42,936 nt of DNA from Clostridia bacterium. Lineage in GTDB: Bacteria > Bacillota > Clostridia > Oscillospirales > Butyricicoccaceae. The stretch lies in NCBI GenBank assembly GCA_017453985.1, contig JAFTDT010000018.1:1-42936 (forward strand), written 5' to 3'. The position numbers and the translations under genes were made by a program. Position 1 is the first letter of the stretch. Each line of letters opens with the position of its first letter. A model generated the notes under the pieces. The model saw only the letters and a list, made by a program, of their open reading frames with translations. It was not told the origin of the DNA and ran no database searches. Shown here in pieces: positions 1 to 42,936 of the stretch.

Positions 1-744
1 GATGGTGGTGTAGATCAGGGGCACGTTCTCGGGACCGACCTGCTGGATCAGCTCCTCCAGCTTCTGCACGTCCATATCGCCCTTGAAGGGGTTCTTCTCG
101 TAGACGCCGCCCTCGGGGACCTCGTACAGCAGCTCCTTGTTGTAGAGGTTGCGGGGGATGGAGCCCATCTGCTTGATATTGCCCTCGGTGGTGTCAAAAT
201 GCCCGTTGGAGGGTATAGTAAAGACCCTGCCGGGGTGGCGCTCGCCCATTATCTTCTTGACCATCTCGAACAGCACGGATTCCGCCGCGCGCCCCTGCTG
301 GATGATGAAGGTATTGGGGCGCTCCATCTGCGCCGAGCCGCCGTTGAAAAGCCCGCCCTCATACTCGCAGAGATACAGCTCGTCCATCAGCTTGTCAATG
401 TCCGTGCAGTCGGTGCGGATGAGGTCGATGGACTTTTTCCAGTTCTTTTCCCCGCCGCGCTCAAACACGTCGCGGAACGCCTCCAGCAGCACGTAATATC
501 CCTTGTTGCGTCCGTAAGACTCGTCTGCAAGGAACATGCCCGCCCACTGCACGTCGGTCATCGCCGTGGTGCCGGAGTCGGAGAGCATATCCACCGTGAG
601 CAGTCCGGCGGGAAAGGCAAACTCGTTGTAATGCGTCGCCTTGAGCGCGCGCTCGCGCTGCTCGACCGTCACCTCCGGAATATTGCGGGTGACATATGTG
701 AGACTGCGCGGGGTCTTTACGTCAAGCGGATATTTTTTTGCCAT
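1..744 (-). CDS. Tryptophanase / tyrosine phenol-lyase family protein (3' end outside window)
   Basis: PLP-dependent beta-eliminating lyase; the family splits tryptophan or tyrosine into indole or phenol plus pyruvate and ammonia in the cytoplasm. The visible 248 residues start MAKKYPLDVKTPRSLTY and carry the family segment LSDSGTTAMTDVQWAGM, the DESYG motif, the QQGRAAE loop (PLP-phosphate side, HQGRGAE in TnaA) and IQQVGPENVPLIYTTI, close to EEVGPNNVPYIVATI of E. coli TnaA. Between YYVLLEAFRDVFE and PNTFIIQQGRAAE lies roughly 50 residues of extra sequence not in classic TnaA/Tpl, so this is a divergent subfamily and the substrate is open. Start chosen for the GGAGG about 7 nt upstream. The gene runs off the left edge, so the PLP lysine is not visible. 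It is divergent from a PAS/HTH regulator, and its promoter is covered by a palindrome. Confidence 0.85.
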   Translation of the reverse strand, partial: MAKKYPLDVKTPRSLTYVTRNIPEVTVEQRERALKATHYNEFAFPAGLLTVDMLSDSGTTAMTDVQWAGMFLADESYGRNKGYYVLLEAFRDVFERGGEKNWKKSIDLIRTDCTDIDKLMDELYLCEYEGGLFNGGSAQMERPNTFIIQQGRAAESVLFEMVKKIMGERHPGRVFTIPSNGHFDTTEGNIKQMGSIPRNLYNKELLYEVPEGGVYEKNPFKGDMDVQKLEELIQQVGPENVPLIYTTI

Positions 745-778
745 GATTTTTCCTCCTTTTTATTCGGCGGGGTTTTTA

Positions 779-809
779 ATAATATTTTATTGTTTCAATA
801 AAATATTAT
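779..809. promoter_or_regulatory. Perfect 14-bp inverted repeat, probable repressor operator
   Basis: Arms 779-792 and 796-809 are perfect reverse complements separated by TTT. The repeat covers the -10 box and expected transcription start of the lyase promoter, 35 bp before the lyase start codon. A role as binding site for the divergent YheO-type regulator is inferred. As RNA it could also form a 5' hairpin on the lyase mRNA. Confidence 0.7.
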
Positions 810-831
810 CATCGCTTATCTTCCTTGTCAA
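803..831 (-). promoter_or_regulatory. SigA-type promoter of the lyase gene
   Basis: Read on the minus strand: TTGACA (831-826), 17-nt spacer, TAATAT (808-803). The -10 box lies inside the right arm of the palindrome at 779-809, so a protein bound there would block RNA polymerase. Confidence 0.7.
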
Positions 832-894
832 CGGTAATTTTGTTGCATAGTGATAAAAAATATGTTACCATTTATTTCAATGAGGAGGGAAAAC

Positions 895-1563
895 ATGACG
901 GATGAAATGCTTGAAAGCTGCGGGACGCTGGTGCGATTTTTGGGCGCCGCGCTGGGACCGTGCTATGAAATAACTCTGTACGACATGGAGACGGAAACGC
1001 CCGCCCTTGTCGCCATTGCCAACGGACGCATCAGCGGACAGACAGTCGGAGGCGCCCTGCCGCCGCAGGTGCGGGAGCTGCTGGAGCAGCGGCATGAGCA
1101 GGGCGAGTTCGTGATAAATTTTGCCGGCAGGCTGCGCGATGGCGGCAGACTCGTGCGCTCCTCGATGATGTTCCTGCGCGGACAGGACGGAAAGCCGGCG
1201 GGGCTGCTCGGCATCAATTTTGACGACGGCAGGTTCCGCGAGCTGTCCACACGCATGCTTGAGCTGCTGCACCCGGACGATTTTCTGCGCCAGTTTGCCT
1301 CCGGCGCGGCGGTCTCCGCACCTGCGAATAAGGATGAGCCGCTGCTCAACGAGGTGTCGGACATGATGCGCGAGATATTTGCCGCCGAGACCGCCTCTCT
1401 CTCCGTGCCCGCAGAGCGGCTGGACGCCGAGGAACGGCGCAGCCTTATCGCGGCGCTGAATGCCCGTGGAATGTTCCGCCTCAAGGGCGCGGTGCCGTAT
1501 GCCGCAGAGCGGCTCGGCTGCTCGGCGTCGAGCATATACCGTTACCTCTCGGAGCTGAAATAA
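895..1563 (+). CDS. YheO/DauR-type PAS-HTH transcriptional regulator
   Basis: A 222-residue cytoplasmic DNA-binding regulator of the YheO family (PAS_6 sensor domain followed by an HTH_22 domain). Residues about 5-115 are the PAS-like part (ALGPCYEITLYDME, later GLLGINFDD). Residues about 170-222 are the helix-turn-helix, ending AAERLGCSASSIYRYLSELK, a typical recognition helix at the extreme C-terminus. The ATG at 895 follows GAGGAGGG by 5 nt; a longer reading from GTG 850 has no ribosome site. It is divergent from the tryptophanase-family gene, whose promoter holds a perfect palindrome. In this family such regulators (for example DauR) control a neighbouring amino-acid catabolic gene, so control of the lyase, probably in response to an amino acid, is inferred. 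Confidence 0.8.
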   Translation: MTDEMLESCGTLVRFLGAALGPCYEITLYDMETETPALVAIANGRISGQTVGGALPPQVRELLEQRHEQGEFVINFAGRLRDGGRLVRSSMMFLRGQDGKPAGLLGINFDDGRFRELSTRMLELLHPDDFLRQFASGAAVSAPANKDEPLLNEVSDMMREIFAAETASLSVPAERLDAEERRSLIAALNARGMFRLKGAVPYAAERLGCSASSIYRYLSELK

Positions 1564-1575
1564 GTATAATAAGTA

Positions 1576-1603
1576 AAAACCTCCGGCTTGAGCCGGAGGT
1601 TTT
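1576..1603. terminator. Bidirectional Rho-independent terminator
   Basis: Perfect 13-bp stem (1576-1588 / 1591-1603) with a 2-nt gap, A-tract on the left and T-tract on the right, between the convergent regulator and M18 peptidase genes. Confidence 0.9.
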
Positions 1604-1614
1604 GTGCTGTTATT

Positions 1615-3015
1615 TTATCTGCTCTCGTAGAATGCCTTGTATGCCTTATAGGTCATATAAACGTCCGCCTTGGAGACCAGCTCGAACGGCGCGTGCATCG
1701 CCAGCACGGGCACGCCGATATCCAGCACATCCATATCGCAGTTCGCCAGGATATAGGCGATGGTGCCGCCTCCGCCCTGGTCCACCTTGCCCAGCTCGCT
1801 GGTCTGCCACACCACGCCGGCGGCGTTCAGCACGCGGCGAACCTCACCGACAAACTCGGCGTTGGCATCGTTGGAGCCGCTCTTTCCGCGGGAGCCGGTG
1901 TACTTGACAATGGTGACGCCCTTGCCCAGATAGGCGTTGTTGCGCGTCTCGCTGACGGAGGGATAATTGGGGTCGAACGCCGCCGCCACGTCGGACGAGA
2001 GCAGCGCGCTGAGCGCCAGCGCACGGTCGATGTCAAAGCCCGTGCAGGTCCCCTCCTGCAGCTCTATCATTCTGCCGACGGTATTGGCAAAGTTGCGGGA
2101 GTTCATGCTGGTGTTGCCCTGACTGCTGACCTCCTCCTTATCGACGAAAAGGGCTATCGCCGTTTTCGCGGCAGGCTTGCTTTCAAACAGCGCCTTCATG
2201 GAGGTGTAGGCGCAGACGCGGTCGTCATGCCCGTAGGCGGCGATGGAGCCGCGGTCCAGTCCGACGTCGCGCGCCGCGCCAGCGGGCACCAGCTCCAGCT
2301 CGGCGGATACGAAGTCCTCCTCCACCATGCCGTATTTATCGTTCAGGAGCTGCAATATCGCCTGCTTGAAGCGATCCTTATCCTCCTCCTTGCCCTCCGG
2401 CAAAGTGCCGATGATGGCGTTCAGCGCCTCGCCGGCGATGCCCTCATTCAGCGTCTTTTTACTCTGATCAGCCGCCAGATGGGGCAGCAGGTCGGTTATG
2501 TAAAACACGGGGTCGCCAGGCTCGTCGCCGATGGCTATCTCCACCGCCTTGCCGTCGGCAAGTATCACCACGCCGTACAGCGCCAGCGGACGCGCCACCC
2601 ACTGATATTTGCGGATGCCGCCGTAATAATGCGTCTTGAGCAGCGCCATGCCGCCCTCCTCGTACAGCGGGTTTTGCTTGAGGTCGATGCGCGGAGAGTC
2701 GATGTGGCTGCCGACGATGCTCACGCCCGCCTTGACCGGCTCCTTGCCGATGACCGCCAGCACCGCGCTCTTGCCGCGGTTTACGCTGTATACCTTATCG
2801 CCGGGCTTGAGCTTTTTGACGCTGTCGAGGTTCTTGAAGCCCTCCGCCTCGGCGCGGCGCACCAGCTCACGCACGCAGAGACGCTCCGTCTTGCCGGCGT
2901 CGATGAACTTCTTGTAGTCCTCGCCGGTCTTCATCGCCTCGTCACGCTCCTTCTTGCTGAGCTTGTCCCAGACCAGACCGTATTTTACGGTCAGCTTGTC
3001 GTTCTTCTTTTCCAT
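1615..3015 (-). CDS. M18 family aminopeptidase (ApeA-like)
   Basis: Zinc metallo-aminopeptidase that removes N-terminal residues from cytoplasmic peptides. At 466 residues it fits the 'probable M18 family aminopeptidase 1' group. Metal and catalytic motifs are present in order: SHIDSPRID (His ligand) near residue 107, YGHDDRVCAY with the bridging Asp, DKEEVSSQG with the Glu pair, and AMHAPFELVSKAD with the C-terminal His. It is the second gene of an operon, starting 12 nt after the stop of the Xaa-Pro aminopeptidase, with GGAGAGA upstream as ribosome site. It ends just before a strong bidirectional terminator. Pairing with an X-Pro peptidase suggests complete breakdown of imported peptides. 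A second M18 enzyme of the ApeB type lies at 20958-22244. Confidence 0.93.
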   Translation of the reverse strand: MEKKNDKLTVKYGLVWDKLSKKERDEAMKTGEDYKKFIDAGKTERLCVRELVRRAEAEGFKNLDSVKKLKPGDKVYSVNRGKSAVLAVIGKEPVKAGVSIVGSHIDSPRIDLKQNPLYEEGGMALLKTHYYGGIRKYQWVARPLALYGVVILADGKAVEIAIGDEPGDPVFYITDLLPHLAADQSKKTLNEGIAGEALNAIIGTLPEGKEEDKDRFKQAILQLLNDKYGMVEEDFVSAELELVPAGAARDVGLDRGSIAAYGHDDRVCAYTSMKALFESKPAAKTAIALFVDKEEVSSQGNTSMNSRNFANTVGRMIELQEGTCTGFDIDRALALSALLSSDVAAAFDPNYPSVSETRNNAYLGKGVTIVKYTGSRGKSGSNDANAEFVGEVRRVLNAAGVVWQTSELGKVDQGGGGTIAYILANCDMDVLDIGVPVLAMHAPFELVSKADVYMTYKAYKAFYESR

Positions 3016-3027
3016 GATATCTCTCTC

Positions 3028-4287
3028 CTATCTGCTCATTATTTCTTCTATCTCAGCGACGGTCATCAGGCGGTCGCCGGTCAGGTCCTCCGGCGCGCCC
3101 TCGGTCACAAGGATATCGTTTTCCAGCCGGATGCCGATGCCCTCCTCGGCAACGTACAGCCCCGGCTCGCAGGTTATCACCATGCCCGGCTCATACTCGG
3201 CGCGGTCGCAGGGGTCGTGAGTGTCCAGCCCCAGCGAATGCGAAACGCCATGATAGTAGTATTTGCTGACCTCGCTGTCGTCGCGTATCAGCTTTGCCGT
3301 CCGCAGCGCCTTTTTGTAAAAATCTATCACCGCCTGATTGGACTCGCGCACAGGCACGCCGGGACGCATCTTGTCACGCGCATGCGCCTGCGCCTCGCGC
3401 ACTATCTCAAACAGCTCCTTCTGCCTGTCGGTAAACTTTCCGCTCACCGGGAAGGTGCGGGACACGTCGGCGGAATAATACCCGCACTCCGCGCCGAGGT
3501 CAAAGAGGAACATGCCTCCCTCCTTGACCACGCAGTTGTTCTCATGATAATGCAGCATGACCGCATTTTCTCCCGACGCGGCGATGGTGGTAAAGCCATG
3601 ACGCATGCCCGCGCGCGCCACATAATGCTCATAATCTGCCGCCCACTGATATTCATACTCGCCGGGACGGGCGGTGCGGAGCATCTGCCGCAGCGCCTCG
3701 ATGGTCACGTCGCCGGCGCGGCGGATGCACTCCACCTCCTCCGGCGTCTTGATGGAGCGCAAAGAGGCGATATGCCGCGCGATATTCTTTATCTGCAAAT
3801 CGGGATACTTCTCCCGCAGGGTAAGCGCGTACTGCTCGGCGGGAGTCTGCGCCGCCTTCATCGAAAGGCGGTCGAGCGAGAAATACACGCCCACAGACTC
3901 TCCCATCGTGGGTCTGGCTCCGTTTATCTGCCCCGCCATATATCTGTCCATGTCCTGCATATAGCGTACGGCGCTCTCCGGCAGTCCGCTCTTTTGCGCA
4001 GCCTCCGCCGCCGTGAGCATCGGTCCGTTCCATTTGATCAGCATCTCGTCCGGCTGGTCGATAAACAGCGTCTCGCTGACGCCGGATGCGCGCTTACTCA
4101 AAATGAGCCAGACGTTCTGCGTGTCGATGCCCGTCAGATAGTAGAAATTGCGATTGACGGAAAACGGGTGCATGTCCTGATCGTGGCTCTTCACCGGCAC
4201 GAGTCCGGAATACAGGCAGACCACGCTGCCCTCGTCAAGCATATTAAGCAGCCTTTTGCGGTTGCCCGCGTAAAACTCAGCAGTCAT
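3028..4287 (-). CDS. Xaa-Pro aminopeptidase (M24B, PepP-like)
   Basis: Dinuclear-metal peptidase that cleaves N-terminal X-Pro bonds in cytoplasmic peptides; 419 residues, the usual length. The N-terminal half is the AMP_N/creatinase-like domain (RNFYYLTGID, residues about 1-130). The catalytic pita-bread half holds the five metal ligands: FDLGAECGYYSADVSRTF (two Asp), GVSHSLGLDTHDP (His), ITCEPGLY (Glu) and GIRLENDILVTEG (Glu). The ATG at 4287 follows GGAGG by 8 nt. A consensus promoter lies about 40 nt upstream at 4324-4352. First gene of a two-gene peptidase operon with the downstream M18 enzyme. Confidence 0.95.
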   Translation of the reverse strand: MTAEFYAGNRKRLLNMLDEGSVVCLYSGLVPVKSHDQDMHPFSVNRNFYYLTGIDTQNVWLILSKRASGVSETLFIDQPDEMLIKWNGPMLTAAEAAQKSGLPESAVRYMQDMDRYMAGQINGARPTMGESVGVYFSLDRLSMKAAQTPAEQYALTLREKYPDLQIKNIARHIASLRSIKTPEEVECIRRAGDVTIEALRQMLRTARPGEYEYQWAADYEHYVARAGMRHGFTTIAASGENAVMLHYHENNCVVKEGGMFLFDLGAECGYYSADVSRTFPVSGKFTDRQKELFEIVREAQAHARDKMRPGVPVRESNQAVIDFYKKALRTAKLIRDDSEVSKYYYHGVSHSLGLDTHDPCDRAEYEPGMVITCEPGLYVAEEGIGIRLENDILVTEGAPEDLTGDRLMTVAEIEEIMSR

Positions 4288-4323
4288 AAAACACCTCCGT
4301 AAGAAATTAAATCATGCTATAAG

Positions 4324-4352
4324 ATTATACCTTACTGAAAATTGGCATGCAA
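4324..4352 (-). promoter_or_regulatory. SigA-type promoter of the peptidase operon
   Basis: Minus strand: TTGCAT (4352-4347), 17-nt spacer, TATAAT (4329-4324), followed 36 nt later by the start codon of the Xaa-Pro aminopeptidase. Confidence 0.75.
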
Positions 4353-4458
4353 GAGTCTTTTGCGTTTTTTCTTTTTTACTTGTTTTTATATATTTCGGCA
4401 AGTCGCGGTCACATCGCGCCCAAAAAGCATATTTATTCATTTAAAATCCTGTTCGGGC

Positions 4459-4487
4459 TTGCTTTTTTTCGCATATTACGATAAAAT
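4459..4487 (+). promoter_or_regulatory. SigA-type promoter of the alpha-CTD-like gene
   Basis: TTGCTT (4459-4464), 17-nt spacer, TAAAAT (4482-4487), followed by a short leader and AAAGGAGG before the ATG at 4522. Confidence 0.6.
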
Positions 4488-4521
4488 TAATACAAACAAT
4501 TTAATAAAGGAGGCATTGTCC

Positions 4522-4761
4522 ATGCGTGGAAAGTACAAACGTAAGAGAGAACGGCGTCAAATGCTCGCCAATCTGCCGCTGTCCGAGCTTGCCCTCGGCA
4601 CAAAGATAGAGAACATTCTCTCAGGCGCCGGTATCGCAAGCGTGAGCGCGCTTGCCGCCAAATCTGGCGCGGAGCTGCTCGCCCTTCCCGGGCTGGGAGA
4701 AGCTTCGCTGAAAAGCATAGTCGAAAAGCTCAGCGCGCACGGACTTGCGCTGAAGCAATAG
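4522..4761 (+). CDS. Stand-alone RNA polymerase alpha-CTD-like protein
   Basis: A 79-residue protein made of a strongly basic N-terminal arm (MRGKYKRKRERRQ) and one domain resembling the C-terminal domain of RNA polymerase alpha (RpoA). The match is the helix-hairpin-helix pattern ILSGAGIASVSALAA followed by LLALPGLGEASLKSIVEKL, parallel to AGI-T-V-EL and the LGRKSL-E-KEKL of RpoA. There is no alpha N-terminal (assembly) domain, so it cannot be a core subunit. Start chosen because AAAGGAGG sits about 8 nt before the ATG and a promoter precedes it; the longer open frame upstream lacks both. Single-gene unit ending in a strong shared terminator. Function unknown; DNA binding or contact with polymerase or activators is inferred from the fold. 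Confidence 0.75.
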   Translation: MRGKYKRKRERRQMLANLPLSELALGTKIENILSGAGIASVSALAAKSGAELLALPGLGEASLKSIVEKLSAHGLALKQ

Positions 4762-4784
4762 GCTCAAGGCTCCGCAGCCTCCTC

Positions 4785-4828
4785 AAAAAACAGGACGGGA
4801 AACTTGATTGTTTCCCGTCCTGTTTTTT
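4785..4828. terminator. Bidirectional Rho-independent terminator
   Basis: Perfect 19-bp arms (4785-4803 / 4810-4828), including A6 and T6 tails, around a 6-nt loop. It serves both the alpha-CTD-like gene and the convergent SLH protein gene. Confidence 0.95.
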
Positions 4829-4835
4829 TATGCTG

Positions 4836-7800
4836 TTATCTCTGGTAAGCCGTCCAGTCAGGTATCGAATTGATCTGCAGCCAGCGTTCATGACCGTTTG
4901 TCTTGTGCTCGTAGTCATGGCTGTTGGTGGCTTCCTGAACGTCGACATAATACCACTTGCTCTTGTCGGCGTTGTCATGCCAGGTGATCATGCCCTCCAG
5001 CAGATCCTCCTCACTCTCCGGGTCACGCTCCAGCACGCGGTTGATCAGCGCCATGGATTCCGCTCTGGTGATCTCCCGGTCAGGTCTGAAGGTGCCGTCA
5101 GGATATCCGTTGACCCAGCCGTTGCTCGCCGCCTTGCTGATCTCCATTGCCGCCCAATGACCGAGGATATCGCTGAAGTCCGCCATGACTCCCACTTCCT
5201 TCTCGTCAAAACGGGCCGCGATGGCGGCAAACTCCGCTCGGGTGATGTTGGCGTCGGGTCTGAAAGTACCGTCCGGATAGCCCTTGATTACGCCGATCCG
5301 CGACATCGTGGAGACTGCCACATTGTACCATGATCCCATGCTGACGTCGGGATAGTTATTATTGCTCGTCACGTTCGCCGCTCTCACATCGTCCCTCAGC
5401 AGCCTGAAGAATATCGTCGCAACCTCTGCGCGGGTGATATTCGCCTCCGGATAGACCATGCCGTTGGGGTAACCGATGATATAAGCAATATGATCCACCT
5501 TGTTGACCGCCGGAGTGCTGACTCTCTCCCAGCCGGCATAGACAGTCTTGCTGCCGTCCATCACGACATGGTCAATCATCTCCCGGAGCGCGGCATCCGC
5601 ATGCCAGCCGGTAAAGATATATCCCTCGCGCGTCGGCATCTTCGTCAACTCGACCTTCGTGTTCGCACTATACCGCTCATCCGCATATTCCGTGCCGCCG
5701 TTGGACTCATAATGCAGGATATAATATACGGTCTCGATCACTTCTGCCTTGGGTACGGCAGTCCAGCTTCCGCGGATCACCACATTATCCTCCGGCATCG
5801 TGAAGTCCGAATGGTCCCAACCGCTGAACTTATATCCGTTCAGCGTCGGAGCATCCGCGACCTTGACCTCCGCTCCCGGCGCGTATGTCTGCGCCGTCGG
5901 CGGTACAGGCGCGCCGACCGGTACGGTGCCGATGTATTCATAGCTTACCGTATATTTCTTCTCCTCTATGCGCAGCCACTGGGCAACATAGGTGATCGTC
6001 CTTGTAACGCTTTCGTCTATCTGCGGCTCCCAGCCCGCAAAGGTGTAGCCGGGGTTGTGCTCGGTATTGGGATCAGCCTTTACCACCGGCATCGGGTCGC
6101 CGTAGTGCAGTCCGCTCGTGGTTTCGTCCGCGGCGTTCCATGTGCCCTGTGTCCCCGGCGCATAGATGACCGTGTATTCGATCGCCTTCCACTGCGCCGT
6201 ATACGTCACGCTCTCCGTTACCTTGTCAGCGATAGCCTTGTCCCATCCGTCGAACTCGTACCCGGGCTTATGCGCCTCGTTCGGATTTATCTTCACCGCT
6301 GGCGTCGTGTCGCCGTAGTGCAGTCCGCTCGTGGTTTCGTCCGCGGCGTTCCATGTGCCCTGCGTCCCCGGCGCATAGATGACCGTGTATGTTTCCGGCT
6401 CGTCGTAGACCGTAAGCGTCGCCGTAGCTGCATCGTAATTAACCGTCGGCGATACCGTAATACTGCCGTCTGCGCTTACGTCAATAGTCCATGTTTCCGC
6501 AGAGAGCTTATATCCCCTCGGAGCCGTAGTCTCCGTCATGGTGTACGTACCCACCGGCAAATCTATGGAGCTTGTGCCGTACATATCCACTGACAGCGTA
6601 TATGTACTGCCTCCCTCATCGGTCAAGGTAAAGACCGCGGCATCCGAGCCGCTTCCCTCTCCGCCCTGCGGAGCGTCCGCCCCGCCAATGCTGCCGAGTC
6701 TGCTTATACCGGAGGGTGCAGAAAGCCTCATAGGCTCATCCGGAACAGGTCCTATACGCCACGGCTCATACTCCCTCACATATATATAGAATACATTCGA
6801 CTTTTCTGTATCTTCACAGAAATCGGTGACAATGAAATGACTATTATAATAACCCTCCAACCATGCATTGTCAATGCTATAATCTATCGGTTCTCCATCA
6901 GTATTGTTTTTCCGTGCCTTAATTATATAAATTTGTTCTCCATATTTTTCTGAATAGCCTGACGCCACGTCGCTATATCCGTATTTAATGATTCCCGTTC
7001 CGTCATTACCTGAAATATCGAAGTCTACCGAGCCCGACGGTATTCCACCACCGATGCCGATATCGGGCCAGGAAACAATTACAATAATATCAACGCTGTC
7101 ATCTGCAGGTCCCGGTCCCAACGCCGGCAGCTTCGCCACCGTGAAGCGTGCGGTAATATTCTCTTCCGGCTCGTCGTAGACCGTAAGCGTCGCCGTGGCT
7201 GCATCGTAATTAGCCGTCGGTGATACCGTGATGCTGCCGTCTGCATTTACGACAATAGTCCATGTTTCCGCAGAGAGTTTATATCCCCTCGGAGCCGTGG
7301 TTTCCTTCATGGTGTACGTGCCCACCGGCAAATCTATGGAGCTTGTGCCGCGCATATCCACCGACAGCGTATATGTACTGCCTCCCTCATCGGTAATGGT
7401 AAAGATCGCGGCATCCGAGCCGCTTCCCTCTCCGCTCTGCGGAGCGTTCATCCCGCCAATACTTCCGAGATTACTTATGCCGGAGGGTGCAGGAAGCCTC
7501 ATAGGCTCATCCAGAGAAATCGGCTCAATCATATTTACATCTATGTAGAATACATTCGGTTCGTTATTGTCTTCATAGAAATTGTTGACTCTGAAATGAC
7601 TATCTTCATAACCACCCGCAAGCCATGCATTGTCAATGCTATAATCTATCAGTTCTCCAGCAGTATTGTTTTTCCTTGCCTTAATTATATATTTTTGTTC
7701 CCCATACCCTGTCGAAACATCTGATGCCACGTCGCTATATCCGTAGCTAATGCTTCCTGTTCCGTCATCACCTGAAATAGTGAAGTCTACCGAGCCCGGC

Positions 7801-9440
7801 GGTATGCTTCCACCGGTGTTGATATCGGGCCATGACACATATACAACAAGATCAACGCTGTCTTCTGCAGGTCCCGGTCCCGACGCCGGTAGCTTCGCCA
7901 CCGTGAACGAAGGGATAAACGTCCACGAGCCGATTACGCGCACATTTTGTGCAGGCATAAGAAAGCTGCGGCTCCCGCTGTCCGAAAGAACCACTATGAT
8001 ATCCTCTCCGTCCGTGCCGTCGTCGTTTACCTTGACGACCCTGTTCCAGCCGTTGAAATACCACTTGCCGCGAAGGCCGTCTTTTTCGGTTTCCTCGGTC
8101 GTAAGCGCACCGTAAATAACGACCGTTTCTCCGGCGCTCTTTTGCTCATTATAGCTCGAAAGCGCCGGTAAAAAGCTCGCCGGAGCGTCGCCCTCGACCA
8201 CATAAGTCACGTTGTGCAAGACCGCCTCATCAAACTGCCACGAACCGTTTATGACAACATTGCTCTCCGGCATGATGAAGTATTTCTTGCCGCTTTCTTC
8301 CTCCGTAAGCACGCTCAGTGCATTCCCTGACGCGTCGGTCGGAATTCCCCAGCCGAGGAACGACCATGTGCCGGTCTTGGTGGTTCCGTACTCCGTATAT
8401 GTAGTTTCGTCCGTTTCGGGGTGATCTGCGATATACACCTTGCTCCCCGCATCCGGAGCCTGCTGTCCGGGCACGCCCTTGCCCTCCTTGTAGGACGCAG
8501 GCTTCGGGTCGCTCACCGTATATGTCACCGTATACGAGGCGCTTTCCGGCGGATAGACGATGATATCGGTGTTGAAATAATCGCTTATCGGATTTCCGCT
8601 AGCGTCTTCAAAATGTATTCCCGTGCAACTGAGCCTCACATTATCCGGAAGCGCAAGAAATATCACCGGATAACTCCACTCGTAATATCCGTCCTCATCA
8701 GTACCAATCCACTCTTTGCTCACCGCGCTTACTGCCCAGCCCCAAATTTCTTTGCCTGACCAATCATCCGTTATAGACGAATAATTGCTTCCTCCGGCAA
8801 GCTTGCCATTTGCGAATACCATAGGACCGTAGGCGCCGCTGAGCGGGTTGCCGGCGTCGTCCGTCAGCTCAAGCTCGATATACAGACGCCATGCATAATC
8901 TTCTCTCCTCCAATCATCGTTACCGTTCTTCTCCTGATTGGGGTTTATTGCCACAACCTTTCCGCTGACGTCGTCATGAACGATATTCGGCTTGTATGCC
9001 CAAGCCGCTGGACAATTTCCATAAAAAGACATATAGCCATAGCTCTCATACCAAAGACCGCACCTAACATAAGCCAGCGATACCTCCGGCGGCATATCGC
9101 ACAGCCACATCTCAGCGTCATTCCTCACGAATATCGAGCTTGAAACTCCGTCTGTAAAAACGGCATTCCCAAAATCTCCGCTGAAGCTCGTGTCCCTGTT
9201 TCCTTCGGAGTCTACCGCCTCGAGCACACATTCGTAAAATACAGAACCGTAATCATTCGCCAGCCAGCCGTAAAAACCGGCATCCGAAAGCTCCTGTCTT
9301 GTCGGCGTATTCTCATTGAACACCAGCTTTACCACATGCGTGGTATCGCTATCCGCCGAGGCATAGTCAACAAGCGATGGCAATCCTATCACCATCGCTA
9401 ACAGCAAAATAACGCCTATGAGTCTGAACTTTCTCTTCAT
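4836..9440 (-). CDS. Giant SLH-anchored surface protein with InlB-type and SpaA-like repeats
   Basis: A 1534-residue secreted cell-surface protein. A signal peptide (MKRKFRLIGVILLLAMVIG..., about 30 residues) is followed by unfamiliar N-terminal sequence, then Listeria-Bacteroides (InlB B-type) segments recognised by Y-F-GW and YTAQW motifs, then two tandem copies of a ~250-residue unit starting FTVAKLPA and ending with a SpaA-like module (ETTAPRGYKLSAETW). Further InlB-type repeats follow. Three SLH domains lie at about residues 1310-1470 (IIGYPNGMVYPEANITRAE, VIKGYPDGTFRPDANITRAE, WVNGYPDGTFRPDREITRAE), with a short conserved tail (KWYYVDVQEATNSHDYE). SLH domains bind secondary cell-wall polymer, so anchoring is non-covalent; no LPXTG is present. 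Start set at 9440 for the signal peptide and AAAGGCGG upstream. Adhesion or S-layer role inferred. It follows the GH3 gene by 171 nt. Confidence 0.9.
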   Translation of the reverse strand: MKRKFRLIGVILLLAMVIGLPSLVDYASADSDTTHVVKLVFNENTPTRQELSDAGFYGWLANDYGSVFYECVLEAVDSEGNRDTSFSGDFGNAVFTDGVSSSIFVRNDAEMWLCDMPPEVSLAYVRCGLWYESYGYMSFYGNCPAAWAYKPNIVHDDVSGKVVAINPNQEKNGNDDWRREDYAWRLYIELELTDDAGNPLSGAYGPMVFANGKLAGGSNYSSITDDWSGKEIWGWAVSAVSKEWIGTDEDGYYEWSYPVIFLALPDNVRLSCTGIHFEDASGNPISDYFNTDIIVYPPESASYTVTYTVSDPKPASYKEGKGVPGQQAPDAGSKVYIADHPETDETTYTEYGTTKTGTWSFLGWGIPTDASGNALSVLTEEESGKKYFIMPESNVVINGSWQFDEAVLHNVTYVVEGDAPASFLPALSSYNEQKSAGETVVIYGALTTEETEKDGLRGKWYFNGWNRVVKVNDDGTDGEDIIVVLSDSGSRSFLMPAQNVRVIGSWTFIPSFTVAKLPASGPGPAEDSVDLVVYVSWPDINTGGSIPPGSVDFTISGDDGTGSISYGYSDVASDVSTGYGEQKYIIKARKNNTAGELIDYSIDNAWLAGGYEDSHFRVNNFYEDNNEPNVFYIDVNMIEPISLDEPMRLPAPSGISNLGSIGGMNAPQSGEGSGSDAAIFTITDEGGSTYTLSVDMRGTSSIDLPVGTYTMKETTAPRGYKLSAETWTIVVNADGSITVSPTANYDAATATLTVYDEPEENITARFTVAKLPALGPGPADDSVDIIVIVSWPDIGIGGGIPSGSVDFDISGNDGTGIIKYGYSDVASGYSEKYGEQIYIIKARKNNTDGEPIDYSIDNAWLEGYYNSHFIVTDFCEDTEKSNVFYIYVREYEPWRIGPVPDEPMRLSAPSGISRLGSIGGADAPQGGEGSGSDAAVFTLTDEGGSTYTLSVDMYGTSSIDLPVGTYTMTETTAPRGYKLSAETWTIDVSADGSITVSPTVNYDAATATLTVYDEPETYTVIYAPGTQGTWNAADETTSGLHYGDTTPAVKINPNEAHKPGYEFDGWDKAIADKVTESVTYTAQWKAIEYTVIYAPGTQGTWNAADETTSGLHYGDPMPVVKADPNTEHNPGYTFAGWEPQIDESVTRTITYVAQWLRIEEKKYTVSYEYIGTVPVGAPVPPTAQTYAPGAEVKVADAPTLNGYKFSGWDHSDFTMPEDNVVIRGSWTAVPKAEVIETVYYILHYESNGGTEYADERYSANTKVELTKMPTREGYIFTGWHADAALREMIDHVVMDGSKTVYAGWERVSTPAVNKVDHIAYIIGYPNGMVYPEANITRAEVATIFFRLLRDDVRAANVTSNNNYPDVSMGSWYNVAVSTMSRIGVIKGYPDGTFRPDANITRAEFAAIAARFDEKEVGVMADFSDILGHWAAMEISKAASNGWVNGYPDGTFRPDREITRAESMALINRVLERDPESEEDLLEGMITWHDNADKSKWYYVDVQEATNSHDYEHKTNGHERWLQINSIPDWTAYQR
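6097..6177 (-). repeat. 81-bp near-identical repeat, copy A (InlB-type segment)
   Basis: Matches 6310-6390 with one mismatch over 81 bp. Both encode the YAPGTQGTWNAADETTSG segment of the surface protein, which indicates recent duplication or gene conversion. Confidence 0.9.
6310..6390 (-). repeat. 81-bp near-identical repeat, copy B
   Basis: Partner of 6097-6177, one base different over 81 bp, inside the same coding sequence. Confidence 0.9.
6405..7145 (-). repeat. Tandem ~250-aa surface-domain repeat, copy 2
   Basis: Encodes the unit from FTVAKLPALGPGPADD to TLTVYDEPE. It is clearly homologous along its full length to 7146-7907. The middle (about 6770-6990) has diverged more than the ends. 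Confidence 0.88.
7146..7907 (-). repeat. Tandem ~250-aa surface-domain repeat, copy 1
   Basis: Encodes the unit from FTVAKLPASGPGPAED to TLTVYDEPEENITAR. Head-to-tail duplicate of 6405-7145, with each copy ending in a SpaA-like ETTAPRGYKLS module. Confidence 0.88.
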
Positions 9441-9611
9441 CTTTCTGCCGCCTTTCCATTTTGCACTCCGCAGGCATGCTCCGCTGTCACCCGTCACGCG
9501 CCCGCGGTCATTATTTACTTGTCTATATAATCTGTCGCTGACCGGCCGTCGCCACCTTGCCCTTCAGCGCACATCATCGCTTTCCTCGACCGAGCCGTCC
9601 GTTTCGGAGGC

Positions 9612-10829
9612 TTATTCTATCACTCCCAGCTTCAGTTTCCATTTGAGTATCCGCATCACGGACTCGTCGATCCTCTCCTCCGTAAGCTCGCCGCGTTCCA
9701 GTGCGGCCTTGATCTGTGCGATCTCGGCTTTGTAGCTGCCGCTGAGCAGCAGGTCGTTGCCTGCCAGCACCGCCAGCACCGCCTTGCTGCGCTCCTTTCC
9801 CACATCTGCCGCCGCCATTACCAGGTCGTCGGTCATTATCACGCCGTCAAAGCCCAGCTCCTCGCGCAGCACACGGTGCACCTCCGGAGAAAGCGACGCC
9901 GGCAGCTCCGCGTCCATGCAGGTCACTATATTGTGACTCATCATCACCGCGCCCGCGCCCGCCTCGATACCGGCGGCAAAGGGCAGAAAATCCTCGCTGA
10001 CGAACTGCTCATACGGTCTTTCGTCAATGACCATCCCCTTGTGCGTATCCTCATTGTTTCCATAGCCCGGAAAATGCTTCAGCACCGCGCCGACGCCGCT
10101 TTCCTCAATGGCGGAAACAATTCTCCGCACCAGCTCCGCCGTCGTTTCGGCGTCCGCGCCCATGGAGCGCGCATACATAAATACATTTCTGTCGGTGACA
10201 ACGTCCGCCACCGGCGCAAGATTTACGCTTATCCCGTTTTGCTTCAAAACGGCGTTTGCAGCCGCAGTGATCTCCGCAAGCGCTCCGACTCCCTGCTCCT
10301 TCCATATCTTCTGCGGCGCCTCCAGCTTGCCGTCGGGAAAAATATTGGGGTTTAGGCTGAGGCGCGTTACCGTGCCTCCCTCCTCATCCGCTCCAAAGAG
10401 CGGCGCGAGCCTTGCCTCGGCGCGAATATTATCTAACAGCCTCTGAAGCTGCTCGGACGTGATCCAATCTCCGTTGTTCGCCCTGAGATTCTCCCTGTAC
10501 ACAACATATCCGCCAAACTGGTATTCCTTCATATCCGCCGCAGCGCTATGCAGCGGCAACGGCACGAAGAACATCTGCCCGATTTTCTCATCTATCGTCA
10601 TGCCAGCCATTATCTCCCGCGCGCGGGCGTCAAGCTTCTTTTCCTCGTCCTGCGTTTCCGGCGGTTTGTCCTCTGACGGTTTATCCTCCGACGGCGGAGC
10701 TTCCCCGTTATTATCGATCTCCGGCGGCAGCTCCTGCGGCTTCTCGTTATTTATCCTTGAACAAGCCGCACAAAGTACCACCAGCAGCAAAAGCACCGCC
10801 GCAAGCAGCCGTTTTCCCGACCGTTTCAT
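9612..10829 (-). CDS. nagZ: Glycoside hydrolase family 3 beta-N-acetylhexosaminidase-like lipoprotein
   Basis: A 405-residue GH3 hydrolase of the NagZ type, which releases N-acetylglucosamine from muropeptides or similar sugars. The N-terminus (MKRSGKRLLAAVLLLLVVLCAAC) is a lipoprotein signal with the likely lipidated Cys at 23, so the enzyme is held outside the membrane. A Pro/Glu-rich linker (residues 30-60) follows. GH3 motifs: KHFPGYGNNEDTHKG (catalytic His loop), EEGGTVTRL, and GVIMTDDLVMAA containing the nucleophile Asp; it ends ILKWKLKLGVIE as NagZ proteins do. Own promoter at 10990-11018 with a long leader of about 150 nt. The SLH protein gene follows by 171 nt without an obvious terminator, so co-transcription is possible. 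A role in cell-wall turnover is inferred; the exact substrate is not provable. Confidence 0.88.
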   Translation of the reverse strand: MKRSGKRLLAAVLLLLVVLCAACSRINNEKPQELPPEIDNNGEAPPSEDKPSEDKPPETQDEEKKLDARAREIMAGMTIDEKIGQMFFVPLPLHSAAADMKEYQFGGYVVYRENLRANNGDWITSEQLQRLLDNIRAEARLAPLFGADEEGGTVTRLSLNPNIFPDGKLEAPQKIWKEQGVGALAEITAAANAVLKQNGISVNLAPVADVVTDRNVFMYARSMGADAETTAELVRRIVSAIEESGVGAVLKHFPGYGNNEDTHKGMVIDERPYEQFVSEDFLPFAAGIEAGAGAVMMSHNIVTCMDAELPASLSPEVHRVLREELGFDGVIMTDDLVMAAADVGKERSKAVLAVLAGNDLLLSGSYKAEIAQIKAALERGELTEERIDESVMRILKWKLKLGVIE

Positions 10830-10989
10830 GCCATCACCCTTTTCCGGGGCGGCAGCGGGCAGCTCGCCTGTCCGTCATGCCGTTTCACTGATGCATACAA
10901 ATCTCAAGCCGCCTGCGGCAGCTATTCCACAGCCCAAGCTCATTATATGTATTTACAGAATAGCCCTGTTTCTTTATTAGATATCATTT

Positions 10990-11018
10990 ATTATAGCACA
11001 ATTTATTTTTGTTTTCAA
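10990..11018 (-). promoter_or_regulatory. SigA-type promoter of the GH3 gene
   Basis: Minus strand: TTGAAA (11018-11013), 17-nt spacer ending TGC (extended -10), TATAAT (10995-10990). Confidence 0.75.
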
Positions 11019-11092
11019 TAGATACACGCTGCTTTTTCATTTAATTTGATTTTTGACTTTGTCACCGCCGAAGCGCGCCGCAACATAATCGA

Positions 11093-11114
11093 GGAGCCGA
11101 AGCCTTTCGGCTCC
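11093..11114 (-). terminator. Hairpin after the MatC-type carrier gene
   Basis: Perfect 9-bp stem (11093-11101 / 11106-11114) just beyond the carrier stop codon. There is no clear T-tract on the minus strand, so termination is less certain. Confidence 0.55.
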
Positions 11115-11144
11115 GACTCCTCAACCTTTCTATCCGATGCTCCT

Positions 11145-12470
11145 TTACAGGATCATCGCCACTATGAAGTTGTACACCGCGGCGCATCCGACGCTCAGCG
11201 GCACCGCCACGAACATCAGGCGGTTGAAAAGCTTGGCTCTCCCGTCATCATCGCCGTAGGCTCCGAGTATCAGGCTGCCGCCCGAGGAGAACGGGCTGAT
11301 GGCGCTGCTCTGCGCGCCGAGTATCGTACAGGCAAAGAGCACGACCGGGCTGAGTCCGGTGGAAAACGCGATCGCGGGAATCAGCGGGAACAGCGCCGGA
11401 GCCACGACGCCCGTGGTGGAGCTGAAGAAGCTCATGAACGCCGCCACCAGGCTGAAGGCGATGGGCACGAGGAACACAGGCACATTGGAGCCGATCCACT
11501 CGGATACCGCGTCGATGACGCCCGCCTTGACCGCAACGCCGATCAGCATGCCCGCGCCGGCAATCATCAGTATGGTGTTCCATGGCACCTTGGCGATGAT
11601 ATCCTTCTGCGGGGCGAGCTTCAGCAACAGCCCGATAACGGTGAACACAAAGGCGACCAGCCCGACGTCGATCTTGCCTGCGATGGAGCCGATAAGCTCG
11701 GAGGACGGTACGATCATCTTGAGCACCGGGAATATCAGCACGACGACCATCATTATTATGATCAGCCTCAAAGTCGTCTTTTGCTTGGCGTCATACGGCT
11801 CCGGCTTTTTGAAGGTTACGCCCTTGCCGATATTGCGGTTCGCCTTGAAGCCGAAGCGCACGACGGCAATGAGTATCAGCGAAAACAGTATCGCCAGTCC
11901 GAATACCTTGAGCTCTGCGGAGAAGGTGTCGGCTATCGCGGACGCCGCCACGGCGCTCTCGGTCTCCTCATACGCCTTGTCCATCAGCCCGCGGAAGATG
12001 ACGCCCAGCGACGCCGTGGGGAAGTTGCCGCCCGCCAGCGCACCGCAGTTGATGGCGATGGCGCCGGTGAGCTTATCCATCTTCGACTCCTCGCATATCG
12101 CCAGCGTAATGGGAGCCAGAAACGCCAGCACGGTGAAATAGGCGGCGCCCATGACGGACAGAATGACGGCTACGAAGAAAAGCGCGAAGGGCAGCATGCC
12201 CGGAAACTTGCGGCAGGAATACAGCAGACTGCCGGAGAGCTTTTCCAGCGTGCCGTTGACCGCCGCGAAGTTATAGAACAGCGAAACGGAGATGATGACG
12301 AACATCGTGCTGACCGGCCACATGCCGATGATGTCCTTCGTCTTCAGTCCCATGACGAAGCAGCCGATGATGTAGGCAAACGCGATACAGAAAAATCCGG
12401 TGTTTATCTTGGTTTTATAACCGAGGAATACGGCGAGCACTATCGCCGCGATTATCAGTATGCCCAGCAT
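11145..12470 (-). CDS. MatC-type carboxylate carrier (ion transporter superfamily)
   Basis: A 441-residue integral membrane permease with about 12 hydrophobic segments. It resembles the MatC/dicarboxylate carrier group of the ion-transporter superfamily. Two hairpin-type signatures typical of the superfamily are seen: SFFSSTTGVVAPALFPLIP and GAQSSAISPFSSGGSLILG, plus the N-terminal half motif NCGALAGGNFPTASLG. The ATG at 12470 follows GGGAGG; the gene starts 23 nt after the DUF6282 hydrolase stop, so the two form an operon. A divergent LysR regulator stands upstream. Import of an organic anion that the hydrolase then acts on, or export of its product, is inferred. Malonate or another dicarboxylate is possible, but the substrate is not shown. 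Confidence 0.82.
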   Translation of the reverse strand: MLGILIIAAIVLAVFLGYKTKINTGFFCIAFAYIIGCFVMGLKTKDIIGMWPVSTMFVIISVSLFYNFAAVNGTLEKLSGSLLYSCRKFPGMLPFALFFVAVILSVMGAAYFTVLAFLAPITLAICEESKMDKLTGAIAINCGALAGGNFPTASLGVIFRGLMDKAYEETESAVAASAIADTFSAELKVFGLAILFSLILIAVVRFGFKANRNIGKGVTFKKPEPYDAKQKTTLRLIIIMMVVVLIFPVLKMIVPSSELIGSIAGKIDVGLVAFVFTVIGLLLKLAPQKDIIAKVPWNTILMIAGAGMLIGVAVKAGVIDAVSEWIGSNVPVFLVPIAFSLVAAFMSFFSSTTGVVAPALFPLIPAIAFSTGLSPVVLFACTILGAQSSAISPFSSGGSLILGAYGDDDGRAKLFNRLMFVAVPLSVGCAAVYNFIVAMIL

Positions 12471-12493
12471 AAAAAATCCTCCCTTTTATATCT

Positions 12494-13357
12494 TTATTCT
12501 TCCAGTCCCAGCAGACCCATCTGAATGGTGTGCGTCATGTGGCGAAGCTGCTCCGCCGTAACGCCGTTGTCCGCCATATACTGCATATACTGTTCGAGGG
12601 CTATTTCCCAGTTGGGATTTTCGACCTGCCCGCCGTCGGTGCTGATCATGACATTTTTATAACCGACGGCGCGTATGACCTCGAGATTATCCGGCAGGTT
12701 GCTCTTGTACTTGCCTCCGCCCATATTCTGCGCGAAGCAGCGCTCCAGATACACGTCGTAATCGCGCACGATGCGGAGCTGATCCTCAAGGCTCATGTCC
12801 ACTATCCACCATTCCGGATGCGTGACCACGATTTTTTTGACGCCGGCGGGGCGCGCCGCCTCCACCACCACAAAGCACTCCTGCGGAGAAACATGGGCAG
12901 TGCCCAGCACAACGTCAAAGTCCTTGACAAGCTGAAAAACGTCCTTCAGCTCCGGCACTATTTTGCCGTCGCGCACGCATTCCACGCCGTCCGCGGGGTC
13001 CTTGCCCATCTTCACCAGATGATTCACCGCAGAGGCGGTGGGCAGCCAGACGACCTTGCCGCCCAGCTTCAGCCCGCTCTCCACCGCGGCGGGATTGATG
13101 CCTCCCATCTGCCGGTTGAGCGTGACGCTGCCGAACATCTGAAAATCGTTGTCCCCGTGATGGACTATCTCGTTGTGCCGGTTGCAAAGATAGGCGCGGT
13201 CTACCGTGGTGCCCTGATGGGTCTTGATGACTATCGCGCGGGCGCCGACGCGAATACCTGCCTCCATCAGTTCAAAATCGTCATAGGCACGGTGACGGAT
13301 ATCGGGGTTGGAGTGAACGTGCATGTCGATGACGCCCTTCATTGATACCTTTTCCAT
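12494..13357 (-). CDS. DUF6282 family putative metal-dependent hydrolase
   Basis: A 287-residue cytoplasmic protein of the amidohydrolase-like DUF6282 group. The N-terminal DMHVHSNPD (HxH metal site, residues 11-19) is followed by further conserved His/Asp positions in VLGTAHVSPQE, VVTHPEWWIVD and ISTDGGQVENP, the layout of a TIM-barrel metal hydrolase. No characterised member is known to me, so the reaction is unknown. First gene of an operon with the MatC-type carrier. AAAGGAG sits 6-7 nt before the ATG. A perfect 11-bp inverted repeat lies 35 bp upstream of the start codon, beside the divergent LysR gene. Confidence 0.8.
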   Translation of the reverse strand: MEKVSMKGVIDMHVHSNPDIRHRAYDDFELMEAGIRVGARAIVIKTHQGTTVDRAYLCNRHNEIVHHGDNDFQMFGSVTLNRQMGGINPAAVESGLKLGGKVVWLPTASAVNHLVKMGKDPADGVECVRDGKIVPELKDVFQLVKDFDVVLGTAHVSPQECFVVVEAARPAGVKKIVVTHPEWWIVDMSLEDQLRIVRDYDVYLERCFAQNMGGGKYKSNLPDNLEVIRAVGYKNVMISTDGGQVENPNWEIALEQYMQYMADNGVTAEQLRHMTHTIQMGLLGLEE

Positions 13358-13391
13358 GTTGCGCTCCTTTCCGTTTTCATTTTTGCCGGGG

Positions 13392-13416
13392 CGTTTTGTG
13401 CAGTTTGCACAAAACG
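13392..13416. promoter_or_regulatory. Perfect 11-bp inverted repeat, probable LysR operator
   Basis: Arms 13392-13402 and 13406-13416 (CGTTTTGTGCA and its complement) around GTT, lying between the divergent LysR and DUF6282 genes. It lies about 40-65 bp upstream of the LysR transcription start, the usual position of a LysR autoregulatory site, and contains TGTGC/GCACA half-sites. Confidence 0.72.
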
Positions 13417-13423
13417 GTTAGTC

Positions 13424-13452
13424 TTGTATTCTTCGTATTTTAATTTTATAAT
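13424..13452 (+). promoter_or_regulatory. SigA-type promoter of the LysR gene
   Basis: TTGTAT (13424-13429), 17-nt spacer, TATAAT (13447-13452). A weaker minus-strand promoter for the DUF6282 gene (TTGCCC-N16-TATAAA, 13472-13445) overlaps it, so the two divergent promoters probably share control. Confidence 0.65.
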
Positions 13453-13531
13453 AAAATCAATCCATCGGGCAATCTGAAATTCGCAATGCGCTTTATCGAA
13501 AAAAGCGATAGATGAAAAAGGAGGCGGCGCT

Positions 13532-14458
13532 ATGGACATGAAGGATTTTGCCTATCTTATCGCCCTTGCCGAGGAGGGGAGCGTTTCCAAGGCGGCGGAG
13601 CGGCTGTTCATGGCGCAGTCCAGCCTGAGCCAGTTTTTGCAGCAATTCGAAAGCGAGCTGAAGGTGAGGCTTTTTATCCGCACCTCCAAGGGCATTCGCC
13701 CGACGCAGAACGGCGCGGTGTTCATCGAGCATCTGCGGCAGCTTACAGACGCCTATCAGCAGGCGAAGACCGAGCTGTGGGACAACGAGAATATGAAGGG
13801 CGGGCGCGTCGCCTTCGGCATCAGCTCCTTCCGCGGGCAGCGCATGCTGCCGAAGATCCTCAGCCGCTTTGCCGAAAAATATCCTGACGTCACGGTGGAT
13901 GTGACCGAGGAGCACAGCCTCAAGCTGGAGGACACGCTGCTGGAGGGCAGACTGGACGCGGCGATCGTCGCCATGCCGGCGGCAAAGCTGAAAAACGAGA
14001 TCAGCTTTCTGATGAAGGACGAGGTATACATCGCCGCGCCCAAGGGACACCCCGTGATGCAGCGGGCACGGCCGCGAAAAAACGGCGCGGGGCACTGGAT
14101 CGAGCTGAAGGATGCCGAACAGCATAACTTTATCCTCAGCTATCACGATACGATGCTGGGCAACATCAGCCGCAGCCTGTTTCAAAAGCACAAGCTGAAA
14201 TACACCGCCAGCCACGAAAACATTTCGGCGGCGATGTCCGTCGCCATGGCGCGCGAGGGGCTGGGGCTTGCCTTTACTTACGCCTCCTGCGTGGAGCCGA
14301 GTGAGCGGCTGGAACTGCTGCGCATCGGCAGAGAGGGCGTTTTTCTCGATCTTGGTCTGGCACTTCCCTCCCGCGAATACCATTCCCGTGCCGCCGCCGC
14401 GCTGGCGGAAGTCGTGCGCGAGGTATATACGGAGGAAAGCAGACTGATGGAAGCGTAA
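13532..14458 (+). CDS. LysR family transcriptional regulator
   Basis: A 308-residue LTTR. Residues 1-60 are the winged HTH (DFAYLIALAEEGSVSKAAERL followed by SSLSQFLQQFE), and residues about 90-300 the periplasmic-binding-like effector domain (GRVAFGISSFRGQRMLPKIL, LEGRLDAAIVAMPA). The ATG at 13532 follows AAAAGGAGG. It is divergent from the DUF6282/MatC operon, with a palindrome in the shared region; such regulators usually activate the neighbouring genes when a pathway intermediate binds. The effector is unknown, presumably the carboxylate handled by the operon. Confidence 0.92.
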   Translation: MDMKDFAYLIALAEEGSVSKAAERLFMAQSSLSQFLQQFESELKVRLFIRTSKGIRPTQNGAVFIEHLRQLTDAYQQAKTELWDNENMKGGRVAFGISSFRGQRMLPKILSRFAEKYPDVTVDVTEEHSLKLEDTLLEGRLDAAIVAMPAAKLKNEISFLMKDEVYIAAPKGHPVMQRARPRKNGAGHWIELKDAEQHNFILSYHDTMLGNISRSLFQKHKLKYTASHENISAAMSVAMAREGLGLAFTYASCVEPSERLELLRIGREGVFLDLGLALPSREYHSRAAAALAEVVREVYTEESRLMEA

Positions 14459-14474
14459 AGCACGGAATTTAAAA

Positions 14475-14746
14475 GGCTCCGCCGGTCATATCGACCGGCG
14501 GAGCGAGAGCGTCTACAAAGTCGCCGCTCATCAAATCGAAGCCGCTGCGCGGACTTCGATTTGAGATATTGCGCTGCGCTTCCCGCACTCCCTGCGGTCG
14601 CGCAGTTGCTGCGCGTCAAGGTGTTTTTCCGTGATACACGCTCCCGGAAAAACGATTGGTTAAGCTTTTGCATTTCCTAATTTGCATGCTAAATATATGT
14701 TCATCTACAGCCTGAGGCTCCGCCGGTCATATTGACCGGCGGAGCC
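14475..14746. repeat. Hairpin-rich non-coding region with duplicated inverted repeat
   Basis: Lies between the LysR and MalY genes and has no gene. It contains four clear stems: 14475-14487/14493-14504, 14531-14541/14554-14564, 14623-14631/14645-14653 and 14716-14728/14734-14746. The first and last are near-identical copies of the same hairpin (GGCTCCGCCGGTC arm), 241 bp apart. The last is followed on the plus strand by a T-rich tract (14747-14755) and may end LysR transcription. The whole could be a small REP- or MITE-like element; no transposase is present. Confidence 0.7.
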
Positions 14747-14758
14747 TTTCTTTTTCGC

Positions 14759-15928
14759 TTACAGCGCAGCGACCGCCGCGCAGAGCTTTTCGGCAAACCG
14801 CTTTATATTCTCCCGCTGAGTGGCGATATTGATACGCATGAAGCTCTCGCCGCCGGGTCCGAAGGTGGCGCCTACATTGAGCGCCGCGCCCACCTTGTTT
14901 ACAAAGAAATCCTTCAGCTCGTCTGGCGTCATGCCCAGCGCGCCGACATCCAAAAACAGTATATACGTCGCCTCCGAGCGCACGACCCTTATCTGCGGCG
15001 CATGCTCTCGCAGAATGCGGTCCAGCAGCTCCATGTTGCCGCGCAGATATTCCAGCAGTTCCTCCAGCCACGCCTCGCCGTGGCGGTACGCCGCCTGCGC
15101 GGCGACGATGCCGAAGGCGTTGGCGCCGGAAACGTGCAGACCGCCTCCCAGCAGCGTCTGAAACTTCTTTCTCATATCCTCATTCGGCACGGTGATGAAG
15201 GACATGCCCAGCCCCGCGATGTTGAAGGTCTTGCTGGGCGCCATGGCGACGATGCTGTGCTCGCGGCTCCAGTCAGAGAGCGCGGCGAAAACAATGTGCT
15301 TTGCGGGCGTATAGACGATATCCGCATGTATCTCGTCGGAGAACACCAGCAGATCGTTGCGGCGGCAGATGTCCTCCATGCGCGCCAGCTCCTCCCGCGT
15401 CCAGACTCTGCCCGCGGGGTTGTGCGGGCTGCAGAGTATGAACAGCTTCGCCTGCTTTGCCTTCTCCTCCATGTCGTCAAAATCGACGGTGAAATATCCG
15501 TCCTTATATATGAGCTGATTGTTTATCACCTTGCGCCCCAGCGTCTCCACGGTGCTACTGAACGGGAAATATACCGGCGGCTGGATGAGTACGCCGTCGC
15601 CCTCGGCGGTAAAGCTGAGCAACGCGGCGGACAGCGCCGACAGCACCCCGGGCGTGTGACATGTCCACTCGGGCTTTATCTCCCAGTCGTGACGTTTTTT
15701 CACCCAAGCGGCAAAATCCTCAAAGTAGCCCTCCGGCATGATGTTGTAGCCGTATACCGGATGCTCCGCACGGCGCTTCAGCGCGGCGGTGACCTCCTCC
15801 GGCACAGGGAAATCCATGTCCGCTATCCACATGGAAATGAGATCCTCACGCCCGTACAAGCCCTTCAGCGCGTCGAATTTGACGCAGTCTGTGCCGCGCC
15901 GCTCTATCGTTTTATCAAAATTCACCAT
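14759..15928 (-). CDS. MalY/PatB family PLP-dependent C-S lyase or aminotransferase
   Basis: A 389-residue fold-type I PLP enzyme of the MalY/PatB group, which cleaves cystathionine or cysteine C-S bonds to pyruvate, ammonia and a thiol. Family marks: DFPVPEEVTAALKRRAEHPVYGY near the N-terminus, TPGVLSALSA, CSPHNPAGRVWT, FSDEIHADIVY (PLP-binding Asp), and APSKTFNIAGLG with the Schiff-base Lys. The ATG at 15928 (MVNFDKTIERRG) matches MalY N-termini; a GTG 9 nt upstream is an alternative that would add three residues. Single-gene unit with a promoter at 15999-16027. The regulatory MalY role of E. coli is not implied, because no maltose genes are near. Confidence 0.9.
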   Translation of the reverse strand: MVNFDKTIERRGTDCVKFDALKGLYGREDLISMWIADMDFPVPEEVTAALKRRAEHPVYGYNIMPEGYFEDFAAWVKKRHDWEIKPEWTCHTPGVLSALSAALLSFTAEGDGVLIQPPVYFPFSSTVETLGRKVINNQLIYKDGYFTVDFDDMEEKAKQAKLFILCSPHNPAGRVWTREELARMEDICRRNDLLVFSDEIHADIVYTPAKHIVFAALSDWSREHSIVAMAPSKTFNIAGLGMSFITVPNEDMRKKFQTLLGGGLHVSGANAFGIVAAQAAYRHGEAWLEELLEYLRGNMELLDRILREHAPQIRVVRSEATYILFLDVGALGMTPDELKDFFVNKVGAALNVGATFGPGGESFMRINIATQRENIKRFAEKLCAAVAAL

Positions 15929-15998
15929 GTTCTTCACCCTTTATCCTTTTGTTTTCTGAATATTCACAGAGACATATACAAAAGCCGTGTTACTTCAT

Positions 15999-16027
15999 AT
16001 GATACCGCATTTTTGTCGATATGGCAA
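15999..16027 (-). promoter_or_regulatory. SigA-type promoter of the MalY/PatB gene
   Basis: Minus strand: TTGCCA (16027-16022), 17-nt spacer, TATCAT (16004-15999). Confidence 0.6.
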
Positions 16028-16074
16028 TAAAAACATGCGCGCTTTTTTAATTTTTCGTAAAAAATGACAGATAT

Positions 16075-16103
16075 TTGCCTATTTGCGGCGAATATGGTAC
16101 AAT
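16075..16103 (+). promoter_or_regulatory. SigA-type promoter of the GNAT gene
   Basis: TTGCCT (16075-16080), 17-nt spacer ending TGG (extended -10), TACAAT (16098-16103). Confidence 0.65.
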
Positions 16104-16132
16104 GTTTGTAATTTTCACGCAGGAGGCGATTT

Positions 16133-16645
16133 ATGATGTGGCTGGGTGCGGAGTCTCTGAGATCGGAGCGGCTGGAATACCGGCGCTTTACGGACGCCGA
16201 CCGGGCGTCGATAAGGGCAATCGTCTCCGACGGCAGCGTTACCGAGCCTGCCGGCTACGCGCCGATAAGCAGCGACGCGGAGTTCGAGAAGTTTTTCACG
16301 GCGCTTAGGGAGGACGGCTGCGCCGTCGTGCAAGGCGGCGAGGTGATAGGATATTTCCGCGTGTTCGAGGAAGAGGCGGAGGGCGAGTACGCGGGCAAAA
16401 GCTGCGTCGGCGTGGGCTTTGTGCTGGATGCGCGGCATCACGGCAGCGGCTATGGAACCGAGATGCTGCGCTTTCTCACGGCTCGGCTGAAGCGGCAGTT
16501 TGACCTCTGCTTTGCGGACGCCTTCACCGACAACCCCGCCTCCAACCGCGTGATAACAAAGTGCGGCTACCGCTATACGGAGGATTATTGCATGTATTTT
16601 GACGGGCTGGGGCGCGAGATGACCTGCCGCAGCTATGTATTTTAG
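16133..16645 (+). CDS. GNAT family N-acetyltransferase (RimJ/RimL type)
   Basis: A 170-residue cytoplasmic acetyl-CoA-dependent acetyltransferase. It begins with the RimJ-like LRSERLEYRRFTDAD. The acetyl-CoA loop is in GVGFVLDARHHGSGYGTEML (R/Q-x-x-G-x-G/A region), followed by the typical C-terminal block DNPASNRVITKCGYRYTE. CAGGAGG sits about 7 nt before the ATG. Monocistronic between its own promoter and a strong terminator. The substrate (ribosomal protein, small amine or other) cannot be told from sequence. Confidence 0.9.
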   Translation: MMWLGAESLRSERLEYRRFTDADRASIRAIVSDGSVTEPAGYAPISSDAEFEKFFTALREDGCAVVQGGEVIGYFRVFEEEAEGEYAGKSCVGVGFVLDARHHGSGYGTEMLRFLTARLKRQFDLCFADAFTDNPASNRVITKCGYRYTEDYCMYFDGLGREMTCRSYVF

Positions 16646-16663
16646 GCTGGAAAACAAATAAAA

Positions 16664-16690
16664 CTGCCCGCAGGGAAATCCTGCGGGCAG
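16664..16690. terminator. Bidirectional Rho-independent terminator
   Basis: Perfect 11-bp GC-rich stem (16664-16674 / 16680-16690) with a T-rich tail on the plus strand and T-rich sequence on the minus side. It serves the GNAT gene and the convergent lipoprotein operon. A smaller stem (16703-16711 / 16714-16722) follows. Confidence 0.9.
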
Positions 16691-16738
16691 GTTTGTTTTT
16701 ATGCAGATTTTAAAAAATCTGCTGTTCCTCCATACCGG

Positions 16739-17347
16739 TCAGCTCAGCCGCTCTCCGGCAAGCGAATATGTCTCAAGCCAATCAGAGCCGTCGTCCGAAA
16801 CGATATTCACCAAAATCGTTTCCCCGTCTGCGGAAAAGCCCAGCTCGCGGATAAACGCCGAGCCTGTCAACTCACAGCGGGTCAGTATGTTTCCCTCAAA
16901 ATCGAGAACGTCCGACCAAAAGCTGTATATCGCCGTTGAAAGGTCGTCGCCGCGCCAAACAAGGTTTGTGCCCGGAAAGCTTTTGACAAATGCTTCCGCA
17001 TCGGTATCAAAGATGCAGTATATTCCGTGTTTGGGTCCGGCATGACCGTCGATGACGATATATTGTCCTGCGCTGCGAACGTCCGCAATCGCGTTGATAT
17101 TGGCGTCCTGCTCCGCAAGGGCATGCTCCTTGCCATTGTATGTGAATACTGCGCCCTGAACAGAATGCAGCTCGCTGCCATTGGCAGCGGTCTCGCCCGT
17201 TTCCATTGTAATCGCCCCGTCTCCGGCGTCATCGGCAAGCGTATACAGCTCCTCTTCACAGCCGTTGCCGTCGCTCGTTTCCGCTCGCATACAGCCGCAT
17301 AAAAGCAGCAGGCAAAGCATCGCCGCTAAAAATCTCATATGCTTCAT
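16739..17347 (-). CDS. Putative lipoprotein of unknown function
   Basis: A 202-residue protein with a lipoprotein signal (MKHMRFLAAMLCLLLLCGC, lipobox LCGC with Cys 19), so it is exported and membrane-anchored. The rest is acidic, with beta-strand-rich stretches such as QYIVIDGHAGPKHGIYCIFD and ELGFSADGETILVNIV, reminiscent of beta-propeller blades, though no family is recognised. The ATG at 17347 has AAAGG close upstream; the ATG three codons later is equally possible. Last gene of the minus-strand run from 20866. The 37 bp directly upstream duplicate the region before the neighbouring lipoprotein gene (see the repeats at 17347 and 18349). Confidence 0.7.
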   Translation of the reverse strand: MKHMRFLAAMLCLLLLCGCMRAETSDGNGCEEELYTLADDAGDGAITMETGETAANGSELHSVQGAVFTYNGKEHALAEQDANINAIADVRSAGQYIVIDGHAGPKHGIYCIFDTDAEAFVKSFPGTNLVWRGDDLSTAIYSFWSDVLDFEGNILTRCELTGSAFIRELGFSADGETILVNIVSDDGSDWLETYSLAGERLS

Positions 17348-17383
17348 ATCCTTTCCGTCTATATCGCCTCAAAGTCCGCGCGG
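17347..17383 (-). repeat. 37-bp duplication scar, copy 1
   Basis: 35 of 37 bases match 18349-18385. It contains an out-of-place copy of the last codons (RADFEAI, stop) of the ATC-hydrolase-family gene, plus the ribosome site that precedes the lipoprotein gene. It therefore marks a tandem duplication about 1 kb long. Confidence 0.85.
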
Positions 17384-17394
17384 AGTAAAGCCGC

Positions 17395-18342
17395 CTATCC
17401 CCAGACCGTCCATTCCGTTGCCAAATCCTCTCTGACAGCCTTGTAAAGCCGCCCTGCTTCTCTGCCGCCAACGTCAAAAATCAATGTATTTGCATCTATC
17501 ACAAAAAAGCGCGTTATCCATTTATCCTCCGCAGAAATGCCGTTAGCCTCCGCCGTGACATAAGCAATATAAGGCACTGAGCTTATACCCTCCTGTTCAA
17601 AAACGACGGTATCTCGCGGCGGCAAAAGCAGCGTTTCATACTGTGGAGTACGGAATACTTCATCATCTATTTGTATTTTATCCCATGAAAAGCGCACGCT
17701 TTGCCCGATGATTTCAGACTCCTTTTCGCTCCCAATCTGCTCGGCAACGCGCCACGTCCCGAAAAAGCAGGAGTATTCCAAACTGCTTATCGCAGGGGCA
17801 TTTGCCGAAGCAAGAGCTTCCTGCCCTGACTCTCTTTTAGCCTCGTAAAGCGCGTTAAGCCCGCCGGAACCGCCGGGCACGCTGTCCAAAATCAGCGTGT
17901 CCGCATCTTTTAAGTAAAAGCTGTCTATCCACGCATATTCCGTTTTCCCCATTTCCGAAAGCTCGTCCCGTAAGTTTGTAATTCTGATATGGGCGGAATA
18001 ATCCAAGTCCGACGCAAACCATTTTTCATAGGGCGCCCTATTGCCTAACTGATCCTTTGCGCTATGCGGTAAATGAAGCTGCACCTCATACTTTGGAGCT
18101 AAAAGCAGAGTTTCCCCGTTCAAGCTGACGGCATCTCCGTCTAATGTGAACGTACTCTCAAGCAGCTCGTCCTCATTGTCGTTAGGAAAATATCTTCCAC
18201 CGTCCAGAAACCGAGTCACCCGCCATGTGCCGTAAAACACTTGCGGAAGCCGGCGCGTCTGCATTTTGCCAGATTGCCGATACCCGCAGCCCGAAAGCAA
18301 AAACGCGAACATGCACAGAAAAAGAATTATGCCTTTTTTCAT
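17395..18342 (-). CDS. Two-domain lipoprotein of unknown function with internal duplication
   Basis: A 315-residue lipoprotein (MKKGIILFLCMFAFLLSGC, lipobox LSGC, Cys 19). The mature part consists of two homologous halves: residues about 35-170 begin VFYGTWRVTRF and end DADTLILD...LYEAKRES; residues about 190-312 begin CFFGTWRVAEQ and end DANTLIFD...LYKAVRED. The GTWRV opening followed by many beta strands resembles small beta-barrel (lipocalin-like) domains, but this is only a resemblance. It starts 18 nt after the ATC-hydrolase-family gene and is followed 47 nt later by another lipoprotein. The extracytoplasmic location is supported; the function is unknown. Confidence 0.72.
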   Translation of the reverse strand: MKKGIILFLCMFAFLLSGCGYRQSGKMQTRRLPQVFYGTWRVTRFLDGGRYFPNDNEDELLESTFTLDGDAVSLNGETLLLAPKYEVQLHLPHSAKDQLGNRAPYEKWFASDLDYSAHIRITNLRDELSEMGKTEYAWIDSFYLKDADTLILDSVPGGSGGLNALYEAKRESGQEALASANAPAISSLEYSCFFGTWRVAEQIGSEKESEIIGQSVRFSWDKIQIDDEVFRTPQYETLLLPPRDTVVFEQEGISSVPYIAYVTAEANGISAEDKWITRFFVIDANTLIFDVGGREAGRLYKAVREDLATEWTVWG

Positions 18343-18348
18343 CGGTTT

Positions 18349-18385
18349 TATCCTTTCCTCCTATATCGCCTCAAAGTCCGCGCGG
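18349..18385 (-). repeat. 37-bp duplication scar, copy 2 (parental position)
   Basis: Covers the true 3' end of the ATC-hydrolase-family gene (stop at 18361-18363) and the ribosome-site region of the lipoprotein gene. Matches 17347-17383 with two differences. Confidence 0.85.
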
Positions 18386-19038
18386 CTCTGCCTCTCCAGC
18401 TCCGCCGCCATATCCGCGCCGTACCGCGCCGCGAAATCCTCCAGCACGCTCCGGGCATTTTCCTCCCCCGCCGCGCCGAATATCGCCGCCACGGCGTCGC
18501 GGTAAGCTCGAAACAGATGCCCGCAGTGGTAGGCAAAGTCCCGCCGGTACTCCGTGCGCGGCGGCTCTGCGGGCATGGATGCGTAGTTTGCCCCCACGAC
18601 CCGATGCAGGCAATAGCCGCCGCGGTTGAGATTGACCGGCGCCTGAAACACGATATCGGGGCTGAAGCCCCGCACCAGCGCCTCGTCCACGTGCGAGCAG
18701 TATGCGTCGCCCGCCTCCGCGCAGTCCATGTCTCGGAACTGCGCGTGCCACGGACAGACGGTGATCCGCCGCTCGTAGTCCGGCGCGAGGCTGACCGTCT
18801 CGCTCTCCGTCCGCTCCACCTCATCGGTGAACGCCAGCTCGCCGTACTGCATAAAGACCGCATAGCTAAGCTCCGCGCCGTCGCGCAGGGCGCGGCGCGC
18901 CATTCTCCTGCCGCGCCGCTCGGCATAGCACTGCACCGCGTGAATAAACGCCGCCCTGCCGCGCTCACCGAAGCTCTCCGTCAGCCGGATATAAAACCGC
19001 GCGGAAATATAAGCGTGCGTTCTTTCGTTAAAGCCCAT
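18361..19038 (-). CDS. L-2-amino-thiazoline-4-carboxylic acid hydrolase family protein
   Basis: A 225-residue cytoplasmic protein resembling the ATC hydrolase family, whose founding enzyme opens the thiazoline ring of ATC on the route to L-cysteine. The family pattern is seen in VCPWHAQF, then AGDAYCSHVDEALVRGFSPD, then LNRGGYCLHRVVG: conserved Cys-Pro, Tyr-Cys...Asp and Gly-x-Cys positions. Many family members in Clostridia are uncharacterised and may not use ATC. It starts 12 nt after the amidohydrolase stop, so the two are probably co-translated. The final codons are duplicated downstream at 17359-17383. Confidence 0.72.
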   Translation of the reverse strand: MGFNERTHAYISARFYIRLTESFGERGRAAFIHAVQCYAERRGRRMARRALRDGAELSYAVFMQYGELAFTDEVERTESETVSLAPDYERRITVCPWHAQFRDMDCAEAGDAYCSHVDEALVRGFSPDIVFQAPVNLNRGGYCLHRVVGANYASMPAEPPRTEYRRDFAYHCGHLFRAYRDAVAAIFGAAGEENARSVLEDFAARYGADMAAELERQSRADFEAI

Positions 19039-19050
19039 AGCCGCACCTCC

Positions 19051-19899
19051 TCATTTGCCGAAGATGAGGCGCTCCGCGTTGCCGCAGGCTATCCGCTCCG
19101 CCTCGCTCTCGGTGAAATCCATGGCGTTCAGTATCTCAAAATAGCTCTCGTATATCCCGTCCGGCGGCAGGCTGCGGCTGCATGGCCAGTCCGTGGCGAA
19201 AAGCAGCCTGTCCGCGCCGAACTCCCGCAGTATGCGGTTGGTCTCGCGCAGTCCGTAGCGCGCCGCCCAGTCCGGCAGCACCGCCGATATGTCAAAGCAG
19301 GCGTCCAGCTCCAGCGCGTCCCGCCACTGGAAGCCGCCGAGATGACACACGATGCGCTTCAGTCCCGCGTGTCTGCCCAGCAGCCTGCCGAGCCTCGCGG
19401 GCGCGCACGGCGTCGCGGAGTCCGCCTCCCGCGAGCCGGGAGGATAGGAATGCACCGCCAGCGGCACGCCGCGGCTTGCCGCCGCCTCCGCAATGCCGTC
19501 GTTATACTCGCTGTCGGCGTTCATGCCGCTGTTTTCCGGATGCAGCTTGACGCCGCGGAAGCAGCTCTCCGCCAGCGCCGCCTCAGCCTCCGCGCGGGAA
19601 AGCGCCGCCGGATTTGCCGTATCCACGTCGGCAAAGGCGGCGTAGCGCCCCGGATATGCCGCGCACATACCGCGCATATTGGCATGCACGGCGCGCACGC
19701 TGAAAGCCATGGACATCAGGCAGGGGTCATTGAAGGGCATTATCACCGCGCGCTCGATATTGTATCTGTCCATCAGCCGAACATGTTCCTCCGCGCGGGC
19801 AAATGCAAACTCGCCCTCCGCCTCCGGATTGGCATCGTGCACCTCCTGCGGCAGCAGGTGGATATGCGCGTCTATCTTTCTGATTTTTCGCCAGTCCAT
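19051..19899 (-). CDS. Amidohydrolase 2 family metal-dependent hydrolase
   Basis: A 282-residue TIM-barrel hydrolase (PF04909 type). KIDAHIHLLPQEV gives the HxH metal pair near residue 11. FRGVKLHPEN, LAVHSYPPG, RIVCHLGG and LFATDWPCSR supply the remaining His and Asp ligands in the usual order. It ends with the family's GNAERLIFGK. It lies in a probable operon after an 8-TM membrane protein and before the ATC-hydrolase-family protein. Hydrolysis or decarboxylation of a small ring compound or amide is possible; the substrate is unknown. The 3' gene is separated by only 12 nt. Confidence 0.85.
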   Translation of the reverse strand: MDWRKIRKIDAHIHLLPQEVHDANPEAEGEFAFARAEEHVRLMDRYNIERAVIMPFNDPCLMSMAFSVRAVHANMRGMCAAYPGRYAAFADVDTANPAALSRAEAEAALAESCFRGVKLHPENSGMNADSEYNDGIAEAAASRGVPLAVHSYPPGSREADSATPCAPARLGRLLGRHAGLKRIVCHLGGFQWRDALELDACFDISAVLPDWAARYGLRETNRILREFGADRLLFATDWPCSRSLPPDGIYESYFEILNAMDFTESEAERIACGNAERLIFGK

Positions 19900-19933
19900 A
19901 GCCGCCCCTCCGTTGATATATTTCAGGGATATT

Positions 19934-20866
19934 TTACCTCATTTGCACGCGCTTTTCAAGCAGAAATGTCAGCCCGCCCGCAGCAAGTATTATCAATATA
20001 TCCACCGGCGCCAGCACAAGCCCCGCTATGCCCTCGAACAGATACCCCGTTCCAAATCGGTAAAGCTGTCCGCTGAGGAGTATCATCTCCCCGACGTACA
20101 TCAGCAGAGTCATTCCCGCCGCGATAAATGCGGACAGCAGCCCGCTTCCCCTGCGCAGAAACGAACCGGCATACAGCCCCGCCGTCGTGCCGAGCAGTAT
20201 AAAAAACGCACCCATCAAGCAGGCAGACAGCGGCGACACGAGCAGCTCTCCCGTGCGGTAAAAGGCGGTGAAGCATGCCCATATGCACATACCCAAAAAC
20301 AGCAGCGCGCAGAGCGAGAGCGCCGTCAGCCGCCGCACTCCCGATCTATCCCCAGTCCGCACCACTCTGCCGAAGCCGTACATACTGCCGAGCAGCGCCA
20401 ATATCAGCACCACGGATATGGCGTAAAAATGCAGCTTGAACAGCGGGCTGTATTCCCCGATGAGCACGTCTATCGCTCTCAGCTGCCGCGTTTCATATAC
20501 GTTCGGCGAGATGCACATGAACATCTGCCAATTTTCCACTGTGGTTTTCAGCCCTGTCGTGGCGACGACGATATTTTCAAGCAGCAGCTCCGAGGCAAAG
20601 AAAACCGCGAGCGGCAGCGTGTACCCCGCCGCCCGCCGGAGCTTCCCCTCCCGCCGCAAAATCAGCGGCATAAGCAGCACTCCCGTGATGACGGCAATGC
20701 TGATAGGCGCGTACGGTATGATGTACTTTGGGTAATCCTCCGCACGCACCTCCCCGAAACGCACCGCGTCCGCAAGCACCCGCGCACACATGCAAAGCGG
20801 ATAATACGACGCCGCCAGCGTGCCGAGCAGGGCAAGCAGCCAATAAAGTCTGAACCGTTTTTTCAT
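19934..20866 (-). CDS. Eight-TM membrane protein of unknown function
   Basis: A 310-residue integral membrane protein. Hydrophobic segments are seen at about residues 6-33, 46-68, 81-105, 156-175, 186-210, 218-246, 252-278 and 285-307. After the first segment comes a cysteine-containing PLCMCARVL motif. No family was recognised. Start chosen at MKKRFRLYWLL (20866), where a positive N-terminus precedes the first TM; the longer frame would run through the upstream terminator. First gene of the minus-strand run to 16739, 34 nt before the amidohydrolase. A transport or sensory role for the operon's substrate is only a guess. Confidence 0.7.
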   Translation of the reverse strand: MKKRFRLYWLLALLGTLAASYYPLCMCARVLADAVRFGEVRAEDYPKYIIPYAPISIAVITGVLLMPLILRREGKLRRAAGYTLPLAVFFASELLLENIVVATTGLKTTVENWQMFMCISPNVYETRQLRAIDVLIGEYSPLFKLHFYAISVVLILALLGSMYGFGRVVRTGDRSGVRRLTALSLCALLFLGMCIWACFTAFYRTGELLVSPLSACLMGAFFILLGTTAGLYAGSFLRRGSGLLSAFIAAGMTLLMYVGEMILLSGQLYRFGTGYLFEGIAGLVLAPVDILIILAAGGLTFLLEKRVQMR

Positions 20867-20902
20867 TTCAGCCCGTCCCCCCGCACAGTCCGAAGCCTTT
20901 CG

Positions 20903-20941
20903 AAAAAGCGGCCGCGCTTTTACCGAGGCGCGGTCGCTTTT
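20903..20941 (-). terminator. Rho-independent terminator of the M18 aminopeptidase gene
   Basis: Minus-strand stem of about 14 bp (20941-20928 / 20917-20904, one G-T pair) followed by a T run, directly after the stop of the gene ending at 20958. Confidence 0.88.
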
Positions 20942-20957
20942 TCTCATATCCCGTTTG

Positions 20958-22244
20958 TCAAACTATATCGTAGGCGCCGTCCGCCTGCATGATGATGCTG
21001 CTGCCGAAGAACAGCGTCAGCGCCTTTTCAAAGCTCTCCATATCCTGCTTGCCCGCAGTCTCATAAGAGGAATGCATGGCAAGCTGGGCAAAGCCGATAT
21101 CCACGGTGTTGAGCGAGACCTGCGTATTGGCGATATTGCCGAGGGTGCCGCCGCCCGGCAGGTCAGCTCGGTTGGTGTAAGTCTGATACGGCACGCCCGC
21201 ACGGTCGCAGAGAAGGCGGAATATGCCGGCGGAAACGGTGTCCGAGGTGTATTTCTGCTGCGAATTGAACTTGATGACGATACCCTTGTTCATCTCCGGC
21301 GCGTCGTTTTTGTCCGCGTATTCGGGATGGTTGGGATGCACGGCGTGACCGTTGTCGCAGGAGAGCATGAAGCTCTGCGCGATCATGCGGCGGAAAAAGC
21401 CCGCGTCACTGCCGAGCGCGTCGGATATGCGCTGCAGCGTATCGAGGATAAACGTCCCTGCCGCGCCCTGCTTGGTGGTGCTGCCGCATTCCTCATTGTC
21501 GAGTATGCAGCACACAGGCACTGACGCCGCATCCTTGGCGGCAAGGAACGCGCTCAGCGTCGCAAAGGCGCACTGCTGGTCGTCGAGCCGCGGCGCGGAG
21601 ATGAAGTCGCCCCATTCGGTTCCGGGCTGGGGATTGTACAGCATCAGCTCGCTGGAGATGATATCCTTTTCCTTCGCGCCCGCCGCCTTGGCGACCAGCG
21701 CGGCGAGCTTGCCCTTCTTGTCCGCCGTGCCGAAGAGCGGCAGCATATCTCTCGCCGCGTTGAAATCCTTGCCGGTGTTGACGCTCCGATCCATGTGTAT
21801 CGCCACGTTCGGTATCATGACGCGGGTATTCTTCAGCTCGACCAGCCGCGTTTCCAGCCCGTCCTTCGTGCGGACGGTCACTCTGCCGGCAATGCCGAGC
21901 GGACGGTCTATCCATGTGGAAAAGATGGCTCCGCCGTAAGGCTCCACGCCGAGGCGGACGTATCTGCCATCGGTGACCTCGGCGGACTCCTTGAGGCGGA
22001 AGGTGGGCGCGTCGTCGTGCGCGGCGGTCATCATAAAGCCTCGCGGCTCCGCCTTGGGAATGCGAAAGGCGATGACGGACGAGCGATTGCGCGTGACGTA
22101 ATATTTTCCGCCGCGCTTGAGCTTCCAATCATCGCACTCCCTGAGGCAGGCATAGCCCTCCTTCTCCAGCATTCCGGCGATATGCGCCGCCGCATGGTAG
22201 GGCGTCGGGCACGCCGCTATGAAATCAAAAAGCTTCTTTGACAT
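20958..22244 (-). CDS. M18 family aminopeptidase (ApeB-like)
   Basis: A 428-residue zinc aminopeptidase of the 'M18 aminopeptidase 2' group, close in length to eukaryotic aspartyl aminopeptidases. Metal and catalytic positions are all present: MTAAHDDAPTFRLK (His ligand), ISAPRLDDQQCA (bridging Asp), LDNEECGSTT (Glu pair) and QLAMHSSYETAG (final His). SCDNGHAVHPNHPE and PGGGTLGNIA are further family marks. The SHTDSP consensus is replaced by AAHDDAP. It has its own promoter (22286-22314), GGAGG before the ATG, and its own terminator. Likely breaks down imported peptides together with the M18/M24B pair at 1615-4287. Confidence 0.93.
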   Translation of the reverse strand: MSKKLFDFIAACPTPYHAAAHIAGMLEKEGYACLRECDDWKLKRGGKYYVTRNRSSVIAFRIPKAEPRGFMMTAAHDDAPTFRLKESAEVTDGRYVRLGVEPYGGAIFSTWIDRPLGIAGRVTVRTKDGLETRLVELKNTRVMIPNVAIHMDRSVNTGKDFNAARDMLPLFGTADKKGKLAALVAKAAGAKEKDIISSELMLYNPQPGTEWGDFISAPRLDDQQCAFATLSAFLAAKDAASVPVCCILDNEECGSTTKQGAAGTFILDTLQRISDALGSDAGFFRRMIAQSFMLSCDNGHAVHPNHPEYADKNDAPEMNKGIVIKFNSQQKYTSDTVSAGIFRLLCDRAGVPYQTYTNRADLPGGGTLGNIANTQVSLNTVDIGFAQLAMHSSYETAGKQDMESFEKALTLFFGSSIIMQADGAYDIV

Positions 22245-22285
22245 ATTTACCTCCGTTTATGTAATTATTGCGGTATCTGCTTGTG

Positions 22286-22314
22286 ATTTTACACCATTTC
22301 CGGTTATTTCTCAA
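22286..22314 (-). promoter_or_regulatory. SigA-type promoter of the second M18 gene
   Basis: Minus strand: TTGAGA (22314-22309), 17-nt spacer, TAAAAT (22291-22286). Confidence 0.68.
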
Positions 22315-22332
22315 GTATATTTGCAGGCCTGC

Positions 22333-23187
22333 TCATTCCGCCGGATAAGCGCGTTTTGCCACCACGACCATACGCCCGTCGGTGCGGCTGTACTCGCAGG
22401 TGGAAAGGGTCAGGAGCCTGTCTCCGTATGCGGCGGTCACGCCGGTGTCATAGAGCGAAAGCTCTGCGCACTGCCGCAGAAATGCGTCGTATTCCTCAGC
22501 GTTCTCCGCGTCGGTGAAGAGGTAGTACTGAAAGCTGTCCTCGGTGTACGCCGTGGTCTTGAAAACGTACATGACCTCGTATTCGCCGAAGCTCTCCGTC
22601 GTATCAAAGCATATCATCGGGTGCTCCTGCCAAAAATCGCGGCTTTCATATCGGCACAGGTCGGCAAACATGGTGCCGTCGCGCATATTGTGACCGTAGA
22701 TCACGCAGTTGTCGGACTCTCCGGCGCGGCAGTTCTCCTCCATGTACGGCACGCCGTGGGAGCTGTACGAACGGTCAAAGCCGCGCTTGAGATAATAATC
22801 CGGTCTGTCCGGCGTCTGCATGACGGGGAAGTTTATGCCTGTGCCGTCTATCCGCAGCCAGCCGACAAAGTCGGCGTTTTCCTCCAGCACGGCTGCATAT
22901 TTTTCATAGGCGGTCAGCGGCTCCGGTTCAGGTTCAGGCTCAGGTTCCACCGCAGGCTCGGCTTCATCTCCGGCGGGCGGGGCGTTCTCAGGCGCTTTCT
23001 CCGCCGGCTCCGGCGTCTGCGGCGGCGCGGGCGCAGAAGATACCATCTCCGCCAGCTCCGCAAAGCTCTCGGCGCTGCGGCGGCTGTCGGCATAGCTGCG
23101 GTAAAGCATCACACCGGACAAAACGGCAAGCGCGGCGGACAGCGCCGCCACGACCGTCAGCAAAGCTCTTTTTCCGCGCAACGCCAT
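22333..23187 (-). CDS. srtB: Class B sortase
   Basis: A 284-residue membrane-anchored transpeptidase that links surface proteins to the cell wall outside the membrane. One N-terminal TM segment (LLTVVAALSAALAVLSGVML) is followed by a Pro/Glu-rich stalk with an EP repeat (about residues 60-95), then the sortase B barrel. The catalytic triad is seen: His in VIYGHNMRDGTMF, Cys in LTLSTCEYS and Arg in RTDGRMVVVAKR. The YGHNM and TLSTCEY motifs are typical of class B. Start set at 23187 because a good -10 box (23218-23223) lies so close to the upstream ATG at 23217 that transcription would begin after it. Divergent from a large cell-wall-sorted protein, its likely substrate. Confidence 0.92.
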   Translation of the reverse strand: MALRGKRALLTVVAALSAALAVLSGVMLYRSYADSRRSAESFAELAEMVSSAPAPPQTPEPAEKAPENAPPAGDEAEPAVEPEPEPEPEPLTAYEKYAAVLEENADFVGWLRIDGTGINFPVMQTPDRPDYYLKRGFDRSYSSHGVPYMEENCRAGESDNCVIYGHNMRDGTMFADLCRYESRDFWQEHPMICFDTTESFGEYEVMYVFKTTAYTEDSFQYYLFTDAENAEEYDAFLRQCAELSLYDTGVTAAYGDRLLTLSTCEYSRTDGRMVVVAKRAYPAE

Positions 23188-23217
23188 CACCTCCAAGACC
23201 GCTGCTGATTCAAGCAT

Positions 23218-23246
23218 ATATTAGCATACCTGCCGCATAAAAGCAA
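23218..23246 (-). promoter_or_regulatory. SigA-type promoter of the sortase gene
   Basis: Minus strand: TTGCTT (23246-23241), 17-nt spacer ending TGC, TAATAT (23223-23218). Its position decides the sortase start codon. Confidence 0.62.
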
Positions 23247-23313
23247 TATTCGCGCGCGGAGGCGTCTGCGCTTGATCACTAAAAGCATGCATCTTTTTTT
23301 GTGCATTATTACA

Positions 23314-23342
23314 TTGCATTATTCTGGTTTTTTTGCTATTAT
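23314..23342 (+). promoter_or_regulatory. SigA-type promoter of the sortase substrate gene
   Basis: TTGCAT (23314-23319), 17-nt spacer ending TGC (extended -10), TATTAT (23337-23342). Confidence 0.68.
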
Positions 23343-23399
23343 AAATAAGTTAAGGTCTATCAATTATACGCAAATATAGTACAAGAGGGAGTGGAGATC

Positions 23400-26300
23400 A
23401 TGAGAATGAAGAACAGAAGACTGTCGTCGCTCGTCGCCGCCGTGCTGGCTTTGGCAATGCTGCTCGGCAGCGTGCCGGCGCTGGCGCTGGCAGTGGACCC
23501 AAGCATAACCAACGTGAAGCAGAGCGGAGATTTATCGAGCTTTGCCAAGGACGCGCCGCTCGTTTCGATCCTCATCGACGAGAGCGTGCTGACGGACACG
23601 AAGGAAATGCACGCCAGCGTGGATTTTTTGCAGCAGGAGAAGTATCCGGGCTTTATGCTGCACGAGGCGGACGCATCTATTAATTTTGAAGCAGACGACA
23701 ACAGACTGTACAACATAGAGGATTACGTCGTCTACGACCAGAGTGTGGACGGCGCGCAGCAGCTCAGTTCTGACACGGGCAATTTTGACGCCAACTTTTT
23801 TGAGGGCGACATTTACAAGGTGACGTTCAAGGACGCTGCTATTCTGCCCGGCGAGGGACGCGGCGACGTGGTCATGACCGTGTCCAATATACATATTGCC
23901 CTGCAGACCAATCTTGCGGTGGACTTTGACGGCTATGTTTATCTGACCAAGGGCAATCTGCTCCGAGGCGGAAACACCGCGACCCCGGAAGAAGAATCCA
24001 GCACTACCCGCAGCGGCGTACAGGTCGACGTCAATTTTCAGGTCGTTTATTCCGGCACGGATACTCCCGTACCGGGCAGCTTCTTCTATCCCATCAAGGA
24101 TATCGACGTTGACAGACAGCGAAACGGCAATTTCGGCAATATCGACAACGCGAAAAATGTCAATAATTATTCCGAGCAGGTACGGGTAAACGCCACGCAT
24201 ACGTCGGATATTTATGTTGTGGACCGTTCTGTCGGCGAAGCGCGGGAAGCAAGCTATATAGAGCCCAATCCCAATCCTTATGAAACCAAGGAATGGGAAT
24301 ATATGCTTGTCGTTTCCCGCACCAGCGCGGGGACGCTGTTCGCGCCGCAAAGTCCCGCTCCCGATACGAGAGATCCGGGCAACTTCCTCACCGGCTTTGC
24401 CACGGTAGCCGATAATTCCAAGGGCATAGATATCACGGCGTGGACTGCCGGCTCGAAAACCGCTGCCGTCAGAACATCGCTCCTCGGCGGCGGCAACTTC
24501 CACACGATAGTTTCATCCACTACCGGCGGCGGGAATATCCAGACCACGCAGAGCGGCAACGCCGACGGCAAGCTGAGCGAGGGAGAGGTACTCGGACCCG
24601 GCTCTGTCGAGGTGCCGGACGGCAAGACCGTGCGCTATACCATGACGCCGGAGAAAGGCTTTGAGATCGGGCATATCCGCATCGGCGATGAGATCGACGG
24701 CTCGAAAAACGGCGTGACCGTGACGAAGGAGGAGCTTGCGGCGCTCATAAGCGGCACAGCCAAGGAAATACCGCTTGCCGACGGACGCACCGGCAGGTTG
24801 GAGTACGACGCCGAGCAGGGCGCATATGTTTTCACCTTCCCCGACAATAACTACGACCATAAGATACATGTGTCCTGGACTACTTCTCTCAAGCTGACCA
24901 AGAAGGTCGCGGATTCCAGCAGCTCGTTCCACTTCCTCATCACGCTCAGTGAGCTGGAGGACGGAGAGTATGAGCTGGACAAGACCGGCGCGCCTAATGC
25001 TGCGGATAGAAATGCCATCACCGTGTCCGGCGGCAGCGGAAGCCTTGAGGTACAGCTTAAAAATGATGAATATGTGGTCGTTAAGGGACTCACGCCCGGC
25101 GCGAAATATGCGATAAGCGAGCAGCTTCCTCCCGGCGGCGGCAGCTATACCGTAAAATATGCGATAACCGCCGGCAGCGATACGCTGGTCGCGGAAATGA
25201 CCGGCAGCACCACCGGCGAGCAGACGCTGACCGTTCCCAAGCCCGAAGTAGTGTTTACCAATACCTATGTGCCGCCCGCAGGCGCAAAAGCGACGCTGTC
25301 CGGCACAAAGACTTACACCGGCGCAGACGGCGCTGCCAAAGCAATAGAGGCGGGGCAGTTCAAGGTGAAAATCACCGCCGATCCCGATAACTTCAATTCT
25401 GTCGGAGCTTATACCGGTTTTACCGAGAGTCAGCAGGATATCACCGCAGACGGCAAGTGGAGCTCTGACGAGGTGAGTTTCAGCAAGGTCGGAACGTATA
25501 AGTTCTACATCGCCGAGGTCAAGGGCGACGCTTCCGGCATTACCTATGATGAGACGGGATATTATGCTATAGTGACCGTTAAAAACAACGCCGAAACAAA
25601 TAAGCTTACGGCGGAGGTCGAATATTACAAGGCTGCCGACAACAGCAAGGTCGACGCCGTGGAGTTCAAGAACGTCTATACCGAGACTCCGCCCACTCCC
25701 GACCCCGAGCCTGCCAAGCTCACGCTGCGCGGCGTCAAGACCCTGAAAAACACGGAGACCGGCCGTGATATCGCCATGGCGGCGGGGCAGTTCCGCGTGA
25801 CGATCGCCGCCGACGCGGCAAATGATGCGACGGGCTATACCGGCTTTGAGCCGGCGACCGTAGATATCGCGGCAAACGGCATCTTTAATTTCAGCGAGAT
25901 TACCTTTACCAAGGCAGGAACCTATAAGTTCACCGTAACGGAGGAAAATCTGGGCGCCAGACTGTATACCTACGACACGCTGCCCGTGACCGTGACGGTA
26001 GATGTCACGCTTGATGCGGTAGAAAACAAGCTCACGGCAAGCGCAGCTTATGCCAAAAACGGCAACGCCGCCGGCGAGATAAGCTTCGCCAACACCTATA
26101 CCCCGCCGGTCATTCCGCCGGAGCCGACCGAGCCGACGCCCGTGACAGTAGTACTCCGCGGCGTCAAGACCCTGAAGAACGCGCAGACCGGCGATGCCGC
26201 GGCATTTGCCGCCGGACAGTTCCGCGTGGCGATCGACGCCGACCCGGCAAACAGCCGCAGCGGATACAGATGGTTCAGCGCCGGCAGCAAGGATATTGCC

Positions 26301-26930
26301 GCCGACGGCGCCTTCAGCTTTGACGAGATACTCTTCGTCAGAGAAGGCATATACAGGTTTGTAATAACCGAAGAAAACCTCGGCGTCGAGGGCTATGTAT
26401 ATGACGACACGGTAATCACCGCAGAGATAGAGGTCAGCCTTGACAGAGGCCGCAATATGCTGGTCGCCGCTGTTTCTTACAAGGCGGACGGAAACACGGT
26501 AAGCGGGCTCAGCTTTGAAAACACCCTTGTTCCGACCTCGACCTCGAACACGTCCGGCTCATCGGATACAGAGGAAACCGATCCCAAGGAGCCTACTGAG
26601 CCGACCAATCCGATAACTCCGGACGATCCCAAGGATCCGACCGAGCCGGCAACGCCGGCAGAACCTACCGAGCCTCAGGAGCCGACGGAACCTTCCGAGC
26701 CTTCCGTCCCGCAGGAGCCGACCGAGCCGGTAACGCCGGTGACTCCGGTGACTCCGGTCACGCCCGATACGCCGTCAGCTCCCGACTCTCCGGCGAAGGA
26801 CACTTCCGCAACTCCCAAGACCGGAGACAGCGGCATCGGGCTGTGGATAGCCCTGCTCATCGCTTCGCTGGCGATGCTGGCCGCAACAGGCGCGGCGCTG
26901 ATCCGCACGAAGAAGAAGGACGTTCGCTGA
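23400..26930 (+). CDS. Cell-wall-sorted surface protein with Spy0128-like isopeptide domains
   Basis: An 1176-residue fibrillar surface protein. Signal peptide residues 1-30 (ends VPALALA). An N-terminal region of about 480 residues has no clear family. Next comes a Cna-B-like domain (TSLKLTKKVAD to VVFTNTY), then three tandem Spy0128/FctA-like domains starting LSGTKTYTG, LRGVKTLKN and LRGVKTLKN. Each has the Lys (GxKT), Glu (IAEVK/VTEEN) and Asn (FKNVY/FANTY/FENTL) expected for internal isopeptide bonds. A Pro/Thr/Glu-rich wall-spanning tract (about 26578-26790) leads to the sorting signal ATPKTGD, a hydrophobic segment and RTKKK. The motif is TPKTG rather than LPXTG, which fits a specialised class B sortase such as the one divergently encoded. 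Pilin- or adhesin-like role inferred. GTG 23391 is an alternative start. Confidence 0.9.
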   Translation: MRMKNRRLSSLVAAVLALAMLLGSVPALALAVDPSITNVKQSGDLSSFAKDAPLVSILIDESVLTDTKEMHASVDFLQQEKYPGFMLHEADASINFEADDNRLYNIEDYVVYDQSVDGAQQLSSDTGNFDANFFEGDIYKVTFKDAAILPGEGRGDVVMTVSNIHIALQTNLAVDFDGYVYLTKGNLLRGGNTATPEEESSTTRSGVQVDVNFQVVYSGTDTPVPGSFFYPIKDIDVDRQRNGNFGNIDNAKNVNNYSEQVRVNATHTSDIYVVDRSVGEAREASYIEPNPNPYETKEWEYMLVVSRTSAGTLFAPQSPAPDTRDPGNFLTGFATVADNSKGIDITAWTAGSKTAAVRTSLLGGGNFHTIVSSTTGGGNIQTTQSGNADGKLSEGEVLGPGSVEVPDGKTVRYTMTPEKGFEIGHIRIGDEIDGSKNGVTVTKEELAALISGTAKEIPLADGRTGRLEYDAEQGAYVFTFPDNNYDHKIHVSWTTSLKLTKKVADSSSSFHFLITLSELEDGEYELDKTGAPNAADRNAITVSGGSGSLEVQLKNDEYVVVKGLTPGAKYAISEQLPPGGGSYTVKYAITAGSDTLVAEMTGSTTGEQTLTVPKPEVVFTNTYVPPAGAKATLSGTKTYTGADGAAKAIEAGQFKVKITADPDNFNSVGAYTGFTESQQDITADGKWSSDEVSFSKVGTYKFYIAEVKGDASGITYDETGYYAIVTVKNNAETNKLTAEVEYYKAADNSKVDAVEFKNVYTETPPTPDPEPAKLTLRGVKTLKNTETGRDIAMAAGQFRVTIAADAANDATGYTGFEPATVDIAANGIFNFSEITFTKAGTYKFTVTEENLGARLYTYDTLPVTVTVDVTLDAVENKLTASAAYAKNGNAAGEISFANTYTPPVIPPEPTEPTPVTVVLRGVKTLKNAQTGDAAAFAAGQFRVAIDADPANSRSGYRWFSAGSKDIAADGAFSFDEILFVREGIYRFVITEENLGVEGYVYDDTVITAEIEVSLDRGRNMLVAAVSYKADGNTVSGLSFENTLVPTSTSNTSGSSDTEETDPKEPTEPTNPITPDDPKDPTEPATPAEPTEPQEPTEPSEPSVPQEPTEPVTPVTPVTPVTPDTPSAPDSPAKDTSATPKTGDSGIGLWIALLIASLAMLAATGAALIRTKKKDVR
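26578..26790 (+). repeat. Proline-rich PTEP/VTP tandem repeat tract
   Basis: In-frame degenerate repeats coding for EPTEP-type units, with a short perfect run of VTP units near 26736-26764. It is the wall-spanning stalk of the surface protein. Confidence 0.8.
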
Positions 26931-26945
26931 CAAGCTTATATCCGC

Positions 26946-26977
26946 AACAGCCGCCGGAGGCTTCTCCGGCGGCTGTT
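26946..26977 (+). terminator. Terminator hairpin after the surface protein gene
   Basis: Perfect 13-bp stem (26946-26958 / 26965-26977), followed by only a short T/A-rich stretch. Confidence 0.75.
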
Positions 26978-27028
26978 AATATACAAAGGATTAAATGGGT
27001 ATTGGCAAGATGCTTTTGCGGATATAAT

Positions 27029-27054
27029 ATTGCTTAGTAATATAACTAAGCAAT
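27029..27054. promoter_or_regulatory. Perfect 10-bp inverted repeat
   Basis: Arms 27029-27038 and 27045-27054 (ATTGCTTAGT and its complement) around AATATA. AT-rich and without a T-tail, so more like an operator than a terminator. It lies upstream of the decayed TetR gene. Confidence 0.5.
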
Positions 27055-27091
27055 GCTTGAACTTCTGCGGCTCTCAAAAGCTATTATAACT

Positions 27092-27121
27092 ATTGCGGGT
27101 TAATCTTCTCTAACCCGCAAT
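27092..27121. promoter_or_regulatory. Perfect 11-bp inverted repeat
   Basis: Arms 27092-27102 and 27111-27121 (ATTGCGGGTTA and its complement) around an 8-nt loop. Second palindrome upstream of the decayed TetR gene. The remaining sequence up to 27220 shows no gene. Confidence 0.5.
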
Positions 27122-27220
27122 AAGCAAGAAATCCAGACGCCTTGGCACGGATACGATTTACTGTGCGTCCTCGATTCGGAGGTAAAACCACTTTGCTATG
27201 CTGTGAAATGAAGGATAAAA

Positions 27221-27747
27221 ATAGAAAAAGAAACTGTAATTTCAAACTCCCCGAGGAAAAAGCCAATCCTTGCCAGCGCGCGAAAGCAACTTCTTGAAAA
27301 AGGTTTTCATGGCGCGTCTATCCGCAAAACCACCTCTGACGCCGGCTTTATCCCCGGCGCATCGTACGGATATTTCAGCTCCAAGGAAGAGCTTTTCTAT
27401 GCCCTCACCGATCCGCTGATCGGCAGAAGCATGAAAAAGTGGACGATATCGCAACCGAAATGATGAGTCTGCCCGCCGAACAGCGGCTTTTGGACATGAG
27501 CGAGGTGTTTTATTTCCACATCCCGGAGCTGGTGGCGCTGATTTTTGAGGATCGAAAGATCGTGGGGCTGGTCATCGGCGGCGTCAATGGGATAAAATGC
27601 GAAAACTCTATGTCCGAGCTGGTGAGGCGCGACGCCCATGCGATCTCCGCCGCTGCCGAAAGCATCAAGGCGCAAGGACTCCGTACGTTCGAGCGGCAGA
27701 CGCTGGAGCTCATGACGGAAGAAGAACTCAAATGCATTGAGCATTAG
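27221..27747 (+). pseudogene. Broken TetR family regulator
   Basis: The remains of a TetR regulator. From an ATA codon at 27221 (AAGGA 7 nt upstream, no ATG or GTG in frame) the frame reads KPILASARKQLLEKGFHGAS, then IRKTTSDAGFIPGASYGYFS and SKEELFYALTDPLI, a clear TetR HTH. It then leaves the reading frame near 27430-27438. The C-terminal ligand domain continues in another frame from GTG 27439 (VDDIATEMMSLPAEQRLLDMSE to ELKCIEH). At least one frameshift plus a missing start codon mean no intact protein can be made, unless these are sequencing errors. Its former target is unknown; two palindromes upstream may be its old operators. Confidence 0.82.
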
Positions 27748-27848
27748 CATTGATTACATAGCAGACAATTAAAAATAACACTTGAAATATGCCGCTGTAT
27801 CTAGTATAATATTTCTCGGGATTTATCCGAAGCTGTGCCCTGATATAT

Positions 27849-27922
27849 GCAGGCGTTGCATAATGGTAGTGCTCCAGCTTCCCAAGCTGGTAGCGTGGGT
27901 TCGATTCCCATCGCCTGCTCCA
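27849..27922 (+). tRNA. tRNA-Gly (anticodon CCC)
   Basis: A 74-nt cloverleaf: acceptor GCAGGCG / CGCCTGC, anticodon stem CCAGC / GCTGG around TTCCCAA (anticodon CCC), T-arm TGGG-TTCGATT-CCCA, discriminator T and encoded CCA. Reads GGG glycine codons. Confidence 0.96.
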
Positions 27923-27931
27923 AAGCAAGAC

Positions 27932-27971
27932 AAATCCGAACCTTAGACCGATCGGTCATGGGTTCGGATTT
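27932..27971 (+). terminator. Terminator of the tRNA gene
   Basis: 11-bp outer stem (27932-27942 / 27961-27971) enclosing a perfect 12-bp palindrome (27946-27957), followed by CTTGTTTTT. The tRNA is thus transcribed alone. Confidence 0.85.
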
Positions 27972-28081
27972 CTTGTTTTTATACGGGATATTAAGCTTTA
28001 TTTTTCGCCTGCATGAACATAGAGCAAGGATGAAATGCGCACAAAAAACTTATTGCTTTGTCTTTTGAAAAGCAGAATAAG

Positions 28082-28110
28082 TTGCACCGGAAATAAAATC
28101 ATGCTATACT
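28082..28110 (+). promoter_or_regulatory. SigA-type promoter of the P-loop protein gene
   Basis: TTGCAC (28082-28087), 17-nt spacer ending TGC (extended -10), TATACT (28105-28110). Confidence 0.7.
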
Positions 28111-28159
28111 CGTTTGCAAAAGCCGCTGTTGAGCGGGCTTTTCTGAGGAGGCGATCGTT

Positions 28160-28711
28160 ATGAAGCTGGTATTTATTATAGGCGACGCGGCGGTGGGCAA
28201 GATGACCGTCGGGCAGGAGCTGATGAAGATAACGGAGCTGCGGCTCTTTCACAACCATATGACTATCGAGCCGGTCATAGAGATATTCGGGCGATACGAC
28301 GGAGAGGCTATCGCCGAGCTGCGGGAGCTTATATTCCGGCGCTTTGCCGCCTCCGAAAGCTACGGCATGATATTTACATTCATGATGGCGTTTGATCAGC
28401 CGTCGGACTGGGATTATCTCGAGCATGTCAAGGAGATATTCTCCCCTTACGGGACGGAGTTTTATTACGTCGAGCTGATCGCGCCGCAAGAGGTCAGGCT
28501 GGCGCGGAACGCAACGGAAAACCGCCTGCGGCACAAGCCCTCCAAAAGAGATATCGAAGTTTCCAACCGCCGTCTTATAAACGACGACAGGAATTACAGA
28601 TGCGTAAGCCGCGAAGGCGAAATACCCTTTGAAAACTATCTCCGCATTGACAACTCCGATAAGGAGCCTGCGGAGGTCGCACGGCTTATCAAAGCGGCCT
28701 TCGGGCTGTAA
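28160..28711 (+). CDS. P-loop kinase-like ATPase (AAA_33-type, function unknown)
   Basis: A 183-residue P-loop NTPase similar to small kinases of the shikimate-kinase/chloramphenicol-phosphotransferase kind. FIIGDAAVGKMTVGQEL at residues 5-21 is a Walker A variant with Met between GK and Thr, known from this group, and is followed by the typical LFHNHMTIEPV. RLRHKPSKRDIEVSNRR provides the basic lid-like segment, and the C-terminus has LRIDNSDKEPAEVA. It probably phosphorylates a small molecule; the substrate is unknown. Monocistronic with promoter, GAGGAGG site and terminator. Confidence 0.78.
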   Translation: MKLVFIIGDAAVGKMTVGQELMKITELRLFHNHMTIEPVIEIFGRYDGEAIAELRELIFRRFAASESYGMIFTFMMAFDQPSDWDYLEHVKEIFSPYGTEFYYVELIAPQEVRLARNATENRLRHKPSKRDIEVSNRRLINDDRNYRCVSREGEIPFENYLRIDNSDKEPAEVARLIKAAFGL

Positions 28712-28745
28712 AAATATGCCGGAGCTTTATCGCTCCGGTATATTT
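28712..28745 (+). terminator. Rho-independent terminator
   Basis: 14-bp stem with one G-T pair (28712-28725 / 28732-28745) and T-run after the P-loop protein gene. Confidence 0.9.
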
Positions 28746-28813
28746 TTCTCATTGCGAAATGCACAGTGATAAGCGACGGCGCTTTGTCCGCCGTAAAATA
28801 CCGCCGCGAATTT

Positions 28814-28853
28814 AAAATCCGCCGCAGAGCGAACCTGCTCTGCGGCGGATTTT
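28814..28853 (-). terminator. Rho-independent terminator of the P-type ATPase gene
   Basis: Perfect 17-bp stem (28814-28830 / 28837-28853) with flanking A and T tracts, 8 nt beyond the ATPase stop. Confidence 0.93.
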
Positions 28854-28860
28854 GCAGCCG

Positions 28861-30651
28861 TTATTTGTATTTTCGGTCATAAAGCATCGCCGCCAGCAGC
28901 ACCACAAAGCACGAGCCGGCATTGTGTACGAGCGCTCCCGTGGTGGGCGTCAGCTTTCCCAGCACGGACAGCGTGACCGCCGCAAAATTGATGCACATGG
29001 ACAGCGTTATCTCCGTCTTGATGGTCCTGACTGCGGCGACTCCGAGCCACTTCAGGTACGGCAGACAGGAAATATCGTCGGTCATCAGCGCCACATCCGC
29101 CGCCTCCACGGCAATATCGCTGCCCATGACGCCCATCGCCACTCCCACGTCAGCCATTTTCAGCGCGGGCGCGTCGTTCACCCCGTCGCCTATCATGCAG
29201 ACCGTCCCCTTCCGCTGCAAGGCGGCGACGCTCTCCACCTTATCCTCCGGCAGCAGCTCGGCGCGCACCTCCGCTATCCCGACTTTGCCGGCGAGATATT
29301 CCGCCGCCTCCGGCCGCGGCGTATCGGAGAGGGCTATTATGCCCAGTACCCGCTGCGTATCGGCGGCTATCACGGCGGCTTTTCCCTCCTCCCTCAGCCG
29401 CTCCAGCGCCGCGCGCGTCCCGCTGTCCGGCGCGACGCCGTTTTCCGCCAAATATTTTTCATTGCCGAAGAAATAAACGGAGCCGTCTGTCCGCGCCCGC
29501 ACGCCCTTTCCCGCGCTCATGCCGAAGTCCGCCGCCTCGCGCAGCGCCAGCCCGCCGCTTTTTGCACGCTCCACTATCGCCTTGCCCAAGGGATGCTCGC
29601 TGCGGCTCTCGGCGGACGCCGCCAGCGTCAGCAGCTCTGCTTCGCTCTTTTCCGACACCGAAATGATATCGCTCACCTCCAGCCGACCTCGTGTCAATGT
29701 GCCCGTCTTGTCAAAGGCGACGATATCGACCTTGCCCATCTTTTCCAGCGCCGCGCCGGACTTGATGATGACACCGTGCTTTGTCGCCTGCCCAATAGCC
29801 GCCATGACCGCCGTCGGCGTTGCCAGCACCAACGCGCAGGGACAGAACACGACCAGCACCGTGACCGCCCTCACAATGTCTCCCGTAACGAAATATGCGG
29901 CAGCAGCTACCGTCATCGCCGCCGGCACCAGCCAGCTCGCCCATTTGTCCGCAATGCGCTGCGACGGCGCCTGATTTTTTTCGGCGTCCTCCACCATACG
30001 TATCAGCTTCTGCAGCGAGCTGTCCTTTCCTACCCGCGTCGCCTCTATGTCTATCGAGCCGAAGCGGTTTATCGTCCCGCTGAACACCGTATCTCCCGGC
30101 GCCTTATCCACCGGCAGGCTTTCACCGGTCATAACGGACTGGTCTACGGAGGTTTCTCCCGCTGTTATCACGCCGTCCACCGGGACGGTCTCGCCGGGCA
30201 GAATGCGCAAAAGATCGCCTTTTGCAATATCGGCGAGCGGAACGCGCACCTCCTCGCCGCCGCGCAGCACACGCCCCGTCTCCGGCGCGAGAGCGATGAG
30301 ACTCTTCAGCCCCTTGCGTGCGCGCTCCGTGGTCATATCCTCCAATAGCGCGCCTATCTCCATGATGAACGCCACTTCACCCGCCGCAAACAGATCGCCT
30401 ATCAGCAGCGCGGCTATCATTGCCACGGATATCAGCAGCGCCGAGGATATTTTGCTTATCCCCCTGTTGCACACGAGCCTCTGTACCGCCAAATACAGCA
30501 ACGGCAGTCCGCAGATGACGACGCACACCCAAGCCAGCCGCTCGCCCTCCTGCCGCCCGATTCGCGGCAGGATAACCGACGCCAGCAGAAAAGCGCCGCC
30601 GACGAGCGTCATGAGCCAGCCGGCAAGAAAATCGTTGATTTTTTTGAGCAT
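28861..30651 (-). CDS. P1B-type heavy-metal-transporting ATPase without HMA domain
   Basis: A 596-residue membrane pump moving transition or heavy-metal ions at the cost of ATP. In order: N-terminal TM pairs, actuator loop with VMTGESLPVDK, the ion-site FCPCALVLATP, phosphorylation site FDKTGTLTRG, the P1B-specific SEHPLGKAI (HP motif), MIGDGVNDAPALKMADVGVA hinge, and a last TM pair with LVHNAGSCFVVLL. CPC plus HNAGS marks a metal ATPase, but does not by itself separate Zn, Cd, Mn or Cu. The cytosolic metal-binding (HMA) domain common at the N-terminus is absent. Start at 30651 (MLKKINDFLAGW) for GGAGG upstream; the longer frame has none. Divergent from a TetR gene with shared operators. Confidence 0.92.
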   Translation of the reverse strand: MLKKINDFLAGWLMTLVGGAFLLASVILPRIGRQEGERLAWVCVVICGLPLLYLAVQRLVCNRGISKISSALLISVAMIAALLIGDLFAAGEVAFIMEIGALLEDMTTERARKGLKSLIALAPETGRVLRGGEEVRVPLADIAKGDLLRILPGETVPVDGVITAGETSVDQSVMTGESLPVDKAPGDTVFSGTINRFGSIDIEATRVGKDSSLQKLIRMVEDAEKNQAPSQRIADKWASWLVPAAMTVAAAAYFVTGDIVRAVTVLVVFCPCALVLATPTAVMAAIGQATKHGVIIKSGAALEKMGKVDIVAFDKTGTLTRGRLEVSDIISVSEKSEAELLTLAASAESRSEHPLGKAIVERAKSGGLALREAADFGMSAGKGVRARTDGSVYFFGNEKYLAENGVAPDSGTRAALERLREEGKAAVIAADTQRVLGIIALSDTPRPEAAEYLAGKVGIAEVRAELLPEDKVESVAALQRKGTVCMIGDGVNDAPALKMADVGVAMGVMGSDIAVEAADVALMTDDISCLPYLKWLGVAAVRTIKTEITLSMCINFAAVTLSVLGKLTPTTGALVHNAGSCFVVLLAAMLYDRKYK

Positions 30652-30699
30652 AAATCCGCCTCCATTGACAAAAGCTTTGCACCGGTTTATGATTATATT

Positions 30700-30800
30700 G
30701 AACATTTTGTTCGGTTATAATTATACTGTTCGGTAAATGCAATGACAAGAAGCAGATGCGCGCCGAAGTTCAATAACGAACATTCGGCGGAAAATGTTCG
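30700..30800. promoter_or_regulatory. Overlapping divergent promoters with repeated GAACA/TGTTC half-sites
   Basis: ATPase promoter on the minus strand: TTGTCA (30748-30743), N17, TATAAT (30725-30720). Probable TetR promoter on the plus strand: TTGAAC (30698-30703), N18, TATACT (30722-30727). Half-sites: GAACA-TTT-TGTTC at 30700-30712, TGTTCGGT at 30708-30715 and 30727-30734, and an 8-bp inverted repeat CGAACATT/AATGTTCG at 30777-30784 / 30793-30800. A site for the TetR protein is inferred. Confidence 0.65.
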
Positions 30801-30810
30801 GGAGGGAGCT

Positions 30811-31206
30811 ATGGACAGACGCCAGCAAAAAACGAGACGCGCCGTATTTGACGCCTTTACCGCGCTGCTGGAGCGCAAGGCATATTCCAAAATATCCGTG
30901 CAGGAGATAATCGACGGCGCGAACATCGGGCGCAGCACCTTTTACTCTCATTTTGAAACAAAGGACGAACTGCTGCGCGCGCTCTGCACGGAGATATTCG
31001 AGCATGTGCTTTCAAACGAGCTGTCGAGGGAAAGCACGCATGATTTTTCCGACCGCGAAAAGGATATCCGCGGCGAGATAACGCATATCCTATACCATCT
31101 TCAGGACAGCCGCCGCTATTTGGCGGGCATTTTGTCCTGCGAAAACGGCGGCTATTCGCCGGAGGATATCAACGGGTTCTTTTTCAGCACGACGCCGTTT
31201 GCGTGA
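30811..31206 (+). CDS. Short TetR/AcrR family regulator, C-terminus probably lost
   Basis: 131 residues, against about 180-200 for the family. The N-terminal HTH is intact: TRRAVFDAFTALLERKAYSKISVQEIIDGANIGR... followed by STFYSHFETKDELL. The ligand domain begins (HILYHLQDSRRYLAGILSCENG), then stops early with an unrelated-looking tail FFFSTTPFA. Truncation by a past frameshift or deletion is likely, so DNA binding may persist while ligand response or dimerisation is doubtful. The ATG at 30811 follows GGGAGGGAG. It is divergent from the metal ATPase and followed 23 nt later by a VOC protein; originally it probably repressed the pump. Confidence 0.8.
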   Translation: MDRRQQKTRRAVFDAFTALLERKAYSKISVQEIIDGANIGRSTFYSHFETKDELLRALCTEIFEHVLSNELSRESTHDFSDREKDIRGEITHILYHLQDSRRYLAGILSCENGGYSPEDINGFFFSTTPFA

Positions 31207-31229
31207 CGGCATATACGGGAGGAATGAAT

Positions 31230-31592
31230 ATGAAGCTTAAAAACACTCTTATCGTCGTCCGTGATATCGAGCGGGCAAAACGCTTTTACGGCGAGCTGTT
31301 CGGACTGGAGACCGTGCTGGACAACGACGGCAATCTTATCCTGACGGAAGGGCTGGTGCTCCAAGACGCGGAGATCTGGCGGCGCTTTACCGGCAGGGAC
31401 GTTATTCCGGAGAGCAATTCCTGCGAGCTGTATTTTGAGGAAAGCGACATAGAGGCTTTTGTGCGCAAGCTCGAGGCTCTGTATCCCTCGGTCAAATACG
31501 TCAACCGGCTCATGATCCATAGCTGGGGGCAGCGGGTCGTGCGCTTTTTCGATCCCGACGGCAATCTTATCGAGGTCGGGACGCCGATGTGA
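31230..31592 (+). CDS. VOC superfamily (glyoxalase/bleomycin-resistance-like) protein
   Basis: A 120-residue single-domain vicinal-oxygen-chelate protein: KNTLIVVRDIERAKRFYGELFGLE at the N-terminus and HSWGQRVVRFFDPDGNLIEVGTPM at the C-terminus, giving the two beta-alpha-beta-beta-beta modules. The C-terminal Glu of NLIEVG is the usual metal ligand, but the N-terminal His ligand position is taken by another residue (LIVVRD), so metal catalysis is uncertain. Start at 31230 for its 7-nt spacing from GGGAGG; ATG 31224 would be too close. Probably co-transcribed with the TetR gene. Confidence 0.85.
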   Translation: MKLKNTLIVVRDIERAKRFYGELFGLETVLDNDGNLILTEGLVLQDAEIWRRFTGRDVIPESNSCELYFEESDIEAFVRKLEALYPSVKYVNRLMIHSWGQRVVRFFDPDGNLIEVGTPM

Positions 31593-31634
31593 GCCTGCGG
31601 CAAGCGCCGGCGAAGCAGGTTCTTCAGTCAAGCG

Positions 31635-31667
31635 CGCCGTGGGAGGAGCATTGCTCTTTCCGCGGCG
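31635..31667 (+). terminator. Rho-independent terminator after the VOC gene
   Basis: Stem of about 15 bp including G-T pairs (31635-31649 / 31653-31667), 3-nt loop, then TCATTTTGTTCATTT. Confidence 0.75.
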
Positions 31668-31991
31668 TCATTTTGTTCATTTATTATATATCACTAACTT
31701 GCTGCAGCGCCTGCTATTTCTCCCAAAAAAGAAAAATCTGCTATCCTATTGTATAGACCACAACCCTTGATAAATCAAGGTTTTATGCGCATTTTGGACA
31801 ATCCGGACTGCCTCTTCCCCTCTTTTTATTGTTGACTTTCACCAGTGCTCATGTTATATTTACTGCAAGGCGTACTATTTCAATTAAGGAGGGATATTTA
31901 CTGACAACATTTGGCGTACAGGGGAATGTACGTAGGAGAATAGGCTTGTTTCAAGAAATAATACGACCTTTAAAAAGACAAGGAGGAGTTT
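31668..31991. other. Intergenic region with the symporter promoter and a ~125-nt leader
   Basis: No gene seen. It contains a weak 6-bp hairpin (31765-31780), the symporter promoter (31832-31860) and a leader in which AAGGAGGG (about 31886) is followed by no ATG, GTG or TTG at the right distance, only CTG at 31901. A 6-bp inverted repeat CGTACA/TGTACG lies near 31915-31932. Confidence 0.5.
31832..31860 (+). promoter_or_regulatory. SigA-type promoter of the NSS symporter gene
   Basis: TTGACT (31832-31837), 17-nt spacer, TATATT (31855-31860). Confidence 0.72.
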
Positions 31992-33455
31992 ATGAACAAC
32001 AACCAACACAAGGCAGGGAGAGGCTTTGCCGGAAGCATCGGCTTTTTGCTGTCCGCCATCGGCTCCGCCGTGGGACTCGGCAATATTTGGGGCTTCCCAT
32101 ATAAAATGGGAAAAAGCGGCGGCTTTACCTTTCTGCTGCTGTATCTGGCGCTGGCGTTGCTCGTAGGTATCCCGCTGCTTATCGCAGAGCTGTCTATCGG
32201 CAGAAAGACCGGTCACGGTCCGCTGGAGGCTCTGCGCACCTTCTGCAGCAAGTTCAAGTGGCTCGGCTGGCTGGGAACGGTCATTCCGTTTCTTATCATG
32301 ACCTTCTATTCCGTGCTCGGCGGCTACTGCATTTATTACGTATTCATCAACATCAAGGGTATATTCGGAACGATGCCCGCCGGCGGAGCCTCGTTCGAGG
32401 CGCTGCTGACAAATCCGCTGATAAGCATCGGCGTAATGGTGCTGTTCATGCTCATCTGCTTTGTCATCAACCGCGGCGGCGTGAGCGCGGGCGTCGAAAG
32501 ATTTAATAAAATAGGCATGCCGGCGCTGGCTGTCATGCTGGTGATCGTCATCGTCAGGGCGCTGACCCTGCCGAACGCAGTTGAAGGACTCAAGTTCATG
32601 TTCGTGCCCGGCTACGCCGTGAAGGGCGGCTTTATCGAAGAAGCGCCCAGCCTGCTGTCTGTTCTTGCGACGGCCGGCGGGCAGATGTTCTTCTCGCTGT
32701 CTCTCGCCATGGGCATCATGGTAGCCTACGGCTCTTACATCAAGAAGGACCAGGATATCCCCAAGAGCGCCATCACCATCGCGGCGGCGGATACGCTTAT
32801 CGCGCTGATGGCGGGCATCGCCGTCATTCCGGCGGCGGTCGCCAACGGCATCGCACAGGGTGTTCCCGTCAGCAGCATCAAGCTGAGCGGACCCAATCTC
32901 CTGTTCGTTACGCTGCAGGACGTATTCAGCGGTATGGGTACGATAGGCGGCATCTTTGGTCTTATCTTCTTCCTGCTGGTGCTGATAGCGGCTATTTCCT
33001 CCGCGATATCGCTGATCGAGGCGATAAGCATCACCTTTATCGACAGAGGTCATGCCAAGGGCAAGGACGACGCGCGTCCGCGCATAATCCTGATAACCTG
33101 CCTGCTGATCACGGTCGTCTCCTGCCTCGTGGCGGCGGACGGACTTGGCAGCAACAAAATCGCACCGTATAATCTTCTCGGCATGAGCGCACCCTCTGCG
33201 ACCTGGAACGATTGCTGGCTCGACCTGATGGATATGCTGTCAGAGGGCGTCATGATGCCTGTCTGCGCGCTGTTTACTGCGCTGATGATCGGTATCGAGC
33301 GCAAGTCCAAGGAGCTGCGGGAGGAATTCCGTCTCGGCTCCAAAATGAAGATCGACGGAATTTGGGACTTCTGCATAAAGTTCCTCACCCCCGTGGCAAT
33401 GGTATTCATTCTGCTGGTGCAGCTCAGCGACTTCTTCGGCTTCGGCTGGTTCTGA
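31992..33455 (+). CDS. Sodium:neurotransmitter symporter (NSS) family transporter
   Basis: A 487-residue membrane transporter of the NSS/SNF family (LeuT, MhsT, Tyt1), which takes up amino acids with Na+. TM1 carries the unwound Na+/substrate motif SAIGSAVGLGNIWGFPYKMG, followed by GGFTFLLLYLALALLVGIPLL and AELSIGRKTGHGP. TM6-7 (GGQMFFSLSLAMGIMVAYGSY) and TM8 (AAISSAISLIEAIS) supply the second half of the binding site. The length and the end at FGFGWF fit the 11- to 12-TM bacterial type. GGAGG precedes the ATG at 31992. Monocistronic with its own promoter and terminator. The substrate is probably an amino acid, but which one is not visible. Confidence 0.94.
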   Translation: MNNNQHKAGRGFAGSIGFLLSAIGSAVGLGNIWGFPYKMGKSGGFTFLLLYLALALLVGIPLLIAELSIGRKTGHGPLEALRTFCSKFKWLGWLGTVIPFLIMTFYSVLGGYCIYYVFINIKGIFGTMPAGGASFEALLTNPLISIGVMVLFMLICFVINRGGVSAGVERFNKIGMPALAVMLVIVIVRALTLPNAVEGLKFMFVPGYAVKGGFIEEAPSLLSVLATAGGQMFFSLSLAMGIMVAYGSYIKKDQDIPKSAITIAAADTLIALMAGIAVIPAAVANGIAQGVPVSSIKLSGPNLLFVTLQDVFSGMGTIGGIFGLIFFLLVLIAAISSAISLIEAISITFIDRGHAKGKDDARPRIILITCLLITVVSCLVAADGLGSNKIAPYNLLGMSAPSATWNDCWLDLMDMLSEGVMMPVCALFTALMIGIERKSKELREEFRLGSKMKIDGIWDFCIKFLTPVAMVFILLVQLSDFFGFGWF

Positions 33456-33483
33456 GTCTGAACGTAATAAACACCCTACATAT

Positions 33484-33511
33484 AAAAAGCCCCCCGATGA
33501 GGGGGCTTTTT
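33484..33511. terminator. Bidirectional Rho-independent terminator
   Basis: Perfect 11-bp stem (33484-33494 / 33501-33511) with A5 and T6 flanks, between the symporter and the convergent pyroglutamyl peptidase gene. Confidence 0.93.
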
Positions 33512-33524
33512 TGCGCTGCTTTGG

Positions 33525-34184
33525 TCACATTTCCTCGCGGTATTGGTCGAGCGTGCGCACACTGTAAGTGACCGCGCGGCAAACCTCCTCCACGCAGAGG
33601 CGGATGGCGCGGGCGGTCTTTTCCAGCGGATAGCCCTCTACGGGACGCTCCGGCGTGCCCTGCTCCGGCAGCATCGGCACGTGGATAAATCCGGCGCGCA
33701 CGCCCTGATACTTGGTCGCCGCCAGGTGCAGCGCCGAATACAGCAGCCCGTTGCACTGGTTCTGCCCCGCGTTGAAGCTGTACCTCACCGGTATGCCCTC
33801 CTCCTTGAGACGCTTGTGCATGGCGGCATAGGGCGTGGTGGTGAAATACGCCGCCGGACCGCCGAAAAACAGCGGCTCGTCGCGCAGATCAACCTCGTGG
33901 CTGTTGTCGGGACCGTTGCAGATATTCATGCCTATGCGCTCGATGAGGATCGGCGGCGCGGGATAGCCCTGCCCGACGCCCAGCACGGCGCGTGGACGCA
34001 GCTCGTCCATGTATCTGTCCAGCATGTTGATATAATCGAACCATACCACCGGCAGCTCGCGCCGCTCGATGCGGCAGCCCAGCAGCTCGTCCGGGAGCTG
34101 CATCACCGCCTCAACCGAGGGATTGCGGTCGCTGCCCAAAAACGGCTCGAAGCCGGTCACCAGGATAACGGGTCTGTACGCCAT
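33525..34184 (-). CDS. pcp: Pyrrolidone-carboxylate (pyroglutamyl) peptidase, C15 family
   Basis: A 219-residue cytoplasmic cysteine peptidase removing N-terminal pyroglutamate. Family marks: VTGFEPFLGSDRNPS at the N-terminus, the catalytic Glu in ILIERIGMNICN, the catalytic Cys in FNAGQNQCNGLLY and the catalytic His in GFIHVPMLPEQ. Start at 34184 (MAYRPVILVTGFEPF) with AAGGAGAG upstream; the longer frame has no ribosome site. Monocistronic. It complements the aminopeptidases in this window in full peptide degradation. Confidence 0.93.
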   Translation of the reverse strand: MAYRPVILVTGFEPFLGSDRNPSVEAVMQLPDELLGCRIERRELPVVWFDYINMLDRYMDELRPRAVLGVGQGYPAPPILIERIGMNICNGPDNSHEVDLRDEPLFFGGPAAYFTTTPYAAMHKRLKEEGIPVRYSFNAGQNQCNGLLYSALHLAATKYQGVRAGFIHVPMLPEQGTPERPVEGYPLEKTARAIRLCVEEVCRAVTYSVRTLDQYREEM

Positions 34185-34276
34185 ATTCGCTCTCTCCTTT
34201 TCCGTTTTAATGCATGTATTCATGATAGCATGGTTTTGTCTCAAAATCAACGCAAAATGGAATTGATTGGCTTTAC

Positions 34277-34315
34277 AAAAGCCGCGGCAATACTGCCGCG
34301 GCTCTTGCTGTCTTT
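34277..34315 (-). repeat. 39-bp terminator-like repeat, left copy
   Basis: Contains a GCCGCGGCA hairpin and GCTGTCTTT. 35 of 39 bases match 34910-34948 in the same orientation. On the minus strand it acts as terminator of the Xre-type gene. The two copies flank the regulator/small-protein cassette. Confidence 0.85.
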
Positions 34316-34566
34316 CAATTTTCCGTCAATAGCGCGTCGCAGGTCACGCCAAGCGTCTCCGCGATAACCTTCAACTCAATATCCGTTACAAAACGCTTGC
34401 CGCATTCTATCCTCTGCACCGCGTTTTTGTCGATGTCCAGCCCTCTTACCTGAAGCATGGCGGCAAATTTGTTTTGCGAAATGCTACCCGGCAGCCGCTT
34501 TCTGTATGCCTGTATTCTTCTTCCGGAAATATTGTTTGCTCCGTCCTTTGCTCTGTTTTTATACAT
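34315..34566 (-). CDS. Xre-type HTH regulator (small)
   Basis: An 83-residue single-domain DNA-binding protein. The HTH_3 fold spans residues about 18-78: ISQNKFAAMLQVRGLDIDKN, AVQRIECGKRFVTDIELKVI, AETLGVTCDALL. Start at 34566 (MYKNRAKDG), with GAGGG 7 nt upstream; the ATG at 34587 lies inside a probable operator and has no ribosome site. Divergent from a small unknown protein; the 70-bp gap holds two copies of a TGACATTCAGT element in opposite orientation, so autoregulation and control of the neighbour are likely. Confidence 0.85.
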   Translation of the reverse strand: MYKNRAKDGANNISGRRIQAYRKRLPGSISQNKFAAMLQVRGLDIDKNAVQRIECGKRFVTDIELKVIAETLGVTCDALLTEN

Positions 34567-34581
34567 AATTATTCCCTCAAA

Positions 34582-34594
34582 TGACATTCAGTGA
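34582..34594 (+). promoter_or_regulatory. Operator copy 1 (TGACATTCAGTGA)
   Basis: Same 11-base core as the reverse complement of 34641-34653. Lies just upstream of the Xre-type gene's ribosome site and next to the -35 box of the divergent gene. Confidence 0.65.
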
Positions 34595-34623
34595 TTGTCT
34601 TTTGTGGAATTATATGATAAAAT
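34595..34623 (+). promoter_or_regulatory. SigA-type promoter of the small protein gene
   Basis: TTGTCT (34595-34600), 17-nt spacer, TAAAAT (34618-34623). A TATAAT on the opposite strand (34614-34609) may serve the Xre-type gene. Confidence 0.6.
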
Positions 34624-34634
34624 ACATGCAAATA

Positions 34635-34653
34635 TGACATTTACTGAATGTCA
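34635..34653. promoter_or_regulatory. Operator copy 2: TGACATT-TACTG-AATGTCA palindrome
   Basis: Perfect 7-bp arms (34635-34641 / 34647-34653) just after the expected transcription start of the small protein gene. The right half repeats the 34582-34594 element inverted. Confidence 0.7.
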
Positions 34654-34671
34654 AAAGAAAGGATGATTTGA

Positions 34672-34905
34672 GTGAATACTGATTTTGAAAAAGCTTTTGG
34701 TGATTTTATTGACCGCAGAGAGTATGACCAAGCAGAGAACGCTTTGTTTTCCATGGTTAGGATAGCTTTTATTGCCGGTTGGAATGCCGCAGGCGGCGCG
34801 CCTTTAAAGCCTCAGGCAAATGCCGCCCCCGTTGCTGCTCCTGATGAATTACCAAAAAACGGGATTGCCACCGATATAGATATCATTGATATTCCGCAAA
34901 AATAA
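34672..34905 (+). CDS. Small acidic protein of unknown function
   Basis: 77 residues starting with GTG (AAAGGATG about 9 nt upstream). Residues 1-35 look helical (DFEKAFGDFIDRREYDQAEN, ALFSMVRIAFIAGW), followed by an Ala/Pro-rich linker and an acidic, isoleucine-rich tail (IDIIDIPQK). No signal peptide and no family recognised. It is divergent from the Xre-type regulator, with shared operators. The pair resembles small phage- or plasmid-like cassettes, but no toxin feature is visible. Confidence 0.6.
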   Translation: MNTDFEKAFGDFIDRREYDQAENALFSMVRIAFIAGWNAAGGAPLKPQANAAPVAAPDELPKNGIATDIDIIDIPQK

Positions 34906-34909
34906 CCGC

Positions 34910-34948
34910 AAAAGCCGCGGCAGGGCTGCCGCGGCTTTTGCTGTCTTT
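34910..34948 (+). repeat. 39-bp terminator-like repeat, right copy
   Basis: Perfect 9-bp GCCGCGGCA hairpin (extended by A4/T4). It acts as terminator for the small protein gene and, on the other strand, for the ABC/HMA operon. 35 of 39 bases match 34277-34315. Confidence 0.85.
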
Positions 34949-35198
34949 ATCTTCTGCCGAAAAGCCCTTTCTTTTCATACGGCTCCGCCGTGACGGAAAG
35001 CAGCTTATAGCCCGTGGCGTCTATCACCCGGCGCAGCTCCGCCTCGTTCGGCGGCGTCTCGCTGATTATCTCCGTGCGCCCCTTGGCATGCGAGGAGCTG
35101 ACCTTCTTTACCTTGAAGGCGGCGCGTACCGCGTCGTTGATATGCGCCTCGCACATGCTGCACGCCATGCCCTCGATGCCGAGCACCGTTTTCACCAT
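34947..35198 (-). CDS. Heavy-metal-associated (HMA, CopZ-like) domain protein
   Basis: An 83-residue cytoplasmic protein with one HMA domain: KTVLGIEGMACSMCEAHINDAVR holds the CxxC metal site (CSMC) at residues 13-16, followed by the ferredoxin-like beta-alpha-beta pattern and a basic tail (KKGLFGRR). Such proteins carry Cu(I) or other soft metals to pumps. The ATG lies 1 nt after the stop of the ABC permease gene, so the two are translationally coupled. This is unusual company for an HMA protein; the metal ATPase at 28861-30651 lacks its own HMA domain and could be a client (inference). Confidence 0.85.
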   Translation of the reverse strand: MVKTVLGIEGMACSMCEAHINDAVRAAFKVKKVSSSHAKGRTEIISETPPNEAELRRVIDATGYKLLSVTAEPYEKKGLFGRR

Positions 35199-35199
35199 C

Positions 35200-37473
35200 T
35201 CATTCCACTCCTTTCAGGGCTTCTACCATGTCTATCTTTTTATTCTTGCGCGATATCAGCAGCCCGACCAGCAGCGACACGCCGAAGGTCGTGAGTATGC
35301 TGACGCCATAGGTCAGCGGTCCCAGCACCAGCTTCAGCTCGTATTCCGCCGCGAGCGCGTTCAGCAGATATTTCAGCACGCCCACGCCGCAGGGCAGACC
35401 CACAAGCACGCCCAGCACCGTCAGCCACATGTTCTGCCCTATCAGCAGCGAGCCTATCTTCCTGTCCTTAAAGCCCAGCACCTTGAGCGTCGCCATCTCG
35501 CGGTATCGCTCCACATAGCTCATCACGCCCAGATTATACAGCACCACTATGCCCAGCACCACGGCGGCGACGCACAGCAGCAGCACCATCGTATTCATCA
35601 GCTCCATAAAGGTGTCAAAGGAGTCGATGATGCTCTGCTTGCTCAGCGTGCCGGTTATCCGCTCATCAGCGGGAATATCCGTCTCGTCGGTGTATATCAC
35701 GCTCACCCTGCCTTCAATTCCGACGCTCTCCGCATATGCGTCCGTCATGACGATGCTCTCGCTCAGCGAGCGCAGCACTCCCGCGACCCTGACGCGGTAT
35801 TCACCGTCGCTGCCGTAGGGAGAGAAGGTAAAGCTGCCTCCCGGCTCCAGCCCGTAATCCTCGGCGATGCGCGAGCAGATATATGCGCCGTCATCCGTCA
35901 GCGGCACTATCCTCATATCCTCGTCCACGAAGCGCACCTTGTCATGCTCGATATGGTATATCTCCAGCGCCAGCGCCTTGTCCGTTATCTGCACGCCGAG
36001 CTGTGCGCTCCAGTCGCCCGCGTATTTTTCGACGAGAGCAAGCGCCGCCTCCTCGGAGGCGTTTTCGCTGTCGATATGCACGCGCGTTTCATAATTTATC
36101 GCCTTATTGTAAAACGTGTCAACAAAGGCGTCCATAGTATCCTTCATTCCCATCGCGCCGACCAGCAGCACCATGCAGCCGATGATGCCGAACAGCGTCA
36201 TGCCCGTGCGCGCCCTGTGACGCAGGCTGTCGCGCAGGTTCCACTTTGTGCCGAAGCCGAGGCGCGCCCACAGGCGCGTTTTTTCCAGTGCGAGGCTCTT
36301 CATTTTCTTGGGAGCATAAGGGCGCAGTGCGTCCGCCGCCGTGCCTCTGAGCATCGACTTGACCGAAACAAAGCCGATGACGGTGAGGAACACATTTATC
36401 AGCACCAGCACAAGCCAGCAGAACGACGGCATATACAGCGTCCAGTCCGCCATGTCGAGATAAGTTCCCATCGCACCGGAGGGGTTCATGATGTACCAGC
36501 CGAGAAAATACCCCAGCCCGATGCCCAGCGCCGTGCCCAGCAGGCCTATCATCAGCGCGTACGAGCTATAATGCACAAGTATGCGTCGATTTTTAAAGCC
36601 GAGCGCCTTGAGCGTGCCGATCTGCGTCTTTTCCGAGGCGGTCAGGCGGTGCATCGTGGTGACCATGGTGAGTATGGCGATGGCGATGAACAGCACGGGC
36701 AGGATATTGCCCATGGTCTTGCCCTCCTCCACCTCGCCCATCGCCTCGGCATAGGAAACAACGTCTTCCTTTGCCATCACCAGCGTGGTGCTGCCCAGCG
36801 TCTCATCCACCTGCCGCACCAGCTCGCTCTTTTCCAGCGTGGAGCGCACGTTTATCTGCGTATACAGCTCAAAGCCGAAGGCGCTTTTCAGCAGCTCCGG
36901 CGTTACGTAGACAAAGCCGTAGGTATTGTAATCCGGCATTACCTGCGTGCTGTCCGGCAGACAGACGAGGTATTCGCCCGACTTCACCAGTCCGCGCACC
37001 GTGCCGGAAAGCTCAAAATGCTTGTAAGCCAGCGTGAGGCGGTCGCCCACCGCGACGCCGTTTTTCGCGGCGTACTGGTCGGAGAGCCACATGCCCTCAC
37101 CGTCGGCGGCGTCATAATCCGCGCCCTCTATCAAAAGCACGCCGGAAACGTCCATATTGGTGTTGACGGTCATCGCCAGCACGTCGCCCTCGCCCTTGAC
37201 CGTGGCGTTGACGGAAAGAAATCGCGTCACGTCGTCCACGCCGTCAATGGCACGCACCGCCTCCGCCTCCTCCGCGGAAAAGCCTTGCTCGGACACGATG
37301 CGGAAGTCGGAAAAGCCGGTGGCATCCCATATCTTCTCCAAATCACGCTCCAGGCTGTACCATTCCATATTAAATCCCGTGAAAACGCCGACGCCGATGG
37401 CTATCATTATCACCATGGAGATGAACTGCGCCTTATAGCGCCACATCGTCCGTATCAGCTTGCGAAACAGCAT
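35200..37473 (-). CDS. FtsX/MacB-type ABC transporter permease
   Basis: A 757-residue membrane protein with two FtsX-like halves. TM1 (QFISMVIMIAIGVGVFTG) is followed by an extracytoplasmic domain, then a 3-TM block around residues 255-390 (ILPVLFIAIAILTMV, YSSYALMIGLLGTALGIGLG, FCWLVLVLINVFLTVIGF). A second TM (TLFGIIGCMVLLVGAMG) and extracytoplasmic domain precede the final 3-TM block ending SRKNKKIDMVEALKGVE. The ATG at 37473 overlaps the TGA of the ATPase gene (TGATG), so the two are co-translated. Export of a peptide, lipid or lipoprotein-like substrate, or mechanotransmission, is typical of the family; the true substrate is unknown. Confidence 0.9.
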   Translation of the reverse strand: MLFRKLIRTMWRYKAQFISMVIMIAIGVGVFTGFNMEWYSLERDLEKIWDATGFSDFRIVSEQGFSAEEAEAVRAIDGVDDVTRFLSVNATVKGEGDVLAMTVNTNMDVSGVLLIEGADYDAADGEGMWLSDQYAAKNGVAVGDRLTLAYKHFELSGTVRGLVKSGEYLVCLPDSTQVMPDYNTYGFVYVTPELLKSAFGFELYTQINVRSTLEKSELVRQVDETLGSTTLVMAKEDVVSYAEAMGEVEEGKTMGNILPVLFIAIAILTMVTTMHRLTASEKTQIGTLKALGFKNRRILVHYSSYALMIGLLGTALGIGLGYFLGWYIMNPSGAMGTYLDMADWTLYMPSFCWLVLVLINVFLTVIGFVSVKSMLRGTAADALRPYAPKKMKSLALEKTRLWARLGFGTKWNLRDSLRHRARTGMTLFGIIGCMVLLVGAMGMKDTMDAFVDTFYNKAINYETRVHIDSENASEEAALALVEKYAGDWSAQLGVQITDKALALEIYHIEHDKVRFVDEDMRIVPLTDDGAYICSRIAEDYGLEPGGSFTFSPYGSDGEYRVRVAGVLRSLSESIVMTDAYAESVGIEGRVSVIYTDETDIPADERITGTLSKQSIIDSFDTFMELMNTMVLLLCVAAVVLGIVVLYNLGVMSYVERYREMATLKVLGFKDRKIGSLLIGQNMWLTVLGVLVGLPCGVGVLKYLLNALAAEYELKLVLGPLTYGVSILTTFGVSLLVGLLISRKNKKIDMVEALKGVE

Positions 37474-38174
37474 CACCAATCCACCTCGTCCGCGCTCAGA
37501 GGCTTGCTCTGCTCCTCGCAGGACATTATCCTGCCGTTCTTCACCCTAATCACCACGTCCGCCATCTTGGCGATATTTTGGTTGTGCGTGACGATGACTA
37601 TCGTCTTGCCGTGCTCACGCGCCATCTTCAGCAGCAGCTTCAGCACCACCACGCCGGTCTCAGAGTCCAGCGCGCCGGTCGGCTCGTCGCACAGGAGTAT
37701 CTTCGGGTTCTTCGCCAGCGCACGGGCGATGGACACGCGCTGCTGCTCTCCGCCGGAAAGCTCGGCAGGGAAATTGTTGCGGTGGTCTGCCAGCCCTATC
37801 TCGCGCAGCAACTCATCGACGCTCAGCATATCCGGCACTATCTCGCCCACCAGCGCGATGTTCTCCGCCACGGTCAGCGTGGGAATGAGGTTGTACGCCT
37901 GAAAGACAAAGCCCACCGTCTCCGCGCGGTATTCCGCCAGCTCGTCGCCGGACAGCGTCGAGATATCCCTGCCTCCGACGCGCACGCTGCCCGCCGTCGG
38001 GCTGTCCAGCCCGCCGAGTATGTTCAGCAGCGTGCTTTTGCCCGCGCCGCTGGGACCGAGTATGACGATGAAGCGCCCCTCCTCCAGTTCCAGATCCACG
38101 CCGTCCAGCGCGCGCAGCTCGTGGCCGCCGCTGGCGTATACGCGGCTGACGTTTTTGAATTCCACGATTTTCAT
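37473..38174 (-). CDS. ABC transporter ATP-binding protein (MacB/LolD type)
   Basis: A 233-residue ATPase driving the FtsX-type permease encoded next. Walker A GPSGAGKST, Q-loop VFQAYNLIPTLTVAENI, signature LSGGEQQRVSIARALA, Walker B ILLCDEPTGALD and the switch His in IVTHNQ are all intact. GGAGGCGG sits upstream of the ATG. First gene of a three-gene operon (ATPase, permease, HMA protein) read from a perfect consensus promoter at 38223-38251. Confidence 0.95.
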   Translation of the reverse strand: MKIVEFKNVSRVYASGGHELRALDGVDLELEEGRFIVILGPSGAGKSTLLNILGGLDSPTAGSVRVGGRDISTLSGDELAEYRAETVGFVFQAYNLIPTLTVAENIALVGEIVPDMLSVDELLREIGLADHRNNFPAELSGGEQQRVSIARALAKNPKILLCDEPTGALDSETGVVVLKLLLKMAREHGKTIVIVTHNQNIAKMADVVIRVKNGRIMSCEEQSKPLSADEVDW

Positions 38175-38222
38175 CTATGTACCGCCTCCGTTTTAAAGCA
38201 TTAGATTGATTTAACCGTTTTT

Positions 38223-38251
38223 ATTATAGTTAGATATAGCTAACTTGTCAA
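38223..38251 (-). promoter_or_regulatory. Perfect consensus promoter with palindrome in the spacer (ABC/HMA operon)
   Basis: Minus strand: TTGACA (38251-38246), 17-nt spacer, TATAAT (38228-38223), both boxes perfect. The spacer contains AGTTAG-CTATAT-CTAACT, 6-bp inverted arms, an ideal repressor position. The half-site resembles the TTAG/CTAA halves of DtxR/MntR/IdeR-family operators; that link is inference. Confidence 0.78.
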
Positions 38252-38432
38252 GCGGCAGGCGCATTTTTTTCGCGGCGATAAGCCTGCTTTCTGAAAATTC
38301 AGCAGTGTTCGAAAAGCATCTTCGCATTTTCTGAAAATTTTCCGCCTGCGGTATGGGCTTTTAGCTGCCGATGTGATATAATTTATTCATAAAAAACACA
38401 TTTGCTTTTTACAACAAATAAGGTGCGAAAAT

Positions 38433-38984
38433 ATGTATCGTTTTGACTCATGGACTACTCCGCAGCAGAAGCACGAGACCGCAGAGGATTTTCCCCGAAC
38501 CATCAGCGGAACGGCGTTCAACCGTTTTTTGGATTTGTGTTTTTCCGAAGCTACCGCGTTTTCATTTCAAAAGGGGCTTTGGCAAGACTCCGAAATATCC
38601 TCGCTTGAGGACGCGCTCGCTCCTTATAAGCTCTGCGATTTTACTACTTTACAATGGTTCGGTTATGATTTGCGGAGCACCCCGCCCGGCTCGGAATGGA
38701 AAATGCATATTCATTTGTATGAGGCTTGCTCCGCTGCAAAAGAAATACTTAAAGCACATTTGCAGGACATATTTATGGGATATACGCAGAGAAATGATGC
38801 TGTCCCCAGATTGACCTTAGAGGATCTTTGCTTCCTGAAGGGCAACGAAATAATTGTCGGGACGGTCGCCCATGAGTTAATATTGCATGCTTATCCCCCA
38901 AGCAAAGCCTTTACGCAAGAGCTGCAAACTATCGGCAGCTGGGAACATACAGGCTTTTCTCCGCCCGAATTACTGTTTGGATAA
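38433..38984 (+). CDS. Unknown protein, paralogue A
   Basis: A 183-residue protein without signal peptide or TM segment and without a recognised family. It shares a pattern along its length with the next gene: FNRFLDLCFSEATAFSFQKG, then ISSLEDALAPYKL, a Trp/Tyr block (LQWFGYDL), LYEACSAAKEILKAHLQDIF, and LCFLKGNEIIVGTVAHE...YPP near the C-terminus. The ATG at 38433 has only a weak ribosome site (AAGGTG). First of three closely spaced plus-strand genes. A cytoplasmic role is likely, function unknown; tandem paralogues of this size are common among immunity-type proteins, but nothing here proves that. Confidence 0.7.
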   Translation: MYRFDSWTTPQQKHETAEDFPRTISGTAFNRFLDLCFSEATAFSFQKGLWQDSEISSLEDALAPYKLCDFTTLQWFGYDLRSTPPGSEWKMHIHLYEACSAAKEILKAHLQDIFMGYTQRNDAVPRLTLEDLCFLKGNEIIVGTVAHELILHAYPPSKAFTQELQTIGSWEHTGFSPPELLFG

Positions 38985-38999
38985 GCGAGGTATATAAAC

Positions 39000-39521
39000 A
39001 TGATGCTGTCAGCAACAAAAGAGTTCAGTCATGCGGAGCATGACCGTTTGCTCAAGGTCTGCTTCAAATATGCGGACGTGTTTTCTTTGAAAAGGGCATA
39101 TTTTACCAGCGACGATGAGATAAAGCTGCTGGAAGAGCTGCGTCCCTATCTGCTCAAGGTAATAAAGAGCTGCCATTGGTTCTGCTATTATGTGCCGGAG
39201 CGCAACATCATGGAGATACGGCTCTTTCGCGCCTGTCCGGAAACAAAAAAAATACTGCGCGACCATTTCAACCGATATTTTTCTGTTGAAAATGAACTGC
39301 AAAAATCAGAGCTTCCGGAAGACGTCGGCTTTTTCCGTCAAAACAAGCTCTTTATGGGAACGGTAATGCATGAGGGCATGTGTTATGTATATCCCCCAAC
39401 AGAAGAAAGCGCAGCCGAGTTCATGCAGATATGCAAATGGGACACGGTAAAAGCCAAGCCAGCCGAGCAGATAATTCTGCGCGACGACTACACACCCATC
39501 GAAACAGAATGGAGCTGGTGA
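39000..39521 (+). CDS. Unknown protein, paralogue B
   Basis: A 173-residue protein homologous to the preceding one by shared motifs: HDRLLKVCFKYADVFSLKRA, IKLLEELRPYLL, the aromatic block CHWFCYYV, LFRACPETKKILRDHFNRYF, and VGFFRQNKLFMGTVMHEGMC followed by YVYPP. It starts 15 nt after paralogue A and is followed 7 nt later by a small membrane protein, so the three form an operon. The conserved GTVxHE...YPP segment is the strongest shared feature; the His-Glu pair could be functional, but no HExxH metalloprotease motif exists. Confidence 0.72.
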   Translation: MMLSATKEFSHAEHDRLLKVCFKYADVFSLKRAYFTSDDEIKLLEELRPYLLKVIKSCHWFCYYVPERNIMEIRLFRACPETKKILRDHFNRYFSVENELQKSELPEDVGFFRQNKLFMGTVMHEGMCYVYPPTEESAAEFMQICKWDTVKAKPAEQIILRDDYTPIETEWSW

Positions 39522-39528
39522 TATTATC

Positions 39529-39741
39529 ATGAAAACAATACGAAAAATGCTGCGCGGGATAGCTCTGCTGATTTTCGGTCATGCATTTGTAATGGTGGGA
39601 CTGGCTTTTTCGAGCGCTGTCTTGCTTATCGGCGGCGGAATTATGCTGATAGGGCTGTTCTCTGTGATTTCCGCTTGCATAGACCACGGTTCTGCCGAAG
39701 ATGAGCAAACCGCCGCATCTGACGCAGCAGAAAAAGAATAA
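39529..39741 (+). CDS. Small membrane protein
   Basis: 70 residues: a basic N-terminus (MKTIRKMLRG), two close hydrophobic segments (IALLIFGHAFVMVGLAF and AVLLIGGGIMLIGLFSVI, likely a hairpin in the membrane), and a short acidic tail rich in Ala and Glu. It begins 7 nt after paralogue B. No family recognised. Ends before a strong terminator. Confidence 0.68.
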   Translation: MKTIRKMLRGIALLIFGHAFVMVGLAFSSAVLLIGGGIMLIGLFSVISACIDHGSAEDEQTAASDAAEKE

Positions 39742-39750
39742 CGCACATGC

Positions 39751-39778
39751 GGCGCGGGAGCGGGCTTGCTCCCGCGCC
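39751..39778 (+). terminator. Rho-independent terminator
   Basis: Perfect 11-bp GC-rich stem (39751-39761 / 39768-39778) with a 6-nt loop, then GGTTTTGCAGCTTTTT. Confidence 0.88.
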
Positions 39779-39807
39779 GGTTTTGCAGCTTTTTCCCGAA
39801 AAAGGGC

Positions 39808-39835
39808 TTGCAAAAAGCAAAATCGGTGCTATAAT
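39808..39835 (+). promoter_or_regulatory. SigA-type promoter of the thiamin-precursor transport operon
   Basis: TTGCAA (39808-39813), 16-nt spacer ending TGC (extended -10), TATAAT (39830-39835). Confidence 0.72.
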
Positions 39836-39873
39836 AGTTATCGGAACGATGCGTTCCGCAACAATCAGATATA

Positions 39874-39972
39874 AAAAACAGGGGTGCTGGAGCGATATCC
39901 GGCTGAGATATGGGCGATTTTGCCGCCCGTGACCCTTGAACCTGTTGGGTAATTCCATCGTAGGGAGTTTTT
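39874..39972 (+). ncRNA. TPP riboswitch (THI box)
   Basis: The conserved THI-box parts appear in order: GGGGTGC near 39881, GGCTGAGA near 39901, ACCCTTGAACCTG near 39932, GGGTAAT and CATCGTAGGGA at the 3' end. Closing P1 helix of A- and T-rich ends. It binds thiamin pyrophosphate and here precedes an intrinsic terminator, so TPP should stop transcription of the operon. Confidence 0.95.
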
Positions 39973-39990
39973 GCTTTGCCGCGCCTTAAA

Positions 39991-40023
39991 AAGCCGCCCC
40001 CGATGGGCGGCTTGATTTTTTGC
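39991..40023 (+). terminator. Terminator of the TPP riboswitch expression platform
   Basis: Perfect 9-bp stem (39991-39999 / 40005-40013) followed by GATTTTTT, directly after the aptamer. Confidence 0.88.
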
Positions 40024-40054
40024 TTATAATTTTTATTTTAAGGAGGAAATACAC

Positions 40055-40354
40055 ATGAAAACCAGCATCGCCATTCAGGTGCTGCCGAACATGGGCAGCA
40101 CGGAGGAAACCGTCCGCGTGGTGGACGAGGTCATCGCCTACATCGCCTCAACGGGACTGAATTACTACGTCGGTCCCTTTGAAACTACCGTCGAGGGCGA
40201 GGACTTCGACCAACTCATGGAGGTCATCTCAAAGTGCGTCAAGACCGCCACGGAGGCAGGCTCCGAGAAGGTTTCCGCCTATGTCAAGATAAGCTATATG
40301 CCGCACGGCAAGATACTGACCATCGATGAAAAGGTCGCAAAGCATCACAAATAA
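40055..40354 (+). CDS. MTH1187/YkoF-type thiamin-binding protein
   Basis: A 99-residue cytoplasmic protein of the PF01910 (UPF0045/MTH1187) family with a ferredoxin-like fold. It begins SIAIQVLPNMGSTEETVRVV and has the family block YYVGPFETTVEGEDFDQLME and YVKISYMP. Members of this family next to thiamin genes bind thiamin or related pyrimidines. First gene after the TPP riboswitch, with AAGGAGG before the ATG. Its end overlaps the next gene by 29 nt. Confidence 0.9.
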   Translation: MKTSIAIQVLPNMGSTEETVRVVDEVIAYIASTGLNYYVGPFETTVEGEDFDQLMEVISKCVKTATEAGSEKVSAYVKISYMPHGKILTIDEKVAKHHK

Positions 40355-41105
40355 GCTGCCTGCCGTCTGCTCCGTCGCGCTGCTGCTGGCGCTGTGGCAT
40401 TTCGCATGCAGGCTGGAATGGGTGCCGGGCTTTATGCTGCCGTCGCCCGAAGCGGTGCTGCGCGCGCTCGTCGGGGACTTTCCCCTGCTGCTCAGCCATG
40501 CGCGGGTGACGCTGCTGGAGGCGGCTTACGGTCTGCTCTGCGGCATCACGGTGGCGTTTGTCGCCGCGACGCTGATGGACCGCTTTCCGGTGCTGTATCG
40601 GGCGCTGTACCCCATCATCATCGTCACGCAGACCATACCCACCATCGCCATCGCGCCGCTGCTGGTGCTGTGGATGGGCTTTGAAACAGCGCCCAAGGTC
40701 ACGCTGGTGGCATTGACGACCTTCTTCCCCATCACCATCGGATTGCTCGACGGCTACGGCTCCGCCAGCCGCGAGGCGGCTGATCTGCTGCGCTGCATGG
40801 GCGCGAGCCGCGTGCAGATATTCCGGCATCTCAAGCTTCCCGCCGCTCTCAGTCACTTTTTCTCCGGACTGCGCGTCAGCGCGTCCTACGCCGTGGTCGG
40901 CGCGGTCGTCAGCGAATGGCTCGGCGGCTTTGAGGGGCTGGGAGTGTACATGACGCGCGTGCGCAAGGCATACGCCTTTGACAAGATGTTCGCCGTCATA
41001 GTGTTCATCACGGCGGTCAGCCTGCTGCTGATGGCGGCGGTCGCGCTGCTGCGGCGGCTCGCAATGCCGTGGGAGGCTTACGAGAAAGTTGAAAGAAAGG
41101 ACTGA
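40326..41105 (+). CDS. thiX: ABC transporter permease for thiamin precursor (ThiX-like)
   Basis: A 259-residue inner-membrane permease of the SsuC/ThiX type, about six TM segments. The EAA loop is seen as EAADLLRCMGASRVQIFRHLKLPAALSH split over residues about 150-178. Other marks: LPSPEAVLRAL and PTIAIAPLLVLWMGFETAPK. The open frame begins at 40326 inside the previous gene; no better start precedes TM1, so a 29-nt overlap with translational coupling is likely. Works with the ThiY and ThiZ proteins encoded downstream to import a pyrimidine precursor of thiamin. Confidence 0.9.
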   Translation: MKRSQSITNKLPAVCSVALLLALWHFACRLEWVPGFMLPSPEAVLRALVGDFPLLLSHARVTLLEAAYGLLCGITVAFVAATLMDRFPVLYRALYPIIIVTQTIPTIAIAPLLVLWMGFETAPKVTLVALTTFFPITIGLLDGYGSASREAADLLRCMGASRVQIFRHLKLPAALSHFFSGLRVSASYAVVGAVVSEWLGGFEGLGVYMTRVRKAYAFDKMFAVIVFITAVSLLLMAAVALLRRLAMPWEAYEKVERKD

Positions 41106-41110
41106 TACCC

Positions 41111-42112
41111 ATGAAGAAATTGATTGCGATCACGCTGGCACTGCTGACCATGGCGGCGCTGCTCGCCGGCTGCGCGGACAAGGAGAGCGGCAAGGAGCTG
41201 AAGAAGATAACCTTCTGCCTCGACTGGACGCCCAACACCAATCACACCGGACTTTACGTCGCGCAGGCGAAGGGATATTATAAGGACGCCGGTCTGGACG
41301 TGACCATCGTGCAGCCGCCCGAAGATGGCGCTACCGCGCTGGTCGCCGCGGGACAGGCGCAATTCGGCGTGACCGGACAGGACACGCTCGCCGGCGCGCT
41401 GGCGCTCGACGAGCCGCTGCCCGTGACCGCCGTGGCTGCGCTGCTGCAGCACAATTCCTCCGGACTTATCGCCCGCGCGGGCGAGGGCATGGACCGCCCC
41501 GCCGGCATGGAGGGCAAGGTCTACGCCACCTGGAACAGCCCCATCGAGCTTGCCATGATAAAGTATCTGATGGAGGCGGACGGCGCAGACTTTGACACGC
41601 TGACGCTGATACCCAACAACATCACCGACGAGCCGGGCGCGCTGGCGGCGCATCAGGCGGACTCCATCTGGGTATTCTACGGCTGGGGCGCCATCACCGC
41701 CGAGCTGCGCGACTTTGACTACGACTTCACCTTCTTCAAGGATTACGGCGAGGTCATGGATTACTACACTCCCATCATGACGGCGAACAACGATTTTCTG
41801 AAAAACGACCCCGAAGCGGCAAAGGCGTTCCTCGCCGCCACGGCAAAGGGTTATGAATACGCCATCGAAAACCCCGAGGAGGCGGCGAAGATACTTATCG
41901 AGGGCGATACCACCGGTTCGCTGAAGGACTCCGAAGAGCTGGTCGTCGCCAGTCAGAAGTGGATGTGCGACCAGTATAAGGCGGAGGTCAGCCGCTGGGG
42001 CTATATCGACCCCGTCCGCTGGGACGGCTTTTACGCCTGGCTGACGGACAACGGTCTCTGCGCCAAGCCGCTCGGCGCCGGTACCGGCTTCACCAACGAT
42101 TTTCTCCCATGA
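41111..42112 (+). CDS. thiY: Thiamin-precursor-binding lipoprotein (ThiY, NMT1/THI5-like)
   Basis: A 333-residue extracellular substrate-binding lipoprotein. Signal MKKLIAITLALLTMAALLAGC with lipobox LAGC (Cys 21). The mature part starts with the NMT1/THI5 marks FCLDWTPNTNHTGLYVAQAK and GYYKDAGLDVTIV, then PPEDGATALVAAGQAQFGVT, and later QADSIWVFYGWGAI and YYTPIMTANNDFL. This is the ThiY pattern for N-formyl-4-amino-5-aminomethyl-2-methylpyrimidine, a salvageable thiamin breakdown product. It starts 5 nt after thiX and overlaps thiZ by 4 nt (ATGA). Under TPP riboswitch control. Confidence 0.93.
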   Translation: MKKLIAITLALLTMAALLAGCADKESGKELKKITFCLDWTPNTNHTGLYVAQAKGYYKDAGLDVTIVQPPEDGATALVAAGQAQFGVTGQDTLAGALALDEPLPVTAVAALLQHNSSGLIARAGEGMDRPAGMEGKVYATWNSPIELAMIKYLMEADGADFDTLTLIPNNITDEPGALAAHQADSIWVFYGWGAITAELRDFDYDFTFFKDYGEVMDYYTPIMTANNDFLKNDPEAAKAFLAATAKGYEYAIENPEEAAKILIEGDTTGSLKDSEELVVASQKWMCDQYKAEVSRWGYIDPVRWDGFYAWLTDNGLCAKPLGAGTGFTNDFLP

Positions 42113-42855
42113 CGGACTCTATACTGCGCGCAGAGCATATCTGCAAGAGCTATGACGGCGTGCCCATCGTGGAGGATATTTCCGTCCGCCTTGACTCGCG
42201 TGAGCTGGTCTGTCTTTTGGGCGTGTCCGGCTCCGGCAAGACCACGCTGTTCCACGTGCTGTCCGGGCTGAACCAGCCGGACAGCGGCAGGGTGTGGCTG
42301 CGCGACGAGGACATAACCGGCAAACCCGGCGCCGTCAGCTACATGCTGCAGAAGGATCTGCTGCTGCCGCACAAGAAGATAGTGGACAACGTCGCGCTGC
42401 CGCTGCTGCTTCAGGGCATGAGCAAAAAAAGCGCCCGCGACAAGGCGAGCGCGTACTTTGAGCAGTTCGGGCTGGCGGGCACGGAGCTGCGCTATCCCGC
42501 GCAGCTCTCCGGCGGCATGCGTCAGCGCGCGGCGCTGCTGCGCACCTACCTCGGCTCGCAGGGGGTGGCGCTGCTGGACGAGCCGTTCTCGGCGCTGGAC
42601 GCGCTGACCAAGGGCGAGATACACGCATGGTATCTCGACGTGATGGAGCAGATAGAGCTGAGTACGCTGTTCATCACCCACGATATCGACGAGGCGGTGC
42701 TGCTGAGCGACCGCATTTACATTCGCGGCGGCACGCCGGGGCTTATACCCTCCGAGCTTGTTATAGAGCCACCGCGTCCGCGCGGACGCGACTTCGCGCT
42801 GACGCCGCAGTTTTCGGACTACAAGCGGGAGATACTGAGGCTCTTGGATATGTGA
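42109..42855 (+). CDS. thiZ: ABC transporter ATP-binding protein for thiamin precursor (ThiZ-like)
   Basis: A 248-residue ATPase. Walker A GVSGSGKTT, Q-loop MLQKDLLLPHKKIVDNVALP, signature LSGGMRQRAALLRTYL, Walker B VALLDEPFSALD, switch His in LFITHDIDEAVLLSD; the SsuB/TauB/ThiZ pattern. Translationally coupled to thiY by ATGA. Last gene of the riboswitch operon before a strong terminator. Confidence 0.93.
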   Translation: MTDSILRAEHICKSYDGVPIVEDISVRLDSRELVCLLGVSGSGKTTLFHVLSGLNQPDSGRVWLRDEDITGKPGAVSYMLQKDLLLPHKKIVDNVALPLLLQGMSKKSARDKASAYFEQFGLAGTELRYPAQLSGGMRQRAALLRTYLGSQGVALLDEPFSALDALTKGEIHAWYLDVMEQIELSTLFITHDIDEAVLLSDRIYIRGGTPGLIPSELVIEPPRPRGRDFALTPQFSDYKREILRLLDM

Positions 42856-42866
42856 GGGACAGCCAT

Positions 42867-42902
42867 GCGGCTGCCGCAGAGATTGCGGCAGCCGCGTTTT
42901 TT
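42867..42902. terminator. Rho-independent terminator
   Basis: Perfect 12-bp stem (42867-42878 / 42884-42895) around GAGAT, then GTTTTTT, after thiZ. It may also serve the gene entering from the right edge. Confidence 0.92.
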
Positions 42903-42936
42903 ATCCGAATATCAGTCCCAGTACGGCGGCGAGGGC
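42901..42936 (-). CDS. C-terminus of a probable membrane protein (partial)
   Basis: On the minus strand the last 36 nt read ALAAVLGLIFG followed by TAA, a hydrophobic tail ending right at the terminator of the convergent thi operon. Only 11 codons are visible, so the identity is unknown. Confidence 0.4.
   Translation of the reverse strand, partial: ALAAVLGLIFG

Follow-up and report, generated by a model that had tools for sequence, protein, structure and literature searches.

The C-terminal domain of the RNA polymerase α subunit (α-CTD) is known as a tethered module of the polymerase. A short gene in a Clostridia genome encodes such a domain free of the rest of the subunit and raises the question of what an α-CTD does when it is released. 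The window (the whole stretch of DNA analyzed, 42,936 nucleotides) is an entire contig (C101) of a 2.06-Mb, 121-contig assembly that is 97.7% complete. An initial annotation had proposed a stand-alone α-CTD with a basic arm, its own promoter and its own terminator that could compete with or mimic RpoA at UP elements and activators. The features of the locus are as follows.

4300–4521, unstranded: AT-rich divergent intergenic region (31.5% G+C versus 56.3% for the window)
4459–4487, + strand: weak promoter-like site TTGCTT-17-TAAAAT (8 of 12 consensus positions; under the scan threshold)
4506–4514, + strand: ribosome-binding site aaaggaggc, read from the sequence
4522–4761, + strand: coding sequence of the 79-residue stand-alone α-CTD protein (ATG start, TAG stop; 79 codons)
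4525–4554, + strand: arm RGKYKRKRER, residues 2–11, identical in three distinct loci
4549–4734, + strand: α-CTD/helix-hairpin-helix (HhH) domain (PF03118 match; pLDDT ~90 in residues 21–70)
~4785–4829, unstranded: terminator hairpin of 19 pairs flanked by an A-run and a T-run, located between the two convergent genes

The frame, its codon count and the arm were all borne out, and the product consists of the arm MRGKYKRKRERR followed by a single α-CTD domain (PF03118). A longer frame is available from TTG 4342; ATG 4522 is the likely start, as AAAGGAGG lies just upstream and the extension carries no domain of its own. The context from ribosome-binding site to start, aaaggaggcattgtcc-ATG, was judged good. 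This site argues that the frame is a gene and not a chance opening, and so do the relatives, in which the amino acids are retained despite synonymous codon differences. The hairpin at 4785–4829 scored a z of −7.66, and none of 200 shuffles was equally good; it is absent from a consensus terminator scan of the window, which found none. Since it separates the α-CTD gene from the convergent S-layer gene, whose end is at 4836, it is probably shared, so the terminator itself stands while its exclusive assignment to the α-CTD gene does not. The promoter fared worse: a consensus scan listed no + strand site in 4287–4521, where the best promoter-like sites reach 8 of 12 consensus positions. The AT-rich region upstream of the gene is a possible autoregulatory target.

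The identity of the domain was confirmed at the levels of family and fold. Pfam placed PF03118 over residues 10–71 (E = 8.2e-10; 38.7 bits versus a cut-off of 23.8), and this was the best family, above its cut-off, for the window protein and for all three relatives described below. HHH_5 (PF14520) came second for the window protein (E = 1.7e-6; 28.9 bits versus a cut-off of 27), and its scores across the members, 24.7–32.2 bits, were lower than those of PF03118 in every case. The NCBIfam matches were headed by RpoA models, aligned only over their last ~70 positions, and the top PDB sequence match was the Thermus α-CTD 1doq (E = 8.7e-9). A single-sequence AlphaFold2 model had a pLDDT of 85.4, with 65–76 across the first 20 residues, which leaves the arm less certain. 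Foldseek listed 50 PDB entries, of which 49 were RNA polymerase complexes or α-CTD structures, the lone exception being a RAD51-paralogue complex at rank 49. Query-normalized TM scores were 0.76–0.84 against α-CTD structures including 1lb2, 1z3e and 8hvr, and 0.77–0.78 against the 1lb2 chains. The N-terminal domain (α-NTD) is absent: even when read from 4342, its farthest possible opening, the frame encodes no NTD. A RuvA- or ComEA-like fragment was rejected on the Pfam ranking in all four proteins and the RpoA-led NCBIfam matches. The window protein is a PF03118 domain protein, neither RpoA nor PRK07758.

Apart from the α-CTD gene, the only PF03118 match in the genome is a normal rpoA frame on contig C42, and a complete rpoA is also present in all five carrier genomes (the hosts of L116 and L118 counted apart). 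Four distinct loci encode the armed protein in all: the window and three further ones in other Clostridia-type genomes, referred to here as G395, G730 and L116/L118. L116 and L118 were counted as one element because their sequences are 100% identical over 3388 bp, as far as the L118 contig extends. Identity is at most 35% between the window protein and its best-matching RpoAs; it is 27% to the RpoA domain of its own genome versus 45–53% to the other stand-alone members. The low identity to RpoA and the coverage of just a linker plus CTD would suit a decaying, functionless rpoA fragment, which we consider highly improbable given the closer resemblance to the other members, the gene's own start, ribosome-binding site and (probably shared) terminator, and an arm preserved through codon change. 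In a quick tree, too, the armed members formed a branch separate from 104 RpoA tails (SH-aLRT 92); a single origin is compatible with, rather than shown by, four long branches obtained by this method.

Members are rare and patchily distributed, the pattern seen in genes that move horizontally. Within the taxonomic family of the window genome, a stand-alone arm-bearing copy was found in that genome only (1 of 87; E ≤ 1e-5). At the order level, armed copies occur in the window genome and G395 among the 31 of 394 genomes that matched at E ≤ 1e-6; the other matches are rpoA-sized, save one 70-residue frame at a contig start (G306) that aligns to residues 17–77. Among the matches listed for the class (391 genomes; down to ~1.4e-9), armed copies were those of the window genome and G730, and in the phylum the window genome was the sole armed carrier among 34 of 398 genomes matching at E ≤ 1e-11. 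The families of G395 (150 genomes) and G730 (21 genomes) each held that one armed copy alone. An arm-pattern search of genome_contigs returned 18 stretches, two of which (L116 and L118) encode the family and 16 do not; these counts are lower bounds, as the pattern required RGKYKRKRxR and variants like that of G730 escape it. An earlier scan of genome_contigs from a single protein gave 454 stretches and no relative. With the window protein as the tblastn query, neither plasmids nor phages gave a match at E up to 1. Scans of viral contigs yielded 39 pattern stretches with no relatives and 35 likewise with none, and a viral arm-pattern scan gave one stretch, out of frame with any α-CTD. The G395 protein matched 24 plasmid and 10 phage records; the six of these 34 that were examined comprised three full rpoA genes (L126, L127 and L128) and three other α-CTD proteins that lack the arm. 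The L116 protein matched eight plasmid records and one phage record. Two small frames, L072 (144 residues) and L170 (216 residues), were set aside as rpoA truncated by the contig end. As for the small annotated relatives in Firmicutes mentioned in the initial annotation, the only named small family that scored was PRK07758/NF005841, of which the window protein is no member. No published account of a stand-alone α-CTD in Clostridia or in mobile elements was found among the titles and abstracts listed by literature searches.

The basic arm was confirmed, and no part of the protein is more highly conserved. All ten residues of RGKYKRKRER are identical in the window, G395 and L116, though 6–7 of the ten codons differ (3–4 are the same), while identity across the domain among these three is 25/62, 30/61 and 22/61 (36–49%); the arm is therefore under stronger constraint than the domain. 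G730 carries the variant KGKYAKKRLR, with 6 of 10 residues in common with RGKYKRKRER. In all four members the first 16 residues bear a charge of +7 to +8 (+7 in the window protein) and the remainder is near neutral, giving the members a pI of 9.5–10.3 versus 4.97 for the RpoA tail of the window genome. That lysine and arginine are never exchanged within the arm at three loci is a hint of a specific partner; the ligand of the arm need not be a nucleic acid.

The residues through which RpoA contacts DNA were compared in E. coli numbering. In the rrnB P1 complex, R265 and N294 are described as entering the minor groove, and K291 and K298 as bridging phosphates (PMC7822876, PMC5101437). In the four members the R265 position is K, R, R and R, basic throughout, and N268 and G296 are kept in all. 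The lysines are lost in every member, K291 being replaced by A, T, A and A and K298 by A, V, A and S; N294 is glycine in all four, and the hairpin reads PGxG. The 104 RpoA tails keep R265 in 102 cases and K298 in 101. Thermus RpoA, a functional α-CTD, has PGIG at the same hairpin and retains a basic residue at 298; with PG thus also found at positions 293–294 of an RpoA, loss of N294 alone is not decisive, and PGxG does not by itself separate an α-CTD from other HhH proteins. Judged by these residues, some DNA binding is plausible because R265-type basicity, N268 and G296 are kept, and its affinity could be low because both lysines are lost and the hairpin is PGxG. The acidic residue of E261, which we take to be the sigma-contact position, is absent from all four members. 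At Y263, described as the Spx-contact aromatic of Bacillus subtilis (PMC2801614), the RpoA of the window genome has F and the four members have E, V, T and A, which makes a decoy for an Spx-like factor unlikely.

These residues bear directly on the proposal that the free domain competes with or mimics RpoA in trans, occupying UP elements or activator surfaces and so lowering or redirecting polymerase. The true α-CTD fold and family, together with the conserved R265-type residue, N268 and G296, favor it, and free Bacillus α-CTD is reported to bind promoters in vitro (PMC2801614, PMC9655642). The residue check nevertheless went against mimicry: K291, K298 and N294 are gone from every member, whereas RpoA almost always keeps K298 and R265, and the E261 acid and the Spx-contact aromatic are missing too. 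We regard UP-element competition or mimicry as quite unlikely.

The genomic settings of the four loci differ. The window gene is a single gene between an M24 peptidase gene, from which it diverges, and a gene for an SLH/SpaA surface protein, with which it converges. No mobile gene was present among the six flanking genes scanned, which encode a PAS/HTH regulator, M18 and M24 peptidases, the SLH surface protein, a GH3 protein and a MatC/CitMHS transporter. A search for the upstream peptidase gene in 20 other genomes of the taxonomic family gave nothing at E ≤ 1e-60, a threshold too strict to speak to conservation of the locus. Farther along the window, a TPP riboswitch at 39870–39983 (+ strand; 55.6 bits, just above the gathering score of 54.3) precedes an operon at 40055–42855, presumably for thiamine-type transport from the look of its proteins. 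The G395 copy lies in an ICE-like element, ~7 kb from a boundary formed by a tRNA gene and an integrase gene, in a stretch that encodes PemK, a sigma-region-4 protein, an FctA-type surface protein, HU, a second integrase and a TraG/VirB4-like ATPase. The L116/L118 copy lies in a mobilizable element, surrounded by genes for MobC/NikA, TnpV, a serine recombinase and an actin-like protein. At L116:3738-5043 (− strand), a gene for ToxN (type III toxin–antitoxin) lies directly downstream of the α-CTD gene, and the 38-base tandem repeat of 2.4 copies that separates the two matches the expectation for a ToxI antitoxin RNA. In G730, the gene comes after one for flavodoxin on a contig of 4.2 kb, with a gap of ~12 bases from start to stop. 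A role in mobile elements is thus not general, as the window copy has no mobile neighbors and the G730 copy sits behind the flavodoxin gene.

Two further explanations were weighed. In the first, an arm docked on RNA polymerase, on sigma or on a nucleoprotein would bring an extra α-CTD-like module to selected promoters, such as those of a mobile element. The exact arm exceeds what generic charge would need, and the G395 gene shares its element with the sigma-region-4 and HU genes; no sigma gene, however, was among the genes scanned at the window, L116/L118 or G730, and we hold this polymerase-bound factor to be unlikely. Alternatively, the protein might be a non-specific HhH binder of DNA or RNA that serves element transfer, excision or DNA packaging in an HU-like manner, with no role in transcription. 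PGxG is the usual HhH hairpin form and occurs in all four members, their HHH_5 scores straddle the cut-off and two relatives sit in transfer elements. Yet PF03118 outscores HHH_5 in every member, Thermus RpoA shares PGIG and the window and G730 copies lie outside recognizable elements; a non-specific binder is somewhat unlikely. The preferred reading and these alternatives overlap.

The reading we prefer, with about even confidence, is that the α-CTD module has become a DNA-binding protein with an accessory or regulatory role, its arm standing in for the lost contacts and probably also docking on a particular partner. In its favor, besides family, fold and arm conservation, each carrier genome has a complete rpoA as well, and isolated α-CTD is reported to bind AT-rich promoter DNA in vitro (PMC2801614, PMC9655642). 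The HhH domain would contact DNA with the R265-type residue that it has kept and with the backbone of its hairpin, and the arm would supply the charge lost with K291 and K298 and probably add a specific contact to DNA, RNA or protein. With no α-NTD to tie it to polymerase, the protein would act in trans as an accessory or regulatory factor. As relatives are carried by ICE/IME-type elements, we infer that its first home was probably mobile DNA, and the window copy is a stand-alone chromosomal gene. A more specific version, in which the arm of a mobile α-CTD docks on conserved transcription or conjugation machinery of Clostridia and an element thereby draws host polymerase or nucleoprotein to the element's own promoters or origin of transfer, seems quite improbable.

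What is new here is a small, patchy family of free α-CTDs with a conserved basic arm. A free α-CTD kept by selection, with an arm more conserved than its domain, points to a module usable in trans, and offers a very small, easily purified test case for α-CTD action without polymerase. It may also represent a new route for mobile elements to influence transcription in the host or to act on their own DNA.

Among known systems, NF005841/PRK07758 (hypothetical, 95 residues) is likewise a small protein with an α-CTD-like HhH domain. The match is weak, at 18.8 bits for the window protein and 22.6 for G395 versus a cut-off of 115, and it begins past the arm. HHH_5 shares the PGxG hairpin and scores just over its cut-off, but PF03118 scores higher and spans more of the domain. 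The α-CTD modules found outside RpoA take several forms on plasmids. Three plasmid loci (L129:2344-3228, L131:1338-2279 and L130:2938-3363) are annotated as 'RNA polymerase subunit alpha C-terminal domain-containing' and differ in architecture. Plasmid fusions (for example, WP_124785686.1, WP_173050282.1 and WP_301908318.1) resemble the window protein in a PF03118-like domain, whereas they are 142–313 residues long with other domains or extensions, and none has the arm. The proteins of relatives (L034 and L049) gave weak BREX PglW matches (5.2e-5 and 1.2e-5, far below the cut-off), which suggests an α-CTD-like HhH stretch inside PglW. Francisella is described as having an additional α-derived gene, its two full-length subunits forming a heterodimer (PMC3294249), whereas the window protein is a CTD only. 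RpoA itself remains the nearest comparison: the window protein matches its α-CTD in family, fold, R265-type basic residue, N268 and G296, and differs from it in lacking an α-NTD, in a basic arm that takes the place of the linker and, like all four members, in the replacement of K291, K298 and N294.
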